This document shows, one piece after another, positions 1 through 64,000 of a stretch of 64,000 nt of DNA; the stretch's first letter is position 1, and each line of letters starts with the position of its first letter. The translations under genes and the position numbers were made by a program. Below the pieces are notes generated by a model, which saw only the letters and a list, made by a program, of their open reading frames with translations, searched no databases and was not told the DNA's origin. Origin of the DNA: Companilactobacillus allii (GTDB lineage: Bacteria; Bacillota; Bacilli; Lactobacillales; Lactobacillaceae); the NCBI RefSeq assembly GCF_001971585.1, contig NZ_CP019323.1, positions 1,664,053-1,728,052 on the forward strand, given 5' to 3'.

Positions 1-1970
1 TATTCCTAACGCTAGTACTAGTTTTGAGTGTGATTTGGACGTATGACGCCAAGACAGCTAACGTTGAAGATTTGAAATCATCATTACAGACTAAGACAAC
101 AGTCTACGATAAGGATAATGATGATGCTGGTGAGTTATATGCTAGCAAGGGAACGTATGTGAGTTTAGATAAGATTTCTAAGAATATTCAAAATGCAGTT
201 ATTTCTACTGAGGATAGAACATTTTGGACTAATCCTGGATTTAGTATTAAAGGATACGCTAGAGCTATTTTGGGTATTTTAATTTATCATCGTATTACCG
301 GAGGTGGTAGTACTTTAACACAACAATTGGCTAAAAATTCATTGTTGACTCAAAAGCAAACTCTTTCTCGTAAGGGTGAGGAATTATTTTTGTCAATTGA
401 GATCAATCGTGTGTATTCTAAGAAGAATATTTTGGCCATGTATCTTAATAACGCCTATTTTGGTAATGGTGTGTGGGGAGTACAAGATGCCTCCGAAAAA
501 TACTTTGGTAAAAGTGCCAGTGAATTAAATGCTGGTGAAGCGGCTGTTTTGGCAGGTACATTAAAAGGTTCAACGATGTATAATCCAATAGATAATATGA
601 CAAATTCCAAATCTCGTCGAAACTTGGTTCTTGATTTGATGGTTGAAAACAATAAGCTTACTTCATCTCAAGCCACTTATTATAAAAATCAGCCAATAAC
701 TTTGAATGATAACTATAATAATAGTAATTCATATAAATATCCTTATTTCTTTGATGCAGTAATCGCTGAAGCAGTTGATAAATATGGCATTAGTGAAGAT
801 GATATTTTGAATAAGGGATATAAAATCTATACGACATTGGATCAAAGTATTCAAAAATCCATGGAGAATTCATTTGATAACAGTTATCTATTCCCAGCTA
901 ATGCAACGGATGGTACCAAGGTTCAAGGTGCCTCAGTTGCAGTTAATCCAACAAATGGTGGAGTGTTGGGAGTTGTCGGTGGACGTGGTGATCACACGTT
1001 TAGAGGTTTCAATCGTGCGACCCAAATGAAGCGTCAACCAGGATCAACTATTAAGCCATTGGCCGTTTATACTCCGGCTATTGAAAATGGTTATAGTTAT
1101 GATTCACAACTACCAGATCAAGTTACAAGTTTTGGTAAAAATAAATATACACCAACTAATGCTGATGGATTATATCAAGATGAGATTCCGATGTATAAGG
1201 CCTTGGCACAAAGTGAGAATGTACCAGCGGTCGCATTATTGGATAAGATCGGCGTTAAAAAGGGTGTTTCGTCAGTCGAAAACTTTGGAATTAAGGTCCA
1301 CAAGAATGATCAGAATTTAGCATTAGCTCTGGGTGGATTGGAAACAGGTGTCTCACCATTGCAGATGGCAAGAGCCTATACAGCCTTTGCTAACGAAGGT
1401 AAATTGTCCGAAACTCACTTCATAAGAAAGATTGTTGATTCAACAGGGACAGTTATTGTTGATAATACAGACAATTCAACTAAACAAATTATTAGTAAGG
1501 ATACTGCTAAAGAGATGACAAGTATGATGCTTGGTGTCTATAACGAAGGTACTGGTAAAACTGCCAAGCCGACTGGTTATAAGATTGCTGGTAAAACAGG
1601 TAGTACCGAAGTACCTAGTTCATATGGTTATGCAGGGACCAAGGATCAATGGATGATAGGCTATACACCAGATATTGTCGTGGCCAGTTGGATCGGGTTT
1701 GATCAAACTGATAAAGATCACTTCTTATACGGAGTCAGTGAGACTGGAGTAGCTTCGTTGTTTAAGTCTGAAATGACAAATGTTTTGCCATATACAGACC
1801 AAACTAGTTTTGGAGTGAAAGATGCTGCAACCATTGCCAGTGAAGATAGTGATAGCGATAATAATGATGATAACAATGACATCGTTAAATCTTTCCAAGA
1901 TGGAGTAAATAACGTTAAAGACAAAGCCTCGGAATGGTATAATGATGTTAAGAACTTTTTTGGTCAATAG
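1..1970 (+). CDS. pbp2A: Class A penicillin-binding protein (PBP2A-like), 5' end cut by the window
   Basis: Bifunctional peptidoglycan glycosyltransferase/transpeptidase acting on lipid II outside the membrane. The frame is open from base 3 and reads through a hydrophobic stretch (FLTLVLVLSVIW), the end of the N-terminal membrane anchor, so the true start lies upstream; the TTG at 24 is internal. The GT51 domain shows EDRTF (about 207-222), GGSTLTQQLAKN (about 302-337) and the RKGEE and YLNNAYFGNG motifs. The transpeptidase shows STIK (nucleophile Ser codon at 1044), SEN, and KTGS (codons from 1593). The GT51 His usually found after EDxxF is Asn here, as I recall for pneumococcal PBP2a-type enzymes. 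The tail from about 1830 is Asp/Asn-rich low complexity. A 9-base gap separates it from the next gene. Confidence 0.93.
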   Translation, partial: FLTLVLVLSVIWTYDAKTANVEDLKSSLQTKTTVYDKDNDDAGELYASKGTYVSLDKISKNIQNAVISTEDRTFWTNPGFSIKGYARAILGILIYHRITGGGSTLTQQLAKNSLLTQKQTLSRKGEELFLSIEINRVYSKKNILAMYLNNAYFGNGVWGVQDASEKYFGKSASELNAGEAAVLAGTLKGSTMYNPIDNMTNSKSRRNLVLDLMVENNKLTSSQATYYKNQPITLNDNYNNSNSYKYPYFFDAVIAEAVDKYGISEDDILNKGYKIYTTLDQSIQKSMENSFDNSYLFPANATDGTKVQGASVAVNPTNGGVLGVVGGRGDHTFRGFNRATQMKRQPGSTIKPLAVYTPAIENGYSYDSQLPDQVTSFGKNKYTPTNADGLYQDEIPMYKALAQSENVPAVALLDKIGVKKGVSSVENFGIKVHKNDQNLALALGGLETGVSPLQMARAYTAFANEGKLSETHFIRKIVDSTGTVIVDNTDNSTKQIISKDTAKEMTSMMLGVYNEGTGKTAKPTGYKIAGKTGSTEVPSSYGYAGTKDQWMIGYTPDIVVASWIGFDQTDKDHFLYGVSETGVASLFKSEMTNVLPYTDQTSFGVKDAATIASEDSDSDNNDDNNDIVKSFQDGVNNVKDKASEWYNDVKNFFGQ

Positions 1971-1979
1971 GAGGACTGT

Positions 1980-2321
1980 ATGAATATTTATGATGGCGCC
2001 AATCAATTGGAACAAGATTTGAGAAATACTCAAGAGGTGGCAGATCTCAAACTTGCGTTTGAAGCTGTTAAAGCTAATGAATTGGCTTACAAACTTTTTG
2101 ACAAGGTTCAAAATAAACAATTTGAACTTCAACAAAAACAAATGCAAAGTCAAGAAATTACTGATGACGATATCGAATCAATGCGTCAATTGACAGATCA
2201 ACTTCAAAACTATAGCGAAATCAAAAACTTGATGGACAAAGAACAAAAAATGAATTCTATGATGGAAGAATTGAACAAAATCATTTCTAAACCAATCGCA
2301 GAAATCTATCAAGATAAATAG
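1980..2321 (+). CDS. yheA: YlbF/YmcA-family protein (YheA-like)
   Basis: A 113-residue, Gln/Glu/Lys-rich, almost wholly helical protein with no membrane segment. Length, the N-terminal pattern (NIYDGANQLEQDLR) and the acidic coiled-coil middle fit the YlbF/YmcA family. In B. subtilis, YlbF and YmcA (with YaaT) form a complex that modulates RNase Y; YheA is a less studied paralogue. The start follows a TAGGAGG site that overlaps the stop of the PBP gene, so the two are probably co-transcribed. A hairpin terminator follows. The exact paralogue is inferred mainly from the neighbouring yha block. Confidence 0.8.
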   Translation: MNIYDGANQLEQDLRNTQEVADLKLAFEAVKANELAYKLFDKVQNKQFELQQKQMQSQEITDDDIESMRQLTDQLQNYSEIKNLMDKEQKMNSMMEELNKIISKPIAEIYQDK

Positions 2322-2339
2322 AATATAGGTATTAAAAAG

Positions 2340-2374
2340 AAGCTGAGACGCGTAATTGGTCCCAGCTTTTTTCT
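2340..2374 (+). terminator. Rho-independent terminator after the yheA-like gene
   Basis: AAGCTG (2340-2345) pairs with CAGCTT (2363-2368). Inside, GAC pairs with GTC across one mismatch. A T run follows, ending just before the RBS of the next gene. Confidence 0.8.
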
Positions 2375-2401
2375 TGTAAAGAACTTGTAAAGGAGATAAT
2401 T

Positions 2402-3562
2402 ATGAAATTCATACATGCCGCCGACCTACATTTAGATACACCTTTTATTAGTATTAATAACTTTTCAGAAAAACTACAGAGTCAATTAAAAAAATCCACT
2501 TATACTGCTGCTGATAAGGTTTTTGAAACTGCAATTAAAGAGCAGGTTGATTTTATTATTTTGGCTGGGGATGTATTTGATAATACTGAGCGTAGTTTAA
2601 ACGCACAGATGTATCTGAAAAATAAGTTTGATGAGCTAAATAAATATAATATTAAAGTATATATGATATATGGTAATCATGATTATTATAGGAATGCCTT
2701 TTCAGTGATAGACTTTCCAAACAATGTAACTGTATTTAGCGATGAAATAACTACTGAAAAATTGATCACTAAGGATGGATTAAGTGTGGGAATAACTGGA
2801 TTTAGTTATTATCGCAACCATGTTACTGATGATATGGTTAGTAATTATCCAACACGTAGTACATTTGATTACCAAATTGGAATTTTGCATGCTGGAATTG
2901 GTGACAATAATTATGCTCCCTTTACGGTAAATGAGTTATTAACTAAAGGATATAACTATTGGGCCTTGGGACATATTCATAAGCGTGAGATTCTTAATAG
3001 AGATCCTTATGTGGTTTATCCAGGGGACACGCAAGGTCGTAATCAAAATGAACTGGGTGAAAAAGGCTTCTATTTAATAAATGTTGAGGGAAATGTTTCC
3101 AAATTAACATTTGTGCCTAGTTCAGTATATATATGGAAAAATGCAGAGATTAATGCTTCAGAGAATAGTACGCTAAATGATCTGACTGACAAGATATCTG
3201 ATTTGTTGTCAGAAAATAGTCTGCTGACCTTGAACATTACAAATGCGCAACGTCTGAATGAAGAAGTAATTAAGTCTATTGACCGTGGTGATGTTTTGAA
3301 CCAATTTGCAAAGACTAGTAATTCAGCAATATTGTATAAAATATATTTGAAGTTTAGTCGTAATCAGGAACATACTAAAATTGATCAGAAATACTGGGAT
3401 GATAGTGCAAGCGATATTTTTGATTTAGACGATATTAAGGATATGGATAATAAGCTTTATAGTGAAGACATTATTCGTGATCATATAAACGATCCTGGCT
3501 TTTTAGACCATATTAAAGAAATGACAAAAAATAATATTAATAAAAAATATATTGGAGACTAA
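2402..3562 (+). CDS. yhaO: SbcD/Mre11-like metallophosphoesterase nuclease
   Basis: Calcineurin-like DNA nuclease subunit of the SbcD/Mre11 type, expected to work with the ATPase encoded next. Metal-binding motifs are in the expected order: DLHLD (residues 8-12), GDVFD (56-60), GNHDYY (91-96), an internal ILHAG (161-165) and GHIH (190-193). After about residue 230 follows a less conserved capping region. At 386 residues it matches B. subtilis YhaO in size. The ATG follows AGGAGATAATT. The gene sits two bases from yhaN, the usual nuclease/ATPase pair. Function in double-strand-end processing is inferred from the family. Confidence 0.9.
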   Translation: MKFIHAADLHLDTPFISINNFSEKLQSQLKKSTYTAADKVFETAIKEQVDFIILAGDVFDNTERSLNAQMYLKNKFDELNKYNIKVYMIYGNHDYYRNAFSVIDFPNNVTVFSDEITTEKLITKDGLSVGITGFSYYRNHVTDDMVSNYPTRSTFDYQIGILHAGIGDNNYAPFTVNELLTKGYNYWALGHIHKREILNRDPYVVYPGDTQGRNQNELGEKGFYLINVEGNVSKLTFVPSSVYIWKNAEINASENSTLNDLTDKISDLLSENSLLTLNITNAQRLNEEVIKSIDRGDVLNQFAKTSNSAILYKIYLKFSRNQEHTKIDQKYWDDSASDIFDLDDIKDMDNKLYSEDIIRDHINDPGFLDHIKEMTKNNINKKYIGD

Positions 3563-3564
3563 TC

Positions 3565-6012
3565 GTGAAATTAACTAAAGTTAAAGTTTACGGTTTCGGA
3601 AAATGGGTCGATAAAGAATTTGATTTTAATTCAGATTATCAAGTTATATTTGGACCTAACGAGGCTGGCAAAACAACTTTGTTGACCTTTATCAAAAGTG
3701 TTTTATTTGGATTTGCATCAGCGCGTGGGGATGATAAATATCAACAATATAAACCAAGAAAATCAAATAGTTATGGTGGAGAACTTATATTCACTGATAC
3801 AGATGGAACGATTTGGACAATAAGACGTGTAGACGGACAATTTGGTGGGGAACTAACTTTGTTTAGAGATGATCAACAAGTTCCTGAAACTCTGTTAGCA
3901 GATAAGATAACTGGTGGGTTTACAAAAGAAGATTTTGAGAATACACATGTCCTAGATGCTAACAATATCTTGTCCATTTATAAATTAAACGAAGAACAAT
4001 TGGAAACCGAGATTCTCACCGTAGGAACAGTTGGAAGTAAAGAATGGCTACTTAGTGCTGAGGGGTTTGAAAAGCTTGCTAATGGCATCTATAAGCCACG
4101 TGGACGTAAACAAGAACTCTCAGTGCAACTAGAACTTCACAAAAAGCTGATTTCTCAGAAATCAGAGTTCAAAAATCAACAACTTGCTTATCAACAGGTT
4201 ACTAATGAACTTAATACGACCGAAGAAGAATTCAGTGAAAATAATCAAGAATATCAAGAAGCACAAAAAAAATCAGCCAGTCTACAAAATTTGTCGAGTA
4301 AATGGCCAAAGTATCTTGAATATTTAGATTTAATAAGACGTGGTAATGAAGTTGAAAATCCAATTTCGAATCAAGATTGGGAACAAGTTATAAAGATTAA
4401 TCAACAACTTGCCATATTAAGTCAAAATAATTATTCAACTGGGAAAAATCAATTAAGCGACAGTGAAAATAGAATCCTTGAAAGTTATCAGAATAATAAA
4501 AATGATTTGGATTATTTGAGTGCTAAAAAGAATAGTATTCGTGATCTTCAGTATCAAAAGCAGAATTCAAATGAACAATTAAAGAATAATGATTCCCAAA
4601 TTGACAACTTAATAGCTACACATACAGACTATAAAGAAACGATGAAAATCTTAACAGATGAACAGCTCAAACAATTAGATGAAAATCATGATACTAAGAA
4701 AAAATCAAACAGTAATATATTCGTGATAGTACTGATTGTTATTGGTCTAATATTATTTATCGCATCAGGATTTTTGAGATTTGTAGGTATTGTTATTGGA
4801 CTAGTTGGATTAGGTCTTGGATATTATCAAAGAAAAGTAGCAAGTGACAGTATATCTACTAATGAATTGTCCTTTTTAAGTGAAAAGGGTTATCAAGGCA
4901 TGACCATAGATCAAGTGAAAGAATTGCAGCCGATTATTTTACAGCTTTATAGTTTGCGTAATAAACAAAACGCAATTGAAAATACTTTGAATAATATTCA
5001 ACTAGAATTAGATAAGTGGAAACAATACTTGAACGATTTTGGTTTATTGGAAAATGGCAGTACAGACTATGCACAATCGGTTGATGATTATTTTAGTCGA
5101 CTGCAAAGAATTAAGACCAAGTCGGATATGATCACCAAGAGTAATTCGGATTTGTTGGCGTCACAAAAATCTAACCAAGAAAAAATTTCTGATTTAAATG
5201 ATCAATTGGATTCGATTTGTATGAATTATTCGACTGCTTCATTTGAGCAATTAGAAGATCTTCATACAAAACAACTTGCTAGACAAACTACATCTAATTT
5301 AGTTGATCAGCATAAGGCGATTATTGGTGATGACATGGATGTATTACAAAAGTTCACAGATTCAAACGACTTGAATCAACAATTGTTAAAATCAAAACAA
5401 GAGTTAAGTGATTTGGAAGAGGTAAACAATAGGCTAAACAGACAGGTTGGCTCCATCAAGAATCAACGTGAGCAGATTTTTAATGATGATGAATATCAGA
5501 ACTTAATTAGTGAATTAAGTCAAAACGAAGCCAATATAATAGAACTATACGATGAATGGCTGGCAGATAAATTGTCCAGCAAGTGGATTCATCGTATGCT
5601 CAATATTGCTAGTGAGAATCGATATCCCAAAATGTTAAAGCGAGCAAGTCAGTATTTTTGCTTATTGACTGATGATAATTATGTAGATATAAAATTCAAC
5701 GTTGATAATAAAAAAACCTTGAAAGTTATAAGACGTGATAAAACGAAATTTGATGTACATGAATTATCAAGAGCAACTACCGTTCAATTGTATATATCAT
5801 TGAGATTGGCATTTGTCACAGAAATATCTAATTTAATAAATTTACCAATATTAATTGACGATGCCTTCGTAGACTTTGATAAAATTAGGACTAGTAAGAT
5901 GTTTGAGCTAGTTAAAGAGGTGTCTAAAGTAAACCAAATTATCTATGTAACGGCCAATATGGTGCCTGATGTAGCAAGTGATCATGTAACTAATATAAAA
6001 AGGGGTAACTAA
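3565..6012 (+). CDS. yhaN: SbcC/Rad50-like AAA ATPase with a central membrane hairpin
   Basis: SMC/Rad50-type ATPase partner of YhaO, 815 residues, starting at GTG behind TTGGAG. Walker A GPNEAGKT is at residues 30-37; Walker B LPILIDDAF is at about 759-767, preceded by a divergent signature region. Between them lie long Gln/Asn/Lys-rich coiled coils, interrupted at about residues 384-425 by two hydrophobic segments (around VIVLIVIGLILFI and VGIVIGLVGLGLG). These would tether the coiled-coil apex to the membrane, where Rad50 and SbcC carry a zinc hook or plain coil. No CxxC hook is visible. The stop overlaps the start of yhaM by one base. Confidence 0.88.
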   Translation: MKLTKVKVYGFGKWVDKEFDFNSDYQVIFGPNEAGKTTLLTFIKSVLFGFASARGDDKYQQYKPRKSNSYGGELIFTDTDGTIWTIRRVDGQFGGELTLFRDDQQVPETLLADKITGGFTKEDFENTHVLDANNILSIYKLNEEQLETEILTVGTVGSKEWLLSAEGFEKLANGIYKPRGRKQELSVQLELHKKLISQKSEFKNQQLAYQQVTNELNTTEEEFSENNQEYQEAQKKSASLQNLSSKWPKYLEYLDLIRRGNEVENPISNQDWEQVIKINQQLAILSQNNYSTGKNQLSDSENRILESYQNNKNDLDYLSAKKNSIRDLQYQKQNSNEQLKNNDSQIDNLIATHTDYKETMKILTDEQLKQLDENHDTKKKSNSNIFVIVLIVIGLILFIASGFLRFVGIVIGLVGLGLGYYQRKVASDSISTNELSFLSEKGYQGMTIDQVKELQPIILQLYSLRNKQNAIENTLNNIQLELDKWKQYLNDFGLLENGSTDYAQSVDDYFSRLQRIKTKSDMITKSNSDLLASQKSNQEKISDLNDQLDSICMNYSTASFEQLEDLHTKQLARQTTSNLVDQHKAIIGDDMDVLQKFTDSNDLNQQLLKSKQELSDLEEVNNRLNRQVGSIKNQREQIFNDDEYQNLISELSQNEANIIELYDEWLADKLSSKWIHRMLNIASENRYPKMLKRASQYFCLLTDDNYVDIKFNVDNKKTLKVIRRDKTKFDVHELSRATTVQLYISLRLAFVTEISNLINLPILIDDAFVDFDKIRTSKMFELVKEVSKVNQIIYVTANMVPDVASDHVTNIKRGN

Positions 6013-6947
6013 TGAAAAGAATTATTGATTATAAGAATGGCGAAACTATGAGTTTAGAAGCAATTATTAAGAAGTCTGACTTTCGTTTAGCTAAAAATGG
6101 CAAAAACTTTTTATCACTAGTATTTGAGGATAAATCTGGGCAGATTCCTGGTAAGTATTGGGATGCTAACGACGAAAATGCGAAGACATTTAAAGTGGGG
6201 ACTGTTGTTCAACTAGATGGTAAAAGGGATATATACCAGGGTAAGCCACAAGTAATTATCAACCATTTGGGAGCTCTTGAAGCTGATACAGTTGATATGT
6301 CTCAATTTGTTCAAACGGCTCCAATTAAAAAGGCTGACATGGAAAATGACTTTGAGGATATTTTCTTGGAGATAACTAATGGTGCTTGGAACAGAATCGT
6401 TAGATATTTATTTAAAAAATATCATGATGAATTCTTTACTAGTGCTGCCGCCAAAAGTAATCATCACGACTTTCAAGGTGGACTTGCATACCATACTTTA
6501 AGCATGGTTCGTCAAGCTGAAAATATTGCGGATCAGTATAAGCAGATTGATCGTGCATTATTGATTGCTGGAGCTTGTTTACATGATTTGGGTAAGACTA
6601 TTGAATTATCAGGTAATCTTGATATTGAGTATACCTTTGAGGGTAATATGTTAGGACACATTACAATTGTCGATGAAGAGATAGTTAAAGCCGCACAAGA
6701 AATGGATATAAGTCTTGAGTCTGAAGATATGATTTTACTTAGACATATGATCTTGTCGCATCATGGTTTATTGGAATATGGATCACCAGAACGTCCTAAG
6801 TTATTGGAAGCTGAAGTATTGCATAATATTGATGAGATGGATGCAAGTATTAATATGATCACTAAAGCCCTAGATAAAACTGAGAATGGTAGTTTTTCAG
6901 AGCGTATTTTTGGATTAGATAACCGTTCATTTTATAAACATTCATAA
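6012..6947 (+). CDS. yhaM: 3'-5' exoribonuclease YhaM
   Basis: Exonuclease of the YhaM family (OB fold plus HD domain). In Gram-positives it trims 3' ends of RNA and some DNA. The N-terminal third looks like an OB fold (about residues 15-95, containing GQIPGKYWDA). The HD domain includes HTLSM (about 160), LHDLGKT (about 193-199), ILSHHG and a late EVLHNIDEMDA. Length 311 is usual. It is translationally coupled to yhaN through TAATG, making a three-gene nuclease operon that ends at the terminator shared with prsA. Confidence 0.92.
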   Translation: MKRIIDYKNGETMSLEAIIKKSDFRLAKNGKNFLSLVFEDKSGQIPGKYWDANDENAKTFKVGTVVQLDGKRDIYQGKPQVIINHLGALEADTVDMSQFVQTAPIKKADMENDFEDIFLEITNGAWNRIVRYLFKKYHDEFFTSAAAKSNHHDFQGGLAYHTLSMVRQAENIADQYKQIDRALLIAGACLHDLGKTIELSGNLDIEYTFEGNMLGHITIVDEEIVKAAQEMDISLESEDMILLRHMILSHHGLLEYGSPERPKLLEAEVLHNIDEMDASINMITKALDKTENGSFSERIFGLDNRSFYKHS

Positions 6948-6960
6948 TGATGGTACAAAA

Positions 6961-6994
6961 AAAGAGATCGATTTTTAAAATCGGTCTCTTTTTA
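6961..6994. terminator. Bidirectional terminator between yhaM and prsA
   Basis: AAAGAGA-CGATTTT and AAAATCG-TCTCTTT form a long stem with A runs on one side and T runs on the other, so it can end both the yhaM transcript (plus) and the prsA transcript (minus). Confidence 0.85.
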
Positions 6995-7009
6995 TTTAAC
7001 TATTTTTAA

Positions 7010-7909
7010 TTATTTAGAAGAGCTTGATGATGAAACATATCCTGAAAGAACATCTTTCAAATCACTATCCTTGATAGATACATCAGCTTTCTTCAATACC
7101 TTAGAAATAACCTTTTGCATTACAGTTGAATCTTGCATCCAGCTAGCATAAATCTTAGATTTAAGTTCTGCTGTGTGATCGCTCATCTTACCCTTGGCAG
7201 TCTTCTTGTCAAGTTTGATGATGCTGTAACCATAACTAGTTTTAACAGGTGTTGATGTATAATCGCCAACGTTATCTAGTTTATATGCGGCTGTCTTAAA
7301 GTCTGAGTCAACGCTTGTACTGTCGTTATCAAAGGCGTCCATCTTACCACCATTGTTCTTTGTGGCTGAGTCTGTTGAATACTTCTTAGCAAGTTTGCTG
7401 AAGCTTTCACCATTTTGTAGCTTTTCGATAACTGTAGTAGCAGTAGCTTTCTTAGCAACTAAGATTTGTGAAACGGTAATCTTAGGTTGGTAAGATTTCC
7501 ATTCTTTCTTAAGTTGGGCATTTGTAACTGTCTTATTCTTCTTTAAAGCGACTTCTGTTAGAAGATTTGTACGAATATTCTTCTTGAATTGAGCAGTAGT
7601 CATACCGTTTTGTGAAAGAATAGAACTGAATGAAGAACCATATTGGCTCTTGTACTTGTTATATTCCTTAGTTACTTGCTTAGTTGAGACCTTTTTACCA
7701 TATTGATCTTCTAGAGCTTTGGTAATGATCATTGTTTGAAGTGTTTGTTTACCTGACGAAGAACTCTTCATTTCCTTGTAGTATTGTTCTTGGGTAATTC
7801 TTCCACCCTTTAGTGTAGCAACTGTCTTATTACCTGAACATCCAGCAACAACTGTTACCATCAATAGGCCGGCTAAAGCTAGGACCCATTTTGTCAAACG
7901 TTTGTTCAT
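7010..7909 (-). CDS. prsA: Foldase lipoprotein PrsA (parvulin-type PPIase)
   Basis: Extracytoplasmic lipid-anchored peptidyl-prolyl isomerase that helps secreted proteins fold. The signal peptide runs through a hydrophobic core to lipobox VAGC, with lipidated Cys24. A parvulin (PpiC) domain lies at about residues 145-240 (ILVAKKATA, GESFSKLAKKYS, GKMDAF, GYSIIKLD). The C-terminus is a short Ser-rich tail. Length 299 is normal. It is transcribed alone, opposite to the yha operon. In B. subtilis prsA also sits between yhaM and the hit/ecs genes. Confidence 0.95.
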   Translation of the reverse strand: MNKRLTKWVLALAGLLMVTVVAGCSGNKTVATLKGGRITQEQYYKEMKSSSSGKQTLQTMIITKALEDQYGKKVSTKQVTKEYNKYKSQYGSSFSSILSQNGMTTAQFKKNIRTNLLTEVALKKNKTVTNAQLKKEWKSYQPKITVSQILVAKKATATTVIEKLQNGESFSKLAKKYSTDSATKNNGGKMDAFDNDSTSVDSDFKTAAYKLDNVGDYTSTPVKTSYGYSIIKLDKKTAKGKMSDHTAELKSKIYASWMQDSTVMQKVISKVLKKADVSIKDSDLKDVLSGYVSSSSSSK

Positions 7910-8011
7910 CCTTTACACATCCTTATTTAATATGTCTTCAATTGAAAAGACTACCATAAAATTACTGAAATAGTTAATCTATTGGTGAAAAAATCACAGA
8001 AAATTCATATT

Positions 8012-8311
8012 TTACTTGCCAATGTTTTGTAATTCTGAGACATTGTCCTGCATTTCAGAAATAGAATTGTTAAGTTTTTCAATATCTGGTGCAATATCTT
8101 TTGAGTAGTCTGATATATCAGATTGTATACCAGAAACCACTTCAGGTACTATTGACAAATTGTCTTTTAGTTCGACAAATGTATTCTTTAAATCTTTTAT
8201 ATTATTGAATAACTTGTTACTATTAAGGGTAGACTTAGTTTTTTGTGATTGAAAAATTTGAAATGTTGTACCTGAGATGGCACCAATAACAAATCCAGTA
8301 AAGAATTTCAT
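8012..8311 (-). CDS. yhaH: YtxH-family small membrane-anchored coiled-coil protein (YhaH-like)
   Basis: A 99-residue protein starting MKFFTGFVIGAISG: a Gly-rich N-terminal membrane segment, then an amphipathic, Lys/Asp/Asn-rich coiled coil with many short heptads. This is the YtxH/DUF948-like architecture. I start it at 8311 because a GGAGG site lies just upstream, and the longer open frame to 8365 overlaps hit without a site of its own. It begins two bases after the hit stop, so hit and this gene form one minus-strand operon, as hit and yhaH do in B. subtilis. The role is unknown. Confidence 0.7.
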   Translation of the reverse strand: MKFFTGFVIGAISGTTFQIFQSQKTKSTLNSNKLFNNIKDLKNTFVELKDNLSIVPEVVSGIQSDISDYSKDIAPDIEKLNNSISEMQDNVSELQNIGK

Positions 8312-8312
8312 T

Positions 8313-8741
8313 TTAATCCTCCAGATTTTTCTTGATATTGTCAGCGCGCTGTTGTAATTCTTCATTTGAAGCTTTACCAGTATTGTCGCCCCAATGCATT
8401 GAAAAGGCGTCGTCTTTTGAATAGCGAGGTACTAGGTGGAAGTGGGAGTGCATTACACTTTGATATGCGATTTCGCCATTATTTTGACAAATATTCATAC
8501 CAATAATGTCAGGATTAGATTCTTTGATTGCACGAGCAATCATAGGTATTTTCTTGAATACTTTTTGAGCTAATTCTTCATCATATTCAAAAATGTTTTG
8601 GACATGTTTCTTAGGTACCACCAAAGTGTGGCCAGGAGTTACTTGAGAAATATCGAAGAATGCCTTAATATCGTCATCCTCGTAAATAGTAGTACTAGGA
8701 ATTTCATTATTAATTATTTTGCAAAAAATGCAGTCGTCCAT
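8313..8741 (-). CDS. hit: HIT-family nucleotide hydrolase
   Basis: Histidine-triad protein of the Hint/HinT branch, hydrolysing nucleoside phosphoramidates or dinucleotides. The triad HSHFHLVPR is near residue 98, the N-terminus carries CIFCKI (zinc-binding Cys pair seen in this branch), and GHTLVVPKKH is present. The start MDDCIFC at 8741 follows AAGGAG; the frame stays open further upstream but without support. Length is 142 residues. It is divergent from ecsA with an 87-bp gap, as in B. subtilis. Confidence 0.92.
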   Translation of the reverse strand: MDDCIFCKIINNEIPSTTIYEDDDIKAFFDISQVTPGHTLVVPKKHVQNIFEYDEELAQKVFKKIPMIARAIKESNPDIIGMNICQNNGEIAYQSVMHSHFHLVPRYSKDDAFSMHWGDNTGKASNEELQQRADNIKKNLED

Positions 8742-8828
8742 ATAAAAATCTCCTTTCAAAAAACATATAATATTAACTAACATGCTATCATAACTAGGAA
8801 ACTAAAAACAGATATAGGTGGTTTATCT

Positions 8829-9560
8829 ATGACTTTAGAGATAAAAGAATTGACCGGAGGTTACGGTCAAGTTTCAGTGTTGAAAAAAGAAACATTTACA
8901 GTTGAAGATGGACAAGTTGTCGGACTTATTGGTCTTAATGGTGCAGGTAAATCAACAACTATTAAACATATAATCGGGCTATTGACACCTCGTGGTGGTC
9001 AGATATTGATTGATGGGTTGAGTTTACACGACAATATAGAGGCATATCGAAAGAAAATCGCATATGTGCCTGAGATGCCTATTTTATATCCTGAATTAAC
9101 CTTAAGAGAGCACATCGATATGACGATTATGGCCTACGATCTCAATCGAGATAAAACGTGGGAAAATGCGAATACGCTATTAAAAACTTTCAGACTTGAT
9201 AATAAATTGGATTGGTTCCCACAAAATTTTTCAAAAGGTATGAAACAAAAAGTGATGATTGTTTGTGCCTTTATGACTGATGCAAGATTGTTCATTATTG
9301 ATGAACCGTTTACTGGTCTTGATCCTTTAGCGGTAAATGACTTATTAAATATTGTTGAAGCAAAGAAAAAGGCAGGTTGTTCTGTCTTGATGTCTACTCA
9401 TGTTTTGGCTACTGTCCAAAGTCATGCAGATAAGTTTGTTTTATTAAATCATGGTCAAGTTCGTGCTGATGGAACGCTGGATCAATTAAAGGATAAGTTT
9501 GATATGAAAGACGCTAATCTTGATGATATTTATATTAAGATGTCGCATGAGGATTTATAA
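8829..9560 (+). CDS. ecsA: ABC transporter ATPase EcsA
   Basis: ATP-binding subunit of the Ecs exporter, linked in B. subtilis to secretion, regulated intramembrane proteolysis and peptide pheromone export. Walker A GLNGAGKST is at residues 35-43, signature FSKGMKQK at about 138, Walker B LFIIDEPFTGLD at about 157, and the switch His in MSTHVLA. Length 243 is typical. The start follows AGGTGG. It overlaps ecsB by TAATG. The hit-ecsA-ecsB order supports the assignment. No ecsC follows. Confidence 0.92.
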   Translation: MTLEIKELTGGYGQVSVLKKETFTVEDGQVVGLIGLNGAGKSTTIKHIIGLLTPRGGQILIDGLSLHDNIEAYRKKIAYVPEMPILYPELTLREHIDMTIMAYDLNRDKTWENANTLLKTFRLDNKLDWFPQNFSKGMKQKVMIVCAFMTDARLFIIDEPFTGLDPLAVNDLLNIVEAKKKAGCSVLMSTHVLATVQSHADKFVLLNHGQVRADGTLDQLKDKFDMKDANLDDIYIKMSHEDL

Positions 9561-10786
9561 TGAATGAACTTTGGAAAAATAGGTTAAGAAGACATCAACT
9601 TGATCAATTAAAGTATTTGAGATTGATTTTCAATGATAACTTTGTATTAGCGTTTATTGTTCTAATTGGTGCGTTAGGATTTTGGTATTCCAACTTACTG
9701 GGAACAATAAATGGTGAGTTAGTATTCGGCAAACCAATAGTTATTTTATTAGTATTATTGATTACCCAGGTTGGTAAAATTGCTACTTTACTGGAAGATC
9801 CAGATAGTACTTTTTTGCTGGTAAAGGAAAATGAATTTTATCAATACTTTAAATCAGCAAGAAATTATAGTATTTTATTACCGGTTGTAGCAATCGTTGT
9901 AGTGAATTTCTTATTGTCACCATTTGCATTTACTGGTGCAGGTTTGAGTATATTAGATATTTGCCTTATTGCACTAGGATCAGTATTTTTCAAATGGATC
10001 TTTCTAAATTTGGAAATGTTTAATATTTATGGGAAAAATAAAATATCGGGAATAAATTTAAAATTAATTATTAATATAATTCTATTAATTTCATTGGTAT
10101 TTTCTGTATACTTATTTAGTTCGGTTACTTTGATAATAGGAATTATTGGATTTATATATACAGAAACTCAGAATAAGAGTATTTGTAATTCTGGACAACT
10201 ACAATGGCAACAATCTATATCTAACGAAAACCAAAGAATGTTCAGAGTAAAAAGATTTTATAATTTATTCACTGATGTTCCAGGTGTTAACAGTAAAATT
10301 AAGCGTCGTAAGTGGTTAGACTTTGTATTCAATGGTATTAAACCAAGCCATAAGAATACATATTTGTACTTATTTGCACGTGGATTTGTTAGAAACAATG
10401 AATATATCGGTTTGTTTTTACGATTGACAATAATTCAAGCAATAATGCTGGCTTTAATTGATAATTTTTACATTTCATTAATTGTAGAAATGTTGTTTAT
10501 TTATCTAGTTGGTTTCCAATTGAAGCCATATTTCAAAGATGTGATGCTAAATATGATGCAAAGATTGTATCCAGTATCAGGTAAGGATAAAATCAACAGT
10601 TTTACTAAATTGAGTTCATTTGTGCTGTGTATCCAATGGATCGTCAGTGCAATTGCTTTGATGTACAAGTTTGGATTGAGTATGAATAGCTTGATTATTA
10701 TTGTTGCGGGATTAGCTGTACTGGTATTTGTCAGTTACTTCTATATTCCAAGACAACTTAAAAAATATATAAACGGAGTGTACTAG
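9560..10786 (+). CDS. ecsB: ABC transporter permease EcsB
   Basis: Membrane subunit of the Ecs transporter, 408 residues with about eight to ten hydrophobic helices grouped at both ends and a soluble loop of roughly 80 residues in the middle (around 210-275, containing [12 protein letters not shown]). The N-terminus ([10 protein letters not shown]) is typical of EcsB. It is translationally coupled to ecsA. The next gene, trmB, starts six bases later with its RBS (GGAG) inside ecsB, so the three may form one transcript. Confidence 0.9.
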
Positions 10787-10791
10787 ATTTT

Positions 10792-11436
10792 ATGAGACTT
10801 AGAAACAAACCTTGGGCTAAAGATATGATTAATGATAATTTGGATTTAATTTCAGTTCAGCCTGAGAATATGCCGGGAAAATGGCAAGATAGATTTGAAA
10901 AACAACAACCACTATTTCTTGAACTTGGTTCAGGAAAAGGTGGTTTTATTACTGAATTAGCTAAGAATAATCCACAGAATAATTATATAGCGATGGAAGT
11001 ACAAGAAGGTGCGATTGCATTGTTACTAAAAAAGCAAGTTGAAAATAAGCTTTCCAACTTGCAACTATTATTGGCTAATGGTGCTAATTTGACTGACATG
11101 TTTGCTGAGGGTGAAGTCAGTGGCATGTATCTTAACTTTTCTGATCCATGGCCAAAGACACGTCACGAAAAGCGTCGATTGACTTATAAGTCATTTTTGG
11201 AACAATATAAATATGTATTAGAAAAGGATGGATATATTCAGTTCAAAACCGATAATCAAGGATTATTTGAATATTCATTGATTAGTATGAATAACTTCGG
11301 GATGAACTTTGAGGATATATCTTTGGATCTACATAATAACGAGAAGTTAAATGAGGATAATATTCCAACTGAATACGAAGAAAAGTTCTCAAAAAAAGGC
11401 TTCAGGATAAATTACCTGAAAGCCAGTTTTAAATAA
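10792..11436 (+). CDS. trmB: tRNA (guanine-N7)-methyltransferase TrmB
   Basis: SAM-dependent enzyme that makes m7G46 in tRNA. SAM motif [10 protein letters not shown] is at about residues 43-52. The family motif [15 protein letters not shown] (about 119-133) supplies catalytic Asp and tRNA-binding basic residues; FKTDNQ is motif VI. Length 214 is standard. Start ATG follows AACGGAGTG at the end of ecsB. Confidence 0.96.
11398..11430 (+). terminator. Possible terminator inside the 3' end of trmB
   Basis: GGCTTCAGG and CCTGAAAGCC form a stem with one bulge within the last codons of trmB, followed only by AGTTTTAAAT. The U tract is poor, so this may be just an RNA hairpin. Confidence 0.35.
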
Positions 11437-11447
11437 GTATATTTTAA

Positions 11448-11762
11448 TTATTGAACTTTTTTGATATTTAGTAGTTCACCTGTTACGGCATCAGCAATGA
11501 AGTGGTATTGAGCAACATCGAAATCATCCATTGTTGTAACTCCACCAACTATGCCCCAAGAAGCTTGACCATTGACATTAACGCGTTGGTAGAAGGGTTC
11601 AACCCATGAGCCTATAACTTTACTGTCTTCGCCAAGAACAGACTTAACTTTATTAATGATCTTTTCACTATCTAGGTGATGCTTTACTAAAATTGTAGCG
11701 CTAGCTCCTGCAACAAGTGCTGTACATGCAACAAGTACTGAACCGATACCTTTTTTACTCAT
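11448..11762 (-). CDS. Small secreted or membrane-anchored PepSY-domain protein
   Basis: A 104-residue protein with a hydrophobic N-terminal segment (GSVLVACTALVAGASATILV, residues 7-26) followed by one PepSY-like repeat: a helix around KVKSVLGEDSKVIGSW, then strands ending ADAVTGELLNIKKVQ, the usual PepSY ending. PepSY domains are thought to restrain extracellular peptidases or sense ligands; the specific role here is unknown. The Cys in VACTAL is too far from a proper lipobox to be confident of lipidation. It is transcribed alone, between trmB and ytpP. Confidence 0.75.
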   Translation of the reverse strand: MSKKGIGSVLVACTALVAGASATILVKHHLDSEKIINKVKSVLGEDSKVIGSWVEPFYQRVNVNGQASWGIVGGVTTMDDFDVAQYHFIADAVTGELLNIKKVQ

Positions 11763-11842
11763 AATAAAATCACTCCTTGATGTTTGTTTTAATCATATAT
11801 TACCACTATTATATATTAATTCCCTAGCTAAGAACATTTAAA

Positions 11843-11871
11843 TTGACCCTTTGAGCAAGAAAAAGTATCTT
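11843..11871 (+). promoter_or_regulatory. Sigma-A-type promoter for ytpP-ytpR-murC
   Basis: TTGACC (11843-11848), a 17-base spacer, TATCTT (11866-11871). It precedes the AAGGAG site of ytpP. Confidence 0.65.
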
Positions 11872-11894
11872 AATAAGGAGAGGTGTAGTAAATT

Positions 11895-12221
11895 ATGAAA
11901 AATTTTGAAGATTATAATATAGAAGATTGGCACCAAGTTACTAAAGAAGGTAAATATATTTTATTCTTTCACGCTGATTGGTGTCCAGATTGCAAGTTTA
12001 TTGAACCTAAATTACCTGAACTAGTTGCTGAATATCCAGACTTTGAATGGATTAGTTTTAACCGTGATAATAATATGGATATTGCACAAGAATTAGGCAT
12101 TATGGGAATTCCTAGTTTTGTTATCATTGAAAATGGAAAAGAAATTGGTAGACTAGTAAATAAAGATCGTAAAACTAAAGAAGAAGTTGAGACCTTTATT
12201 AACGGTGTAGTTAACAAATAA
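11895..12221 (+). CDS. ytpP: Thioredoxin-like protein (YtpP-like)
   Basis: A 108-residue thioredoxin fold with active site WCPDC (Cys30, Cys33) and the cis-Pro segment GIPSFV (about 74-79). The CPDC dipeptide differs from thioredoxin CGPC and indicates a different redox potential or partner. In B. subtilis the YtpP protein, next to ytpR, has recently been tied to low-molecular-weight thiol chemistry; that is family knowledge, not visible here. The gene is followed 17 bases later by ytpR. Confidence 0.85.
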   Translation: MKNFEDYNIEDWHQVTKEGKYILFFHADWCPDCKFIEPKLPELVAEYPDFEWISFNRDNNMDIAQELGIMGIPSFVIIENGKEIGRLVNKDRKTKEEVETFINGVVNK

Positions 12222-12238
12222 ATTTTAGTGAGGAAATA

Positions 12239-12871
12239 ATGCTATTAAGTTTTTATAATCCAGATGTCCTAGGCGACATTTTAATCGTTGAAGTAGTAGA
12301 TGATACAAACGTTACACAAGCAGTAGCAAAAAAAGGCAATACTGTGAGAATTTATAATGATGAAACTAATGAAACTATTGGTTTCAATTTTTTTGGCCTA
12401 GGTAAAGATCTTGAATTGAACACTAAGGGACAAGTATTCCTTAATGATGATCAAGTTTCATTACTTAACAAAAAACTTTCTGCAGATGGTTTCTCTGACA
12501 CATTGGAAGTTGATAATAAACCAAAGTTTGTTATTGGACATGTTGATGAAATCAAAGAACATCCAGATTCAGATCATTTACATATTACACAAACAAGCGT
12601 TGGCTTAGATAAGCCAGTTCAAATTGTTTGTGGTGCAGCAAATATTGACCAAGGACAATTAGTCGTAGTAGCATTACCAGGTGCAGTTATGCCCACAGGT
12701 AGTGAAATTTGGCCAGGTCAATTACGTGGTGTAGATAGTTATGGAATGATTTGTTCTGCAAAGGAATTAGGTATTCCTAATGCACCTAAGAAGCGTGGTA
12801 TATTAGTACTTGATGACGGTGTAGCTGGACAGGCATTTGATTTTGAAAAAGCAGAAAAAATGTTCAATTAG
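12239..12871 (+). CDS. ytpR: YtpR-family tRNA-binding protein
   Basis: A 210-residue protein: an N-terminal DUF4479-type domain (about 1-90), then an EMAP/PheT-like tRNA-binding OB fold (about 90-200). The OB fold carries [16 protein letters not shown] and [12 protein letters not shown], and closely matches the N-terminus of PheT in this window (39816-42224). It is not a synthetase by itself. Its role in tRNA handling is unproven. Nine bases separate it from murC. Confidence 0.9.
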
Positions 12872-12879
12872 GAGTAATC

Positions 12880-14214
12880 ATGAAAGAAAATACAGACTAT
12901 TATTTCGTTGGTATTAAAGGAACAGGAATGAGTGCGTTAGCACTTATCTTAAAAGATTTAGGATATGAGGTTCAAGGTTCTGATATTGATAAATATACAT
13001 TTACTCAAAGAGGCCTAGAACAAGCAGGTATCAAAATTTTACCTTTTGCGGAAGAAAATATTCACGAAGGTCTAACAATTATCAAGGGTAATGCGTTTGA
13101 TGATGATCAAGTTGAAATAAAAAAGGCCAAAGATTTACATCTACCAGTCGTTACTTATCCACAAATGGTTGGTAAGTTGGTTTCTGAATATACTTCAATC
13201 GGTATTGCTGGTTCACACGGTAAAACAAGTACAACTGGTTTGTTAGCACATACTTTAAGTGGTATTGCCAAGACATCTTACCTAATTGGGGATGGTACTG
13301 GTAAAGGAGTTAAGGATGCTAAGTTCTTTGTTTTTGAAGCTGATGAATATCGTCGTCACTTCTTAGACTACTCACCAGATTATTTGATAATTACAAATAT
13401 TGATTTTGATCACCCAGATTACTTCTTTGGTGGTATCAATGATGTAGTTGATGCTTTTGAGTCAGAATCACGTAAGACCAAAAAAGGTATTTTCATTTGG
13501 GGAGAAGACACACACGCTAAGTCTATCAAAGCTGATGTTCCAATTTATTATTATGGATTGAACGAATCAGATGATATTCGTGCAACAAACATAAATAGAA
13601 CTGTTAAAGGCTCATCGTTTGATGTCTCCATTAAAGGTGAAAATATCGGTAATTTTGAAATTCCTTTGTATGGTGAACATAACGTTCTTAACTCATTAGC
13701 TGTTATTGGTGTTGGTCATATGGAGAACCTTGACCATGCATTGATCAATAAGGAATTGCAAACATTTAGTGGTGTTAAGAGACGTTTCAGTGAAAAGAAA
13801 GTTGCTGACATGGTTATCATTGATGATTATGCGCACCATCCACAAGAAATTAAAGCAACAATTGATGCTGCTAGACAAAAGTATCCTGACCGCGAAGTAA
13901 TAGCTGTATTCCAACCTCATACATACACTAGAACTCTTGCCTTAATGGACGATTTTGCTAAGTCATTGGACCTTGCTGATGAAGTCTATTTGACAAGTAT
14001 CTTTGGTTCAATCCGTGAGAAACATGGAGATATTACAAGTAAAGATCTAGGTGATAAGATCCATAAAGGTGGAGACGTTCTTAAACTTGAAGATATGTCA
14101 CCATTATTGGATTATCATAATGCTGTTATTATTTTCATGGGTGCAGGGGATGTTCAAAAGTATGAAACTGCATATGAACAAGTTTTGAGTAATTTGAATC
14201 CTAATCAACAATAA
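12880..14214 (+). CDS. murC: UDP-N-acetylmuramate-L-alanine ligase MurC
   Basis: Cytoplasmic ATP-dependent ligase that adds the first L-Ala to UDP-MurNAc. N-terminal Rossmann motif [11 protein letters not shown] is at about residues 12-22; P-loop GSHGKTST at 111-118; central domain [11 protein letters not shown]-terminal domain [10 protein letters not shown] and FQPHTYTR. Length 444 is typical. It ends the ytpP-ytpR-murC transcript at a strong terminator. Confidence 0.97.
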
Positions 14215-14252
14215 TTATTAAGTCAATATTTAAATTTCAGTAAACTGTAACG

Positions 14253-14285
14253 GAGATATCGTTGTTTTTGGCGATATCTCTTTTT
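14253..14285 (+). terminator. Rho-independent terminator after murC
   Basis: GAGATATCG (14253-14261) and CGATATCTC (14272-14280) pair perfectly and are followed by TTTTT. Confidence 0.9.
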
Positions 14286-14310
14286 ATTTTGAAGAAGTGA
14301 GGAAGAAAAC

Positions 14311-15714
14311 GTGGAAGAAGTAGTACCTACGCGTGTTAAATTATCTATTGCTGCAGTCGGACTTTTATCGTTCATCAGTATTTTGGTTGAGACATCAATG
14401 AATGTTACTTTTCCAACCTTAACAAAGGACCTAAATGTCACCTTGGGGACTGTTCAATGGCTAACAACAGGCTATTTATTATTAACAACAATTATTATGA
14501 GTACCACGGCATATATTTTGAAAAGGTTCGATCCTTTAAAAATATTCTGTGTCGCTATTTCGTTTTGTTTTGTGGGATCAATTGTATGTATGACTGCCCC
14601 ATCATTTCCAATATTACTAACTGGCCGTTTATTGCAGGCTGTATCAGCTGGGTTATCAATACCTCTAATGTTCAGTGTTATTTTTGATGAGGTACCTAGC
14701 AGTAAGATTGGTATTTATACTGGGTTTGCTAGTATTATTGTTTCACTGGCTCCCGCACTAGGGCCTACTTATGGTGGTATTGTCAGTGGAGTGTGGTCTT
14801 GGAGAGCTATATTTATTGGGATTGCTCCATTAATTATTCTTGTTGCAATCTTAGGAGTATTGACGATTCGTGGTACTGCTAAAGGCGTAAAGGGAATCGC
14901 ATTTGATTACCTAAGTGTCCTGGGATTATCCATTATTTTTTCAATGATTTTGTTTACGTTTGATCAAGCTGGGAGCCATGGATGGATATCCAGTCAATTT
15001 GGTATTTGGATCGTCATCACGTTGCTTATAATCATTGCTTTTGTAATTTATAATTCTCATACGAATAAACAATTAATCGATTTTTCTATTTTAAAGAATG
15101 AAGTTTTGAGATTTAGATTATTTGGCTATTTTGGATTACAGTTTATTAACATTGGACTATCATTTTTGTTGCCGATTTTTGCTCAAACAGTCTTGAATAT
15201 GGATTCTAGTCATGCAGGTATAATTCTTTTACCAGGATCGTTATTGGGCGCAGTTGTTGGTCCAATTGCAGGGTCTATTTACGACAAAAAGGGTCCAACT
15301 ATACCAATGATGATAAGTGGTGTACTTGTGACATTAGGAAGTGGACTGTTCTTTTTCTTAGGTAATGATTTAACCTTTATTAGCATAATTATTTTATATT
15401 CAATTTTGAGAATAGGTTTTAATTTTGGATTCGGTACTTCATTGTCTGATGGTAGTATGCAGGTCAAGGGCCGTAAAAAGTCTGATCAAAATTCCTTATT
15501 CAGTATGATGCAACAATATGCTGGATCTTTAGGAACTAATATATTGTCAGTCGTGATTTCTGCTGTTGCTGTGACAAGTAAAACGACCAGTACAGTAATT
15601 AATACATTGTCAGGTGCCAAGATTGATTTTGCATTGCTAACGATATTGTCATTGTGTATCTTAATAATAAGCATTATTGTTGCGATTAAATTTCCTCAAA
15701 AAAAAGAGAAATAA
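14311..15714 (+). CDS. MFS drug-efflux-type transporter, DHA2 (EmrB/QacA) family
   Basis: A 467-residue membrane protein with about 14 hydrophobic helices. Motifs include PTLTKDLNVTLGTVQWLTTGYLL in helix 1-2 (the DHA2 signature region), TGRLLQAVSAG, and APALGPTYGGIVSG (motif C, found in proton antiporters). The start is GTG at 14311, behind GTGAGGA. It stands alone between two terminators, with no regulator gene beside it. Substrate cannot be read from sequence; efflux of amphiphilic toxic compounds is usual for the family. Confidence 0.88.
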   Translation: MEEVVPTRVKLSIAAVGLLSFISILVETSMNVTFPTLTKDLNVTLGTVQWLTTGYLLLTTIIMSTTAYILKRFDPLKIFCVAISFCFVGSIVCMTAPSFPILLTGRLLQAVSAGLSIPLMFSVIFDEVPSSKIGIYTGFASIIVSLAPALGPTYGGIVSGVWSWRAIFIGIAPLIILVAILGVLTIRGTAKGVKGIAFDYLSVLGLSIIFSMILFTFDQAGSHGWISSQFGIWIVITLLIIIAFVIYNSHTNKQLIDFSILKNEVLRFRLFGYFGLQFINIGLSFLLPIFAQTVLNMDSSHAGIILLPGSLLGAVVGPIAGSIYDKKGPTIPMMISGVLVTLGSGLFFFLGNDLTFISIIILYSILRIGFNFGFGTSLSDGSMQVKGRKKSDQNSLFSMMQQYAGSLGTNILSVVISAVAVTSKTTSTVINTLSGAKIDFALLTILSLCILIISIIVAIKFPQKKEK

Positions 15715-15768
15715 AATACGATCGGTTATTCGAGTATTCAATACTTGAAAACTGATCGTATTTTGTTT
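15713..15768 (+). terminator. Long hairpin terminator after the MFS gene
   Basis: AAAATACGATC (15713-15723) pairs with GATCGTATTTT (15754-15764); the loop contains the smaller dyad AGTATT-C-AATACT. T residues follow. Confidence 0.8.
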
Positions 15769-15862
15769 CGTTTTTAATGCTATCTATAGGCACAACAACT
15801 GTTACTAAGTTCTAGTATTTGTTAAAATAGAATAGAATAATTTCGTTCTAATGGGAGAAAAA

Positions 15863-18520
15863 ATGACGAAAAACAAAAAATTACTTTTAATTGATGGAAA
15901 TAGTGTCTCGTTTAGGGCATTTTTTGCCATGCACAATGTATTAGATAAATTTGTTTCTGACGATGGTATCCATACAAATGCCATGTACGCCTTTAACAAT
16001 ATGCTTGATATTATTTTGAGGGAAGAAAAACCAACACATGCTTTGGTGGCTTTTGATGCGGGTAAAACTACTTTTAGAACTGAGATGTTTTCAGATTATA
16101 AGGGTACTCGTGCTAAAACTCCACCAGAATTAATGGAACAATTACCGTTAATTCAGGAAATGTTGAATCTTCGTGGTATCAAAACCTATGATTTGAAGAA
16201 CTATGAGGCAGATGATATTATCGGAACAATGTCGCGTAAAGGTGAGATTGAAGGGATGGATGTTTCGATTATAACTGGAGATCGTGACTTGACTCAATTA
16301 ACAACCGATAAGGTTACAGTCCGTGTAAACGTTAAAGGAGTTACTGAAACAGAAGCCTATACTCCAGAACACGTTAAAGAAAAGCTTGGGATCACACCAG
16401 ATCAAATCATTGATATGAAGGGTTTAATGGGAGATAATTCAGATCATTATCCTGGAGTTGAAAAGGTGGGAGAAAAGACTGCTATTAAATTATTGAATCA
16501 ATATGGAACTATGGAAGGTTTATATGAACATGTTGATGAAATGAAGAAAAGTAAGCTAAAGGAACATCTGATCAATGATAAAGCTCAAGCATTTTTAAGC
16601 AAGAAATTAGCCACGATTAACTGTGATGCTCCCGTAGAATTAAAAATCGGTGACCTTGAATATCAAGGTGATAACCAGGAACAACTAATTAAGTTCTATC
16701 AAAAAATGAATTTTAATTCTTTCCTAGAGAAAATGGATGTTGAAGTTGAAAGTAGTACTAAGGAACTTCCCAAAATAGAATTCTCTGAATTAAATGATGA
16801 AGCCATTGAGAAAATTTATAATTATGAACAACCACAAACCCTTATTGTAGAGAGTTTTGGAGAAAATTATCACGTTTCACCGATCATTGGATTGGTAATT
16901 GAAAGTAACGGTCATTATTATGGTACGACAGATATTGCTATTTTAGAAAATGACAAATTAAAAAATTGGCTTGCAGATGATAGTAAAGAAAAATATATCT
17001 TCGATAATAAAAAAACAGTTGCTTTGTTACGTAGATATGGTTGTGAATTAGCCGGTATTAGCTTTGATATGTTATTAGTTTCATATTTATTGGATACTAA
17101 TGACAATAAAACAGATATTGGTATTGTTGCTCAAAATTATGGACATCAATTACCTACTGAGGATGAGTTTTATGGTAAAGGTGTTAAAAAAGCTATACCT
17201 GAAGATGAACAAATATTGTTGAATTTTCTTTGTCAAAAAGCTCAAGTTATCAATATTTTACATGATAAGATGTTTTCAGAATTGAAGGCAAATGATCAGG
17301 ATAGTTTATATGATGAGATTGAATTACCTTTATCAAATGTATTGGCAAGTATGGAGATCAAAGGTGTCAAAGTAGATGCAACACGTTTGAAAGAAATGCA
17401 AAATGATTTTGCCAAGAGACTGGACGATATTGAACAACAAATTTATACCGAAGCAGGTCAAGAATTCAATATAAATTCACCTAAGCAATTAGGCGTTGTC
17501 TTGTTTGAAGATTTGAAGCTTCCAGTTATTAAAAAGACTAAAACAGGTTATTCAACTGCTGTTGATGTACTTGAGAAATTAAAAGATAAATCTGCAGTAG
17601 TTCAAAAGGTATTAGATTATCGTCATATTTCTAAGATAAATTCTACATATGCTGTTGGTTTACAAAAGTTTATTCAACCTGATAATCGAATTCATACAAT
17701 TTATCAACAGACTTTAACTCAAACAGGTAGATTGTCATCTATTGAACCAAATCTACAAAATATACCGATTAGAGTCGAGGAAGGTCGCCAGATAAGGCGA
17801 GCCTTTGTACCACAAGACGATGATTGGGAGATGTTTTCTGCTGATTATTCTCAAGTTGAGTTACGTGTCCTGGCACATATTTCTGGAGACGAGAATATGC
17901 AAGAAGCATTTAAGGAAGACTATGATATCCACGCCCATACAGCAATGAGAATTTTTGGGTTAGATAGCACAGATGAAGTTACTCCAGATATGAGACGTAA
18001 GGCTAAGGCAACTAATTTTGGTATTGTGTATGGAATTAGTGATTATGGCTTGTCACAAAATATCGGTATAACTCGTAAAGAAGCTGCACAATTCATTGAT
18101 TCATATTTTGAACAATATCCAGGTGTTAAGAAGTATATGGAAGATATTGTTAAATTTGCACGTGAAAATGGCTATGTTGAAACAATCATGCATCGTCGTA
18201 GATATTTGCCAGATATTCATTCGAAGAATTTTAATATTAGAAACTTTGCGCAACGTACAGCAATGAACACACCGATTCAAGGTAGTGCTGCTGATATTAT
18301 TAAAGTTGCCATGATTAATATGCAAAAGAGAATTAAAGATGAGAACCTGCAAGCTAATTTGTTATTGCAAGTTCATGATGAAATGATTTTTGAGGCACCA
18401 AAATCAGAAATCCCATTGTTAGAAAAAATAGTTCCAAGTGTTATGGATTCTGCCGTAAAAATGGATGTTCCATTAAAAGTTGGATTTGCACACGGCAAGA
18501 GTTGGTATGAAGCTAAATAA
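15863..18520 (+). CDS. polA: DNA polymerase I
   Basis: Repair and Okazaki-fragment polymerase with 5'-3' exonuclease, 885 residues. The 5' nuclease domain (LLIDGNSVSFRAFFA, ADDIIG, TGDRDL) covers about residues 1-290. The middle exonuclease-like domain lacks the DxE metal motif, so proofreading is probably lost, as in Bacillus Pol I. Polymerase motif A DYSQVELR is near 663, motif B RRKAKATNFGIVYG near 715, motif C VHDEM near 837. I start at ATG 15863 because GGGAG sits just upstream; the earlier in-frame ATG at 15851 would put that RBS inside the gene. It heads polA-mutM-coaE-nrdR-dnaB-dnaI. Confidence 0.96.
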   Translation: MTKNKKLLLIDGNSVSFRAFFAMHNVLDKFVSDDGIHTNAMYAFNNMLDIILREEKPTHALVAFDAGKTTFRTEMFSDYKGTRAKTPPELMEQLPLIQEMLNLRGIKTYDLKNYEADDIIGTMSRKGEIEGMDVSIITGDRDLTQLTTDKVTVRVNVKGVTETEAYTPEHVKEKLGITPDQIIDMKGLMGDNSDHYPGVEKVGEKTAIKLLNQYGTMEGLYEHVDEMKKSKLKEHLINDKAQAFLSKKLATINCDAPVELKIGDLEYQGDNQEQLIKFYQKMNFNSFLEKMDVEVESSTKELPKIEFSELNDEAIEKIYNYEQPQTLIVESFGENYHVSPIIGLVIESNGHYYGTTDIAILENDKLKNWLADDSKEKYIFDNKKTVALLRRYGCELAGISFDMLLVSYLLDTNDNKTDIGIVAQNYGHQLPTEDEFYGKGVKKAIPEDEQILLNFLCQKAQVINILHDKMFSELKANDQDSLYDEIELPLSNVLASMEIKGVKVDATRLKEMQNDFAKRLDDIEQQIYTEAGQEFNINSPKQLGVVLFEDLKLPVIKKTKTGYSTAVDVLEKLKDKSAVVQKVLDYRHISKINSTYAVGLQKFIQPDNRIHTIYQQTLTQTGRLSSIEPNLQNIPIRVEEGRQIRRAFVPQDDDWEMFSADYSQVELRVLAHISGDENMQEAFKEDYDIHAHTAMRIFGLDSTDEVTPDMRRKAKATNFGIVYGISDYGLSQNIGITRKEAAQFIDSYFEQYPGVKKYMEDIVKFARENGYVETIMHRRRYLPDIHSKNFNIRNFAQRTAMNTPIQGSAADIIKVAMINMQKRIKDENLQANLLLQVHDEMIFEAPKSEIPLLEKIVPSVMDSAVKMDVPLKVGFAHGKSWYEAK

Positions 18521-18552
18521 ATTAGTAAAATTTGAATGAAGTGGGTGAAAAT

Positions 18553-19380
18553 ATGCCTGAGATGCCAGAAGTAGAAATAGTTAGACGTGGATTGATGTCT
18601 CAAATCCAAGGTCGAAAAATCACAAATGTGGAGATAAGGTATCAAAATCTAATTACAGGTGATGTATCACAATTTATTGATATGGTAACTGGTAGCGTTA
18701 TCGAAGATATTGGACGTCGTGCTAAATTTTTATTGATTCATTTAGATAATGGATTTACAATCATTAGTCATCTTCGAATGGAAGGTAAATATCGTGTATC
18801 GAGTGATCCAAGCATGATAGATAAACATTCACATGCAATATTTACTTTGGATAATGGTCAAAAGCTGATTTATAATGATGTTCGAAAATTTGGAAGAATG
18901 CAGTTATGGAGAACGTCTGATCTAATTGATAACAGATCAATCGCCAAATTAGGGCCGGAGCCGTTATCTACTGAATTTACTTTTGACAATTTAAAATCAC
19001 GAATACTGAGACATAGAAGAGATATAAAAACTGTCTTACTAGATCAGTCAGTTATGAGTGGATTGGGTAATATTTACGTTGATGAAGTATTATGGAATGC
19101 ATTGATTCACCCTGAAACTAAGGCAAACCATCTAAGTGATGAAGATATTAAAAATATTTTGAAGTATTCTAATGAAGAGATGAAGATGGGAATTGCTGAA
19201 GGTGGATCAACTGTTAGATCATACTTGGATTCAACAGGACATGCTGGTCATATGCAAGACTTTCTCCATGTTTATGGTAAAGAGGGTACACCTTGTTCAA
19301 GATGTGGTAATAACATTGAAAAAATCAAAGTTGGTGGTCGCGGTACGCACTTTTGCCCACATTGTCAGGTAGTTAAATGA
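18553..19380 (+). CDS. mutM: Formamidopyrimidine-DNA glycosylase MutM
   Basis: Removes 8-oxoguanine and formamidopyrimidines from DNA. The start must be the ATG of MPEMPEVE, because Pro2 is the catalytic nucleophile and Glu3 acts with it; the open frame begins earlier, at 18532. AGTGGGTG is the RBS. The C-terminal zinc finger reads CSRC...CPHC, and the helix-two-turn-helix region holds GLGNIYVDE. It overlaps coaE by four bases (ATGA). Confidence 0.97.
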   Translation: MPEMPEVEIVRRGLMSQIQGRKITNVEIRYQNLITGDVSQFIDMVTGSVIEDIGRRAKFLLIHLDNGFTIISHLRMEGKYRVSSDPSMIDKHSHAIFTLDNGQKLIYNDVRKFGRMQLWRTSDLIDNRSIAKLGPEPLSTEFTFDNLKSRILRHRRDIKTVLLDQSVMSGLGNIYVDEVLWNALIHPETKANHLSDEDIKNILKYSNEEMKMGIAEGGSTVRSYLDSTGHAGHMQDFLHVYGKEGTPCSRCGNNIEKIKVGGRGTHFCPHCQVVK

Positions 19381-19970
19381 GTAGAATATATGGATTGACG
19401 GGTGGAATTGCTGCCGGTAAATCCACTGTGCTCAAGTTACTAAAGGAAAAGGGATGCGTTGTTTACGACGCTGATCAAGTGGCAAGGGATGTTGTAAAAC
19501 CAGGAACAATCGGTTTGTCTCAAATAGTCGCTGAATTTGGTGATGATATTTTATTACCGGACAAAACTTTGGATAGAAAAAAATTAGGCTCAATTGTTTT
19601 CTCAGGAAAATCACAACTTAAAAGACTAACAAATATAACTGGACCATTGATTCGTGAGCAAATTCTACATACAATAGAAGAAGTTCGTAAATCAAACGAT
19701 AAAAAAATAACCATATTTGAAATTCAATTGTTATTTGAATCCAAGTACCAAGAATACTTTTCAGGAGTTATTAGTATTTATGTACCTATGGATATTCAAC
19801 TGAAGAGATTGAAACAACGTGATAAGATTAATAATGAAGATGCTATTCAAAGAATCGATTCACAAATGTCAATGGACAAAAAAAGGCAACTTGCTGATTT
19901 TGTAATTGATAATTCTAAAGATTTAGACTTTTTAAATAAAGAAATAGATGATTTACTCAAAAAATTATGA
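19377..19970 (+). CDS. coaE: Dephospho-CoA kinase
   Basis: Last step of coenzyme A synthesis: phosphorylates the 3' hydroxyl of dephospho-CoA. P-loop GLTGGIAAGKST is at residues 6-17, followed by DADQVARDVV and the lid region RLKQRDKI. Length 197 is standard. It is translationally coupled to mutM, and this order is conserved in Firmicutes. Confidence 0.96.
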   Translation: MSRIYGLTGGIAAGKSTVLKLLKEKGCVVYDADQVARDVVKPGTIGLSQIVAEFGDDILLPDKTLDRKKLGSIVFSGKSQLKRLTNITGPLIREQILHTIEEVRKSNDKKITIFEIQLLFESKYQEYFSGVISIYVPMDIQLKRLKQRDKINNEDAIQRIDSQMSMDKKRQLADFVIDNSKDLDFLNKEIDDLLKKL

Positions 19971-19991
19971 TATAGAAAAGAGGCTGATGAT

Positions 19992-20477
19992 ATGATTTGT
20001 CCACATTGTCATCATGATTCATCAAAAGTTGTTGATAGTCGTCCAAGTGATGAGGGACGTGCAATAAGACGTAGGCGAGAGTGCGAGTATTGCGGAACAA
20101 GATTCACAACTTTTGAGAGAATTGAAAAATCTCCGTTATTGGTAATTAAGAAGAATGGTAATCGTGAAGAATTTAGTCGTGAAAAGTTGTTACGTGGATT
20201 AGTACGTGCTGCTGAAAAAAGACCAGTTACGATTGATCAAATGAATGGTATTGTTGATAAGGTCGAAAATCAAATTCGAGCTACTGGTGAAAATGAGGTT
20301 GGATCACAGACGATTGGTGAATATGTAATGAAGATACTTGCTGACGTTGATGATGTTACTTATATTCGCTTTGCTAGTGTTTATCGTGAATTCAAAGATA
20401 TGAATGGATTCATGAAAGAAGTTCAGGAAATGATGGCCAATGATGGCAATGAAAATAAATCAGATAAGAAGAATTAG
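19992..20477 (+). CDS. nrdR: Ribonucleotide reductase repressor NrdR
   Basis: Zinc-ribbon plus ATP-cone transcriptional repressor that binds NrdR boxes before ribonucleotide reductase genes when dATP is high. Zinc ligands are C3, C6 and C31, C34, followed by the basic RRRRECEYC stretch. The ATP-cone covers about residues 47-137 and includes LVIKKNGNREEF. Length is 161. No NrdR box pair was noticed in this window, so targets lie elsewhere. Confidence 0.96.
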   Translation: MICPHCHHDSSKVVDSRPSDEGRAIRRRRECEYCGTRFTTFERIEKSPLLVIKKNGNREEFSREKLLRGLVRAAEKRPVTIDQMNGIVDKVENQIRATGENEVGSQTIGEYVMKILADVDDVTYIRFASVYREFKDMNGFMKEVQEMMANDGNENKSDKKN

Positions 20478-20488
20478 GAAGTGTTAAG

Positions 20489-21871
20489 TTGGCCAAAGAG
20501 TTTAATTATGATTCGGCAAAATTCACTCCATTAACAGGATACTGGTGTCTTCCACATGGACAAATAAACGATTATGAACGTCATGTATTGACGGATCTTT
20601 ATTTGCCATTACTTGGAACGAGGGCATTCAGTATTTATTTGTTATTGTGGGAAAAGATTCCTAACAAGGAATTGATTAGTGATCGTCAAGGTCATAACGA
20701 GTTACTTAGTTTATTAGATATTGATTTACAGACTTTTTATAGTGAACGGATTAAAGCTGAAGCACTCGGTTTGATTCGCACTTATCAAAAAAAGGATAAT
20801 ATTGGAGAATATTATATTTATCAGCTTTATGAGCCGTTATCTCCCCGTGAATTCTTCAAGGATGATTTAATGAGTATTTTTTTGTATGAACAAATTGGTG
20901 ATAAAAGTTATAAAAAATTAGTAAAAAAATATTTCCAATCTAATGAAATTTTGAATGATGCAAAAGAGACCAGTAAGGATTTTCTAGAGGTATTCCAATT
21001 AGGCAATGAAGACTTGATCAATACTCCATCTGCTGTGAACGATGCTCAAAATGAATTTGATAAAATCAAAGATAAAAAACAACCTGAAATCAAACAGACT
21101 GCGATTCCTGAATTAGATTGGAATCTTATTGGTGATAGAATTGAGCAAATTGCTAAAATCAGTAGAGAAAATCTGCTTGAAAATCAACAGCTAGTAATTG
21201 ATTTACATGCGTTTTATGGAATAGATGAAATTGCATTAAGTGATGTGATAGGTCAAACCAGTGATATTGTAAATCACAAAATTGATCCGATAAGATTAAA
21301 GAAATCAGTACAGGATAGATTTGCCCGTAATGCTAATATCTCTGTTAAAAATACAGAAGTTAAAGAATCAGATCAATCCAATCTAGATGAATCCAACAAT
21401 AATTTGAATCGTGCAGATAATTTATTAGTGCAACAAGCTAAATCTCTTGCACCAGCCGACTTTTTAGCTGCAGAGAAACAAAAAAGTGGTGGATTTACTG
21501 GTGCTGCTGAATCACGCGCTTTACGTGATATGGCCATGAAGACTTATTTGTCACCATCTGTATTGAATATAATGGTTGACTATATTTTGAAAAATTCACC
21601 AACTTTGACGGTTGCTTTGATGGAAACTGTAGCTAACGATTGGCAACAAAATCATGTTGATACTCCTGAACAAGCTTTGCAAAGATTACACGACTTTCAA
21701 ACGAAACCACGTAATCCAAAACGCCGTTACAATAATAAAAGTAGTCGTCGTGTTGAACAGGGAACTGATTGGAGTAAGGTAGTATCTAAGTCATCTGAAA
21801 GTGACGATGCTAAAAAGAAACAAGATGAACTACAGGAAAGACTCAGAAAAATGAGAAGTAAGGACAACTAG
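20489..21871 (+). CDS. dnaB: Primosomal replication protein DnaB (B. subtilis nomenclature)
   Basis: Loader protein of the Gram-positive primosome that, with DnaD and DnaI, places the replicative helicase (DnaC) at origin and forks. Start is TTG at 20489 behind TAGGAAGTG. N-terminal winged-helix part (PLTGYWCLPHGQI, YLPLLGTRAFSIYLLL), a charged linker near 270-310, and a C-terminal DnaD/DnaB (DDBH2) region around 330-410 (ESRALRDMAMKTYL). The tail is Lys/Arg-rich. Two bases from dnaI. This is not the E. coli DnaB helicase. Confidence 0.92.
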   Translation: MAKEFNYDSAKFTPLTGYWCLPHGQINDYERHVLTDLYLPLLGTRAFSIYLLLWEKIPNKELISDRQGHNELLSLLDIDLQTFYSERIKAEALGLIRTYQKKDNIGEYYIYQLYEPLSPREFFKDDLMSIFLYEQIGDKSYKKLVKKYFQSNEILNDAKETSKDFLEVFQLGNEDLINTPSAVNDAQNEFDKIKDKKQPEIKQTAIPELDWNLIGDRIEQIAKISRENLLENQQLVIDLHAFYGIDEIALSDVIGQTSDIVNHKIDPIRLKKSVQDRFARNANISVKNTEVKESDQSNLDESNNNLNRADNLLVQQAKSLAPADFLAAEKQKSGGFTGAAESRALRDMAMKTYLSPSVLNIMVDYILKNSPTLTVALMETVANDWQQNHVDTPEQALQRLHDFQTKPRNPKRRYNNKSSRRVEQGTDWSKVVSKSSESDDAKKKQDELQERLRKMRSKDN

Positions 21872-21873
21872 CT

Positions 21874-22779
21874 ATGGAAAAATTGGGAAACAGTATATCT
21901 GAGTTTTTAAAATCCAGAGATTCAGATAAAAAGTACAGTCAATTGATGGAACAAGCTTTTAATGATAAAGATGTACAAGATTTTATAAATAAAAATAAAG
22001 ACAAAATCAATCCTGAAGCAATTGAGGTTAGTGCGGCTAGTATTTATGAATTCTACAATCATAAGGTGCATCCCAACGAATTGTCTAAGGGATATGTCCC
22101 ACAATTAGTTGTAAGTAATCACAATATTGAAGTTGTTTATGCTCCAAATAAGAAGACTCAGGTTCAAGAAAGAAAGAGTAGTTATGAGTCTAAATTTGTA
22201 TTGCTTAATATGCCTAGTGATATAAGGAAAGCCACATTGGATGACTATGATGGGTCCGGTAGGTTAGATGCTTTAAGTGCTTCTGTTGACTTTATAGAGA
22301 ACTACGACGTAGGTAATTTTGTTCCAGGACTTTATTTGGCTGGAGATTTCGGTGTCGGTAAAACTTACTTATTGGGTGCAATTGCTAATGAATTGATCAA
22401 AAAAGATGTAAAGACAACTATTATGCATTTTCCAACTTTTGCAATTGAAATGAAAAATTCAATTGGTCAAAATAATGTTTTGGCTCAAGTAAATAAAGTT
22501 AAAGAAGCAGAAATTCTGATGTTAGATGATATTGGAGCGGATTCAATGTCTAGTTGGATCCGTGATGAAGTTCTTGGAGTCATTTTGCAATATCGTATGC
22601 AAGAAAATATGCCAACATTTTTTTCATCTAATTTCACAATGTCTAATCTGGAGAAACACCTGTCTATTAATCAGCGTGGAGAAGAAGAGCCAGTAAAGGC
22701 ACAGCGAATTATGGAACGTATAAAATATCTTTCAAAAGAAGTCATTGTTAGTGGTCCGAATAAAAGATTTCAAAAATAG
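21874..22779 (+). CDS. dnaI: Helicase loader DnaI
   Basis: AAA+ ATPase that loads the DnaC helicase. The N-terminal zinc-less helical domain (about 1-115) is variable; Walker A GDFGVGKT starts near residue 158; Walker B EILMLDDIG near 211; sensor region FFSSNFT near 247; Arg-rich end AQRIMERIKYLS. Length 301. Partner of the preceding dnaB. Confidence 0.94.
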   Translation: MEKLGNSISEFLKSRDSDKKYSQLMEQAFNDKDVQDFINKNKDKINPEAIEVSAASIYEFYNHKVHPNELSKGYVPQLVVSNHNIEVVYAPNKKTQVQERKSSYESKFVLLNMPSDIRKATLDDYDGSGRLDALSASVDFIENYDVGNFVPGLYLAGDFGVGKTYLLGAIANELIKKDVKTTIMHFPTFAIEMKNSIGQNNVLAQVNKVKEAEILMLDDIGADSMSSWIRDEVLGVILQYRMQENMPTFFSSNFTMSNLEKHLSINQRGEEEPVKAQRIMERIKYLSKEVIVSGPNKRFQK

Positions 22780-22814
22780 TCTTGCAAAATGATCATAGAA
22801 ATGTTTCAATGAAC

Positions 22815-23043
22815 TCATGAAAGACAACACTTCGGTTCTATTCAGGGAGGGTGCGTTTACTGAAAGCTTACCCATTACTGAAGTTACCACTTTCATTAAC
22901 AACTGTATAAGTGTCGGTTACTTTATAACCAGTAGAGTGGAAACTGTTTTTGTACAGTTTTAATGTGGGTGGAACCGCGTAGAAATGCGTCCCTAAAGTA
23001 TGTATACAACATATATGTGTATATACTTTAGGGACGTTTTTTT
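22815..23043 (+). promoter_or_regulatory. T-box riboswitch controlling thrS
   Basis: The T-box core GGGTGGAACCGCG ends at 22979 and is followed by a terminator hairpin (arms from CGTCCCTAAAGTAT at 22988 to its complement at 23036, then T7). The likely specifier codon is ACC (Thr) at 22886-22888, followed by ACTTTC; the pheS T-box has the same ACTTTC after TTC. Uncharged tRNA-Thr should stabilise the antiterminator and raise thrS expression. The 5' limit is approximate. Confidence 0.9.
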
Positions 23044-23069
23044 GTTGCCAAAAATTAGGAGGAAGACAT

Positions 23070-25016
23070 ATGTCAAAAATCAAATTAACATTTCCAGATG
23101 ATTCTGTTAAGGAGTTTGATGAAGGCACTACTGTTCTAGATGTTGCTAAATCAATTAGTACATCACTTGGAAAAAAGGCTGTTGCTGGTAAATTAAACGG
23201 TACTTTAATTGATATCGAACGTGAAATAAAACAAGACGGTAAGATTGAAATCGTTGCCGGCCAAGATGATGAAGATTCACTTAAGGTTTTGAGAAACACT
23301 GCTAGTTTAGTATTTAGCGCAGCTGCAGCTGAATTTAAGAAGGGACTTCACTTTGGTGAAAAAGCTTCTAATGATGATGGCTTCTATGTTGATACTGATG
23401 ATAAAGATGGACAAATCAGTGTTGATGAATTAGAAAAAATTGCAGATGGTATGCATAAGATCGTTAAGAATAATGACAAAATTGAACGTGTATTGATGGA
23501 CAAATCAGAACTTGTTGAAATGTTCAAAGATGACCCATACAAGTCATCATTGATTGATGCAATCGAATCCGTTCAGATTCCAGTTTATAAATTAGATGGA
23601 TTTGTTGATTTTGGTTATGATGCACTTCTTCCAAGCATGAAAGATTTGAAACACTTCAATCTATTGTCAGTTGCTGGTGCTTATTGGCAAGGTAAGTCAA
23701 GTAACCCAATGTTACAAAGAATCTACGGTACAGCCTTCTATAAGGAAGACGACCTTGAGGCAGATACAAAACGTCGTGCTGAGATTAAAGAGCGTGACCA
23801 TAGAACAATCGGCCGTGATCTTGACTTGTTCTTTGTTGATCCAGAAGTTGGTGCTGGTCTTCCATATTGGATGCCAAATGGTGCTACTATCCGTCGTGTT
23901 ATTGAAAGATATATCATCGACAAGGAAGTTGCATGGGGTTATCAACACGTTTACACACCAATCCTTATGAACTTAAATGCCTATAAGACTTCAGGTCACT
24001 GGCAACACTACCGTGAAGACATGTTCCCACCAATGGACATGGGTGATGGCGAGATGCTTGAATTACGTCCAATGAACTGTCCTTCACATATTCAAATTTA
24101 CAAACATCACATTCGTTCATATCGTGAATTACCAGTTCGTATAGCCGAACTAGGTATGATGCACAGATACGAAAAATCTGGTGCCTTGAGTGGATTACAA
24201 CGTGTACGTGAAATGACTTTAAATGATGGTCATACATTCGTTGCTTTAGATCAAATTGAGGAAGAATTCAAACGTACACTTCAATTAATGGTAGAAGTTT
24301 ACAAAGACTTTGATATTACAGACTATTCATTCCGTCTAAGTTACAGAGATCCAGCTAATACTGAAAAGTACTTTGATGATGATGAAATGTGGAACAGATC
24401 ACAATCAATGCTTAAAGCAGCTATGGATGATCTTGGCCTTAAGTATTATGAAGCAGAAGGTGAAGCTGCATTCTATGGTCCAAAGCTTGATGTTCAAACA
24501 AAGACTGCTCTAGGTAATGATGAAACATTATCAACAATCCAACTTGACTTCATGCAACCAGAACAATTCAAGTTGACATATGTCGGCTCAGATGGTGAAG
24601 AACATAGACCAGTTATGATTCACCGTGGTATCGTTTCAACTATGGAAAGATTCATTGCTTACTTGATTGAAATGTACAAGGGTGCCTTCCCAACATGGCT
24701 AGCTCCAACACAAGTACGTATTATCGCTGTTAACCAAAAATTACATGGTGGTTATGCTGAAAACTTGCTTAAAGAGTTACGTGCTAAGAATATTCGTGCA
24801 GAGATCGATGATCGTGATGAAAAGATGAATTACAAGATTCGTGACGCACAAACAATGAAAATTCCATATACAGCAGTTGTTGGTGATCAAGAAATGGCCG
24901 ATGCTACTGTTTCAGTAAGAAAGTATGGAGAAGATGATTCAGCTTCAGAAATCCTACCAATGTTTGTTGATAGTGTTGTTTCAGATATCAATAACTTCAG
25001 TAGAAGTAATGGATAA
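23070..25016 (+). CDS. thrS: Threonyl-tRNA synthetase
   Basis: Class II synthetase, 648 residues. The TGS domain (about 1-62), editing domain (about 63-240), catalytic core with MNCPSH (motif with zinc Cys), [20 protein letters not shown] and motif 3 [13 protein letters not shown], then the C-terminal anticodon domain from about 540 (VRIIAVNQ). The ATG follows TAGGAGG. Controlled by the T-box upstream. Confidence 0.98.
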
Positions 25017-25030
25017 TTATTAAATAATTG

Positions 25031-25059
25031 TTGACAATGATATCAATCTACAGTATCAT
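25031..25059 (+). promoter_or_regulatory. Strong sigma-A promoter of the infC-rpmI-rplT operon
   Basis: TTGACA (25031-25036), exactly 17 bases, TATCAT (25054-25059), just upstream of the structured leader. Confidence 0.85.
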
Positions 25060-25065
25060 TATTAA

Positions 25066-25171
25066 CTGTTGAGATTAAGCAGAAGCGCCCGCTTCTCACC
25101 TAAGCTATATGCCTCTAGGTTAATACGATTATGTAGATAATAGTGGGCGTGCGTATGCGCCCACTTTTTTA
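25066..25171 (+). promoter_or_regulatory. L20-type leader with attenuator ahead of infC
   Basis: The leader holds an AGAAGC/GCTTCT hairpin near 25080-25097 followed by TCACC, a second region around 25098-25140, and then a terminator, GTGGGCG...CGCCCAC (25143-25164) with a T run. This layout matches the leader through which ribosomal protein L20 represses its own operon in low-GC Gram-positives. Fine pairing was not modelled. Confidence 0.75.
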
Positions 25172-25204
25172 GTGGGATCAGAATTTTTCCGGAGGTGACT
25201 ACTC

Positions 25205-25735
25205 ATAGCAAGAGATCTGTTAATAAACGATCAAATCCGTGCCAAAGAAGTACGATTAATTTCTGAAACAGGAGATCAAGTTGGTGTTAAACCAGCAGCA
25301 GAAGCCCAACGTTTGGCTGATGCAGCAAATATGGACCTTGTCCTTATGTCCCCAGGTGCCAAACCACCTGTAGCCAGAATTATGGACTATGGTAAATATA
25401 AGTTTGAACTTCAAAAGAAAGATCGAGAAGCACGTAAGAAACAAAAAACCGTTAGTTTAAAAGAAGTTAGACTAAGTCCTACTATTGAAGCAAATGATTT
25501 CAATACTAAGGTCAATAATGCCAAAAAGTTTTTAGCTAAAGGTGATAAGGTCAAGGTATCTCTTCGTTTTAAGGGTAGAGCAATTACTCATAAAGAGATA
25601 GGTAAAAGAGTTTTAGATCGTGTAGCTGAAGAGACTAAGGATGTTGCTAATGTAACAACTAGGCCTAAGATGGACGGTCGTAGCATGTTTTTAATGCTTG
25701 ATCCAATTGGTTCCAAAGATAATAAGAAAAAATAG
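25205..25735 (+). CDS. infC: Translation initiation factor IF-3, starting at ATA
   Basis: Binds the 30S subunit and proofreads start-codon selection. The conserved IF-3 N-terminus ([18 protein letters not shown]) begins immediately after the ATA at 25205. No ATG, GTG or TTG lies in frame between the in-frame TGA at 25196 and a TTG at 25313, which would delete the N-terminal domain. GGAGG at 25191-25195 is nine bases before the ATA. IF-3 rejects such rare starts, so its own gene is autoregulated in other bacteria, where ATT is best known. Length is 176. The [12 protein letters not shown] and MDYGKYKFE segments are typical. Confidence 0.93.
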
Positions 25736-25749
25736 TGGAGGGGTTTCTA

Positions 25750-25947
25750 ATGCCTAAACAAAAAACACACCGTGCATCAGCTAAGAGATTCAAGAAAACT
25801 GCTAATGGCGGTTGGAAAAGAAGCCATGCTTATACAAGTCACCGTTTCCACGGTAAGACAAAGAAGCAACGTCGTCAATTAGCTAAACCAGGAATGGTTA
25901 ATGCTAGCGATATGAAACGTATTAAGCAAATGCTAGCTACATATTAA
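25750..25947 (+). CDS. rpmI: 50S ribosomal protein L35
   Basis: A basic 65-residue protein, [17 protein letters not shown] at the N-terminus and [19 protein letters not shown] at the end, as in L35. The start is ATG 25750 behind GGAGGGG; an in-frame GTG at 25735 would add five unsupported residues. It lies between infC and rplT. Confidence 0.97.
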
Positions 25948-25983
25948 TTAATTATTTATTTGTAATTTAAAGGAGGAGTCATT

Positions 25984-26340
25984 ATGCCACGTGTAAAAGG
26001 TGGAACAGTAACTCGTAAGCGTCGTAAGAAGGTATTAAAATTAGCTAAGGGATATCGTGGTTCAAAACATATCACTTTTAAAGCTGCTCATACACAAATC
26101 ATGGTTTCATACCGTTATGCATTCCGTGATCGTCGTCAAAGAAAACGTGATTTTCGTAAGTTATGGATTGCCAGAATTAACGCTGCTGCAAGAATGAACG
26201 AAATCAGTTATAGCAAATTAATGCATGGTTTGAAATTAGCTAATGTTGATATCAACCGTAAAATGTTGGCACAACTTGCTATTGAAGATCCAAAAGCATT
26301 CACAAGTTTAGCAGATACAGCTAAAAAAGCTTTAGCTTAA
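25984..26340 (+). CDS. rplT: 50S ribosomal protein L20
   Basis: Early-assembly 23S rRNA-binding protein, 118 residues, very basic N-terminal helix ([19 protein letters not shown]) and the conserved [20 protein letters not shown]. It is also the likely repressor acting on the leader before infC. AAGGAGGAG precedes the ATG. Confidence 0.98.
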
Positions 26341-26347
26341 TAAAAAA

Positions 26348-26381
26348 CGTAATTTGGGTATCCCAAATTACGCTTTTTTTA
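26348..26381 (+). terminator. Rho-independent terminator after rplT
   Basis: CGTAATTTGGG (26348-26358), three-base loop, CCCAAATTACG (26362-26372), then CTTTTTTT. Confidence 0.95.
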
Positions 26382-26481
26382 TAAAGTCGTCAGTGAATTA
26401 AATGATAACTTGTTATTTGTTAACATTGTTTATTGGACGATGTAGACAGATAAATGGTTAGTTAAATGAAGTATTTTGCGT

Positions 26482-26487
26482 TATAAT
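26482..26487 (+). promoter_or_regulatory. Probable -10 element for the yqeG operon
   Basis: TATAAT at 26482-26487 with a weak TAGTTA 17 bases upstream (26459-26464). It is the best -10 match in the 320-base gap between rplT and yqeG and would place a leader of about 165 bases before yqeG. Confidence 0.45.
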
Positions 26488-26511
26488 ATTTTAAATAGCT
26501 AGATGACTTGT

Positions 26512-26545
26512 AAAGCACAGTTTCATTTTGAAATTGTGCTTTTAA
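26512..26545 (+). promoter_or_regulatory. Terminator-like hairpin in the yqeG leader
   Basis: AAAGCACAGTTTCA (26512-26525) pairs along its full length with TGAAATTGTGCTTT (26529-26542), one pair being G-U; a broken T-rich stretch follows. It lies about 20 bases downstream of the probable transcription start, so it could attenuate the operon or end an unrelated short transcript. Confidence 0.55.
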
Positions 26546-26578
26546 ATTGTTTATTTAGTTTAATATGTAGCTGTTTCA

Positions 26579-26634
26579 GAAAGGTGATTATTTTATCAAT
26601 TAAGGGATAATTGATAAATATCTTTATACCTTTC
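26579..26634 (+). promoter_or_regulatory. Large hairpin just before the yqeG RBS
   Basis: The inner arms TTTATCAATTA (26592-26602) and TAATTGATAAA (26608-26618) match perfectly around AGGGA. The outer arms GAAAGGT (26579-26585) and ACCTTTC (26628-26634) can close it further. The yqeG RBS (GAGG) lies about 20 bases downstream. No known riboswitch class was recognised. Confidence 0.55.
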
Positions 26635-26661
26635 TTTACTAAGTATAAATGAGGATTAATA

Positions 26662-27189
26662 ATGTTTAAACCATATGTTATGTTGAATAAAATTACTGAC
26701 CTTGAGGTTAGTGATTTAAAAGAATTGAATGTTACTACCATAATGACTGATCTAGATAATACTTTGTTACCATGGAATAGTAACGATTATGATTTGACTC
26801 TTCGTAAGTGGCTCAATAAAATGAACAAGGCAAATATTGAAGTTATGGTTGTTTCTAATAATAGTTATGAGCGTGTTGAAAAGGCGGTATTGGATTTGCC
26901 AGTATCAATTGTTGCTCGTGCTGTTAAGCCTTTACCATTTGTAATTATGCGTCACCTAAAGATAGAACATATTTCACCACAAAGTGTTTTATTTGTAGGT
27001 GATCAGATCATGACTGATGTTTTGGCTGGTAATATGTCTGGTTTAAAGACTGTGCTTGTTAAGCCATTAGTTGAAACAGATGCTAAAAAGACTCGAGTTA
27101 ATAGATTCTTTGAACGACCTATTTTGAACTTTATAGAAAAACATGACACGAATATGTATTGGAAGGATTCATTAAATGACAGAAACTAG
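26662..27189 (+). CDS. yqeG: YqeG family HAD phosphatase
   Basis: A 175-residue HAD-superfamily (IIIA) phosphatase: motif I DLDNTLLPW (about residues 29-37), motif II VVSNN (about 70), Lys in KPLPF, motif IV GDQIMTDV (about 113-120). The substrate is not known. It overlaps yqeH by 14 bases and heads the conserved ribosome-assembly operon. Confidence 0.93.
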   Translation: MFKPYVMLNKITDLEVSDLKELNVTTIMTDLDNTLLPWNSNDYDLTLRKWLNKMNKANIEVMVVSNNSYERVEKAVLDLPVSIVARAVKPLPFVIMRHLKIEHISPQSVLFVGDQIMTDVLAGNMSGLKTVLVKPLVETDAKKTRVNRFFERPILNFIEKHDTNMYWKDSLNDRN

Positions 27190-28303
27190 TGAAAGATTGT
27201 ATTGCGTTGGTTGTGGAGCTGAGCTTCAAACTGAGGATGATACAAAACCAGGATTTATTCAGAATTCAACATTGAAGAAATATTTGGAGAATGACTCTGA
27301 AGATGATTCTAGAGAACTTTTATGTAAGAGATGCTTTAGATTACGTAACTATAATGAAATTACTGATGTTAATATAGAAGATGACGAGTTCTTGAAGCTA
27401 TTGGATTCAATTGCTCAAGAAGACGGTTTGATTGTGAACGTTGTTGATATCTTTGATTATGAAGGTAGTGTAATCCCTGGACTACAGAGATTTGTTGGTG
27501 ATAAGGATATACTTGTTGTCGGTAATAAAGTCGATTTACTACCTAAATCAGTAAACACAAATCGTTTATTAAACTGGTTGCAACAAAAGAGTAAGGAAAA
27601 TGGAATTAAGTCAATTGATCAAATAATGGTTTCAGCTGAAAAAGGTATTAATGTTGATAAGTTGATGAGAATGATCGATAAGTACCGTAAAGGAAGAGAT
27701 GTGTACGTTGTTGGTACAACCAACACTGGTAAGTCGACTTTAATTAATCGAATTATTGCTCAAAGTTCAAATGTCAAAAATTTGATCACAACATCTCGTT
27801 TCCCTGGTACAACCTTGGATCGTATTGATATTCCATTGGATGATGGACACAATTTAGTTGATACACCAGGTATCATTCACAAGTATCAACTAGCTCATTA
27901 TTTGAATGATCAAGATTTAAAAATAATTACACCTAAAAAGCCACTACGTCCTTCAACATTCCAATTGCGTGATGGCCAGACAATATTTGTTTCTGGAATA
28001 GCAAGATTTGATTTTCTGGATGAAAAATCAAATGTTGTATTTTATGTCAGTCAAGGATTGTTGTTACACCGTACTAAAACTGTTAATGCTACAGAATATT
28101 ACGAAAAACATGTTGGTAAGGATTTGACTCCACCAACTGATGTAGACGATTTTCCAGTATTAAAGAAACACGAATTCACAGCTCACAGAAGATCAGATAT
28201 TGTTGTTTATGGTCTAGGTTGGGTAACTATACCTGAAAATACTAAAGTACGTGTGTATGTACCAGAGGGTGTCAACGTTTCAATACGAGATGCCATCATT
28301 TAA
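27176..28303 (+). CDS. yqeH: Ribosome biogenesis GTPase YqeH
   Basis: Circularly permuted GTPase needed for 30S assembly. N-terminal zinc finger CVGC...CKRC (Cys10, 13 and about 59, 62). The G motifs occur in permuted order: NKVD (about 117) precedes the P-loop GTTNTGKST (about 179) and DTPG (about 229). The C-terminal NRH-type domain follows. Length 375 is as expected. No aroE lies between this gene and yhbY, unlike in B. subtilis. Confidence 0.96.
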   Translation: MTETSERLYCVGCGAELQTEDDTKPGFIQNSTLKKYLENDSEDDSRELLCKRCFRLRNYNEITDVNIEDDEFLKLLDSIAQEDGLIVNVVDIFDYEGSVIPGLQRFVGDKDILVVGNKVDLLPKSVNTNRLLNWLQQKSKENGIKSIDQIMVSAEKGINVDKLMRMIDKYRKGRDVYVVGTTNTGKSTLINRIIAQSSNVKNLITTSRFPGTTLDRIDIPLDDGHNLVDTPGIIHKYQLAHYLNDQDLKIITPKKPLRPSTFQLRDGQTIFVSGIARFDFLDEKSNVVFYVSQGLLLHRTKTVNATEYYEKHVGKDLTPPTDVDDFPVLKKHEFTAHRRSDIVVYGLGWVTIPENTKVRVYVPEGVNVSIRDAII

Positions 28304-28312
28304 GGAGAACAG

Positions 28313-28627
28313 ATGATAATTAAAGGAAAAAAGAACAGCTATTTAAGAGGACAAGCTCAAACAATTAAGCCATTGATTCAAGTTGGTAGGGAAGGCATTA
28401 GTGATAACCTTTTACAACAAATAGAAACATTGGTTAATACAAATGAGTTGCTCAAAATTTCATTGTTACAAAATACAATGGTTGAGCCTAAAGAATTGAT
28501 AACAGCACTTATGGAATTGGATGATCAAATTGTTCCAGTTCAAACAATTGGTTCAAAGGTGATTATTTACAAAAAAGCACCTAAAATCAAAAATCGTAAA
28601 TATTCATTAGAATTAGAAAAAATTTAA
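28313..28627 (+). CDS. yhbY: YhbY-type CRM-domain RNA-binding protein
   Basis: A 104-residue CRM domain protein that associates with pre-50S ribosomes. Features: LRGQAQTIKPLIQVGREGIS at the N-terminus including the GxxG-like loop, and VQTIGSKVIIYK at the C-terminus. AAGGAG precedes the ATG. B. subtilis YqeI is the equivalent. Confidence 0.93.
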   Translation: MIIKGKKNSYLRGQAQTIKPLIQVGREGISDNLLQQIETLVNTNELLKISLLQNTMVEPKELITALMELDDQIVPVQTIGSKVIIYKKAPKIKNRKYSLELEKI

Positions 28628-28654
28628 TTTTTTTATTGGATATAGTGATGGAAA

Positions 28655-29293
28655 ATGAATACAAAAAATCAATTATTAACTAAAGTGAAACCACAGTTTA
28701 ATACTAATCAAAAGAAAAGACATGTTGGAATCCTAGGCGGTACTTTTAACCCGGTCCATTTGGGACATTTGGTTATTGCTGAACAAGTATATGAACAATT
28801 GTGCCTGAATAAGGTATTATTTTTGCCGGATAAAATACCACCACATAAAAATGTCAAAAAAGAAAACCCATCTATTAGTAGTGATGAACGTATTGAAATG
28901 ATCAAGATGGCTATTCGTGATAATATTCATTTTGATTTGGATTTAACTGATATAAACCGTGGTGGTGTTAGTTATACTTATGACACTATCAAGCTATTAA
29001 AGCAGTACAATCCAGATACTGAGTATTACTTTATAATAGGTGGAGATATGGTCGAGAACTTACCTAGCTGGTCCCATATTGATGAACTTGTAAATATGGT
29101 ACATTTCGTTGGTGTCTGTCGAAAAGGTTTTGAAAAAAAATCAAAATACCCTATACTTTGGGTAAATACGCCTGAACTTGAAATTAGTTCTAGTATGATA
29201 AGAGACCGTGTGAAAAAGGGTCAATCTATCAAGTATTTGGTTCCAACTGAAGTAGAGGATTACATAAAAGACAGGGGGTTATTCCTTGACTGA
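28655..29293 (+). CDS. nadD: Nicotinate-nucleotide adenylyltransferase NadD
   Basis: Makes deamido-NAD from nicotinate mononucleotide and ATP. Nucleotidyltransferase motif GGTFNPVHLGHL is at residues 28-39, and the ISSSMIRDRV motif is near the end. The N-terminus has about 22 extra residues before the core, common in lactobacilli. The last codons overlap yqeK by eight bases. Confidence 0.95.
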   Translation: MNTKNQLLTKVKPQFNTNQKKRHVGILGGTFNPVHLGHLVIAEQVYEQLCLNKVLFLPDKIPPHKNVKKENPSISSDERIEMIKMAIRDNIHFDLDLTDINRGGVSYTYDTIKLLKQYNPDTEYYFIIGGDMVENLPSWSHIDELVNMVHFVGVCRKGFEKKSKYPILWVNTPELEISSSMIRDRVKKGQSIKYLVPTEVEDYIKDRGLFLD

Positions 29294-29882
29294 TTTTAAT
29301 TATGAAGAAGTTAAGCATGATTTTGATCGCGATGCTGTATTAGATAAGATGAAGAAAAATCTTAGTGATTTTCGCTATACACATTGTTTACGTGTTGAAA
29401 GTGTATCACGTGAATTAGCCGTTAAATATGATGCCAATGTGGAAAAGGCAGGATTAGCGGGATTACTTCATGATTATGCAAAAGAGCGTTCTGATGATGA
29501 GTTTAAGCAAGTCATCAAGACTAAACATTTAGATTCTAATTTATTAAACTATAACAACGCAATTTGGCATGGAATAGTTGGTGCAGAAATTGTTAAGGAC
29601 GAGTTGAATATTGCTGATGAAGATGTTCTTAATGCAATTAGGCGCCACACTGTTGGTGCCACTGAAATGACACAGGTTGATAAGTGTGTATTTGTCGCAG
29701 ACTTTATTGAACCAAAGCGTGATTTTCCAGGAATCGACGAGGCTAGAGAGTATGCTGAGGAATCAATAGATTCTGCAGTAGCATTTGAGCTGAAGCATTC
29801 GATTGCACATTTAATAGATAAAAATCGAGAAATATATCCAGCAACATTTGTAAGTTATAATTACTGGATTAATAAACTATAG
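29286..29882 (+). CDS. yqeK: HD-domain hydrolase YqeK (symmetrical Ap4A hydrolase)
   Basis: HD-superfamily enzyme; YqeK proteins split diadenosine tetraphosphate to two ADP. Metal ligands include His33 in YTHCLRVE, His62-Asp63 in LLHDYAKE, and His in NAIWHGIVG. Start is TTG 29286 behind AGGGGG, inside the end of nadD. Length 198. Always found beside nadD and rsfS in Firmicutes. Confidence 0.93.
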   Translation: MTDFNYEEVKHDFDRDAVLDKMKKNLSDFRYTHCLRVESVSRELAVKYDANVEKAGLAGLLHDYAKERSDDEFKQVIKTKHLDSNLLNYNNAIWHGIVGAEIVKDELNIADEDVLNAIRRHTVGATEMTQVDKCVFVADFIEPKRDFPGIDEAREYAEESIDSAVAFELKHSIAHLIDKNREIYPATFVSYNYWINKL

Positions 29883-29893
29883 GAGATCTTTAA

Positions 29894-30259
29894 TTGAATT
29901 CAAAAGAAATTATGGAAACTGCTGTTAAAGCAGCGGACAATAAACATGCTAATAACATTAGTGTATTAAATATTAGTGAAGTAAGTATTATGGCAGACTA
30001 TTTTGTCATTATGGATGCAAGTTCACAACGACAAGTAGATGCTATTGTTCAAGAGGTTTTGGACCAAATGGGCAAGAATAACGTAGATATAAGTCATGTT
30101 GAAGGTAAACGTGATTCTAAGTGGGTCTTAATTGATTTACATGATGTTATTGTGCATGTATTTATATCTGAAGAACGTGGATTTTACAATCTAGAAAAAC
30201 TTTGGTCAGATGCACCAGTAGTTGATGTTTCAAACTTGGTAACTGAGAATGATATATAA
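29894..30259 (+). CDS. rsfS: Ribosome silencing factor RsfS
   Basis: Binds uL14 on the 50S subunit and blocks subunit joining in starved cells. A 121-residue protein with the family signatures MADYFVIMDASSQRQV and HVEGKRDSKWVLIDLHDVIVHVF. TTG start at 29894, AGGAGA upstream. It overlaps yqeM by 11 bases. Confidence 0.95.
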   Translation: MNSKEIMETAVKAADNKHANNISVLNISEVSIMADYFVIMDASSQRQVDAIVQEVLDQMGKNNVDISHVEGKRDSKWVLIDLHDVIVHVFISEERGFYNLEKLWSDAPVVDVSNLVTENDI

Positions 30260-30977
30260 TTCATTCGCACGTGTATATAATGAATTAATGGATGATGACT
30301 TATACAAGAATTGGGCAAGTTACGTTGAGAATAATACCAATGATGCAAAGACTTTATTAGATGTTGCATGCGGAACTGGTGATTTAACCATCCAACTTGC
30401 TGATAAGTATCAGGTAACTGGAACTGACCTATCAGAGGAAATGCTCAAAATTGCTGAAAAAAAGGCTAAAGATAGTAATGTCTCAATACCATTTGTTCAA
30501 AGCAATATGATGGATCTGTTTGAAATGGGCAATTATGACGTGATTACGTGTTTTGATGATTCGATTTGTTACTTAAAAGATGAAGATGAATTAGCCATTA
30601 CATTCAATCAGGTTTATCAACATTTGAATGAGGGTGGAAAGTATCTATTTGATGCTCATTCTCTATATCAGATGGATGAGTTATTCCCAGGATACATGTT
30701 TAATCACAAAGAGGAAGATTCTGCCTTCATGTGGAGTAGTTATGAAGGTGAAGTTCCTCACAGTATTGAGCATGAATTGACATTCTTTGATTGGGATGAA
30801 AAAATTGGTGGATACAAAGCAAATACAGAAATTCATCATGAAAGAACTTATCCAATTAAAACGTTTATAAGGATTTTGGAAGATGTCGGATTCAATAATA
30901 TTTCCGTTAGTGCTGATTTTGGTAAATCAGAAGTCAAACAAAAGTCTAATCGCTGGTTCTTTTCGGCAGAAAAATAG
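30249..30977 (+). CDS. yqeM: Class I SAM-dependent methyltransferase YqeM
   Basis: A 242-residue Rossmann methyltransferase. SAM motif I LLDVACGTGDL is at about residues 37-47, the acidic GTDLSEEML loop at about 58, and CFDDSICYL at motif IV. Substrate unknown. The gene always sits between rsfS and the next genes of this operon in Firmicutes, suggesting an RNA or ribosome-related target, which is inference. Confidence 0.9.
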   Translation: MIYNSFARVYNELMDDDLYKNWASYVENNTNDAKTLLDVACGTGDLTIQLADKYQVTGTDLSEEMLKIAEKKAKDSNVSIPFVQSNMMDLFEMGNYDVITCFDDSICYLKDEDELAITFNQVYQHLNEGGKYLFDAHSLYQMDELFPGYMFNHKEEDSAFMWSSYEGEVPHSIEHELTFFDWDEKIGGYKANTEIHHERTYPIKTFIRILEDVGFNNISVSADFGKSEVKQKSNRWFFSAEK

Positions 30978-30985
30978 AGGTTCTT

Positions 30986-32089
30986 ATGGCAGAAATTTAT
31001 GGATTTGTAGCAGAATTTAATCCATTTCATAATGGTCATAAAATTTTTATTGATTCAATCAAAAAAAAATATCACCCTGACGTCTTGATTGCCGTAGTAT
31101 CTGGTAATTTTGTGCAGCGGGGTGATTTTGCGATTGTTGATAAGTGGAGTAGGGCTCGTATGGCAATTTCTAGTGGAGTTGATTTGGTAATTGAATTACC
31201 GTTTGCATATTCTGTGCAACCAGCTGATCTATTTGCTAAAGGCAGTATAAAACTTTTAAATGAATTAGGCGTCAATAACTTGGTATTTGGAACTGAAACG
31301 GATTTGAATTTCAAGCAATTGGCAACTGAAATATTAAAAGTTGATACCAAATTTGTTCAGGATTATAAGAGTTCGTACGCTACTAATTTGAATGACTTAT
31401 ATAAAAGCTCTGGTTTGGATATATTACAGCGACCCAATCAATTGTTAGGTCTCAATTATGTTCAAGAAATAATTAAAAATGACTATAATATGAACGTAAA
31501 GACAATTTTACGAAAAGCTGATAATTACAGTGCTACACAGATCAGAGACCATTTATCAAATAATGAATCTATAAGTGGACTAGTGCCTGATATTACTGAA
31601 AGTGAACTAGATATTTCAAAAAGTTTAAGTTGGGATAATTATTTTGAACTTCTGAAATATCAAATTTTGAGCAGTTCACCGCAGGAACTTCAACAAATTT
31701 ACCAAATGGTTGAAGGATTAGAATATAAATTTATAAAAGAAATTGTAAATTCAACTGACTTTACTGATTTTTTGATGAATCTCAAATCAAAAAGATACAC
31801 ATTGTCACGTCTTAGAAGACTATGTTTATATACTTTACTAAATGTAAAGAAAACTGAAATAACTAAGGTTTTTGAGTTACCATATTTACGAGTATTAGGA
31901 TTTGATGATGTTGGAAAAAAGTATTTGAATACCTTAAAGAAAAACGTTGATGTTCCTTTGATAACACGTGTTGGCAAAAAAGAATCTAAACTTTTGTCGC
32001 TTGAAGTTAAAGTTGATAAAATTAGAGGAATAATTGATGATCAAGAACAGGATTTCGGTAGAATACCGATTATGGAAGGAGAAATTTAA
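30986..32089 (+). CDS. tmcAL: tRNA(Met) cytidine acetate ligase TmcAL
   Basis: Uses acetate and ATP to make N4-acetylcytidine at the wobble base of elongator tRNA-Met. The nucleotidyltransferase-like N-terminus shows FNPFHNGHKIFI (residues 11-22) and GNFVQRGDFA. LRKADNYSATQIRDHL lies near residue 180. Length 367. Formerly YlbM. Coupled to yceD by TAATG. Confidence 0.93.
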   Translation: MAEIYGFVAEFNPFHNGHKIFIDSIKKKYHPDVLIAVVSGNFVQRGDFAIVDKWSRARMAISSGVDLVIELPFAYSVQPADLFAKGSIKLLNELGVNNLVFGTETDLNFKQLATEILKVDTKFVQDYKSSYATNLNDLYKSSGLDILQRPNQLLGLNYVQEIIKNDYNMNVKTILRKADNYSATQIRDHLSNNESISGLVPDITESELDISKSLSWDNYFELLKYQILSSSPQELQQIYQMVEGLEYKFIKEIVNSTDFTDFLMNLKSKRYTLSRLRRLCLYTLLNVKKTEITKVFELPYLRVLGFDDVGKKYLNTLKKNVDVPLITRVGKKESKLLSLEVKVDKIRGIIDDQEQDFGRIPIMEGEI

Positions 32090-32646
32090 TGCTAAATTGG
32101 GATGTTCAAGATGTACGCAAGTACAAAGACAAACCCTTTGCTTTTGACGAAGAATTAGATTTAAAAAAAGAATTAATGGAACGATCAGAGGATATTTCTA
32201 GTGTTGGCGTTGCAAAAATCAGTGGGCAACTTTTCAATGATAATGGATTAGTTATTTCAGATATTAAAGTAGATGTTCCTGTTACAGTGCCATCTACAAG
32301 AAGTTTGGAACCAGTTGAGATACCATTGAAGTTTAGAATCAATGAAGCATATAATATTGACGATATTGATACTGAGGATATTGATGAAAATACTATTATC
32401 ATTCCCATTGATGATGATCATCCGACAGTGAATGTTTATGAATCTATTTTGGATAATATATTGTTAAATATTCCAAGTCAGGTTTTAACTAAAGAAGAAA
32501 TCAATGGTAAGAATATGCCTTCAGGTAACAACTGGGAAGTTATTTCTGAAGAAGATTATCAAAAGCAAAAAGAAGAAGATAAGCAAATTAACCCTGAATT
32601 TGCTAAATTAAAGAATTTATTTAAAGATAATGAGGAAAAGGAGTAG
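32089..32646 (+). CDS. yceD: YceD/DUF177 family protein
   Basis: A 185-residue acidic protein of the YceD (DUF177) family, linked to 23S rRNA accumulation in other bacteria. The [25 protein letters not shown] region and the late [11 protein letters not shown] are typical. The usual partner rpmF (L32) does not follow here; a terminator overlaps the stop codon instead. The equivalent Cys pair is absent. Confidence 0.88.
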
Positions 32647-32668
32647 TTTATATATACTCCTTTTTTGT
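32636..32668 (+). terminator. Terminator at the end of the yqeG-yceD operon
   Basis: AAAAGGAGTA (32636-32645) pairs with TACTCCTTTT; the stem includes the yceD stop codon. T6 follows. Confidence 0.88.
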
Positions 32669-32717
32669 TTTTTTGTTATTATTAATATGTTATGTAATTA
32701 AAGTTGGAGGTAAAAAG

Positions 32718-34139
32718 ATGGTAAAACCACAAATTGGTGTTATTGGCATGGCTGTCATGGGTAAGAACTTAGCCCTAAATATTGAAAGTCGTGGTTACGA
32801 TGTTGCAATCTATAATAGAACAGGTTCTAAAACGGAAGCTGTTGTTAAGGAACATCCTGATAAAAAATTATATCCAAGTTATACAATTGAGGATTTCGTA
32901 GATTCACTTGAAAAACCTCGTCGTATTCTTATGATGGTAAAGGCCGGGGCTGGTACTGATGCAGTCATCAACCAACTTATCCCTTTGCTTGATAAGGGTG
33001 ATGTTCTTATTGATGGTGGTAACACGTTCTTTGAGGACACAATTTCAAGAAACAAGCGTCTAGATGAATCAGGTATTAATTTCATCGGAATGGGTGTATC
33101 TGGTGGTGAACTTGGTGCATTACAAGGTCCTTCACTAATGCCAGGTGGACAAAAAGAAGCTTATGATTTGGTTGCTCCTATTTTGGAACAAATTTCTGCT
33201 AAAGCTGATGAAGACGGCGCTCCTTGTGTATCATATATTGGACCAAATGGTGCCGGTCACTATGTAAAGATGGTTCATAATGGTATTGAATATGGTGATA
33301 TGGAATTGATTTCTGAGAGTTTCAATTTGTTGAAACACTTGTACAACAATGATTTGAACAAAGTTGCCGATGTGTTCAAGGATTGGAATAAAGGAGAATT
33401 ATCAAGTTACCTTATCGAAATTACTGCTGAGATCCTAACAAGAAAAGACGATGAAGGCAGTGATGACTTTATCGTTAATAAGATTATGGATAAAGCTGGT
33501 AACAAAGGTACAGGTAAGTGGAGCTCACAAAGTGCCCTAGAACTTGGTGTTCCACAATCATTAATTACAGAGGCCGTATACTCACGTTATATTTCTGCAT
33601 ATAAAGATGAACGTGTTAAGGCAAGTAAAGTATTGGCTGGACCTACAAAGAAAGTTGACTTTAATGTCGATGAATTAGTTGAAAAAATCCGTAAGGCTTT
33701 GTACTTCAGTAAGATCATGAGTTATGCTCAAGGATTTGCACAAATGAAAGCTGCTTCAGATCACTATGATTGGGATCTACAATATGGCGAAATCGCTCAA
33801 ATCTGGCGTGCTGGATGTATTATTAGAGCTCAATTCTTACAAAAGATCACTGATGCATATGATACAGATGCAAAGCTTGATAACTTATTGTTAAATGATT
33901 ACTTCAAGGATATTGTTGATAAGTATCAATCAGCTGTTCGTGATGTTGTAAGTTACGCCGTTCAAGCAGGTATTCCTGTTTCAGGATTCATGTCAGCTGT
34001 AACATATTATGATCAGTATCGTTCTGAAGTATTACCAGCTAACTTAGTACAAGCACAAAGAGATTACTTTGGTGCACATACTTATGAGAGAACTGATAAA
34101 CCAGGAATTTTCCACTATACTTGGTATAAAGAACAATAG
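32718..34139 (+). CDS. gnd: 6-phosphogluconate dehydrogenase (decarboxylating)
   Basis: Oxidises 6-phosphogluconate to ribulose 5-phosphate and CO2 with NADP+, in the pentose phosphate or phosphoketolase route. N-terminal dinucleotide motif [13 protein letters not shown]; Asn-Arg-Thr following the second strand fits NADP; catalytic region [19 protein letters not shown] and HNGIEYGDM. Length 473. The ATG at 32718 follows GGAGG; an upstream in-frame start at 32673 lies within the terminator region and is rejected. Confidence 0.97.
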
Positions 34140-34166
34140 ATTTTAGAAAATAAATTTTAAATAAAG

Positions 34167-34203
34167 TCGTGCTATTGAAATTCAATCAATAGCACGATTT
34201 TTT
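34167..34203 (+). terminator. Terminator after gnd
   Basis: TCGTGCTATTGA (34167-34178) pairs perfectly with TCAATAGCACGA (34186-34197), followed by TTTTTTA. Confidence 0.95.
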
Positions 34204-34367
34204 ATTTTGGAAAATATTTAATTTAAAATCATTTTGCATATTCCATAACGGAGTCATATCAGCACTTTGCAAGTAGAATTAGTAACAAGCTTAATTCGTA
34301 AGAGTATTCCTAATTTAAGTGATAAATGAATGTACAATTATGTAATTTTTACTTTAAAATAAAAAAC

Positions 34368-34396
34368 TTGTCTTCTTTTAATTTTTGCTATATGTT
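34368..34396 (+). promoter_or_regulatory. Probable promoter of the two-component operon
   Basis: TTGTCT (34368-34373), 17 bases, TATGTT (34391-34396). The remainder of the 344-base gap between gnd and the regulator gene is AT-rich and holds no credible gene. Confidence 0.5.
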
Positions 34397-34416
34397 AAAA
34401 TCATTAGTGCATTGCC

Positions 34417-34468
34417 TTGAGAGGGCTCAATCCACTTAATAATTAAGTGATAATTAAAATAATTTAAT
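34417..34468 (+). promoter_or_regulatory. Three dyads between promoter and regulator RBS
   Basis: TTGAG-AGGG-CTCAA (34417-34430), CACTTAAT-A-ATTAAGTG (34433-34449) and ATTAAA-ATAA-TTTAAT (34453-34468) follow one another just after the promoter. The middle one is a perfect 8-bp dyad. They could be RNA hairpins or binding sites for the encoded regulator. Confidence 0.4.
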
Positions 34469-34483
34469 ATACAGGAGAATGGT

Positions 34484-35170
34484 ATGGCTAAGATACTTGT
34501 TATTGAAGACGAAGAGAACATGGCCAAGTTTGTTCAATTAGAACTTCAACATGAAAATTATGAAGTTACAGTTGAAAAAGATGGCCGAACAGGTCTTGAT
34601 GCTGCTATAAGCGAAGAATGGGATTTAATTTTGTTAGATTTAATGCTTCCAGAATTAAACGGAATTGAAGTTTGTCGCCGTGTGCGTCAAGAAAAAAACA
34701 CACCAATTATTATGATGACTGCACGTGATTCAATCATTGATCGTGTATCTGGATTAGATCATGGGGCTGATGATTATATTGTTAAACCCTTTGCGATCGA
34801 AGAATTATTGGCAAGAATTCGTGCGTTATTAAGACGTATTGATTTGGATATTGATGTTACTAGAAATAATGATCAAGTTTTGAAATATAAGAATTTGGTT
34901 ATTGATAAGACTACTCAAACATTGAAACGTAATGGTGAAGTTATCGACTTGACTAGACGTGAATATGATCTATTGAGTGCCTTGATGGAAAATGTTGGCA
35001 CAGTGTTAAGTCGTGATGACTTACTAGAACGTGTATGGGGAACTGGTAGTAGTACAGAAACTAACGTCGTTGATGTTTATATTAAATATCTTAGAAATAA
35101 GATTGATCGTGGTGGTGCGCCTAGTTATATTTCAACTGTTCGTGGTAAAGGATATGTGATGCGTCGATGA
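34484..35170 (+). CDS. OmpR-family response regulator (ArlR/CovR-like)
   Basis: A 228-residue response regulator. Receiver domain (about 1-120) has acidic EDEE at 8-11, phospho-acceptor Asp52 in LLDLMLPE, Thr in MMTAR, and Lys in VKPF. The C-terminal winged helix (about 130-228) shows LTRREYDLLSALMEN and VDVYIKYLRNKID. AGGAGA precedes the ATG. It overlaps the kinase gene by four bases. Similarity to ArlR, LisR and CovR is by overall feel; the exact orthologue is uncertain. Confidence 0.92.
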   Translation: MAKILVIEDEENMAKFVQLELQHENYEVTVEKDGRTGLDAAISEEWDLILLDLMLPELNGIEVCRRVRQEKNTPIIMMTARDSIIDRVSGLDHGADDYIVKPFAIEELLARIRALLRRIDLDIDVTRNNDQVLKYKNLVIDKTTQTLKRNGEVIDLTRREYDLLSALMENVGTVLSRDDLLERVWGTGSSTETNVVDVYIKYLRNKIDRGGAPSYISTVRGKGYVMRR

Positions 35171-36282
35171 GGATTTCCATTCGATTTAAATGGACAACGA
35201 TGATTTCTATTGTTATTTTAGCGGCTTATATTGTGGTCGCTATTCTAGCCATGCGCACGGTTGATGAAATCGCCACCCCTGAGGTAATTCACTCATTTGA
35301 AACTAAATTGATAATTGCCGGAATAGTTGTATTTGTTGTAGGGATTGTCTTGAGCTTTTTTGCCGTTACTCAGGTTTTGAAAAATCTTAAGGTTATTAAT
35401 AATACTATCGATGATCTTAATAAAAAACCTGATTCTGATTCACGTATCAAGATTCGTAAAAGAAATGATGAAGTGTACGATTTGACAGTTAATATTAATA
35501 AAATGTTGGATCGCATGCAGGCATATACTAATCAACAAAAAGAATTCGTTGAAGATGTTTCACATGAATTAAGGACTCCTGTAGCTGTTCTTGAAGGACA
35601 TTTGAGTATGTTACAACGCTGGGGAAAAGATGACCCAGAGGTTTTGAATGATTCAATTAATTCTTCATTGCAAGAATTAAAGCGAATGCAATCCTTGATT
35701 CAAGAAATGCTCGATCTCACAAGAGTTGAACAAATTGATAGTGACTATTTGGATCAAACTACGGAGATCAAACCCTTATTCACACAAGTTTATAATGATT
35801 TTAAAATGATACATACAGACTTCGTTATTAATTTTGATGATGACATTCGTGAAGGTAGTATGGTTAAAATTTATCGAAATCACCTAGAGCAAGTTTTGGT
35901 GATTCTTCTTGATAATGCCTTTAAATATTCAGCGGATCGTAAGGAAATTAGCTTATCAGCTTCAACTAATTCAGAAGTTCTCGAAATTGCCGTACAAGAT
36001 TATGGCCTTGGAATCGCTAAAAATGACGTTAAACGTATTTTTAATAGATTCTACAGAGTTGACAAGGCACGCTCTAGAAAGCGTGGAGGGAACGGATTAG
36101 GACTTTCTATCGCTAAAAGGTTAGTTGAGATCTATCATGGAACTTTAGAAGTTGAAAGTGTCGTTGGATCTGGTACCGTATTTAGAATTGAATTGCCACT
36201 AGTTCAGGATTCTGATGAAGAGAATGATTCAGAAGAAAAGGCGAAGGCACGTTCAAAGAAAAAGAGAATTGAAGCCAAATAA
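35167..36282 (+). CDS. Sensor histidine kinase, partner of the preceding regulator
   Basis: A 371-residue membrane kinase. TM1 is at about residues 11-29 and TM2 about 48-68, leaving only about 18 residues outside. HAMP follows (about 69-122). HisKA has phospho-acceptor His133 in DVSHELRTP; the ATPase domain has N box LLDNAFKYS, G1 DYGLGIAKND, F box FNRFYRVDKAR and G2 GGNGLGLSIAKRL. The C-terminal 25 residues are Lys/Glu-rich. The tiny outer loop argues against binding of a large ligand; sensing may be within the membrane or through another protein. Confidence 0.92.
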   Translation: MRISIRFKWTTMISIVILAAYIVVAILAMRTVDEIATPEVIHSFETKLIIAGIVVFVVGIVLSFFAVTQVLKNLKVINNTIDDLNKKPDSDSRIKIRKRNDEVYDLTVNINKMLDRMQAYTNQQKEFVEDVSHELRTPVAVLEGHLSMLQRWGKDDPEVLNDSINSSLQELKRMQSLIQEMLDLTRVEQIDSDYLDQTTEIKPLFTQVYNDFKMIHTDFVINFDDDIREGSMVKIYRNHLEQVLVILLDNAFKYSADRKEISLSASTNSEVLEIAVQDYGLGIAKNDVKRIFNRFYRVDKARSRKRGGNGLGLSIAKRLVEIYHGTLEVESVVGSGTVFRIELPLVQDSDEENDSEEKAKARSKKKRIEAK

Positions 36283-36283
36283 A

Positions 36284-36318
36284 AAGCACTTTGGGAAAAT
36301 CCCAAAGTGTTTTTTATT
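36284..36318. terminator. Bidirectional terminator between kinase and yidC
   Basis: CACTTTGGGA (36287-36296) and TCCCAAAGTG (36300-36309) form the stem, with A and T runs on either side; the two genes converge here. Confidence 0.92.
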
Positions 36319-37324
36319 TTTTCTTATTATCTTGTTGTTTACCTTTGTTTAATTCACGTAAATTCTTGTGAAATTCAGAAGGTGTCTCATTTCCACGTTC
36401 ATTATCTGGATCTAGATTTGTTGAATCATCTGAAGAAGTTGTTTCTGATTTACCAAGGATTGCATTTAATGATTCCTCAGTAACTACGACGCTAACTGGA
36501 TGATTCTTTAATCTTGCATCTGCTTCACGCTTGATCTTAGGCATTATGATGTAGTTTGTAATTACTTGTTGAATTACGATTACGACACCACCAACCAAGA
36601 AGTAAAGTGCTAGGGCTGCTGAAGAAATCATTGAGATAAAGAATGTCATCATAGGACTCATTAATAACATTGTTTGCATTTGTTTTCTCTGCTCTTGAGG
36701 AACAATCTGCAATGACATGAATCCTTGAACAACGTAGAACAATGTAGCAATTATTGTAATGACCATACTTGGTTTACCAAGTGGTAATGAAAGAAAAGTC
36801 GCATTACCAATTGCTTTAGAATATTGTACGGCTTGATAAATACCAATCAACACAGGCATCTGAAGAAGCAATGGAAGGCATCCTAAACCACCAGTAAGAC
36901 TTAGGTCGTTTTTCTTATAGACTTCCATCATTAATGCACTTATCTTTTGTTGTGTTGCTGGATCTTTTGCTTGCTTTTGCTTTTCTTGAATTAATTTCAA
37001 TTGTGGTTGAACAGCACGCATTTTTTCTTGTTGTGCTGTAGATTTGTATTGTTGATTCAAGGAAAGTGGTAATAAGATAAGACGGACGATAAAGGAAATT
37101 ATAACAATTCCCCAAGCATAAGCATTCGTTCCACCGATAGCTTTTGCTGTGGCCAGAATTAAGTTTTGGAACGGTGTTCCGATCCATTTGTAGATAATTC
37201 CGTAAGGCCCACTAGTTGGAGCATGTAAGGTCGTACCGGTACGTTGAGCACATCCGGTAAGAACCAAGGCCAGCACAGTCACAAGTGACAGCACCGAAAC
37301 ATATTTGACCAATTTTTTATTCAA
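36314..37324 (-). CDS. yidC: Membrane protein insertase YidC (lipoprotein form)
   Basis: Oxa1/YidC/Alb3 insertase, 336 residues. A signal peptide leads to lipobox LTGC with Cys25, as in Gram-positive YidC. Five TM segments follow; the hydrophilic-groove Arg lies in IISFIVRLILLPLS (about 85). The C-terminal tail is charged (ending KGKQQDNKKK), as in the YidC2 type that can contact ribosomes. The start reads TTG on the minus strand at 37324, behind AAGGGTGG. Second copies of yidC are common in lactobacilli but none is in this window. Confidence 0.94.
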   Translation of the reverse strand: MNKKLVKYVSVLSLVTVLALVLTGCAQRTGTTLHAPTSGPYGIIYKWIGTPFQNLILATAKAIGGTNAYAWGIVIISFIVRLILLPLSLNQQYKSTAQQEKMRAVQPQLKLIQEKQKQAKDPATQQKISALMMEVYKKNDLSLTGGLGCLPLLLQMPVLIGIYQAVQYSKAIGNATFLSLPLGKPSMVITIIATLFYVVQGFMSLQIVPQEQRKQMQTMLLMSPMMTFFISMISSAALALYFLVGGVVIVIQQVITNYIIMPKIKREADARLKNHPVSVVVTEESLNAILGKSETTSSDDSTNLDPDNERGNETPSEFHKNLRELNKGKQQDNKKK

Positions 37325-37384
37325 TTATAAACAAACCACCCTTTTACTCATATAAAAGTAATATACGTTAACTTTATTGACGTT

Positions 37385-37660
37385 TCAACCAATGACAGTG
37401 AATTTCTTATAAGATTTCAAGTCATTAGAAAAATTATAGTCCATATTGTCAACTCTGCCAAAGGGTGCAGGCGAAGCTTTCATTTTACTTAAAAAAATAT
37501 GTAAAACACGTTCATCAGCCTGTGCTTCGATACTGACCGAGCCGTCCATTTCATTTTTGACTGTTCCAACCACACCCATTTCGAGTGCCACCCTTAAAAC
37601 TGAGTAACGAAATCCGACTCCTTGTACTAATCCACTAACATTAATGGAAAGATGCATCAT
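37385..37660 (-). CDS. acyP: Acylphosphatase
   Basis: Small 91-residue enzyme hydrolysing acyl phosphates. VQGVGFRYSV carries the catalytic Arg (the phosphate-binding loop), and KNEMDGSVSIEAQ carries the catalytic Asn. The start is set by GAGGTG just upstream of ATG 37660 (a second ATG follows directly); the frame is open further but lacks an RBS. Divergent from the rRNA methyltransferase gene with a 63-base gap. Confidence 0.93.
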   Translation of the reverse strand: MMHLSINVSGLVQGVGFRYSVLRVALEMGVVGTVKNEMDGSVSIEAQADERVLHIFLSKMKASPAPFGRVDNMDYNFSNDLKSYKKFTVIG

Positions 37661-37723
37661 ATTTATCACCTCAATCAACGAATATGTTACCATTATAACG
37701 TATAAAATAAGGGGAATAAATCT

Positions 37724-38485
37724 ATGAAATATATTGAATCTAAAAAAAATGAAGATATTAAGCAAATTAATAAATTGTCTTCAACGAAATACATCAAAAA
37801 AACTGGTACATATTTGATTGAAGGTTTTCATTTAATACAAGAAGCCGATGCTAATGACCAAGAGTTTGTTAAGTTGTTAGTAACTGAAAAGCAAGAGAAC
37901 GATCGTCTTGCAAAGAAGTATCGTGATATAGCAGTTGGAATTTCTGATGATATTGCTGAATCACTATCTGAAACAAAAACACCTCAAGGTATCTTTGCAG
38001 TGATAAAGGTTCAAAATACTGAACCACTCACTGATATGCACGGCCAATGGGTTATTTTAGACGATGTTCAAGACCCAGGAAATGTCGGAACTATCGTTAG
38101 AACTGCTGATGCTGCCGGTTATGCAGGCGTAATAACAAGTTTGAATTCTGCTGACTTTTACCAACCTAAGGTTCAACGTTCAATGCAAGGTAGTCAATTC
38201 CATTTACCAATCTATCGCATGGATATGCAAGATGTATTGAAACTTGCTAAGAAGTCAGGACTTAAAGTCTATGGTTCAGAAGTTAATGACCGAGCACTTC
38301 CATATAAAAAGCTAGAAAATAGTGAAGATTTTGCCTTAGTTATGGGTAATGAAGCTCATGGATTAAGCAAAGAAGTATTGGTTCAAATGGATGAAAATAT
38401 CTATATTCCAATTCTTGGTAAGGCTGAATCATTGAATGTTGCCGTTGCAGCTGGAATTTTGATGTATGGATTAAAAGCAATTTAA
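37724..38485 (+). CDS. TrmH/SpoU-family RNA 2'-O-methyltransferase
   Basis: SPOUT methyltransferase, 253 residues, with an N-terminal substrate-binding domain (about 1-95) and the knotted catalytic domain. The three SpoU motifs are DDVQDPGNVGTIVRTADAAG (about 107-126), MGNEAHGLS (about 207-215) and IPILGKAESLNVAVAAGI. The substrate is probably 23S rRNA 2'-O-ribose, by family. In lactobacilli it usually precedes pheST. Confidence 0.92.
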   Translation: MKYIESKKNEDIKQINKLSSTKYIKKTGTYLIEGFHLIQEADANDQEFVKLLVTEKQENDRLAKKYRDIAVGISDDIAESLSETKTPQGIFAVIKVQNTEPLTDMHGQWVILDDVQDPGNVGTIVRTADAAGYAGVITSLNSADFYQPKVQRSMQGSQFHLPIYRMDMQDVLKLAKKSGLKVYGSEVNDRALPYKKLENSEDFALVMGNEAHGLSKEVLVQMDENIYIPILGKAESLNVAVAAGILMYGLKAI

Positions 38486-38488
38486 AAC

Positions 38489-38516
38489 TTGCGAAACTTT
38501 CTATATTTTGTATAAT
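38489..38516 (+). promoter_or_regulatory. Promoter of pheST
   Basis: TTGCGA (38489-38494), a 16-base spacer, TATAAT (38511-38516). A second TATAAT at 38522 has no good -35. Confidence 0.7.
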
Positions 38517-38539
38517 TGGCATATAATATATTTGTAAAA

Positions 38540-38738
38540 CGTTGATGAAAAATAGTAGTCGTGGAGTTTATTTCAGGAAAGACCAGTTACTGAGAAGGTC
38601 TAATAAATTAAGCGGTGAATTCACTTTCTGAGTTTTAAAGACTGGTTTACTATATAAAACCCTTGAGTGCATGCATATTTGTGTGAACTAGGGTGGTACC
38701 GCGAGTCCTCGTCCCTTATTTTGGGATAGGACTTTTTT
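38540..38738 (+). promoter_or_regulatory. T-box riboswitch controlling pheST
   Basis: T-box core AGGGTGGTACCGCG at 38691-38704, followed by a terminator AGTCCT-(CG)-TCCC...GGGATAGGACT and T7 (38705-38738). The candidate specifier is TTC (Phe) at 38620-38622, followed by ACTTTC exactly as ACC is in the thrS leader. Uncharged tRNA-Phe should promote readthrough. Confidence 0.92.
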
Positions 38739-38764
38739 TATGCACTGAATTAGGAGGAATTAGA

Positions 38765-39811
38765 ATGTCATTAAATGATAAATTAAAAGACTTACGCACT
38801 AATGGTATTGATGAAGCCAGTAGAGCTGAAAAAATTCAAGAGTTAAATGATTTAAGAATTAATTTATTAGGCAAAAAAGGACCAATCACAAAAGCACTTC
38901 GTGGAATGAAAGACGTTCCAGCAGAAGAGCGTCCTGAAATAGGTACTCTTGCTAACAACGTTAAACAAGATATCCAAGCCGCCATTGAAGAAAAGATGGA
39001 AGAATTAAATCGTAAAATGGTTGCTAAAAAGCTGGAAGAAGAAACAATTGATGTCACACTTCCTGCACAATCTAACAAATATGGTACAAGACATATCTTG
39101 AATCAAACGATTGAAGACATTGAAGAATTCTTTATTGGATTAGGTTATCGAGTTGATGCTGGTAATGAGGTTGAGGAAGATCATTATAATTTTGAACGTT
39201 TAAATATTCCTCAGAATCATCCTGCTCGTGATATGCAAGATACTTTCTATTTGACTGATGAATTATTGATGCGTACACAGACTTCTGCTCAAGAAGGTCG
39301 TGATATGGAGTCTCATGATTTTTCAAAGGGTCCGTTGAAAGTTATTTCACCCGGTGTTGTATATCGTCGTGATGATGATGATGCAACTCATTCTCATCAA
39401 TTCCACCAAATTGAAGGTTTAGTTGTTGATAAGAATATTTCTATGGCAGATTTAAAGGGAACTCTTGAAGCGCTATGTCGTCACGTCTTTGGACCAGATC
39501 GTGAAATTCGTTTCCGTCCAAGTTACTTCCCATTCACGGAGCCAAGTGTTGAAGTTGATGTTTCTTGCTTTAACTGTGGTGGTAAGGGATGTCGTATCTG
39601 TAAGTACACTGGTTGGATTGAAGTATTAGGTGCTGGATTAAGTCATCCTAATGTTCTTGAAATGTCAGGAATTGACTCAACAGTTTATAGTGGATTTGCC
39701 TTTGGTCTTGGACCTGAGAGATTTGCTATGCTCAAATATGGTGTAAATGATATCCGTGATTTCTATTTGAATGATGTCAGATTTTTAGAACAATTCAAAG
39801 GAGTAAATTAA
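38765..39811 (+). CDS. pheS: Phenylalanyl-tRNA synthetase alpha subunit
   Basis: Class II catalytic subunit, 348 residues. N-terminal coiled coil (about 1-85), motif 2 region with [14 protein letters not shown], a [17 protein letters not shown] insert and motif 3 [13 protein letters not shown]. The start ATG 38765 follows TAGGAGG; the frame opens earlier inside the T-box, which is not coding. Four bases separate it from pheT. Confidence 0.98.
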
Positions 39812-39815
39812 AATA

Positions 39816-42224
39816 ATGAAAATTTCCGTTAATTGGTTGAAAGAATATATTCCTGTTACTCATACAGTTGAGGAAATGGCGAATAAGATTTCTCTAACAG
39901 GTATTGAATCTTCTCCCGTTCATAATGATGAAGGCCTTGATAAATTAGTCGTTGGTCATATTACAAGTATCAAAAAGCATCCAGATTCAGATCATTTGAA
40001 TGTTACTACTGTATATATAGGTGAAGATGAGGACATCCAAATTGTTTGTGGTGCCCCTAATGTTGCTGATGGTCAATATGTTATCGTTGCTTTACATGGC
40101 GCACATTTACCAGAAGGGAAACGTATCAAACGTGGCAAGATTCGTGGTCAAGAATCAAACGGTATGATTTGTGGACTAGACGAAATCGGTGTCCCTGTTA
40201 AATATGTTCCAGAAGCTTATCACAATGGAATTTATGTTTTCCCAGAAGTCGTTGAACCGGGTAGTGATGCATTGTCAGTTCTTGGACTGAGTGATGGAAT
40301 GATCGATATGGATATTACACCAAATCGTGCTGATACCTTGGGTATGCGTGGTGCAGCTTGGGAAGTTGGAGCAACATATAATGAAAAGCCAACATTCAAG
40401 ACTCCAAAAATTGATGATTCTAAAGTAAAAGAAAATACAGATCTAACAATTGAAGTTGAAAATAAAGAACTTGTACCTGACTTTATGACACGTGTACTTA
40501 AAGATGTAAAAGTTACTGAAAGTCCACTTTGGATGCAACGTAGATTATGGAATCAAAATATTCAACCTGTTAATAGCGTTGTTGATGCTGCTAATTATAC
40601 GATGATTGAATATGGTCAACCTATTCAAGCTTATGATTTGGATAAACTTGAAAACAATTCGATTACAGTAACAAATGCTCACTCAGGTGATAAATTTGTA
40701 GTAGACGATGGTACAAGTAAGGTACTTAATAATAATGATCTAATCGTTAAGTCTGGTGATAAGATTTTGGGACTTGCCGGTGTAGCTGGTGGGATTGAAG
40801 CTCGTGTTACTACTGAAACTAAGAATATAGTTTTGGAAAGTGCCGTATTTGATGGTACAAGTGTGCGTAAAGCAGCACAAAGACATGACTTACGTGGTGA
40901 TGCCTCTAATAGGTTTGAAAAGGGTGTTGATAATGGAGCCGTCTCGGACTCTTTGATTCGCGCTAGTCAATTGATTGATGAAAATACTACTGTTGGAGAA
41001 ATTTCTCAAGAGATTGTTGGATCTTATACAAAGGCTAATCCAACGATTATCAAGGGTAAAGTGTCACATATAAACCATTTGATGGGAATTGAATTATCTT
41101 CAGATGAAATAGTATCTATTCTGGATAGATTAGGATTTGACACAGAGCTTAATGGGGATGATTTAGTTGTTACAGTTCCTACAAGACGCTGGGATATGAG
41201 TATTGAAGCAGACGTTGTCGAAGAAGTAATCCGTATATATGGTTATGAAAACCTTAAAGGAACACTTCCTAAGGGAATGGAAACAGCAGGTGGATATTCA
41301 GCTAAACGTGAATTTAGCAATAAATTGCGTAATGTATTATTAGGTCAGGGAATGGACGAAGTTATCAACTTTGCTTTGATGAATAAAAAAGAAGCAGCTG
41401 ATTTCAATGTTATTAATACTAACTATACAAAACTTCTTCACCCCATGACTGAAGACCATGAAGTATTGAGAACAAGTTTGATACCAGGCTTGATCAAGAA
41501 TGTTGCATATAATCAAGCTAGAAATAATAATGATATTAGTATTTTTGAGCAGGCTAGAATTTTTGACCGTGAAAATGGTGTTGATCGTCCCAAAGAAATA
41601 GAATATATTGCTGGTGCCATAAGTGGGAATATATTTATGGATTCATGGAATACAAGTGCCAAAAAGGTTGATTTCTATGACGTTAAAGCTATAGTTGAAG
41701 AATTATTGTCATTCACAAATATTGATGCAAGTTTTGATTTTGTGGCAACAAACAAAATTTCTAACTTGCATCCAGGGCAAACAGCTGAAATAATAGCAGA
41801 TGGACAATCTATTGGTTTTATTGGTAAACTACATCCAGACTATCAAAAGGAACAAAGTATTGATGATACTTTTGTTTTTGAATTAAATGTAGATACACTA
41901 TTCGGTATGGAGAAGCGAAACGTTCAGGCACAATCCGCTCCTAAATACCCAAGTGTCAGTCGTGATCTTGCTATTTTAGTTGATAAAGATATTGAAAGTG
42001 GAACTCTTGTTAAAGATATCTTTGAAAATGGTGGCAAGTATTTGTCAGAAGTAAATATATTTGATGTTTATCAAGGCAAAAATATTAAATCAAATCATAA
42101 GTCACTTGGTTATCATTTAGTATTTTTGAATTCCGAAGCTACATTGACAGATGATCAAGTTGAAAAGGCTTTCGACATAATCAAGGACAGTTTGGTTCAA
42201 AAATTTAATGTAGAAATTAGATAA
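39816..42224 (+). CDS. pheT: Phenylalanyl-tRNA synthetase beta subunit
   Basis: Structural and editing subunit of the (alpha-beta)2 enzyme, 802 residues. tRNA-binding OB fold at about 40-150 (HPDSDHLN, IVCGAPNV, NGMICGLDEIG), B3/B4 editing region (PNRADTLGMRG, RHDLRGDASNRFEKG), B5 domain and the C-terminal anticodon-binding ferredoxin-like domain (KYPSVSRDLAILVD). The OB fold is paralogous to YtpR at 12239-12871. Confidence 0.98.
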   Translation: MKISVNWLKEYIPVTHTVEEMANKISLTGIESSPVHNDEGLDKLVVGHITSIKKHPDSDHLNVTTVYIGEDEDIQIVCGAPNVADGQYVIVALHGAHLPEGKRIKRGKIRGQESNGMICGLDEIGVPVKYVPEAYHNGIYVFPEVVEPGSDALSVLGLSDGMIDMDITPNRADTLGMRGAAWEVGATYNEKPTFKTPKIDDSKVKENTDLTIEVENKELVPDFMTRVLKDVKVTESPLWMQRRLWNQNIQPVNSVVDAANYTMIEYGQPIQAYDLDKLENNSITVTNAHSGDKFVVDDGTSKVLNNNDLIVKSGDKILGLAGVAGGIEARVTTETKNIVLESAVFDGTSVRKAAQRHDLRGDASNRFEKGVDNGAVSDSLIRASQLIDENTTVGEISQEIVGSYTKANPTIIKGKVSHINHLMGIELSSDEIVSILDRLGFDTELNGDDLVVTVPTRRWDMSIEADVVEEVIRIYGYENLKGTLPKGMETAGGYSAKREFSNKLRNVLLGQGMDEVINFALMNKKEAADFNVINTNYTKLLHPMTEDHEVLRTSLIPGLIKNVAYNQARNNNDISIFEQARIFDRENGVDRPKEIEYIAGAISGNIFMDSWNTSAKKVDFYDVKAIVEELLSFTNIDASFDFVATNKISNLHPGQTAEIIADGQSIGFIGKLHPDYQKEQSIDDTFVFELNVDTLFGMEKRNVQAQSAPKYPSVSRDLAILVDKDIESGTLVKDIFENGGKYLSEVNIFDVYQGKNIKSNHKSLGYHLVFLNSEATLTDDQVEKAFDIIKDSLVQKFNVEIR

Positions 42225-42239
42225 TTGCGTTCAAACTAA

Positions 42240-42248
42240 TGGTATAAT
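42240..42248 (+). promoter_or_regulatory. Extended -10 promoter before mltG
   Basis: TGGTATAAT is an extended -10 (TGn plus perfect TATAAT) with no clear -35; it precedes the CGGGAGG site of mltG. Confidence 0.5.
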
Positions 42249-42278
42249 TCTAATTAAATTAACTCGGGAGGCTGTGTC

Positions 42279-43427
42279 TTGAGCCAAAAGGATGAGAAAA
42301 AAGAAGCATTAAAACACGAGTCAAAAGAAAAAATAGAGACTCGTGCAAAGGAACGTTCAGTTGCTAATCATATTGCGTACTGGATTGTTGGAGTTATTGC
42401 AGTACTTGCTGTTGTAGTTGCTATTATCGGTTTTAACTATGTTAATAGTTCACTACAGCCATATAATTCTAATAATAAAGAAGACGTTGTAGTAAGAATT
42501 CCAATTGGATCTTCTAGTAAAGAAATCGCCAAAAAATTAGAATCAGACGAAGTGATTAAAAGCGCAACTGTCTTTAATTTCTATATTAAGGCTCAAAATT
42601 ATACCGATTTTCAAGCTGGTTACTATACCTTTAAACAATCTATGCCATTAAGCCAGATTGTAAAACAGCTACAAAAAGGTGGCAGCTCTGAACCTACAGG
42701 TACTGCGTCTGATACAGTTCTAGTACCTGAAGGTATTACAATTGATCAAATTGGTGATAGAATTCAAAAAAGTACTAGTTTTAAGAAGAAGGATTTCTTG
42801 AAGTTGATGAAGAACAAAAAGTATCTAAAACAACTTCAAAGTAAATATCCTCAATTGTTGGATTCGACAATGAGTAAAACAAATGTTCGTTATCATCTTG
42901 AAGGTTATTTGTTCCCAGCAACATATGGTGTATATAAGGGATTAACTCTTAAAGAGTTAGTAAATCAAATGGTTCAAAAAGAAGATGAAGAACTTCAACC
43001 ATATTATTCAACAATTAAAGAAAAGGGATATACTGTACAACAGGTATTAACTCTTGCATCGTTAGTTGAACGTGAGGGTGTTAAGAAGACTGATCGTAGA
43101 AAGATTGCGGGTGTATTCTTTAATCGTATGGACGTAAATATGCCGCTTCAATCTGATATTTCAGTTATGTATGCTTTGAATACTCATAAGACCAGATTGA
43201 CTAACAAAGATACTAGTGTAAAATCTCCATATAACTTGTATAAGAATACCGGTTATGGACCTGGACCTTTCAATACACCTAGTTTACAATCTATTGAGGC
43301 AGTACTTGATCCTGCCGATAGATCTGAAAATTATTTATACTTCTATGCTAACTTGAAGACTGGGAAGGTCACCTTCTCACATACTCTTGCAGAGCATGAA
43401 AGTGGTTATGCTAAGACAGGTCAATAG
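42279..43427 (+). CDS. mltG: Endolytic transglycosylase MltG
   Basis: Membrane-bound lytic transglycosylase (YceG family) that cuts nascent glycan strands and sets their length. Charged cytoplasmic N-terminus (about 1-30), one TM at about 31-55, LysM-like small domain, then the catalytic domain with LASLVEREG (catalytic Glu near 266) and the MPLQSDISVMYAL and GPGPFNTPS motifs. TTG start at 42279 behind CGGGAGG. Functionally it belongs with the PBPs in this window. Confidence 0.94.
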   Translation: MSQKDEKKEALKHESKEKIETRAKERSVANHIAYWIVGVIAVLAVVVAIIGFNYVNSSLQPYNSNNKEDVVVRIPIGSSSKEIAKKLESDEVIKSATVFNFYIKAQNYTDFQAGYYTFKQSMPLSQIVKQLQKGGSSEPTGTASDTVLVPEGITIDQIGDRIQKSTSFKKKDFLKLMKNKKYLKQLQSKYPQLLDSTMSKTNVRYHLEGYLFPATYGVYKGLTLKELVNQMVQKEDEELQPYYSTIKEKGYTVQQVLTLASLVEREGVKKTDRRKIAGVFFNRMDVNMPLQSDISVMYALNTHKTRLTNKDTSVKSPYNLYKNTGYGPGPFNTPSLQSIEAVLDPADRSENYLYFYANLKTGKVTFSHTLAEHESGYAKTGQ

Positions 43428-43449
43428 TTAAAAATTTGTATATAATAGC

Positions 43450-43486
43450 AAATGTCATCTAATCTACCGGTTAGATGACATTTTGA
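43450..43486 (+). terminator. Terminator between mltG and greA
   Basis: AAATGTCATCTAA (43450-43462) and TTAGATGACATTT (43471-43483) pair perfectly. A TATAAT (43441-43446) lies directly upstream; it may be chance. Confidence 0.85.
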
Positions 43487-43532
43487 AATTAAAAAATAAT
43501 AATGAAAATAAAAAAAGTGAGGAATTTTAAGA

Positions 43533-44009
43533 ATGGCAGATAAAAGTTACCCAATGACAGCAGAAGGTAAAAAGAAGCTAGAAGAGGAACTTGAAGATTT
43601 AAAAAAGGTAAAACGTCCAGAGGTTATTAATCGTATAAAAATTGCTAGAAGTTTTGGTGATTTGTCCGAGAACTCTGAATATACTTCAGCTAAGGACGAA
43701 CAAAGTGTTGTAGAATCACGAATTTCACAAGTTATTGAAATGTTACAATATGCTAATGTTGTTGATACTGATGACATTGCACATGATGAAGTTTCTGTTG
43801 GTAAGAAAGTAACTGTTCAAGAAGATGGCGAAGAACCCGATGTATATACAATCGTAGGTTCAGCTGAATCTGATCCTGATACAGGTAAAATTTCTAATGA
43901 TTCACCAATTGCTCAGTCATTAATGGGTAAACATGTTGGAGATGTTGTTACAGTTGAAACACCTGTTGGTAGTTATGATATAACAATAAAAGCCGTAGAA
44001 GTTGCATAA
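43533..44009 (+). CDS. greA: Transcription elongation factor GreA
   Basis: Rescues backtracked RNA polymerase by stimulating transcript cleavage. The N-terminal coiled coil carries the acidic tip in [17 protein letters not shown] (Asp and Glu near residues 40-45); the C-terminal FKBP-like domain follows. Length 158. GTGAGGA lies upstream. Confidence 0.97.
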
Positions 44010-44060
44010 TGTAATCGTTTTCTGATATGTTTATTTCAGACATTTGATGAGGTGGGCAAA

Positions 44061-44357
44061 ATGAAAATTGAGTTAACAGATAAAGCACAAAATTGGTTCA
44101 AAACAGAATTGGACTTAGTACCTGGAGATGGTGTACATTTCTATGGTAAGGTATATGGCAAGACGATGGTTCATGAGGGATTTTCAATAGCTATGCGCAA
44201 AGAAAAGCCTGTGAAACCTGAGTCAAGTACAGTAATAGATGGAATCACTTATTTCATTACTGACAGTGATACCTGGTTTTTTGCCCGTTATGATCTGTTG
44301 GTCGAATATGACCCAGAACTAGATGGACCTGAATATATTTTTAAATCTAATGAATAA
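44061..44357 (+). CDS. HesB/IscA-fold protein without cysteines (YneR-like)
   Basis: A 98-residue protein with the IscA/HesB-like pattern (N-terminal ELTDKAQNWF, VHFYGKVYGK, later VIDGITYFITDSDTWFFARYDLLVEYD). It contains no Cys, so it cannot hold an Fe-S cluster in the IscA manner; the YneR-type subfamily is like this. I start at ATG 44061 because GAGGTG precedes it; an in-frame GTG at 44052 lies within the RBS. Confidence 0.8.
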   Translation: MKIELTDKAQNWFKTELDLVPGDGVHFYGKVYGKTMVHEGFSIAMRKEKPVKPESSTVIDGITYFITDSDTWFFARYDLLVEYDPELDGPEYIFKSNE

Positions 44358-44385
44358 TGCTTTATAGTATTTTGAAGGGAAACCT

Positions 44386-46497
44386 ATGAGAAGAGTACTG
44401 GATATAATAAAGAAAAGAACAGGTAGTCAAGCCAAGTCTACTATTCCATTTAGACTGAACCTGCTTTTTTTTATTGTCTTTGCCTTGTTCGCACTTCTAG
44501 TTGGTCAATTAGCCTACCTACAAATCGTTTATGGTGGCAAATTTGAGGCTGAAGTTAATAGAACAGATAAGACAGTAATGACAGGAAGCGTACCACGAGG
44601 AATGATCTATGACTCTAAAGGACGATTGTTAGTTGGTAATTCAACAGAAAATGCAATTACTTATACTAAGAGTTCCGGAGTTAAATCTAGTAATATCTAT
44701 ACCATTGTTAATAGATTGACTAAGTATGTTTCAATCGAAAAGGAAACTTTGTCAGATCGTGATAAGGCTGATTATATTTTAGCCGCACCGAATAAAGAAT
44801 CTAAAGTTGCAAAGCAGATGCCAAAGTCTTGGCGTGTTGATTCAAATGGAGATTCTTTGACTAACACTCAGATATACAATAACGAAGTTAAGTATTTGAA
44901 AAAAGAAGGCATTCATTTAAGCGATGCAGAACTTTCTAGAGCAACTTTGTATAAAAAGATGAGTGCCGCATATTCACTTTCTACTGTTTTCTTGAAAGAT
45001 AAAGACTTAACCTCTAAAGAAATCGCTGAAGTCAGTGAGCATTTAACAGAGTTACCTGGTGTAAGTATTGGAACTAACTGGAATCGTGAATACCCACAAG
45101 GTAAGTCAATTGCAAGTATTATTGGTGGAGTATCAACTGAGCAACAAGGTATTCCAGACGATGAATTGAACACTTTACTTGCATCTGGTTATTCAAGAAA
45201 TGATCGTGTCGGTACTAGTTATCTTGAAAAGAGTTACGAATCCATTCTAGCTGGTACAAAGAGTGAACGTGAAGTCCAAATAGGAGCCAATAATCAAGTT
45301 AAAAAGAGTAAGGTAGTTTACAGTGGTCAAAAGGGTGGAAACTTAAATTTGACGATTGATTCTAAGTTCCAAAAGAAAGTTCAAAGTGCACTATCAACTG
45401 AATTTGCTGCAGCACAGACTGCTGGAATTACTCAGTATTCTGATGGTGCTTATGTTGTTGTAATGAATCCTAAGACTGGTGCAATTATGGCAATGGCTGG
45501 TACAAAAAATGATCCACAAACTGGTAAAACGTCAGAAGATGCACTTGGTGTAATCAATAGAACCTTTGTTATGGGTTCTGCTGTTAAGGGTGCTACGGTT
45601 TTAGGTGCTTTAATGGATGGGGTTATAACACCAACTAATAATACGATTGCTGATAATCCTATTTATTTGCCCGGTAGTGCTGTTAAGAAGTCAGTTTATC
45701 CAGTTGGTACATATAGTAGTTTAACGGCTGAAAAAGCCTTACAAGTGTCCTCTAATGAGTATATGATGGCTCTTGCCATGAAAGAGGGTAACGCCAAGTA
45801 TGAACCTAAAGTCTCTATGACTATGGATTCTGATATTTTCTCTAAGATGAGAGGATACTTTAACCAATTCGGTCTAGGAGTTAAGACTGGTATTGATATT
45901 TCTGGTGAAACTGCTGGTATTGAAGGTTCAACTAGAAATAGTGCTGGTCAATTAAAGACAGGTTCTGCACTGGATTTAGCTTATGGTAACTATGATTCTT
46001 ATACATTGATTGAAATGGCTCAATATATTTCAACAATTGCTAATGGTGGCTATAGATTAAAACCATATATTGTTCAGTCTATTCAAAAGACTAAGAATAA
46101 TGGTGACAAAGGTGCCTATGAATCCGTTACAAGTCCTACTATTTTGAATAAGGTAGGATTTACACAGTCTGAATTGAACGTCGTTAGAAAAGGTATGTAT
46201 GACGCAGTTCATGGATCAGATTATTGGACTACTGCTACAAGATTGAAGGATTTAACACCGGCTGTAGCTGCTAAAACAGGTACTGCCCAATCGTTTTACT
46301 ATAATCCGGATGATCCTAATAACTCTGATCCACCAGAAACAATTACAACTAGTCTAGTATCATTTGGTCCATATGATGACCCTAATATTGCTATGGCCAT
46401 TGTGTTCCCAAATCTTACTAGTGAGAGTGGATCATATCCACAATTAGTTGCAAAACAAATTTATACAGATTATTATAAGATGACGGGTCAAAGTTAA
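44386..46497 (+). CDS. pbpA: Class B penicillin-binding protein (transpeptidase; PbpA/PBP2-type)
   Basis: Monofunctional peptidoglycan transpeptidase with one N-terminal TM (about residues 25-48). Dimerisation region begins VPRGMIYDSKGRLLVGN; the active-site Ser398 is in SAVK, followed by SSN (about 457) and KTGT (630-633). At 703 residues it lacks PASTA domains. The genes that follow (rpmG, fthC, rhomboid, yqgQ, glcK) match the B. subtilis pbpA neighbourhood, suggesting the elongation (RodA-partner) PBP. That assignment to elongation rather than division is inference. Confidence 0.9.
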   Translation: MRRVLDIIKKRTGSQAKSTIPFRLNLLFFIVFALFALLVGQLAYLQIVYGGKFEAEVNRTDKTVMTGSVPRGMIYDSKGRLLVGNSTENAITYTKSSGVKSSNIYTIVNRLTKYVSIEKETLSDRDKADYILAAPNKESKVAKQMPKSWRVDSNGDSLTNTQIYNNEVKYLKKEGIHLSDAELSRATLYKKMSAAYSLSTVFLKDKDLTSKEIAEVSEHLTELPGVSIGTNWNREYPQGKSIASIIGGVSTEQQGIPDDELNTLLASGYSRNDRVGTSYLEKSYESILAGTKSEREVQIGANNQVKKSKVVYSGQKGGNLNLTIDSKFQKKVQSALSTEFAAAQTAGITQYSDGAYVVVMNPKTGAIMAMAGTKNDPQTGKTSEDALGVINRTFVMGSAVKGATVLGALMDGVITPTNNTIADNPIYLPGSAVKKSVYPVGTYSSLTAEKALQVSSNEYMMALAMKEGNAKYEPKVSMTMDSDIFSKMRGYFNQFGLGVKTGIDISGETAGIEGSTRNSAGQLKTGSALDLAYGNYDSYTLIEMAQYISTIANGGYRLKPYIVQSIQKTKNNGDKGAYESVTSPTILNKVGFTQSELNVVRKGMYDAVHGSDYWTTATRLKDLTPAVAAKTGTAQSFYYNPDDPNNSDPPETITTSLVSFGPYDDPNIAMAIVFPNLTSESGSYPQLVAKQIYTDYYKMTGQS

Positions 46498-46586
46498 TCT
46501 AAATTAATACTTTAAAAATATTGATAAAAATGGTATATTTGACTAGTTGAATTTTAGAGAACTATTTATGAAAGGATGTTCCAAAC

Positions 46587-46736
46587 ATGAGAGTAAATAT
46601 AACTATGGAATGTACATCATGCCATGAACGTACATATCTAACAAACAAAAGCAAGCGTAATAGCCCTGATCGTCTAGAACTTAAAAAATATTGCCCACGT
46701 GAGCGTGTTGTTACATTGCATCGCGAAACAAAATAA
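46587..46736 (+). CDS. rpmG: 50S ribosomal protein L33 (three-cysteine form)
   Basis: A 49-residue protein, [12 protein letters not shown] at the start and LHRETK at the end. The zinc ribbon keeps CTSC and one Cys in KYCPRE, but the fourth ligand is Glu, so zinc binding is doubtful; such forms occur in lactobacilli. AAGGATG precedes the ATG, and an extended -10 (TGGTATATT, 46531-46539) lies upstream. A terminator follows at once. Confidence 0.95.
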
Positions 46737-46768
46737 ACAACAGGTTAAAATTCCTGTTGTTTTTTTTT
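46736..46768 (+). terminator. Terminator after rpmG
   Basis: AACAACAGG (46736-46744) and CCTGTTGTT (46753-46761) pair perfectly; a long T run follows. The stem starts at the last base of the rpmG stop. Confidence 0.95.
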
Positions 46769-46784
46769 ACTAGGGAGGTAACTT

Positions 46785-47342
46785 TTGGATAAAGTCAGCT
46801 TCAGAAAAAAGCAGATCGATATCATGGATGAATTCATGAAATCTGATCAAGCTCAAAAAGAAATTAATGATATATATCTTCAATTATTTGAAGATGCTGG
46901 ATTTATTGCAGCGCAAAGTGTTGGGATTACAATGAGTATTGAAAATGAAATTCCAACGTTCCCAATAATTAAGAAGTGTTGGAATTTGGGTAAGAATGTT
47001 TATATTCCTAAAACATTTAATGATTACTCAATGACCTTTGTGCAATATACTCCAGATACAGAATTAGAAACTAGCACTTTTGGTGTTAGAGAACCTAAGA
47101 ATTATAAAGATAATAATTTAAATCCTCCGGAGTTGATTATTACTCCAGGATTAGCATTTTCAGAAGATCAAAAAGCTAGGTTAGGTTTTGGTGCTGGGTA
47201 TTATGATCGTTATTTATCCCAGTATCCAACTAAAACAATTGCTTTGGCGTTATCAAGACAATATTATTTAAAGACACAATGGCCGGTCTATGTTTTAGAT
47301 AAGTCTGTAGATCAGATTATTTCAGTGTCAAAGGACAAGTAG
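46785..47342 (+). CDS. fthC: 5-formyltetrahydrofolate cyclo-ligase
   Basis: Converts 5-formyl-THF to 5,10-methenyl-THF with ATP. A 185-residue protein with N-terminal basic FRKKQ, the central PELIITPGLAF and the signature RLGFGAGYYDRYLS. TTG start at 46785, eight bases after GGGAGG. The next gene starts two bases after its stop. Confidence 0.92.
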   Translation: MDKVSFRKKQIDIMDEFMKSDQAQKEINDIYLQLFEDAGFIAAQSVGITMSIENEIPTFPIIKKCWNLGKNVYIPKTFNDYSMTFVQYTPDTELETSTFGVREPKNYKDNNLNPPELIITPGLAFSEDQKARLGFGAGYYDRYLSQYPTKTIALALSRQYYLKTQWPVYVLDKSVDQIISVSKDK

Positions 47343-47343
47343 T

Positions 47344-48018
47344 ATGAGAGATTATCAACAAGAGAAACCGTATGTAACCTGGTTCTTATTAGCCTTGACT
47401 CTTGCCGTGTTTGTCGCAGAAACAATCAGTGGTGGTTCTGAGAATGTTAATACTCTGATCACCTTTGGTGCTAAGACGAATAACTTGGTTCAAGAAGGTC
47501 AGTGGTTTAGGTTAATTACACCGATGTTTGTTCATATTGGTATATTACATATCTTAATGAACGGTTTTACAATTTATTATGTTGGACAAATATTGGAGCC
47601 TATGGTAGGCCACGTTAGATTTTTAATTATTTATCTATTGAGTGGTATTACAGGTAATTTAGCTAGTTTTGCTTTTGGTTCAAGTAATGCTATTTCAGCA
47701 GGCGCTAGTACATCTCTTTTTGGTATGTTTGCTGCATTTTTGGCGTTATCGGTAATCTATAAAGAAAATCAATTTTTAAGTGAGCTAGGTAAGAGTTTTC
47801 TTGGATTGATAGTAATAAATTTATTGCTTGATCTAACAATGTCCGGAATTGATATTTGGGGTCATTTAGGTGGTGCAGTCGGCGGTTTTCTTATCGGATT
47901 GGCCTTAGGACTACCTGGAATAAAACGTCCACAAATAATCTTTCGTGTACTTGCTATAGTAATCATTGCTGTTATTTCTTATTTTATGTATATAAAGGGT
48001 ATGATAGTCTATGGATAA
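47344..48018 (+). CDS. gluP: Rhomboid-family intramembrane serine protease (GluP-like)
   Basis: A 224-residue polytopic membrane protein with about six or seven TM helices. The catalytic dyad is Ser122 in GASTSLFG and His174 in HLGGAVGG. HILMNGFTIYYVG in TM2 provides the oxyanion residues (His, Asn). The typical GxSG reads GAST here. No N-terminal DUF3939-like extension as in B. subtilis GluP/YqgP. It overlaps yqgQ by eight bases. Confidence 0.92.
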   Translation: MRDYQQEKPYVTWFLLALTLAVFVAETISGGSENVNTLITFGAKTNNLVQEGQWFRLITPMFVHIGILHILMNGFTIYYVGQILEPMVGHVRFLIIYLLSGITGNLASFAFGSSNAISAGASTSLFGMFAAFLALSVIYKENQFLSELGKSFLGLIVINLLLDLTMSGIDIWGHLGGAVGGFLIGLALGLPGIKRPQIIFRVLAIVIIAVISYFMYIKGMIVYG

Positions 48019-48241
48019 GTTGAGCTTTAGAACCCTGTATGACGTACAACAGCTTCTTAAAAGATTCGGTACCTATGTTCATTTAGGAAAAAGAATATGG
48101 GATATTGAACTTATGTCTATTGAGGTTAAGCGCTTGTACGAGAATGGAATGATAGAAAAAAATACCTTCATCAATGCTCAAATGGTTTTGAAATCAGAGC
48201 ATAGAAAAGAAGAGAAAATAGAAAAGGACAGATTAAAGTGA
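48011..48241 (+). CDS. yqgQ: YqgQ family protein
   Basis: A 76-residue helical protein starting MDKLSFRTLYDVQQLLKRFG, as in the YqgQ (DUF910) family; the C-terminus is Lys/Glu-rich. Function unknown. It lies between rhomboid and glcK, the order also seen in B. subtilis, and overlaps both neighbours. Confidence 0.9.
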   Translation: MDKLSFRTLYDVQQLLKRFGTYVHLGKRIWDIELMSIEVKRLYENGMIEKNTFINAQMVLKSEHRKEEKIEKDRLK

Positions 48242-49200
48242 CAGAAAAGAAATTAATCGGTGTTGACCTTGGTGGTACAACAATTAAATTTGCAATTCTA
48301 ACAGCTGCAGGTGAAATTCAACAAAAGTGGAGTATTGAAACAAATATTCTTTCTGATGGTCAGTTAATTATTCCTGATATTATTGAATCAATTAATCATC
48401 ATATTAAAATGTACAGTATGGAAGCTGATCAATTTAGTGGTATTGGATTGGGTTCACCAGGTACTATTAATGCTAAAGAAGGTACTATCAAAGGCGCCTT
48501 TAACTTAAATTGGAAAAATGAAGTTTATCCTGTTAGAGATATTGAAGCAGGTACTGGTATTCCCGTAGTTATTGAGAATGATGCAAATGTTGCTGCTCTT
48601 GGTGAAAGATGGCAAGGTGCTGGTAATAACGCTGACGATGTAGTATTTGTTACATTAGGTACAGGTGTTGGTGGCGGTATTATTGCTGGTGGTCAATTGA
48701 TTCATGGTGCTAATGGTGCTGCCGGTGAAATCGGACATGTTACTGTTGATCCACATGGTTTCATGTGTACATGTGGTAAAAGAGGTTGTCTTGAAACAAT
48801 CGCTTCTGCTACAGGTATTGTTCACGTTGCTAGAGATCGTGCATCTGAATATGCTGGTGATTCTGAGCTAAAGATTATGCTTGATGATGGACAGGATATT
48901 TCAGCTAAGGATGTATTTGACTTGGCAAAGAAGGGTGACGATCTTGCATTGATCGTTGCTGACTATGTATGTGATTCACTAGGATTCGCATTAGCTAATA
49001 TTGCTAATTCATTGAATCCTAAGTATGTGATTATTGGTGGAGGCGTTTCTGCTGCCGGTGATTTCCTACTTAAAAAGGTTGAAAAAGCCATGCGTGCTAA
49101 TGAGTTTGCAACTATTAAGGATTCAACAAAAGCTAAGTTAGCAAGTCTTGGAAATGGTGCCGGTGTTATCGGTGCAGCGTCATTGATTAAAGTTGATTAG
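48238..49200 (+). CDS. glcK: Glucokinase (ROK family)
   Basis: Phosphorylates free glucose with ATP. ATP-binding motif GVDLGGTTIKFAIL is at residues 8-21. The ROK signature GEIGHVTVDPHGFMCTCGKRGCLE carries the zinc-binding His and Cys residues; the catalytic Asp is in IENDANVAAL. Length 320. The start is GTG 48238 in a GTGA overlap with yqgQ. Confidence 0.95.
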   Translation: MTEKKLIGVDLGGTTIKFAILTAAGEIQQKWSIETNILSDGQLIIPDIIESINHHIKMYSMEADQFSGIGLGSPGTINAKEGTIKGAFNLNWKNEVYPVRDIEAGTGIPVVIENDANVAALGERWQGAGNNADDVVFVTLGTGVGGGIIAGGQLIHGANGAAGEIGHVTVDPHGFMCTCGKRGCLETIASATGIVHVARDRASEYAGDSELKIMLDDGQDISAKDVFDLAKKGDDLALIVADYVCDSLGFALANIANSLNPKYVIIGGGVSAAGDFLLKKVEKAMRANEFATIKDSTKAKLASLGNGAGVIGAASLIKVD

Positions 49201-49211
49201 GGGTTTTTTGA

Positions 49212-49616
49212 ATGCAAATTATTAATACTATTTTGTACATTGTTGTAATAGGATATTTAGTCTATCTAGCTGGTTCATGGTTGTACTACTTTATAAAAGG
49301 TAGACAAATTAATGGGGCACTTAGTGGTGAAGAATTCGAATCTACAATGAGAAAAGCTCAAATCATTGATTTAAGAGAAAAGAATACCTTTGATGCTAAA
49401 CATATTTTAGGTGCTCGAAATCTTCCATATACACAACTTAAGTATAAAGAAGATGAACTTAGACCGGATTTACCAGTCTATCTTTATGAGGATCGTAAAT
49501 CAGTTAGCATTCGTGCTGCAGTAAAACTACAGAAGAAAGGTTTTACTGATATTAAATGGTTAGATGAACGTTTTTCAGATTGGGAAGGAAAAACTAAGAA
49601 AACTAACAAACTCTAA
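49212..49616 (+). CDS. Membrane-anchored rhodanese-fold protein lacking the active-site cysteine (YqhL-like)
   Basis: A 134-residue protein with one N-terminal TM (about residues 4-26) and a rhodanese domain: IIDLREKNTFDAKHILGARNLPY, then LPVYLYEDRKSVSIRAAVKLQKKGF. In active rhodaneses the loop after this strand starts with Cys; here it is Glu-Asp, so sulphur transfer is unlikely and a scaffold or binding role is more plausible. The gene follows glcK and ends at a strong terminator. Confidence 0.82.
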   Translation: MQIINTILYIVVIGYLVYLAGSWLYYFIKGRQINGALSGEEFESTMRKAQIIDLREKNTFDAKHILGARNLPYTQLKYKEDELRPDLPVYLYEDRKSVSIRAAVKLQKKGFTDIKWLDERFSDWEGKTKKTNKL

Positions 49617-49638
49617 GATTAATGAATTTGAGGATACT

Positions 49639-49676
49639 AAAAAGGAGACTATGACATTGTGTCAAGTCTCCTTTTT
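49639..49676. terminator. Very stable bidirectional terminator
   Basis: AAAAAGGAGACT (49639-49650) pairs with AGTCTCCTTTTT (49665-49676), and an inner stem TGACA-TTG-TGTCA extends it. It separates the rhodanese-fold gene from the minus-strand DUF3042 gene. Confidence 0.95.
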
Positions 49677-49690
49677 GTTAATCTATATTT

Positions 49691-49885
49691 TTAACCTTGA
49701 TGTGCTTGCAAGCTCTTACGATTTGCACGACGACGGTTTTCTTCGATACGATCATTTTCAGCATCCTCTGGTTCGATAACAGTCTTCTTAAATGCATGAA
49801 GTGCACCGTATACTGCAGTAGCTGTAGTAATTGAACCGAATAGGAATCCTTTAACAAAGCGTAAATGTTTTTGTTTCTTTGCCAT
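49691..49885 (-). CDS. DUF3042 family small membrane protein
   Basis: A 64-residue protein: basic start MAKKQKHLRFVKGFLFG, one hydrophobic segment (about 13-30, GSITTATAVYGALHAF), then an acidic and Arg-rich tail (EPEDAENDRIEENRRRANR). This matches the DUF3042 family restricted to Lactobacillales. A GGAGG site lies upstream on the minus strand. Function unknown. Confidence 0.82.
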   Translation of the reverse strand: MAKKQKHLRFVKGFLFGSITTATAVYGALHAFKKTVIEPEDAENDRIEENRRRANRKSLQAHQG

Positions 49886-49971
49886 AATATTATGTACCTC
49901 CTATCTTTAGTACTCATTATGGCTTATTTCTTGCAAAATATCTATAAAATACATAGCAGAGAGGCGATTTT

Positions 49972-50898
49972 TTGAAAAAAGTTATTGCGGTAGTGGGACC
50001 AACAGCTGTTGGTAAAAGTGCTTTAGGTTTAAAATTAGCACAAAAATTTAATGGTGAGATTATTTCTGGAGATTCAATGCAGATATATCGTGGTCTTGAT
50101 ATTGGTACTGCAAAGGATTCAAAAGAAGAATTGTCTCAGGTACCACACCACTTAGTTGATATCAGTGATGTTACTGATAGATACACAGTGAAGGATTTTC
50201 AAAGTAAGGCAATTCAGATTATCGATAATTTATCTCAGGAAAATAAGAATTCATTTGTCGTCGGTGGAACTGGATTTTATTTAAATTCATTAGTTGAAAA
50301 TATGAATCTAGGTGGAGTTGCCGAGGGTAACGATGAGTTGCGTAAAGAATTACTTGATGTTGAAAATAAATCTGGCATCAATGGATTAATAGAGATTTTA
50401 AAAAATGAAGATCCACAATCTATGGAACTCATTGATCTTGCAAACCCTAGAAGGATTATCCGTGCGATTGAAATTCATCGAATTACTGGTGAATCCATGT
50501 CTAATCAAAGAGATGGTAATAAATGGGCAAAGTTTTATCTAATCGGATTAACCGATGATCGTGCTAAATTATACGATAGAATCAACAAAAGAGTAGATAA
50601 AATGGTTGATATGGGCTTATTAGACGAGGTGAGGCCGATTTATGACAATCGTGACCAAATACCGCAGGCTAAGAATGGAATTGGTTACAAGGAATTATTT
50701 CCTTATTTCGAGGGTGAGGCTGATTTGAAATCATGTCTTGAGGAAATTAAAAAAAATTCACGTCATTTTGCTAAAAGACAACTTACATATTTTCGTAATC
50801 AGATGGATGTTGATTGGTATAATATTAGTGATGAGCCTGATTACCAAAGTAAAATTGAGAGTAAGATTACTAATTTCTTAGGGGGATATGATGAGTAA
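49972..50898 (+). CDS. miaA: tRNA dimethylallyltransferase MiaA
   Basis: Transfers a dimethylallyl group to A37 of tRNAs that read UNN codons. P-loop GPTAVGKSAL is at residues 8-17; SGDSMQIYRGLDIGTAK and VGGTGFYLNSLVE follow; the C-terminal FAKRQLTYFRNQ is typical. Length 308. TTG start at 49972. It overlaps the next gene by 11 bases. Confidence 0.96.
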   Translation: MKKVIAVVGPTAVGKSALGLKLAQKFNGEIISGDSMQIYRGLDIGTAKDSKEELSQVPHHLVDISDVTDRYTVKDFQSKAIQIIDNLSQENKNSFVVGGTGFYLNSLVENMNLGGVAEGNDELRKELLDVENKSGINGLIEILKNEDPQSMELIDLANPRRIIRAIEIHRITGESMSNQRDGNKWAKFYLIGLTDDRAKLYDRINKRVDKMVDMGLLDEVRPIYDNRDQIPQAKNGIGYKELFPYFEGEADLKSCLEEIKKNSRHFAKRQLTYFRNQMDVDWYNISDEPDYQSKIESKITNFLGGYDE

Positions 50899-52144
50899 GT
50901 GGAATGATGATTTTCCAGTTGAATTAAAAGAAGCAATCAAACAAGTTGATAACCGCATTGCGGGTAAGCTTTTGGATATAGATGATCAAGTTTTAGATAA
51001 TCAAGACAAGGTTTTAAAAGCCTTTAGAAAAGAGAACATTGATGAGAGTAGCTTGTTAGGAACCACAGGCTATGGGGATGATGATCGTGGTCGTGATCAA
51101 CTTGAAGCAGTTTATTCAGATGTTTTCCATACGGAATCAGCACTGGTACGACCACAGTTCGTTTCTGGCACGCATACTTTAGCAACAGCCTTGTTTGGAA
51201 TGCTTCGACCAGGAGATAACTTATTATATGTTACTGGTAAACCATACGATACCATGCAAGAAGTGATTGGTATTGCGGGTAATAAACGTGGTTCACTGAT
51301 TGATTATCAAATTAACTTTGATTATGTTGAAATGGATAATGATAGTGTTGACTTTGAAGCAATGAAAAAGAAAATTTTGGAGCAAGACCCCAAGGTCATA
51401 GCAATTCAGCGTTCACGTGGTTATTCAACTAGAAAAAGCTTAACAGTTGCCGAAATTGCAACAATTGTTAAAGAGATCAAGTCAGTTTCTAAAGATGCAA
51501 TAATTTTTGTAGATAATTGTTATGGTGAATTTTCTGAGACTGTTGAGCCCACAGAAGTTGGGGTTGATATCATGGCTGGTTCATTAATAAAGAATGCTGG
51601 TGGTGGTTTGGCCAAAACCGGTGGGTATATAGTTGGTAGAAAGGATTTAGTAGAATTAGCGAGTTATCGTCTTACTGCACCTGGAATCGGTGGCGCAGAG
51701 GGTGCTACTGTTGATAGATTGGCAGAAATGTTCCAAGGTTTCTTCCTTGCACCAAGAGTTACCGGTAATGCCATAAAAGGCGCCATTTTTGAGGCAGCAT
51801 TGTTTGCAAAGATGGGATTAGATGTCTCCCCAAAATGGAATGAAGACAGAACTGATCTAATTCAAACAATTAATTTTAATGATCCAGAAAAAATGGTTAA
51901 GTTTGCTAAATTAGTTCAAACTTATTCACCTATTGATTCAAACGTTTCTCCAGAACCAAGTGAAATGTCTGGTTATGAGGATCAAGTTGTAATGGCTGCA
52001 GGTACTTTTGTTTCTGGAGCCAGTGTTGAATTTTCAGCAGATGGACCAATGCGCCCACCATATATCATTTACATACAGGGTGGCTTAACATATGAACATG
52101 TTAAAATTGCTATATCTAATGCATGTAAAGAATTATTTTTTTAA
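50888..52144 (+). CDS. ynbB: PLP-dependent lyase of the YnbB / methionine gamma-lyase family
   Basis: A 418-residue fold-type I PLP enzyme annotated in many genomes as 'aluminium resistance protein'. Lys235 in GSLIKNAGGGLAKTGG is the likely PLP-binding Lys; IFVDNCYGEF holds the Asp contacting PLP; the N-terminal TGYGDDDRGRDQLEAVYSDVF is typical. Substrate not proven. Two tandem ATGs (50888, 50891) follow GGGGGA. In B. subtilis and many lactobacilli glnRA follow; here they do not. Confidence 0.9.
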   Translation: MMSKWNDDFPVELKEAIKQVDNRIAGKLLDIDDQVLDNQDKVLKAFRKENIDESSLLGTTGYGDDDRGRDQLEAVYSDVFHTESALVRPQFVSGTHTLATALFGMLRPGDNLLYVTGKPYDTMQEVIGIAGNKRGSLIDYQINFDYVEMDNDSVDFEAMKKKILEQDPKVIAIQRSRGYSTRKSLTVAEIATIVKEIKSVSKDAIIFVDNCYGEFSETVEPTEVGVDIMAGSLIKNAGGGLAKTGGYIVGRKDLVELASYRLTAPGIGGAEGATVDRLAEMFQGFFLAPRVTGNAIKGAIFEAALFAKMGLDVSPKWNEDRTDLIQTINFNDPEKMVKFAKLVQTYSPIDSNVSPEPSEMSGYEDQVVMAAGTFVSGASVEFSADGPMRPPYIIYIQGGLTYEHVKIAISNACKELFF

Positions 52145-52154
52145 TAAAATCTGC

Positions 52155-52183
52155 TTGCTAAATAGAACATATGTTCGTATAAT
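52155..52183 (+). promoter_or_regulatory. Sigma-A promoter with a LexA (SOS) operator in its spacer
   Basis: TTGCTA (52155-52160), 17 bases, TATAAT (52178-52183). The spacer contains the perfect dyad GAACATATGTTC (52165-52176), followed by G; with its flanks it matches 13 of 14 bases of the B. subtilis LexA/DinR consensus CGAACATATGTTCG. The operator overlaps where RNA polymerase sits, the usual position for repression. Confidence 0.85.
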
Positions 52184-52200
52184 ATTCTTGAGGTGATTTT

Positions 52201-52470
52201 ATGCAAAGCGTGATTCTCAAAAACTTTATTGGTGAGTTCAATAAACGGTATGATAAAGATACATATAGGGATTTGGTTGTAGTGAATAACAGTTTGTTAG
52301 ATCAGTCTTCAATTGTAATGCGAAGTTTTGATTTGACCTTAAAGACAACCATTGAGAAACAAATATTTGGTGTTTCACCAATGAATTCCAGCTTATTAAC
52401 CGGTTTAGTTAAAGATGCTGAAAAAACTTTGCCAATTAATGATATCGGAATTCAATATCGTAGTGTATAA
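52201..52470 (+). CDS. Unknown 89-residue protein under a LexA-type operator
   Basis: I do not recognise this family. The protein has 89 residues with no Cys, no signal peptide and no membrane helix. It begins MQSVILKNFIGEFNKRY, has a probable strand-rich centre (YRDLVVVNNSLL, SIVMRSFDLTLKTTIEKQIF) and ends NDIGIQYRSV. RBS GAGGTG sits seven bases before the ATG. It is monocistronic between its own promoter and a GU-rich hairpin. Codon use resembles the neighbours. The only hint of role is the SOS operator just upstream, suggesting expression after DNA damage. Confidence 0.8.
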   Translation: MQSVILKNFIGEFNKRYDKDTYRDLVVVNNSLLDQSSIVMRSFDLTLKTTIEKQIFGVSPMNSSLLTGLVKDAEKTLPINDIGIQYRSV

Positions 52471-52475
52471 TACTT

Positions 52476-52510
52476 AGAGTCTGCTAATGGCGGGGCTCTT
52501 TTTTATTTTA
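52476..52510 (+). terminator. Terminator after the SOS-type small gene
   Basis: AGAGTCT and GGGGCTCT can pair using G-U pairs, followed by TTTTTTATTTT. The stem is weaker than others here. Confidence 0.6.
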
Positions 52511-52562
52511 AAAGAGTATTGTTCAACTGAAAATAAAAAATTTAGTTTTTTTATTTTTTTCG

Positions 52563-52592
52563 TTGACAACTATATGTACTATTCCCTATAAT
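52563..52592 (+). promoter_or_regulatory. Promoter of the tRNA-Arg gene
   Basis: Consensus TTGACA (52563-52568), 18 bases, consensus TATAAT (52587-52592), 12 bases before the tRNA. Confidence 0.85.
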
Positions 52593-52604
52593 AGTACGAG
52601 TGAT

Positions 52605-52678
52605 GTCGCAGTGGCTCAGTTGGATAGAGCAACGGTCTTCTAAACCGTAGGTCGTGAGTTCGAATCTCACCTGCGACA
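52605..52678 (+). tRNA. tRNA-Arg (anticodon UCU)
   Basis: A complete 74-base cloverleaf: acceptor GTCGCAG/CTGCGAC, D arm GCTC...GAGC, anticodon stem ACGGT/ACCGT around loop CTTCTAA with anticodon TCT at 52639-52641, T arm GTGAG-TTCGAAT-CTCAC, discriminator A. CCA is not encoded. It reads AGA/AGG, the preferred Arg codons in AT-rich genomes. Stand-alone transcript. Confidence 0.96.
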
Positions 52679-52684
52679 TAATAA

Positions 52685-52703
52685 GCATATGTGAACCATA
52701 TGC
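52685..52703. repeat. Perfect 7-bp inverted repeat right after the tRNA
   Basis: GCATATG, five bases, CATATGC, starting seven bases after the tRNA. It could be a 3' processing hairpin. No copy of the tRNA 3' end was seen nearby that would mark an integrated element. Confidence 0.5.
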
Positions 52704-52715
52704 AAAACATGAATA

Positions 52716-52762
52716 AAAAGGTCGGTAGATGTTGTTAACTCAGCATTCACTGACCTTTTTTG
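52716..52762 (+). terminator. Terminator of the tRNA-Arg transcript
   Basis: AAAAGGTCGGT near 52717 pairs with ACTGACCTTTT near 52749-52759, with one G-U pair, and a T run follows. Confidence 0.75.
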
Positions 52763-52794
52763 ATATCTATATTATTTAAACGAAAAAAGGACAA

Positions 52795-52826
52795 AAAAAA
52801 AAGCCGCCTGCTGAGAACAGACGACT
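52795..52826 (-). terminator. Minus-strand terminator downstream of the small gene
   Basis: On the minus strand, AGTCGTCTG and CAGGCGGCT form a 9-bp stem (three G-U pairs) followed by about ten T residues (plus-strand A run 52791-52801). Confidence 0.8.
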
Positions 52827-52837
52827 CGATGTTACAT

Positions 52838-52878
52838 AGTGTATTTACGGGACCAATCCGTAAGTACACTTTAGTATA
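52838..52878 (-). ncRNA. Hairpin with its own possible promoter; candidate small RNA or 3' UTR element
   Basis: On the minus strand AGTGTA-TTACGG and CCGTAA-TACACT form a 12-bp stem with one mismatch (plus coordinates 52838-52870). A TGG-TATACT extended -10 (52873-52878, minus) sits just upstream, so a short RNA of about 70 bases ending at the terminator near 52800 is possible. Its loop GGATTGG is complementary to CCAATCC just after the stop of the minus-strand gene at 52929. Confidence 0.35.
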
Positions 52879-52928
52879 CCATAGAAGAGATATCTGAAAC
52901 GAATTACTTTAAATATATTTGGATTGGC

Positions 52929-53057
52929 TTATCTATTACCGAACAGCATGGTCTTATTTTCGTTTTGTAACTCAGATAAGATCTCTTTTTCATGAACCGT
53001 CAATTCTTGGCGCGTGCGTGGATGTAATAACGATTTGATGAATTCAATTAACTTCAT
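52929..53057 (-). CDS. Small 42-residue protein of unknown function
   Basis: Not a family I recognise. The reading frame starts ATG at 53057 behind a perfect GGAGG with eight-base spacing and encodes 42 residues: an amphipathic start MKLIEFIKSLLHP, a basic RTRQ, then an acidic helix-like VHEKEILSELQNEN and the end MLFGNR. It has its own promoter (53135-53162), a palindrome in the 5' leader and a terminator downstream, so it is a complete transcription unit. Whether the peptide or the RNA matters cannot be told. Confidence 0.6.
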   Translation of the reverse strand: MKLIEFIKSLLHPRTRQELTVHEKEILSELQNENKTMLFGNR

Positions 53058-53100
53058 AGTCGTAACCTCCAAAATTAAGTGTTTACGAAATAATTAGATT

Positions 53101-53126
53101 TTAATATCTGTTTAAACAGATATTAA
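53101..53126. repeat. 26-bp perfect palindrome
   Basis: TTAATATCTGTTT followed directly by AAACAGATATTAA. It begins about two bases after the predicted start of the minus-strand transcript, so it may be an operator for that promoter or form a 5' hairpin. Confidence 0.85.
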
Positions 53127-53134
53127 TTAATTGA

Positions 53135-53162
53135 ATTATAACAAATGTGTTGTTATATACAA
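53135..53162 (-). promoter_or_regulatory. Promoter of the 42-residue minus-strand gene
   Basis: On the minus strand: TTGTAT (53157-53162), 16 bases, TATAAT (53135-53140), with TGT before the -10 (extended type). Confidence 0.65.
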
Positions 53163-53189
53163 AAATATTGATTATACAAAAATAAATTG

Positions 53190-53209
53190 TAATTTATAAC
53201 TATAAATTA
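53190..53209. repeat. 20-bp AT-only dyad
   Basis: TAATTTATA, AC, TATAAATTA. It lies upstream of the promoter of the minus-strand gene. The rest of 53210-53415 is about 80 percent AT and shows no other gene. Confidence 0.6.
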
Positions 53210-53432
53210 GATTATATTCGTAAATTTATTTGCCTACTTATTTGCACTCATTTTGATTAAATGCACTACACAATATCCAGTATATTTAAAACATGAAAAT
53301 TGTATTTAGAATTTGATTAAATTCAGTGTTTAGTGTACATATAGTCAATTCTTGTTATGAATAAAATATTAGTTTACAATGTTAGACAATATTAAAGAAT
53401 CAATAATATTTATGGGCAAGGGATGATTGTGA

Positions 53433-54812
53433 ATGAAGGAAGTTATTGAAACTACAACCGGAACATATCAGGGCTTTGAGAAAAATAAGCACGTAAATTT
53501 TTTAGGCATACCATTTGGATATGCTAAAAGATTTAAACGTGCCAAAAAATACGTTTCAAATGATTTGAAAAAGCTGAATTTTGCCATTCACACTGGAACT
53601 CAGCCTATGCAGGAAAGTGCATTAGAAAAATCAAATATTTTTTATAGTGAGAATTGTTTGAATCTAGATGTTTCTACTCCAAATATTGATGGTAAATATC
53701 CAATTGTTATCGAACTATTCGGTGGAGGATTTTTGCGTGGTGGTAATGCGACAAAAAATTTACCATGGTTAGACAAACAGCCAATCGTTCATGTTATGCC
53801 AAATTATCGTTTGGGATTATTTGGTTGGTCAGTAGTCGATGATGGAGATACTAACGTTGGATTATCTGATCAATTAATGAGCATACAATGGGTAATTGAT
53901 AATGCCGCAAAAATCGGTGGAGACGTGAATAATATCAATTTGGTTGGACTATCAGCCGGTGCTAAATCTATTTCTGCTTTAATGGCGTCTAATTCAGACA
54001 TATTAGATAATATTAAAAAAATAATATTATTTAGTGGTTCACTACAGACTATTAGAGATATGAAAACAGCTCAGAAGGTTACCAAAAGGATTTGTTCAGA
54101 TAATAATATTTCAAATAGTCGAGAATTGTTCAATCTGACTGATGATGGATTATTAACAGTTCAAGTTAATTCTACAAAGGACCATATCCCAACTAATTGG
54201 TTTGGACCTGTTATAGATGGAGATTTAATTTCTGATAAGTGGCAGGATGTATTAATTGAAAGATTGAAGAAGACAGATTTTAAATCGTTAATTAGTGCTG
54301 GAATTAATGAACAGGCTTTATTAAGTCAGTATAATTTGGCTACTTTGAAAACTAAGATTTGTCAGGATTTGTTTGGTACAAATGCTGAGATATTGTTGGA
54401 TCAATTACCTGCTTCAGGTAATCAAAAATCGGCCTTGGTCAAACTTATTGGAGAGGCTATGTATAGCTTCCCGGCATTCAGGACTGAAAAACTTCTTTCG
54501 GCTAATGGTGGGGATGTATATGGGAATTACTTCTCAGTATTTGATGGTCGCCATGGTGGAAATATTCAATATTTATCTGTTCCAAAAGGGGAGTTGAATA
54601 TTGAATATCGAAAGAACCGTCAATTGTATGGTCAGTTAATTATGGATTTCTTATTAAGTAACAAGCCATATAACGATAAAATCAAGTTTGAGTGGCCGCT
54701 TTTTGATAAGAATCAATTAGTTATGCAGTTGGATTCAAATGATATAAGTAGTGTTTCGTTGATTGATCATGACTGGATCAAAGAATTTCCTTGGCAAACT
54801 TATAAATTATAA
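53433..54812 (+). CDS. Type-B carboxylesterase (alpha/beta hydrolase)
   Basis: A 459-residue esterase of the PF00135 type (para-nitrobenzyl esterase-like). N-terminal GTYQGFEKNKHVNFLGIPFGYAKRF is typical; the oxyanion loop is FGGG (in ELFGGGFLRGGN, normally HGGG); nucleophile Ser174 is in GLSAG (normally GESAG); a His in GRHGGN may complete the triad. No signal peptide, so it is intracellular. Natural substrate unknown. RBS AAGGGATG. It stands alone in an AT-rich, accessory-looking stretch. Confidence 0.9.
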   Translation: MKEVIETTTGTYQGFEKNKHVNFLGIPFGYAKRFKRAKKYVSNDLKKLNFAIHTGTQPMQESALEKSNIFYSENCLNLDVSTPNIDGKYPIVIELFGGGFLRGGNATKNLPWLDKQPIVHVMPNYRLGLFGWSVVDDGDTNVGLSDQLMSIQWVIDNAAKIGGDVNNINLVGLSAGAKSISALMASNSDILDNIKKIILFSGSLQTIRDMKTAQKVTKRICSDNNISNSRELFNLTDDGLLTVQVNSTKDHIPTNWFGPVIDGDLISDKWQDVLIERLKKTDFKSLISAGINEQALLSQYNLATLKTKICQDLFGTNAEILLDQLPASGNQKSALVKLIGEAMYSFPAFRTEKLLSANGGDVYGNYFSVFDGRHGGNIQYLSVPKGELNIEYRKNRQLYGQLIMDFLLSNKPYNDKIKFEWPLFDKNQLVMQLDSNDISSVSLIDHDWIKEFPWQTYKL

Positions 54813-54965
54813 AAAGCTGTACTTGTGAAACCTTATGTATAGGCATTTTGAAAATATATGAAAAAAATAATATTGCAATGTTCGTGTTTTCATTTTACAA
54901 TATACCCGTTGTGCTTAAAGTTTAAGTATTAGTTGATAATACTTAGGATTTTAGAGGTGGGGTAC

Positions 54966-55229
54966 TTGAAAAGGGAGTATTCGTTTTTTATAACAGTTTC
55001 TTTTATAGTTATTGATTTAATCATATCTTTATTAACTAGATTTAATGTCGTTAGCACCTTTGTTGGAGTTACGACTGGAGTTTTGTTAATTGCTATATTA
55101 ATTTTAATAACTAGAGTTTTTACCAAGTTGGATATGAAAAAGGGTAAAACTGCATTTTCATTTCTAGCGGCAGTCTTTGTATTATTGATTTTTGGTCCAT
55201 TATTGTTGGTTTCTTCTGTGGCCGTTTAA
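54966..55229 (+). CDS. Small three-helix membrane protein, unknown
   Basis: An 87-residue, very hydrophobic protein with three probable TM helices (around FFITVSFIVIDLIISLL, TTGVLLIAILILITRVF, FSFLAAVFVLLIFGPLLLV) separated by short basic loops, including KLDMKKGK. I place the start at TTG 54966 because GAGGTGGGG precedes it; an ATG at 54933 has no RBS. No family recognised. A strong terminator follows. Confidence 0.6.
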   Translation: MKREYSFFITVSFIVIDLIISLLTRFNVVSTFVGVTTGVLLIAILILITRVFTKLDMKKGKTAFSFLAAVFVLLIFGPLLLVSSVAV

Positions 55230-55245
55230 CAAATAAATATTATTT

Positions 55246-55280
55246 GGGATTGAGACTTATGCCGTCTCAATCCTTTTTTA
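55246..55280 (+). terminator. Terminator after the small membrane protein gene
   Basis: GGATTGAGAC (55247-55256) and GTCTCAATCC (55264-55273) pair perfectly; T6 follows. Confidence 0.95.
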
Positions 55281-55317
55281 GTATAATTAAAGATATATTT
55301 TGTGTGAGGTATCAAAA

Positions 55318-56898
55318 ATGTCGAATAAAGTATGGAAAAGAACTATTTTGGGAACTACTTTCATCTTGATAAGTATTGCTTATACGTTTCTACTTGCCAT
55401 CCATGGAAAAGCTAATGAGAATCTTATTTTTGAGGTTCAACACATCAATAGCTTGAAAAATATTTTTTCATCACCAACAAACTTTAACTATTGGGGGCAC
55501 ACAGGAAATCTCGTTAGCTTATTTTCACCGTGGTTAAGTTTAATTGTATTTTTACCACTGTTTCAGATAGGCAATACAGCAATTAGTTATCTATTGGCTT
55601 TTGGAATTGTTACGTTATTGACCTTGATCAGCTCGTATTATTTCGTTAATAAATTGTCCGACAATACGTTGCAGGCATTTGTTTTTGCGGTTATTTATAC
55701 ATTTTCGATAACTAGATTGAATTTAGTCTTTGATAATAACTTTTCAGATTATTTGTTGATGATATTTTTACCAATTCTTTTTTATGGATTATTCAGGATC
55801 ATTGAAGGATTTAATGCAGATTGGCCACTATATGCACTTGGAGTTGCTCTTGTCGGTTTAACAAATCCGTGGATGATTCTTAGTGTATTTGTAATTTCTG
55901 TGATAATGATTATTTCCGCTGCCATATTTAAAGAGACACACAGCGTGAAATATTGGTTTGGAATATCAATTTCGATTCTGGAATCCTTTGTTGCGGTATT
56001 AATTTTAACGTTGGGATACACGCTTCCCCTAATTGAACATGGGTTTAGTCAATCTAGTGATTCTAAATCGTTTATACAAGTGAGCAAATTTAATTTTTCA
56101 AATTATTATGATGGATCACAAAATATATATTTAATTGTTGCTGCTATTACACTTGTGTTGTGTATGGTAATAATTTTTAGAGCTAAAAGTTATTTGATAT
56201 ATAAGACTGCAAGTATCGGCATTATTTTTTCTATGATTTTATCTTCAGATATTATCAATTGGAAAATTTTTGGATCTTTTGATCTAAGTAGGGTGACTTT
56301 TTATTTTTGGATAATTTATAGTGTCTTACTATGTTTAATGATTAGTTACCTGTTATCTGAAATGGTTGAAAATAAATCCTCATTATTTAAACTAGCCACA
56401 TTAATTTTTACTGTGATTTTGAGTTGTACTATTTTTTATATGAATTTTCCTAAACAAAATGGTGATTTATTTAATACAAGAATAAAGTCTAATGAGTCAG
56501 TGACATTTCATTATTCTGAAAGAAATATGAAGCACAAAGATGATTTAAAAGATTTTTTGATCAATAAAAAACTCGAACGTGTTCAATACACAACTACATC
56601 TAATTTATTCGAATTCAGGTATTACAATCCAGCTACGGTAACAATTGATGTTCCAATACTGGCGTATAAAAACGCAAATGTACAAATAAATAATGAGAAT
56701 GTAAAATTTAGAGAAACTAGTCGTGGGACTATTCAAATAAGAACTAAACCAGGTGCAAATATTGTTCAAATTAGTTACCAATACACTGTGATTTCAAGGA
56801 TTGCAATGTTAATTAGTGTAATTGGATGGATACTAATTATGGTGCTTATTATTAACAAAGGTAAATGGTATATAGGAAAACTTAGTAATAATGGTTGA
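55318..56898 (+). CDS. Polytopic membrane protein, YfhO/GT-C-like
   Basis: A 526-residue membrane protein with about ten to twelve TM helices up to residue 380, an extracellular segment of roughly 120 residues (FHYSERNMKHKDDLKDFL, then strand-rich VTIDVPILAYKNANVQINNE) and one final TM (ISRIAMLISVIGWILIMVLII) with a basic end. This shape resembles YfhO and other GT-C-type membrane glycosyltransferases, some of which modify teichoic acids, but it is shorter and I saw no clear catalytic DD/DE motif in the first loop. Start ATG 55318 follows GTGAGGT. The function is unproven. Confidence 0.65.
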   Translation: MSNKVWKRTILGTTFILISIAYTFLLAIHGKANENLIFEVQHINSLKNIFSSPTNFNYWGHTGNLVSLFSPWLSLIVFLPLFQIGNTAISYLLAFGIVTLLTLISSYYFVNKLSDNTLQAFVFAVIYTFSITRLNLVFDNNFSDYLLMIFLPILFYGLFRIIEGFNADWPLYALGVALVGLTNPWMILSVFVISVIMIISAAIFKETHSVKYWFGISISILESFVAVLILTLGYTLPLIEHGFSQSSDSKSFIQVSKFNFSNYYDGSQNIYLIVAAITLVLCMVIIFRAKSYLIYKTASIGIIFSMILSSDIINWKIFGSFDLSRVTFYFWIIYSVLLCLMISYLLSEMVENKSSLFKLATLIFTVILSCTIFYMNFPKQNGDLFNTRIKSNESVTFHYSERNMKHKDDLKDFLINKKLERVQYTTTSNLFEFRYYNPATVTIDVPILAYKNANVQINNENVKFRETSRGTIQIRTKPGANIVQISYQYTVISRIAMLISVIGWILIMVLIINKGKWYIGKLSNNG

Positions 56899-56923
56899 AA
56901 AATATTGTAATATTTGCTATATT
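56895..56923 (+). promoter_or_regulatory. Sigma-A promoter of rplU-prp-rpmA
   Basis: TTGAAA (56895-56900), 17 bases, TATATT (56918-56923). The -35 overlaps the stop of the preceding gene. Confidence 0.75.
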
Positions 56924-56927
56924 TTAT

Positions 56928-57005
56928 TAGTTGCAATCACTATTGCATCTACAACCGCTCAAAATTAGGTTAAAGCATTTGCACCTAACTGGCGAGTCTT
57001 AGAAA
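56928..57005 (+). promoter_or_regulatory. L21 ribosomal protein leader
   Basis: Between promoter and rplU lies a leader with TTGCAATC...ATTGCA and AGGTTAAAGC...GCACCTAACT pairings, then GCGAGTCTTAG before the RBS. This matches the layout of the L21 leader found before rplU in low-GC Gram-positives. It probably mediates autoregulation by L21; pairing was judged by eye. Confidence 0.65.
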
Positions 57006-57019
57006 GGAGTGTACACACT

Positions 57020-57331
57020 ATGTACGCAATTATTAAAACTGGTGGTAAGCAATATAAGGTTGAAGAAAATGACTCAATCTTTATTGAAAAACTTGATGTT
57101 GAAGAAGGGGACGCTGTTACATTTGACGATGTAATTCTTGTTTCTGACGGAGACAGTGTTAAAGTTGGAGATCCTGTAGTAAAGGGTGCTTCAGTTACAG
57201 GTAAAGTTGAAAAACAAGGTAAGGACAAGAAAGTTGTTACTTACAAATACAAACCTAAGAAGCATTCACATACTAAAACAGGTCACCGCCAACCATATAC
57301 TAAGGTACTTATTGACAGTATCAAAGGTTAA
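57020..57331 (+). CDS. rplU: 50S ribosomal protein L21
   Basis: A 103-residue protein starting [16 protein letters not shown] and ending with the basic [23 protein letters not shown], both diagnostic of L21. AAAGGAGTG precedes the ATG. First gene of the conserved rplU-prp-rpmA operon. Confidence 0.98.
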
Positions 57332-57333
57332 TT

Positions 57334-57678
57334 ATGATTAAAGCGAGTTTTCACCAGAATGAAAAACAACAGATTGATTCATTCCTAATTAAAGGACATG
57401 CAGATTCAGGGCCTTACGGTCAGGATTTGGTTTGTGCGGCTGTTTCGGCAGTTACTATAGGAACAATCAACAATCTGGAGAAGCTTACTAAGGCCAGTCC
57501 TCAGGTTGTTCTTGATGAGGTCAACGGTGGCCATTTAGGCTGTCGTTTTGATAAAGAGGTATCTCACGATACAGCTTTGTTATTGGATAATTTATTTTAT
57601 ATTCTTAAGGATATTCAAGGTAGTTATCCAAAGAACATCATTGTTCAAACAAAAAATAATATAATAGATCTTGCTTAA
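57334..57678 (+). CDS. prp: Ribosomal-processing cysteine protease Prp
   Basis: Cys protease (formerly YsxB) that removes the N-terminal extension of L27. The dyad is His22 in [11 protein letters not shown] and Cys34 in LVCAAVSAV. Length 114. It lies between rplU and rpmA, and the rpmA product here has the matching extension, so enzyme and substrate are adjacent. Confidence 0.95.
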
Positions 57679-57691
57679 GGAGGTAAATCTC

Positions 57692-57964
57692 ATGCTTAAA
57701 ATGAATTTACAATTTTTCTCTCACCACAAGGGTGGTGGATCAACTTCTAACGGCCGTGATTCAGCTGGTCGTAGATTAGGTGCAAAACGTGCTGATGGAC
57801 AACCAGTTAGATCTGGTTCAATCATCTATAGACAACGTGGAACTAAGATTCATCCTGGTGAAAATGTTGGCCGTGGTGGTGACGATACTTTGTTCGCACT
57901 TAAAGATGGTGTTGTTAAGTTTGAAAGACTTGGCAAAGATAGAAAGAAAGTTTCTGTTTACTAA
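57692..57964 (+). CDS. rpmA: 50S ribosomal protein L27 with cleavable N-terminal extension
   Basis: A 90-residue protein. The start MLKMNLQFF is the extension cut by Prp after Phe9; the mature protein would begin SHHKGGGST, whose N-terminus reaches the peptidyl-transferase centre. [15 protein letters not shown] and [15 protein letters not shown] are typical L27. ATG 57692 follows AAGGAGG; an in-frame start at 57671 overlaps prp and is rejected. Confidence 0.98.
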
Positions 57965-57980
57965 TTCTTATATCTTACTT

Positions 57981-58010
57981 AAAAAGAGGACATTGTCCTC
58001 TTTTTTTTAT
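57981..58010 (+). terminator. Terminator after rpmA
   Basis: AAAAAGAGGAC (57981-57991), three-base loop, GTCCTCTTTTT (57995-58005) and further T residues. Confidence 0.95.
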
Positions 58011-58102
58011 ATAATGAGCTAGAGATATTGCCATTAATAGTGAAATATTGGTAAGATAATAAGTAAAGTGTTTTTAATGTTTATCAATCGAGGAGAATAA
58101 AA

Positions 58103-58666
58103 ATGTCAATTTCAGTAAATGATTTTAAAAACGGTTTGACAATCGAAGTTAAAGACGGAATATGGCGTGTTGTTGAATTTCAGCATGTTAAGCCAGGTAA
58201 GGGTAGTGCCTTTGTACGTTCAAAGTTAAAGAACTTGAGAACTGGTGCCGTTCAAGAAATGACTTTTAGATCAACTGCCAAAGTTGAAAAAGCTAATATT
58301 GAAAATAAAAAAATGCAATATTTATATGCTGATGGTACAAACCATGTATTTATGGATACAACTACATATGAACAACTTTCACTTCCCCAAGAAGAAATTA
58401 AAGAACAATTGAAATATTTGAAGGAAAACATGGAAGTTAGTGTATTGATGTATGGTGGTGAAACTATCGGTGTTGATTTACCTAATACTGTTGACTTGAA
58501 AGTTGCTTCAACTGAAGCATCAATTAAAGGTGATACACAATCAGGTGGATCAAAACCAGCTACTATGGAAACTGGTGTTGTTGTGCAAGTACCATTCTTC
58601 GTTAATGAAGGTGATATGCTAACAATTAATACACAAGATGGTACATATATTTCACGTGCTAACTAA
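58103..58666 (+). CDS. efp: Elongation factor P
   Basis: Relieves ribosome stalling at polyproline. 187 residues, three OB-like domains; the tip loop is KPGKGSA with Lys33, the position modified in many bacteria. Modification enzymes are not in this window. The C-terminal signature is [20 protein letters not shown]. Own RBS (GAGGAG) and a separate promoter region after the rpmA terminator. Confidence 0.98.
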
Positions 58667-58689
58667 TTTTTGATTATGGAGATAAGTTT

Positions 58690-59109
58690 ATGGCTGAACA
58701 AAAGTATGTTTCTCTACAACAAGATAGTGGAAAAGTAAAAGGTAATGTTGAAATCTCACATCAAGTTATTGAGATTCTCTTAGGCATCGCTACTAATCAA
58801 GTAGAGGGTGTTTATGAGATGCGCGGTACACTTTCCAATAGAATTGATTCTCTTTTTGGTAGAATCAACCATGGAAAAGGTGTCGATGTAGTTTTTGATG
58901 ATGATAAGATTTCTGCAGATGTATTCGTATATTTAGAATACGGCGTATCAATTCCGAAAGTATCATTAGAAATACAAAAATCAGCCATTGAACAACTTGA
59001 ATTCATGACGGATTTGGCTTTGAAAGAAATTAACGTGCATGTTGTAGGTTTAATCGCTAAGAAGGAATCTGGCGAGTTAGAACGTGTAACAACGGATAAA
59101 AAGGAATAA
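58690..59109 (+). CDS. yqhY: Asp23/Gls24-family envelope stress protein (YqhY-like)
   Basis: A 139-residue Asp23-domain protein: GNVEISHQVIEILLGIATNQVEGVYEM at the start and ADVFVYLEYGVSIPKVSLEIQ in the middle. No TM. The YqhY subgroup sits between efp and nusB and is linked in B. subtilis to fatty-acid (acetyl-CoA carboxylase) control. Five bases separate it from nusB. Confidence 0.9.
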   Translation: MAEQKYVSLQQDSGKVKGNVEISHQVIEILLGIATNQVEGVYEMRGTLSNRIDSLFGRINHGKGVDVVFDDDKISADVFVYLEYGVSIPKVSLEIQKSAIEQLEFMTDLALKEINVHVVGLIAKKESGELERVTTDKKE

Positions 59110-59114
59110 TACTA

Positions 59115-59522
59115 GTGAGTATAAATAGACATAATATTAGAGAACTTGCCGTTCAAACACTTTTTTCCATTGAGACTACAAAAGATGATCCAGACACAGC
59201 TATTGCGTCAGTAATGGAGCTTTCCGACTTAGAGAACCAAGAGGTGCCTGATTATTTAAAGTTTTTAGTTTCGGGATCAATTGAAAAGCAAGATGAATTA
59301 GATAAAGAAATATCTAAGTATTTGAAGAATAAATGGACTGTTGGACGTCTTTCAAGAATTGACCGTGTAGTTTTGAGGGTCAGTCTGTTTGAAATGCAAA
59401 ATAGTCTGGAAGTACCAAAAAAGGTTGCAATCGACGAGGCAATTGAACTTGCCGGTGATTACGGCGATAAAGATTCAAAGGCTTTCATAAATGGAATTTT
59501 ATCTAACTTTGTTGAAGGGTAA
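59115..59522 (+). CDS. nusB: Transcription antitermination factor NusB
   Basis: Helical RNA-binding protein that with NusE (S10) binds boxA for rRNA antitermination. 135 residues, RELAVQTLFSIE at the N-terminus and IDEAIELAGDYGDKDSKAFINGILSNF at the C-terminus. GTG start at 59115, AAGGA upstream. Followed by a terminator. Confidence 0.95.
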   Translation: MSINRHNIRELAVQTLFSIETTKDDPDTAIASVMELSDLENQEVPDYLKFLVSGSIEKQDELDKEISKYLKNKWTVGRLSRIDRVVLRVSLFEMQNSLEVPKKVAIDEAIELAGDYGDKDSKAFINGILSNFVEG

Positions 59523-59524
59523 AG

Positions 59525-59553
59525 GCTGGTCTTTTTGGACCAGTCTTTTTATA
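59525..59553 (+). terminator. Terminator after nusB
   Basis: GGCTGGTC (59525-59532) pairs with GACCAGTC (59539-59546) with one G-U; T run follows. Confidence 0.85.
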
Positions 59554-59566
59554 TGGTGAATTATAA

Positions 59567-60430
59567 ATGAAATTATTAGATGGAAAAAAGGTAGCTAGTG
59601 CATTAGACGAATCAATGGGTAAACGTGTTGAAGAATTAAAAGAACAAGGTATTACACCAGGATTAGCCGTTATACTAGTAGGTAGTAATAGCGCTAGTTC
59701 TGTATACGTTAGAAATAAGAAACGCCGTGCGGAAAAATTAGGCTTTGATTTTCAACTGATTCATTATGAAGATACCGTCACAGAAACAGAGATTTTAAAT
59801 AAAATTGATGAATTAAATAATGATGATTCTATAGATGGATTTATAGTACAATTACCATTACCAGATCAAATTGATGAGGATAAGATTATCCAAGCAATTG
59901 ATCCTAAAAAAGATGTTGATGGATTCTCTCCTATTAATGTTGGTAATTTATGGATTGGGGACTCTACTATTAAACCAGCAACTGCTGATGGAATTATAAA
60001 GATGTTAGATTATTATGACGTGAAACTTAAAGGTAAAAATGCAGTTGTAATCGGTAGAAGTAATATTGTCGGTAAACCTGTGGCAGCATTATTACTGGAA
60101 CGTAATGCGACTGTTACTATTTCACATATATTCACTAAGAATTTACCTGAAATTGCAAGCAGAGCGGACGTTTTAGTCGTGGCAATTGGTGACCCCAAAT
60201 TTATTAAGGCTAACTATATTAAAGAGGGAGCTGTTGTGGTTGATGTTGGAATGAATCACGATGAAAATGGCAAACTATGTGGAGATGTAGACTTTGATGA
60301 TGTATTGGATAAGGTAAGTATGATATCACCAGTACCAGGTGGTGTTGGTCCGATGACGATTACTTCATTGATGGATATGACGATTGTATTAGCTGAAGAA
60401 AGAGCAAAAAAAGTAAATGGATCAAAATGA
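59567..60430 (+). CDS. folD: Bifunctional methylene-THF dehydrogenase/cyclohydrolase FolD
   Basis: Interconverts 5,10-methylene-, methenyl- and 10-formyl-THF with NADP+. Catalytic YVRNKKRRAEKLG (Tyr and Lys), DGFIVQLPLP, nucleotide-binding VIGRSNIVGKPVA, and the C-terminal SPVPGGVGPMT. Length 287. The last codons overlap xseA by 14 bases. Shares folate metabolism with fthC at 46785. Confidence 0.97.
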   Translation: MKLLDGKKVASALDESMGKRVEELKEQGITPGLAVILVGSNSASSVYVRNKKRRAEKLGFDFQLIHYEDTVTETEILNKIDELNNDDSIDGFIVQLPLPDQIDEDKIIQAIDPKKDVDGFSPINVGNLWIGDSTIKPATADGIIKMLDYYDVKLKGKNAVVIGRSNIVGKPVAALLLERNATVTISHIFTKNLPEIASRADVLVVAIGDPKFIKANYIKEGAVVVDVGMNHDENGKLCGDVDFDDVLDKVSMISPVPGGVGPMTITSLMDMTIVLAEERAKKVNGSK

Positions 60431-61781
60431 TAATTCACAATATTTAACGATAACGGCATTGACACAATATTTAAAAAGAAAATTTGATGTGGATCCATAT
60501 TTGGGACACGTCTATTTGATGGGAGAAATTTCCAACTTTCGTCCACGTCCTAATTCTCATCAATATTTTTCATTGAAAGATAATAAAGCCAAAATTTCTG
60601 CAATTATGTTTAAGTCAGCATTCAGTAAAGTGAAATTTGTACCTGAGGAAGGTATGAAGGTACTTGTTCGTGGCAGAATCTCATTGTATGAAACAAGTGG
60701 TACTTATCAGATATATGTTGAGTCGATGGAACCAGATGGCCTTGGAGCGTTATATTTGGCACTGGAGCAATTGAAGAAAAAACTTGCTAAACAAGGTGTA
60801 TTTGATTTACCTAAAAAAGAAATTTCTAAATTTCCTAAAAGGATTGCAGTAGTTACTAGCCAATCAGGTGCTGTTATACATGATATTATGACCACTGTAA
60901 AAAGACGGTATCCAATTACACAACTAGTCTTATTTCCAGCTCAGGTGCAAGGTAGTGAAGCAGCAACTACAATTGTTAAACAAATAAAACGAATTAATGA
61001 AATCGGTAATTTTGATACAATTATTATTGGCCGTGGTGGTGGATCAATTGAAGATTTGTGGCCATTTAACGAAGAAATAGTTGCGCAAGCAATAGTTTCC
61101 AGTAATATACCTATAATTTCCTCAGTTGGTCATGAAACAGATACCACGATTGCTGACATGGTGGCTGATTTACGTGCAGCAACACCAACAGCAGCAGCTG
61201 AATTGGCAACCCCTGTTTTACGTGATGTATTGGCTCATCTACAAGATTTGAATTTAAGAATGTTTAATGCAGAAAATAAAATCATTCAAAATTATCGTGA
61301 TCAAGTAAATAATTATGCACAAAATGTTTTCTTACAACACCCTGAGCGAATCTATGAAGTTTATTTACAAAAAGTAGACAGTCTTTCAAGACAATTGAGA
61401 CAAGCATTTCAGGATATAATTTATAGTAATAAGCAGTTGTTGTATGATAATGAAAATCGTCTTGTTAAGAGTTCTCCTCGCGATAAACTACATTATTATG
61501 ATACGGTAGTAAATAATTTGAACCAGGAAATGTTGACATCAATTAGACGATTGATCAATTCTAAAAAAAATAGTTTTGGAAGTACTATCTCGGCGCTAGA
61601 TTCTTTAAGTCCGTTAAAAACTTTGAGCCGTGGATATGCCATTCCAACTAATAAAGATAATAAAATACTAAAGACTGCCAAGGACTACAATATCAATGCT
61701 GAAGTTGATTTAAGGGTTGTTGACGGAACCATTACTTTAGTTACTAAAGATATAAGTGAGGATAATAATGGCGGAAAATAA
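60417..61781 (+). CDS. xseA: Exodeoxyribonuclease VII large subunit
   Basis: Single-strand exonuclease subunit, 454 residues: N-terminal OB fold (about 1-110, [21 protein letters not shown]), catalytic region with [30 protein letters not shown] and [28 protein letters not shown], then a coiled coil and a C-terminal [13 protein letters not shown]. Overlaps xseB by 14 bases. Confidence 0.97.
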
Positions 61782-62007
61782 AAAAACTTTTGAAGATAAC
61801 TTAGCGGATCTAGAAGCAATCGTAACTAATCTTGAGGCTGGCGATGTACCTTTGGAAGAAGCAATGGAGAAATTTAAAAAGGGTGTTGTTTTAAGTAAAA
61901 GTCTTGAGAAAACATTGAGTAATGCAGAAAATACAGTTACAAAAATAATGCAGACAAATGGCGATGAAAAAGACATGCCCGATGATTCAACAGAGGATAA
62001 GGAATAG
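61768..62007 (+). CDS. xseB: Exodeoxyribonuclease VII small subunit
   Basis: A 79-residue helical hairpin subunit that joins Xse[33 protein letters not shown] is the XseB signature. ATG 61768 follows GTGAGG; an upstream in-frame GTG (61756) is within that RBS. Acidic tail. Two bases before ispA. Confidence 0.95.
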
Positions 62008-62009
62008 TT

Positions 62010-62858
62010 ATGGAAATAAAGAAATTTACAGAATTTCATGAAGCAATATTACCTGAATTCAATGAATTTTTGATAAATAAATTAACTATGGAAATTAAGC
62101 AGCCTACTTTACGTGATGCGATGATCTATTCAGTTAATGCTGGTGGTAAGAGAGTCAGACCGATATTGATGTTAGCGGTGATTTATTCTTGTGGCGTAAA
62201 GAAAGAAGACTTACCTAAATATTTTGATATTGCGGGTGCCATAGAGCTAATTCATACCTATTCTTTAATTCACGACGATCTTCCTGAAATGGATAATGAT
62301 GATTATCGACGAGGCAAACTTTCAAATCATAAGAAATTTGGAACTGGCCCAGCTGTTTTAGCTGGGGATGGCTTGTTGACACAGGCGTTTTATTGGATTG
62401 CAAAGTCTGATTTAGATACAAGTAAACGAATGGCAGCCGTTAGGATTCTATCTCACAATGCTGGTCCCATGGGAATGGTTGCTGGTCAGATGACTGATAT
62501 AACCAAAGAAGACAAAAAGTTATCTGAAAATGAGTTAACAGAGTTGCATCGTCAGAAAACTGCAGATTTAATTGTTGCTGCGATAACGATTGGCGCTTTT
62601 TGCGCTGATCATAGTTTGTCGAAGAATTTAGTGGATTATGCAAATAAAATTGGCTTAGCATTTCAAGTCAAAGATGATTTGGATGATTATGGTAGTCTGG
62701 AAGATGCTGATAAAAATACCTTCCCTAACTTAATTGGAAAAGAAGCCACTGAAGATAGGCTTAATAATCTAGTTAAGGATGCTTTGAATGCAGTGTTAAA
62801 AGAAGAAAAGTTTGATAAGAATTTGATGGTAAGCTTTTTAGATTATTTCAAAAATTAG
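62010..62858 (+). CDS. ispA: Polyprenyl (farnesyl) diphosphate synthase
   Basis: Chain-elongating prenyltransferase supplying precursors of undecaprenyl and quinone lipids. First Asp-rich motif DDLPEMDNDD at residues 89-98, followed by RRGK; second motif DDLDD at about 223; NAGGKRVRP for IPP binding. Length 282. Placement after xseAB is standard in Firmicutes. Confidence 0.95.
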   Translation: MEIKKFTEFHEAILPEFNEFLINKLTMEIKQPTLRDAMIYSVNAGGKRVRPILMLAVIYSCGVKKEDLPKYFDIAGAIELIHTYSLIHDDLPEMDNDDYRRGKLSNHKKFGTGPAVLAGDGLLTQAFYWIAKSDLDTSKRMAAVRILSHNAGPMGMVAGQMTDITKEDKKLSENELTELHRQKTADLIVAAITIGAFCADHSLSKNLVDYANKIGLAFQVKDDLDDYGSLEDADKNTFPNLIGKEATEDRLNNLVKDALNAVLKEEKFDKNLMVSFLDYFKN

Positions 62859-62885
62859 TTTTAAAACAAGATTGGGTGAAAAAGA

Positions 62886-63713
62886 TTGGCAAAAAAAAGG
62901 GTAGATGTATTATTAGTTGAGCAAAATTTATTTGAATCACGTGAACAAGCAAAACGTTCAATTATGGCGGGAGAAGTTTATAATCAGGATAATTTAAGAT
63001 ACGATAAACCTGGTGAAAAAATCGATCCTGACACCATTCTTCATGTTGTTCAAGGTGCACATAGTAAATATGTTAGTCGAGGTGGATACAAGTTAGAAAA
63101 GGCAGTTGAGTCTTTTAATATCGACCTTGATAATAAGATTTGTTTAGATATAGGATCATCAACTGGTGGATTTACTGATGTAGCATTACAAAATGGTGCT
63201 AAATTAGTCTACGCATTGGATGTTGGCTATAATCAACTGGCTTGGAAAATGCGCAGTGATGAACGTGTCGTTGTAATGGAGAGGGTAAATTTTCGTTACA
63301 GTAAACCTGAAGATTTCCATGATGGATTACCTGAATTTGCTATGACTGATGTTTCCTTTATTTCTTTGGAATTAATTTTGCCACCAATGTTTAATATCAT
63401 TCTTCCTGGTTCTGAAGCAGCTTGTCTGATTAAGCCACAGTTTGAGGCTGGACCTGAAAATGTCGGAAAGCACGGAATTGTTCGTGATCATAAAGTTCAT
63501 AAAATGGTGCTTGAAAAAATCCTTAATTTTGCCAAGGAAACTGGATTTATAGTTAAAGGATTGGATTTTTCACCTATTAAGGGTGGAGAAGGAAATATTG
63601 AATTTCTAATGCATATTCAAAAGCCAGAAGAAGAAGATCAACCCGGCAAAATTTTAGACACAGTTTCAATTAGTGATACTATGGATGCTGCTTATTCAAG
63701 TTTGAATAAATAG
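62886..63713 (+). CDS. tlyA: TlyA-family rRNA methyltransferase
   Basis: S4-domain plus FtsJ-like methyltransferase, 275 residues. N-terminal S4 domain (KRVDVLLVEQNLFESREQAKRSI), SAM-binding LDIGSSTGGFTDVALQ and later MTDVSFISLELILPP. Family members methylate 2'-O of rRNA; some are annotated as haemolysins without good support. TTG start at 62886. argR, often found between tlyA and recN, is missing here. Confidence 0.93.
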   Translation: MAKKRVDVLLVEQNLFESREQAKRSIMAGEVYNQDNLRYDKPGEKIDPDTILHVVQGAHSKYVSRGGYKLEKAVESFNIDLDNKICLDIGSSTGGFTDVALQNGAKLVYALDVGYNQLAWKMRSDERVVVMERVNFRYSKPEDFHDGLPEFAMTDVSFISLELILPPMFNIILPGSEAACLIKPQFEAGPENVGKHGIVRDHKVHKMVLEKILNFAKETGFIVKGLDFSPIKGGEGNIEFLMHIQKPEEEDQPGKILDTVSISDTMDAAYSSLNK

Positions 63714-63723
63714 GTGAATAAAA

Positions 63724-64000
63724 ATGCTGAAAGAATTAATAATTAATAATTTTGCTATTATTAGTGAGTTACAAATTGATTTTAAAAATGGAATGACTGC
63801 CTTGACTGGTGAAACTGGTGCAGGTAAGTCTATTATTATTGATGCTTTAGGTTTATTAGTTGGTAGTCGTTCGTCTGTTGATTTCATACGCACGGGTAAA
63901 GACAATTTAAAGGTGCAAGGATTATTTGAAGTTAATTCAAGTAGTCCTGTTTTTGCTCTAATGGATAAATTTGGAATCAGTCATTCTGACAAATCTATTA
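63724..64000 (+). CDS. recN: DNA repair protein RecN, 3' end cut by the window
   Basis: First 92 codons of an SMC-like double-strand-break repair ATPase. [20 protein letters not shown] at the start, Walker A GETGAGKS at residues 29-36. It starts ten bases after the tlyA stop, with AGGTG as RBS. It continues past the window end. Confidence 0.95.

Follow-up and report, generated by a model that had tools for sequence, protein, structure and literature searches.

The window analysed here is a stretch of 64,000 nucleotides from Companilactobacillus allii, and it contains an AT-rich gap of about 750 bp between the end of a tRNA-Arg gene (52679) and the start of a carboxylesterase gene (53433). The minus strand of this gap carries a 42-codon open reading frame (ORF) with the product MKLIEFIKSLLHPRTRQELTVHEKEILSELQNENKTMLFGNR. 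The ORF, its Shine-Dalgarno (SD) sequence and extended -10, a palindromic leader and the AT-rich surroundings had been described as one transcription unit in an earlier note on this DNA, and all of them can be read on the strand (Table 1). The same note counted a terminator as part of the unit. This part did not hold up, as the closest minus-strand terminator in our scan, probably the one meant by the note (52827-52801), lies about 100 nt past the stop codon, outside 52929-53162, and belongs to a separate small-RNA gene with which the ORF transcripts may share it. A consensus promoter scan of the window did not list the -35/-10 pair of the ORF; a comparable -35/-10 region is present by eye in the closest named relative, C. 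hulinensis. No same-strand gene was seen after the ORF in the window.

Table 1. Positions within the window of the 42-codon reading frame, its signals and nearby features.
Feature	Position	Strand	Remarks
42-residue ORF	52929..53057	-	read on the strand, ATG 53057-53055, stop ends 52929; relatives in 34/36 genomes of the genus, pN/pS 0.13 vs C. hulinensis
Shine-Dalgarno GGAGG	53066..53070	-	8 nt 5' of ATG; identical GGAGG in L002, L003, L005
Perfect 26-bp palindrome TTAATATCTGTTTAAACAGATATTAA	53101..53126	-	centre GTTTAAAC; just 3' of predicted transcription start, between -10 and SD
Extended -10 TGTTATAAT	53135..53143	-	counterparts TTTGTTATACT (L002), TTTGATATACT (L003), TTTGATATAAT (L005)
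Weak -35-like TTGTAT	53157..53162	-	16-nt spacer; 3/6 by eye
Small-RNA gene	52795..52881	-	extended -10 52881-52873 (by eye); hairpin ~52870-52838, loop CGGATTGGTCCCG; terminator 52827-52801
tRNA-Arg(tct)	52604..52679	+	convergent neighbour of the ORF
Presumed LexA/SOS-box-like AGAACATATGTTCG	52164..52183	+	adjoins -10 of the 89-residue ORF
89-residue ORF	52201..52470		no Pfam or NCBIfam family above cut-off; resembling proteins in L257 and L265 (by eye)
DUF3042 small protein	49691..49885	-	Pfam E 7e-22

Relatives of the 42-residue product are found throughout the genus. When the single sequence was used as a query, 35 of 60 genomes contained a relative at E<=0.1, with one of these lying outside the genus and matching weakly (G053, E 0.059). 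A 31-row profile (A1) matched 34 of the 36 Companilactobacillus genomes at E<=0.01; there was no match in G027 and G030, the match in G034 was weak and partial (E 4.9e-5, 23 positions), and three genomes carried two gene copies. Among 251 sampled Lactobacillaceae genomes the profile matched 11, every one of them Companilactobacillus, and none from the 39 other genera of the sample. Genus assignments were read from named records, by which 12 of 13 loci were Companilactobacillus and one was an uncultured Lactobacillus metagenome-assembled genome. No relative was found in the viral contigs, plasmids and phages that were searched. C. hulinensis, which we take to be locus L002, encodes a protein 79% identical to that of the window. 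Comparison of the two codon sequences gave 23.2 synonymous differences over 25.7 sites and 11.8 nonsynonymous differences over 100.3 sites, for a pN/pS of 0.13; the ratio is left uncorrected because the synonymous sites of this pair are saturated (pS 0.91). Across 12 chosen pairs, including this one, pN/pS ranged from 0.03 to 0.29, and pooling the pairs with pS below 0.6 gave a pS of 0.481 and a pN of 0.162. The family spans 35-42 residues, and the reading frame was open in all 30 loci inspected for disruptions, some of them shorter at 35-36 residues, which left the gene unrefuted. A chance ORF, which small size alone might suggest, is already refuted by this conservation of the protein sequence: presence in 34 of 36 genomes together with a pN/pS of 0.13 makes the ORF more than chance, and we give that reading practically no weight. 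The ORF is a genuine, unnamed small-protein gene of Companilactobacillus, and its family is restricted to the genus and under purifying selection.

In keeping with the proposal that this is a real short gene of no recognized family, the window protein matched nothing in Pfam or PHROGs, had two sub-threshold matches in NCBIfam, and found nothing in the PDB below E 0.4. Single relatives matched PF23161 in Pfam, below the cut-off, and a PHROGs family weakly (E 0.34). An AlphaFold2 prediction from 14 rows placed helices at residues 2-14 and 21-39 (pLDDT 72.6, pTM 0.39), as expected from the amphipathic N-terminal helix and acidic helix proposed earlier. A helical hairpin is plausible on the basis of this model; its tertiary fold is not reliable. 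Five residues, M1, E29, L30, E33 and N34, are invariant across 31 rows, the last four forming an EL..EN core. The suggestion that the product is a small regulatory peptide is a possible one, and the model fits a peptide that is soluble and serves as a regulator or in an anti-sigma/adaptor-type role; it would bind a cytosolic protein through both helices without membrane contact. All four residues of the EL..EN core lie in the acidic helix, and none of the peptide relatives in the hydrophobicity count described below has a strongly hydrophobic segment, which also favors a soluble protein. However, the N-terminal helix is well kept too (K2 and I7 across 31 rows; K8, S9 and L10 in the 14-row alignment), and the RNA element that leads the gene in most relatives keeps envelope-directed company (see below). 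A soluble regulator is possible, but in our judgment rather unlikely.

The small-RNA gene directly downstream of the ORF has a stable predicted fold (z -5.74) and no Rfam family above the cut-off. A whole-sequence search detected this RNA in 4 of the 36 genomes of the genus, the window's own included, and a gapped pattern detected it in 2 of 301 Lactobacillaceae genomes. The three other homologues sit at another locus, beside another gene, and the copy in G027 has a compensated stem by eye. Because of this separate location the RNA is a gene in its own right, and its inclusion in the peptide unit was ruled out. Its position in the window nevertheless bears on whether the peptide could be a small membrane-acting toxin, either type I-like or phenol-soluble-modulin-like, with the RNA as a possible regulator. 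The short length and the amphipathic start MKLIEFIKSLL would suit such a toxin, and NCBIfam returned a very weak match to PSM-epsilon (E 0.28) that reached 11 bits against a curated cut-off of 33 and so does not assign the protein to the modulin family. The RNA, however, is transcribed from the same strand as the ORF, whereas a type I toxin-antitoxin pair calls for antisense overlap, and it occupies a different locus in three genomes. In addition, the peptide is present genus-wide under purifying selection, its second, acidic helix has an invariant core, and the viral, plasmid and phage searches returned no relative. We consider a toxin improbable.

The genomic surroundings were compared across 30 loci, three of which (L006, L014 and L015) are truncated where their contigs end. 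A tRNA-Arg(tct) gene lies downstream in 24 of them, on the same strand as the peptide gene in 20 (204-449 nt from start to start) and convergent with it in the window (L001), L002, L003 and L005, with a distance of 1431 nt in L002. L020 has no tRNA in reach, and L026 and L027 are near a tRNA-Gln(ctg). Where the tRNA-Arg is on the same strand, it follows a terminator-like stretch and has its own promoter-like sequence, as judged by eye. These arrangements bear on the idea, raised in the earlier note, of a leader-like element: in a leader peptide or attenuator, translation rather than the product would matter, which would fit a short ORF and the structured 5' UTR seen in relatives. This reading was rejected because the amino acids are under purifying selection and no same-strand gene follows in the window, where the tRNA-Arg is convergent; in the 20 loci with a same-strand tRNA-Arg, that gene stands behind the terminator-like stretch. 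We regard it as very improbable. Some further loci were seen by eye. Relatives of an MKLIEMIKQ...LAELQAEN type in L258, L260, L261, L263 and L266 lie 0.2-3.2 kb from a tRNA-Gln(ctg) and have a different, common leader, GAAAGGAT(A/T)TGAGATC, before the ATG. L257, L259 and L262 adjoin a glycosyltransferase-like gene, and two of these three have the GTCC element described next.

An alignment of 20 loci shows a 5' UTR with an 8-pair hairpin, followed by the element GTCCARANNCTGANGACNNNAAAAGCTG and then the SD. The upstream hairpin is paired in 95.6% of cells, with both-side changes in 3 of its 8 pairs. A model of the element (GTCC...AAAAGCTG) matched 23 of the 30 peptide loci at E<1e-7; part of the matched sites had themselves supplied rows to the model. 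The window, L002, L003, L005, L010, L026 and L027 gave no match below E 0.9; L010 has a decayed copy by eye. Over the whole window the best match was at E 0.2; elsewhere in the same genome there are two copies, of which one leads an ORF and the other none. Rfam searches of 15 peptide loci at E<=1 (the element being present in 13) and of one viral locus at E<=5 found no leader family over it.

Compensatory changes support the reading of the element as a structured RNA. Positions -1 and 17 had the highest mutual information among the pairs examined (0.369, shuffled maximum 0.163), and this closing pair was a standard pair in 65 of the 85 distinct rows of alignment A2, with both sides changed in 30 rows and U-G in 11. 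The three inner pairs are uninformative because they are invariant in A2. When the rows were split by source, the closing pair was formed in 40 of 45 viral rows, compared with 22.0 expected (0 of 2000 shuffles), and in 9 of 10 rows from other genera, compared with 4.6 expected (p 0.0025; one stray extra-family copy included). In Companilactobacillus it was formed in 18 of 32 rows, compared with 15.6 expected, which is not significant (p 0.16). The evidence for the hairpin therefore comes from viral rows and other genera; the rows from Companilactobacillus lend it no independent support. Pairing between the loop and the SD was rejected as a general rule, since each element's own pieces paired no better than swapped ones (-3.72 vs -3.92 kcal/mol); for the peptide loci, RNAalifold predicts a pairing of CUGA with UCGG at the SD, but the columns concerned hardly vary.

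The possibility that the conserved sequence marks a promoter was also considered. Sigma-70 scores shortly upstream of the element equaled those of shuffled sequences (mean 7.94 vs 7.88), with 6 scores of at least 10 where 5.25 were expected and 2 of at least 11 where 0.3 were expected, and a sigma-70 promoter there was rejected. The same applies to the element as a promoter itself: in 67 of 74 cases an ORF starts 18-29 nt downstream, and the nearest upstream ORF is co-strand in 97 of 104, so that an RNA element fits better. The co-strand share is weaker evidence than it appears because phage genes are mostly co-oriented. An alternative sigma factor could in principle still recognize the element.

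The element reaches well beyond the peptide genes. Its exact pattern occurs in 83 of 301 Lactobacillaceae genomes, representing 21 of 40 genera, and the reversed-pattern control gave 0 in each genome. An order-wide sample of 295 genomes, 48 of them counted as Lactobacillaceae, had the element in 7, and the exact pattern was found in none of the 247 genomes of other families. A looser search allowing one mismatch detected a single copy outside Lactobacillaceae, which leads no ORF. Exact and one-mismatch searches of this kind miss diverged copies. Viral contigs contained the element in 108 stretches; the instance table covers 88 instances from 80 of these, and later counts read all. Instances with similar flanks were removed at a threshold of 0.55, which kept 55 of 75, 106 of 198, 104 of 195 and 105 in the respective counts, or at 0.50, which kept 87 instances, 86 of them for the count of led genes. 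Little beyond the 28 nt and a G-rich SD is conserved. As for what follows, 74 of the 86 non-redundant instances stand in front of an ORF of 30 aa or more and 12 do not. A strongly hydrophobic segment is present in 37 of the 43 led ORFs that reach 150 aa or more, compared with 21% of 708 control ORFs, a crude control because all frames are mixed in it. The element thus appears to lead mainly membrane or secreted proteins. In Pfam, 7 of 13 led products scored above the cut-off (DUF5067, DUF4352, DUF4236, MscL, HSDR_N, zinc ribbon and TerB_N), the DUF4352 protein also matching superinfection-exclusion PHROGs, and PADLOC models matched 2 of 9 tested products (PDC-S02 and SngA). Accessory genes preceded by GTCCARANNCTGANGACNNNAAAAGCTG were observed in viral loci L115-L194 and genome loci L032-L099. 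The gene after the element looks integrase-like by eye in L134, L145, L150, L154, L161 and L183. T-arm-like hairpins (GTTCGATTC) lie between the preceding gene and the element in L094, L129, L157, L169 and L171; tRNA read-through upstream of the element in G070 was rejected, as ARAGORN found no tRNA in L094-L096. The open-licence literature, which leaves most subscription papers outside, yielded nothing on the protein or the element, and the exact motif strings were unmatched there. The element may represent a hitherto undescribed type of cis-acting RNA.

Lineages differ in what stands before the gene: the structured 5' UTR in most loci, a palindrome in the window and in three relatives. In L001, L002, L003 and L005 the core of this palindrome, TGTTTAAACA, lies at -58 to -61 relative to the ATG. 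The same core occurs further upstream in L028-L030, together with the GTCC element. Sites resembling ATATGTTTAAACATAT were found in 28 of the 36 genomes of the genus, with 3 matches for the reversed control. In the window's own genome one such site stands before a gene for a GntR-UTRA regulator, which is nearest to TreR and scores 147.9 against TIGR02404, below the cut-off of 211.95. Twelve sites were inspected; in relatives, some adjoin genes that look by eye like PTS or GH65 sugar genes, and others adjoin neither kind. The simplest reading of the palindrome is as a candidate operator. It could equally be a 5' RNA hairpin, as the RNA is also predicted to fold into one (z -3.71 for the whole leader).

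Taken together, these results lead us to favor, at about an even chance, the view that this unnamed small-protein gene encodes a helical-hairpin modulator at the membrane surface, made on demand for an envelope process and controlled in a lineage-specific manner. The amphipathic N-terminal helix would lie on the inner face of the membrane, and the acidic helix with its invariant EL..EN would bind a partner, the protein thereby acting as a small modulator of the envelope process. In most lineages the RNA element would act in cis on translation; in the window lineage a GntR-type repressor would bind the palindrome and repress the gene. The membrane location is a guess from the amphipathicity and from the company that the leader element keeps; for the envelope link this company is the evidence, and it is indirect. 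More tentatively, and with somewhat less than even confidence, we propose that GTCCARANNCTGANGACNNNAAAAGCTG defines a class of cis-acting leader RNA that has not been described before, is specific to Lactobacillaceae and controls how accessory genes directed to the envelope, many of them phage-borne, are translated. The gene for the Companilactobacillus protein would then be a fixed host member of this regulon, its product would act at the membrane, and in the window lineage a DNA operator would have taken the place of the RNA control. Present across its genus yet without a family, the small protein offers a tractable target in food bacteria. More is gained from the short conserved RNA, which in Lactobacillaceae and their phages is found before superinfection-exclusion-like, defence-candidate and other proteins, most of them membrane or secreted; should this RNA respond to a signal or to a host factor, it would tell how lysogens switch on accessory genes.

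SpoVM is a very short membrane-surface protein with an amphipathic helix and no signal peptide that is easily missed by annotation. The window protein resembles it in being very short, without a signal peptide, easily overlooked in annotation and equipped with an amphipathic helix. It differs in having a second, acidic helix, and SpoVM enters here by description rather than through a family or structure match. With phenol-soluble modulins the protein has in common a short amphipathic N-terminal helix and the sub-threshold match; its invariant acidic second helix and a chromosomal locus kept across the genus set it apart. The accessory (moron) genes of Lactobacillaceae phages, for example those for superinfection-exclusion-like DUF4352 proteins, have the GTCC...AAAAGCTG leader in common with most peptide loci; unlike them, the peptide is present across the genus and was not found in the viral, phage and plasmid collections. 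For the leader element only, a comparison can be made with preQ1-I and similar riboswitches, which are small translational riboswitches of the H-type-pseudoknot kind. The element likewise has a short hairpin, an A-rich tail and an SD a few nucleotides downstream, but it has no Rfam match, its loop-SD pairing was unsupported by the swap test, and the genes it leads are non-metabolic. Finally, as regards TreR/GntR-family operators, the core TGTTTAAACA is common to the window palindrome and the sites before the TreR-like gene of the same genome, and the palindrome differs in its arms (CTG...CAG vs ATG...CAT).
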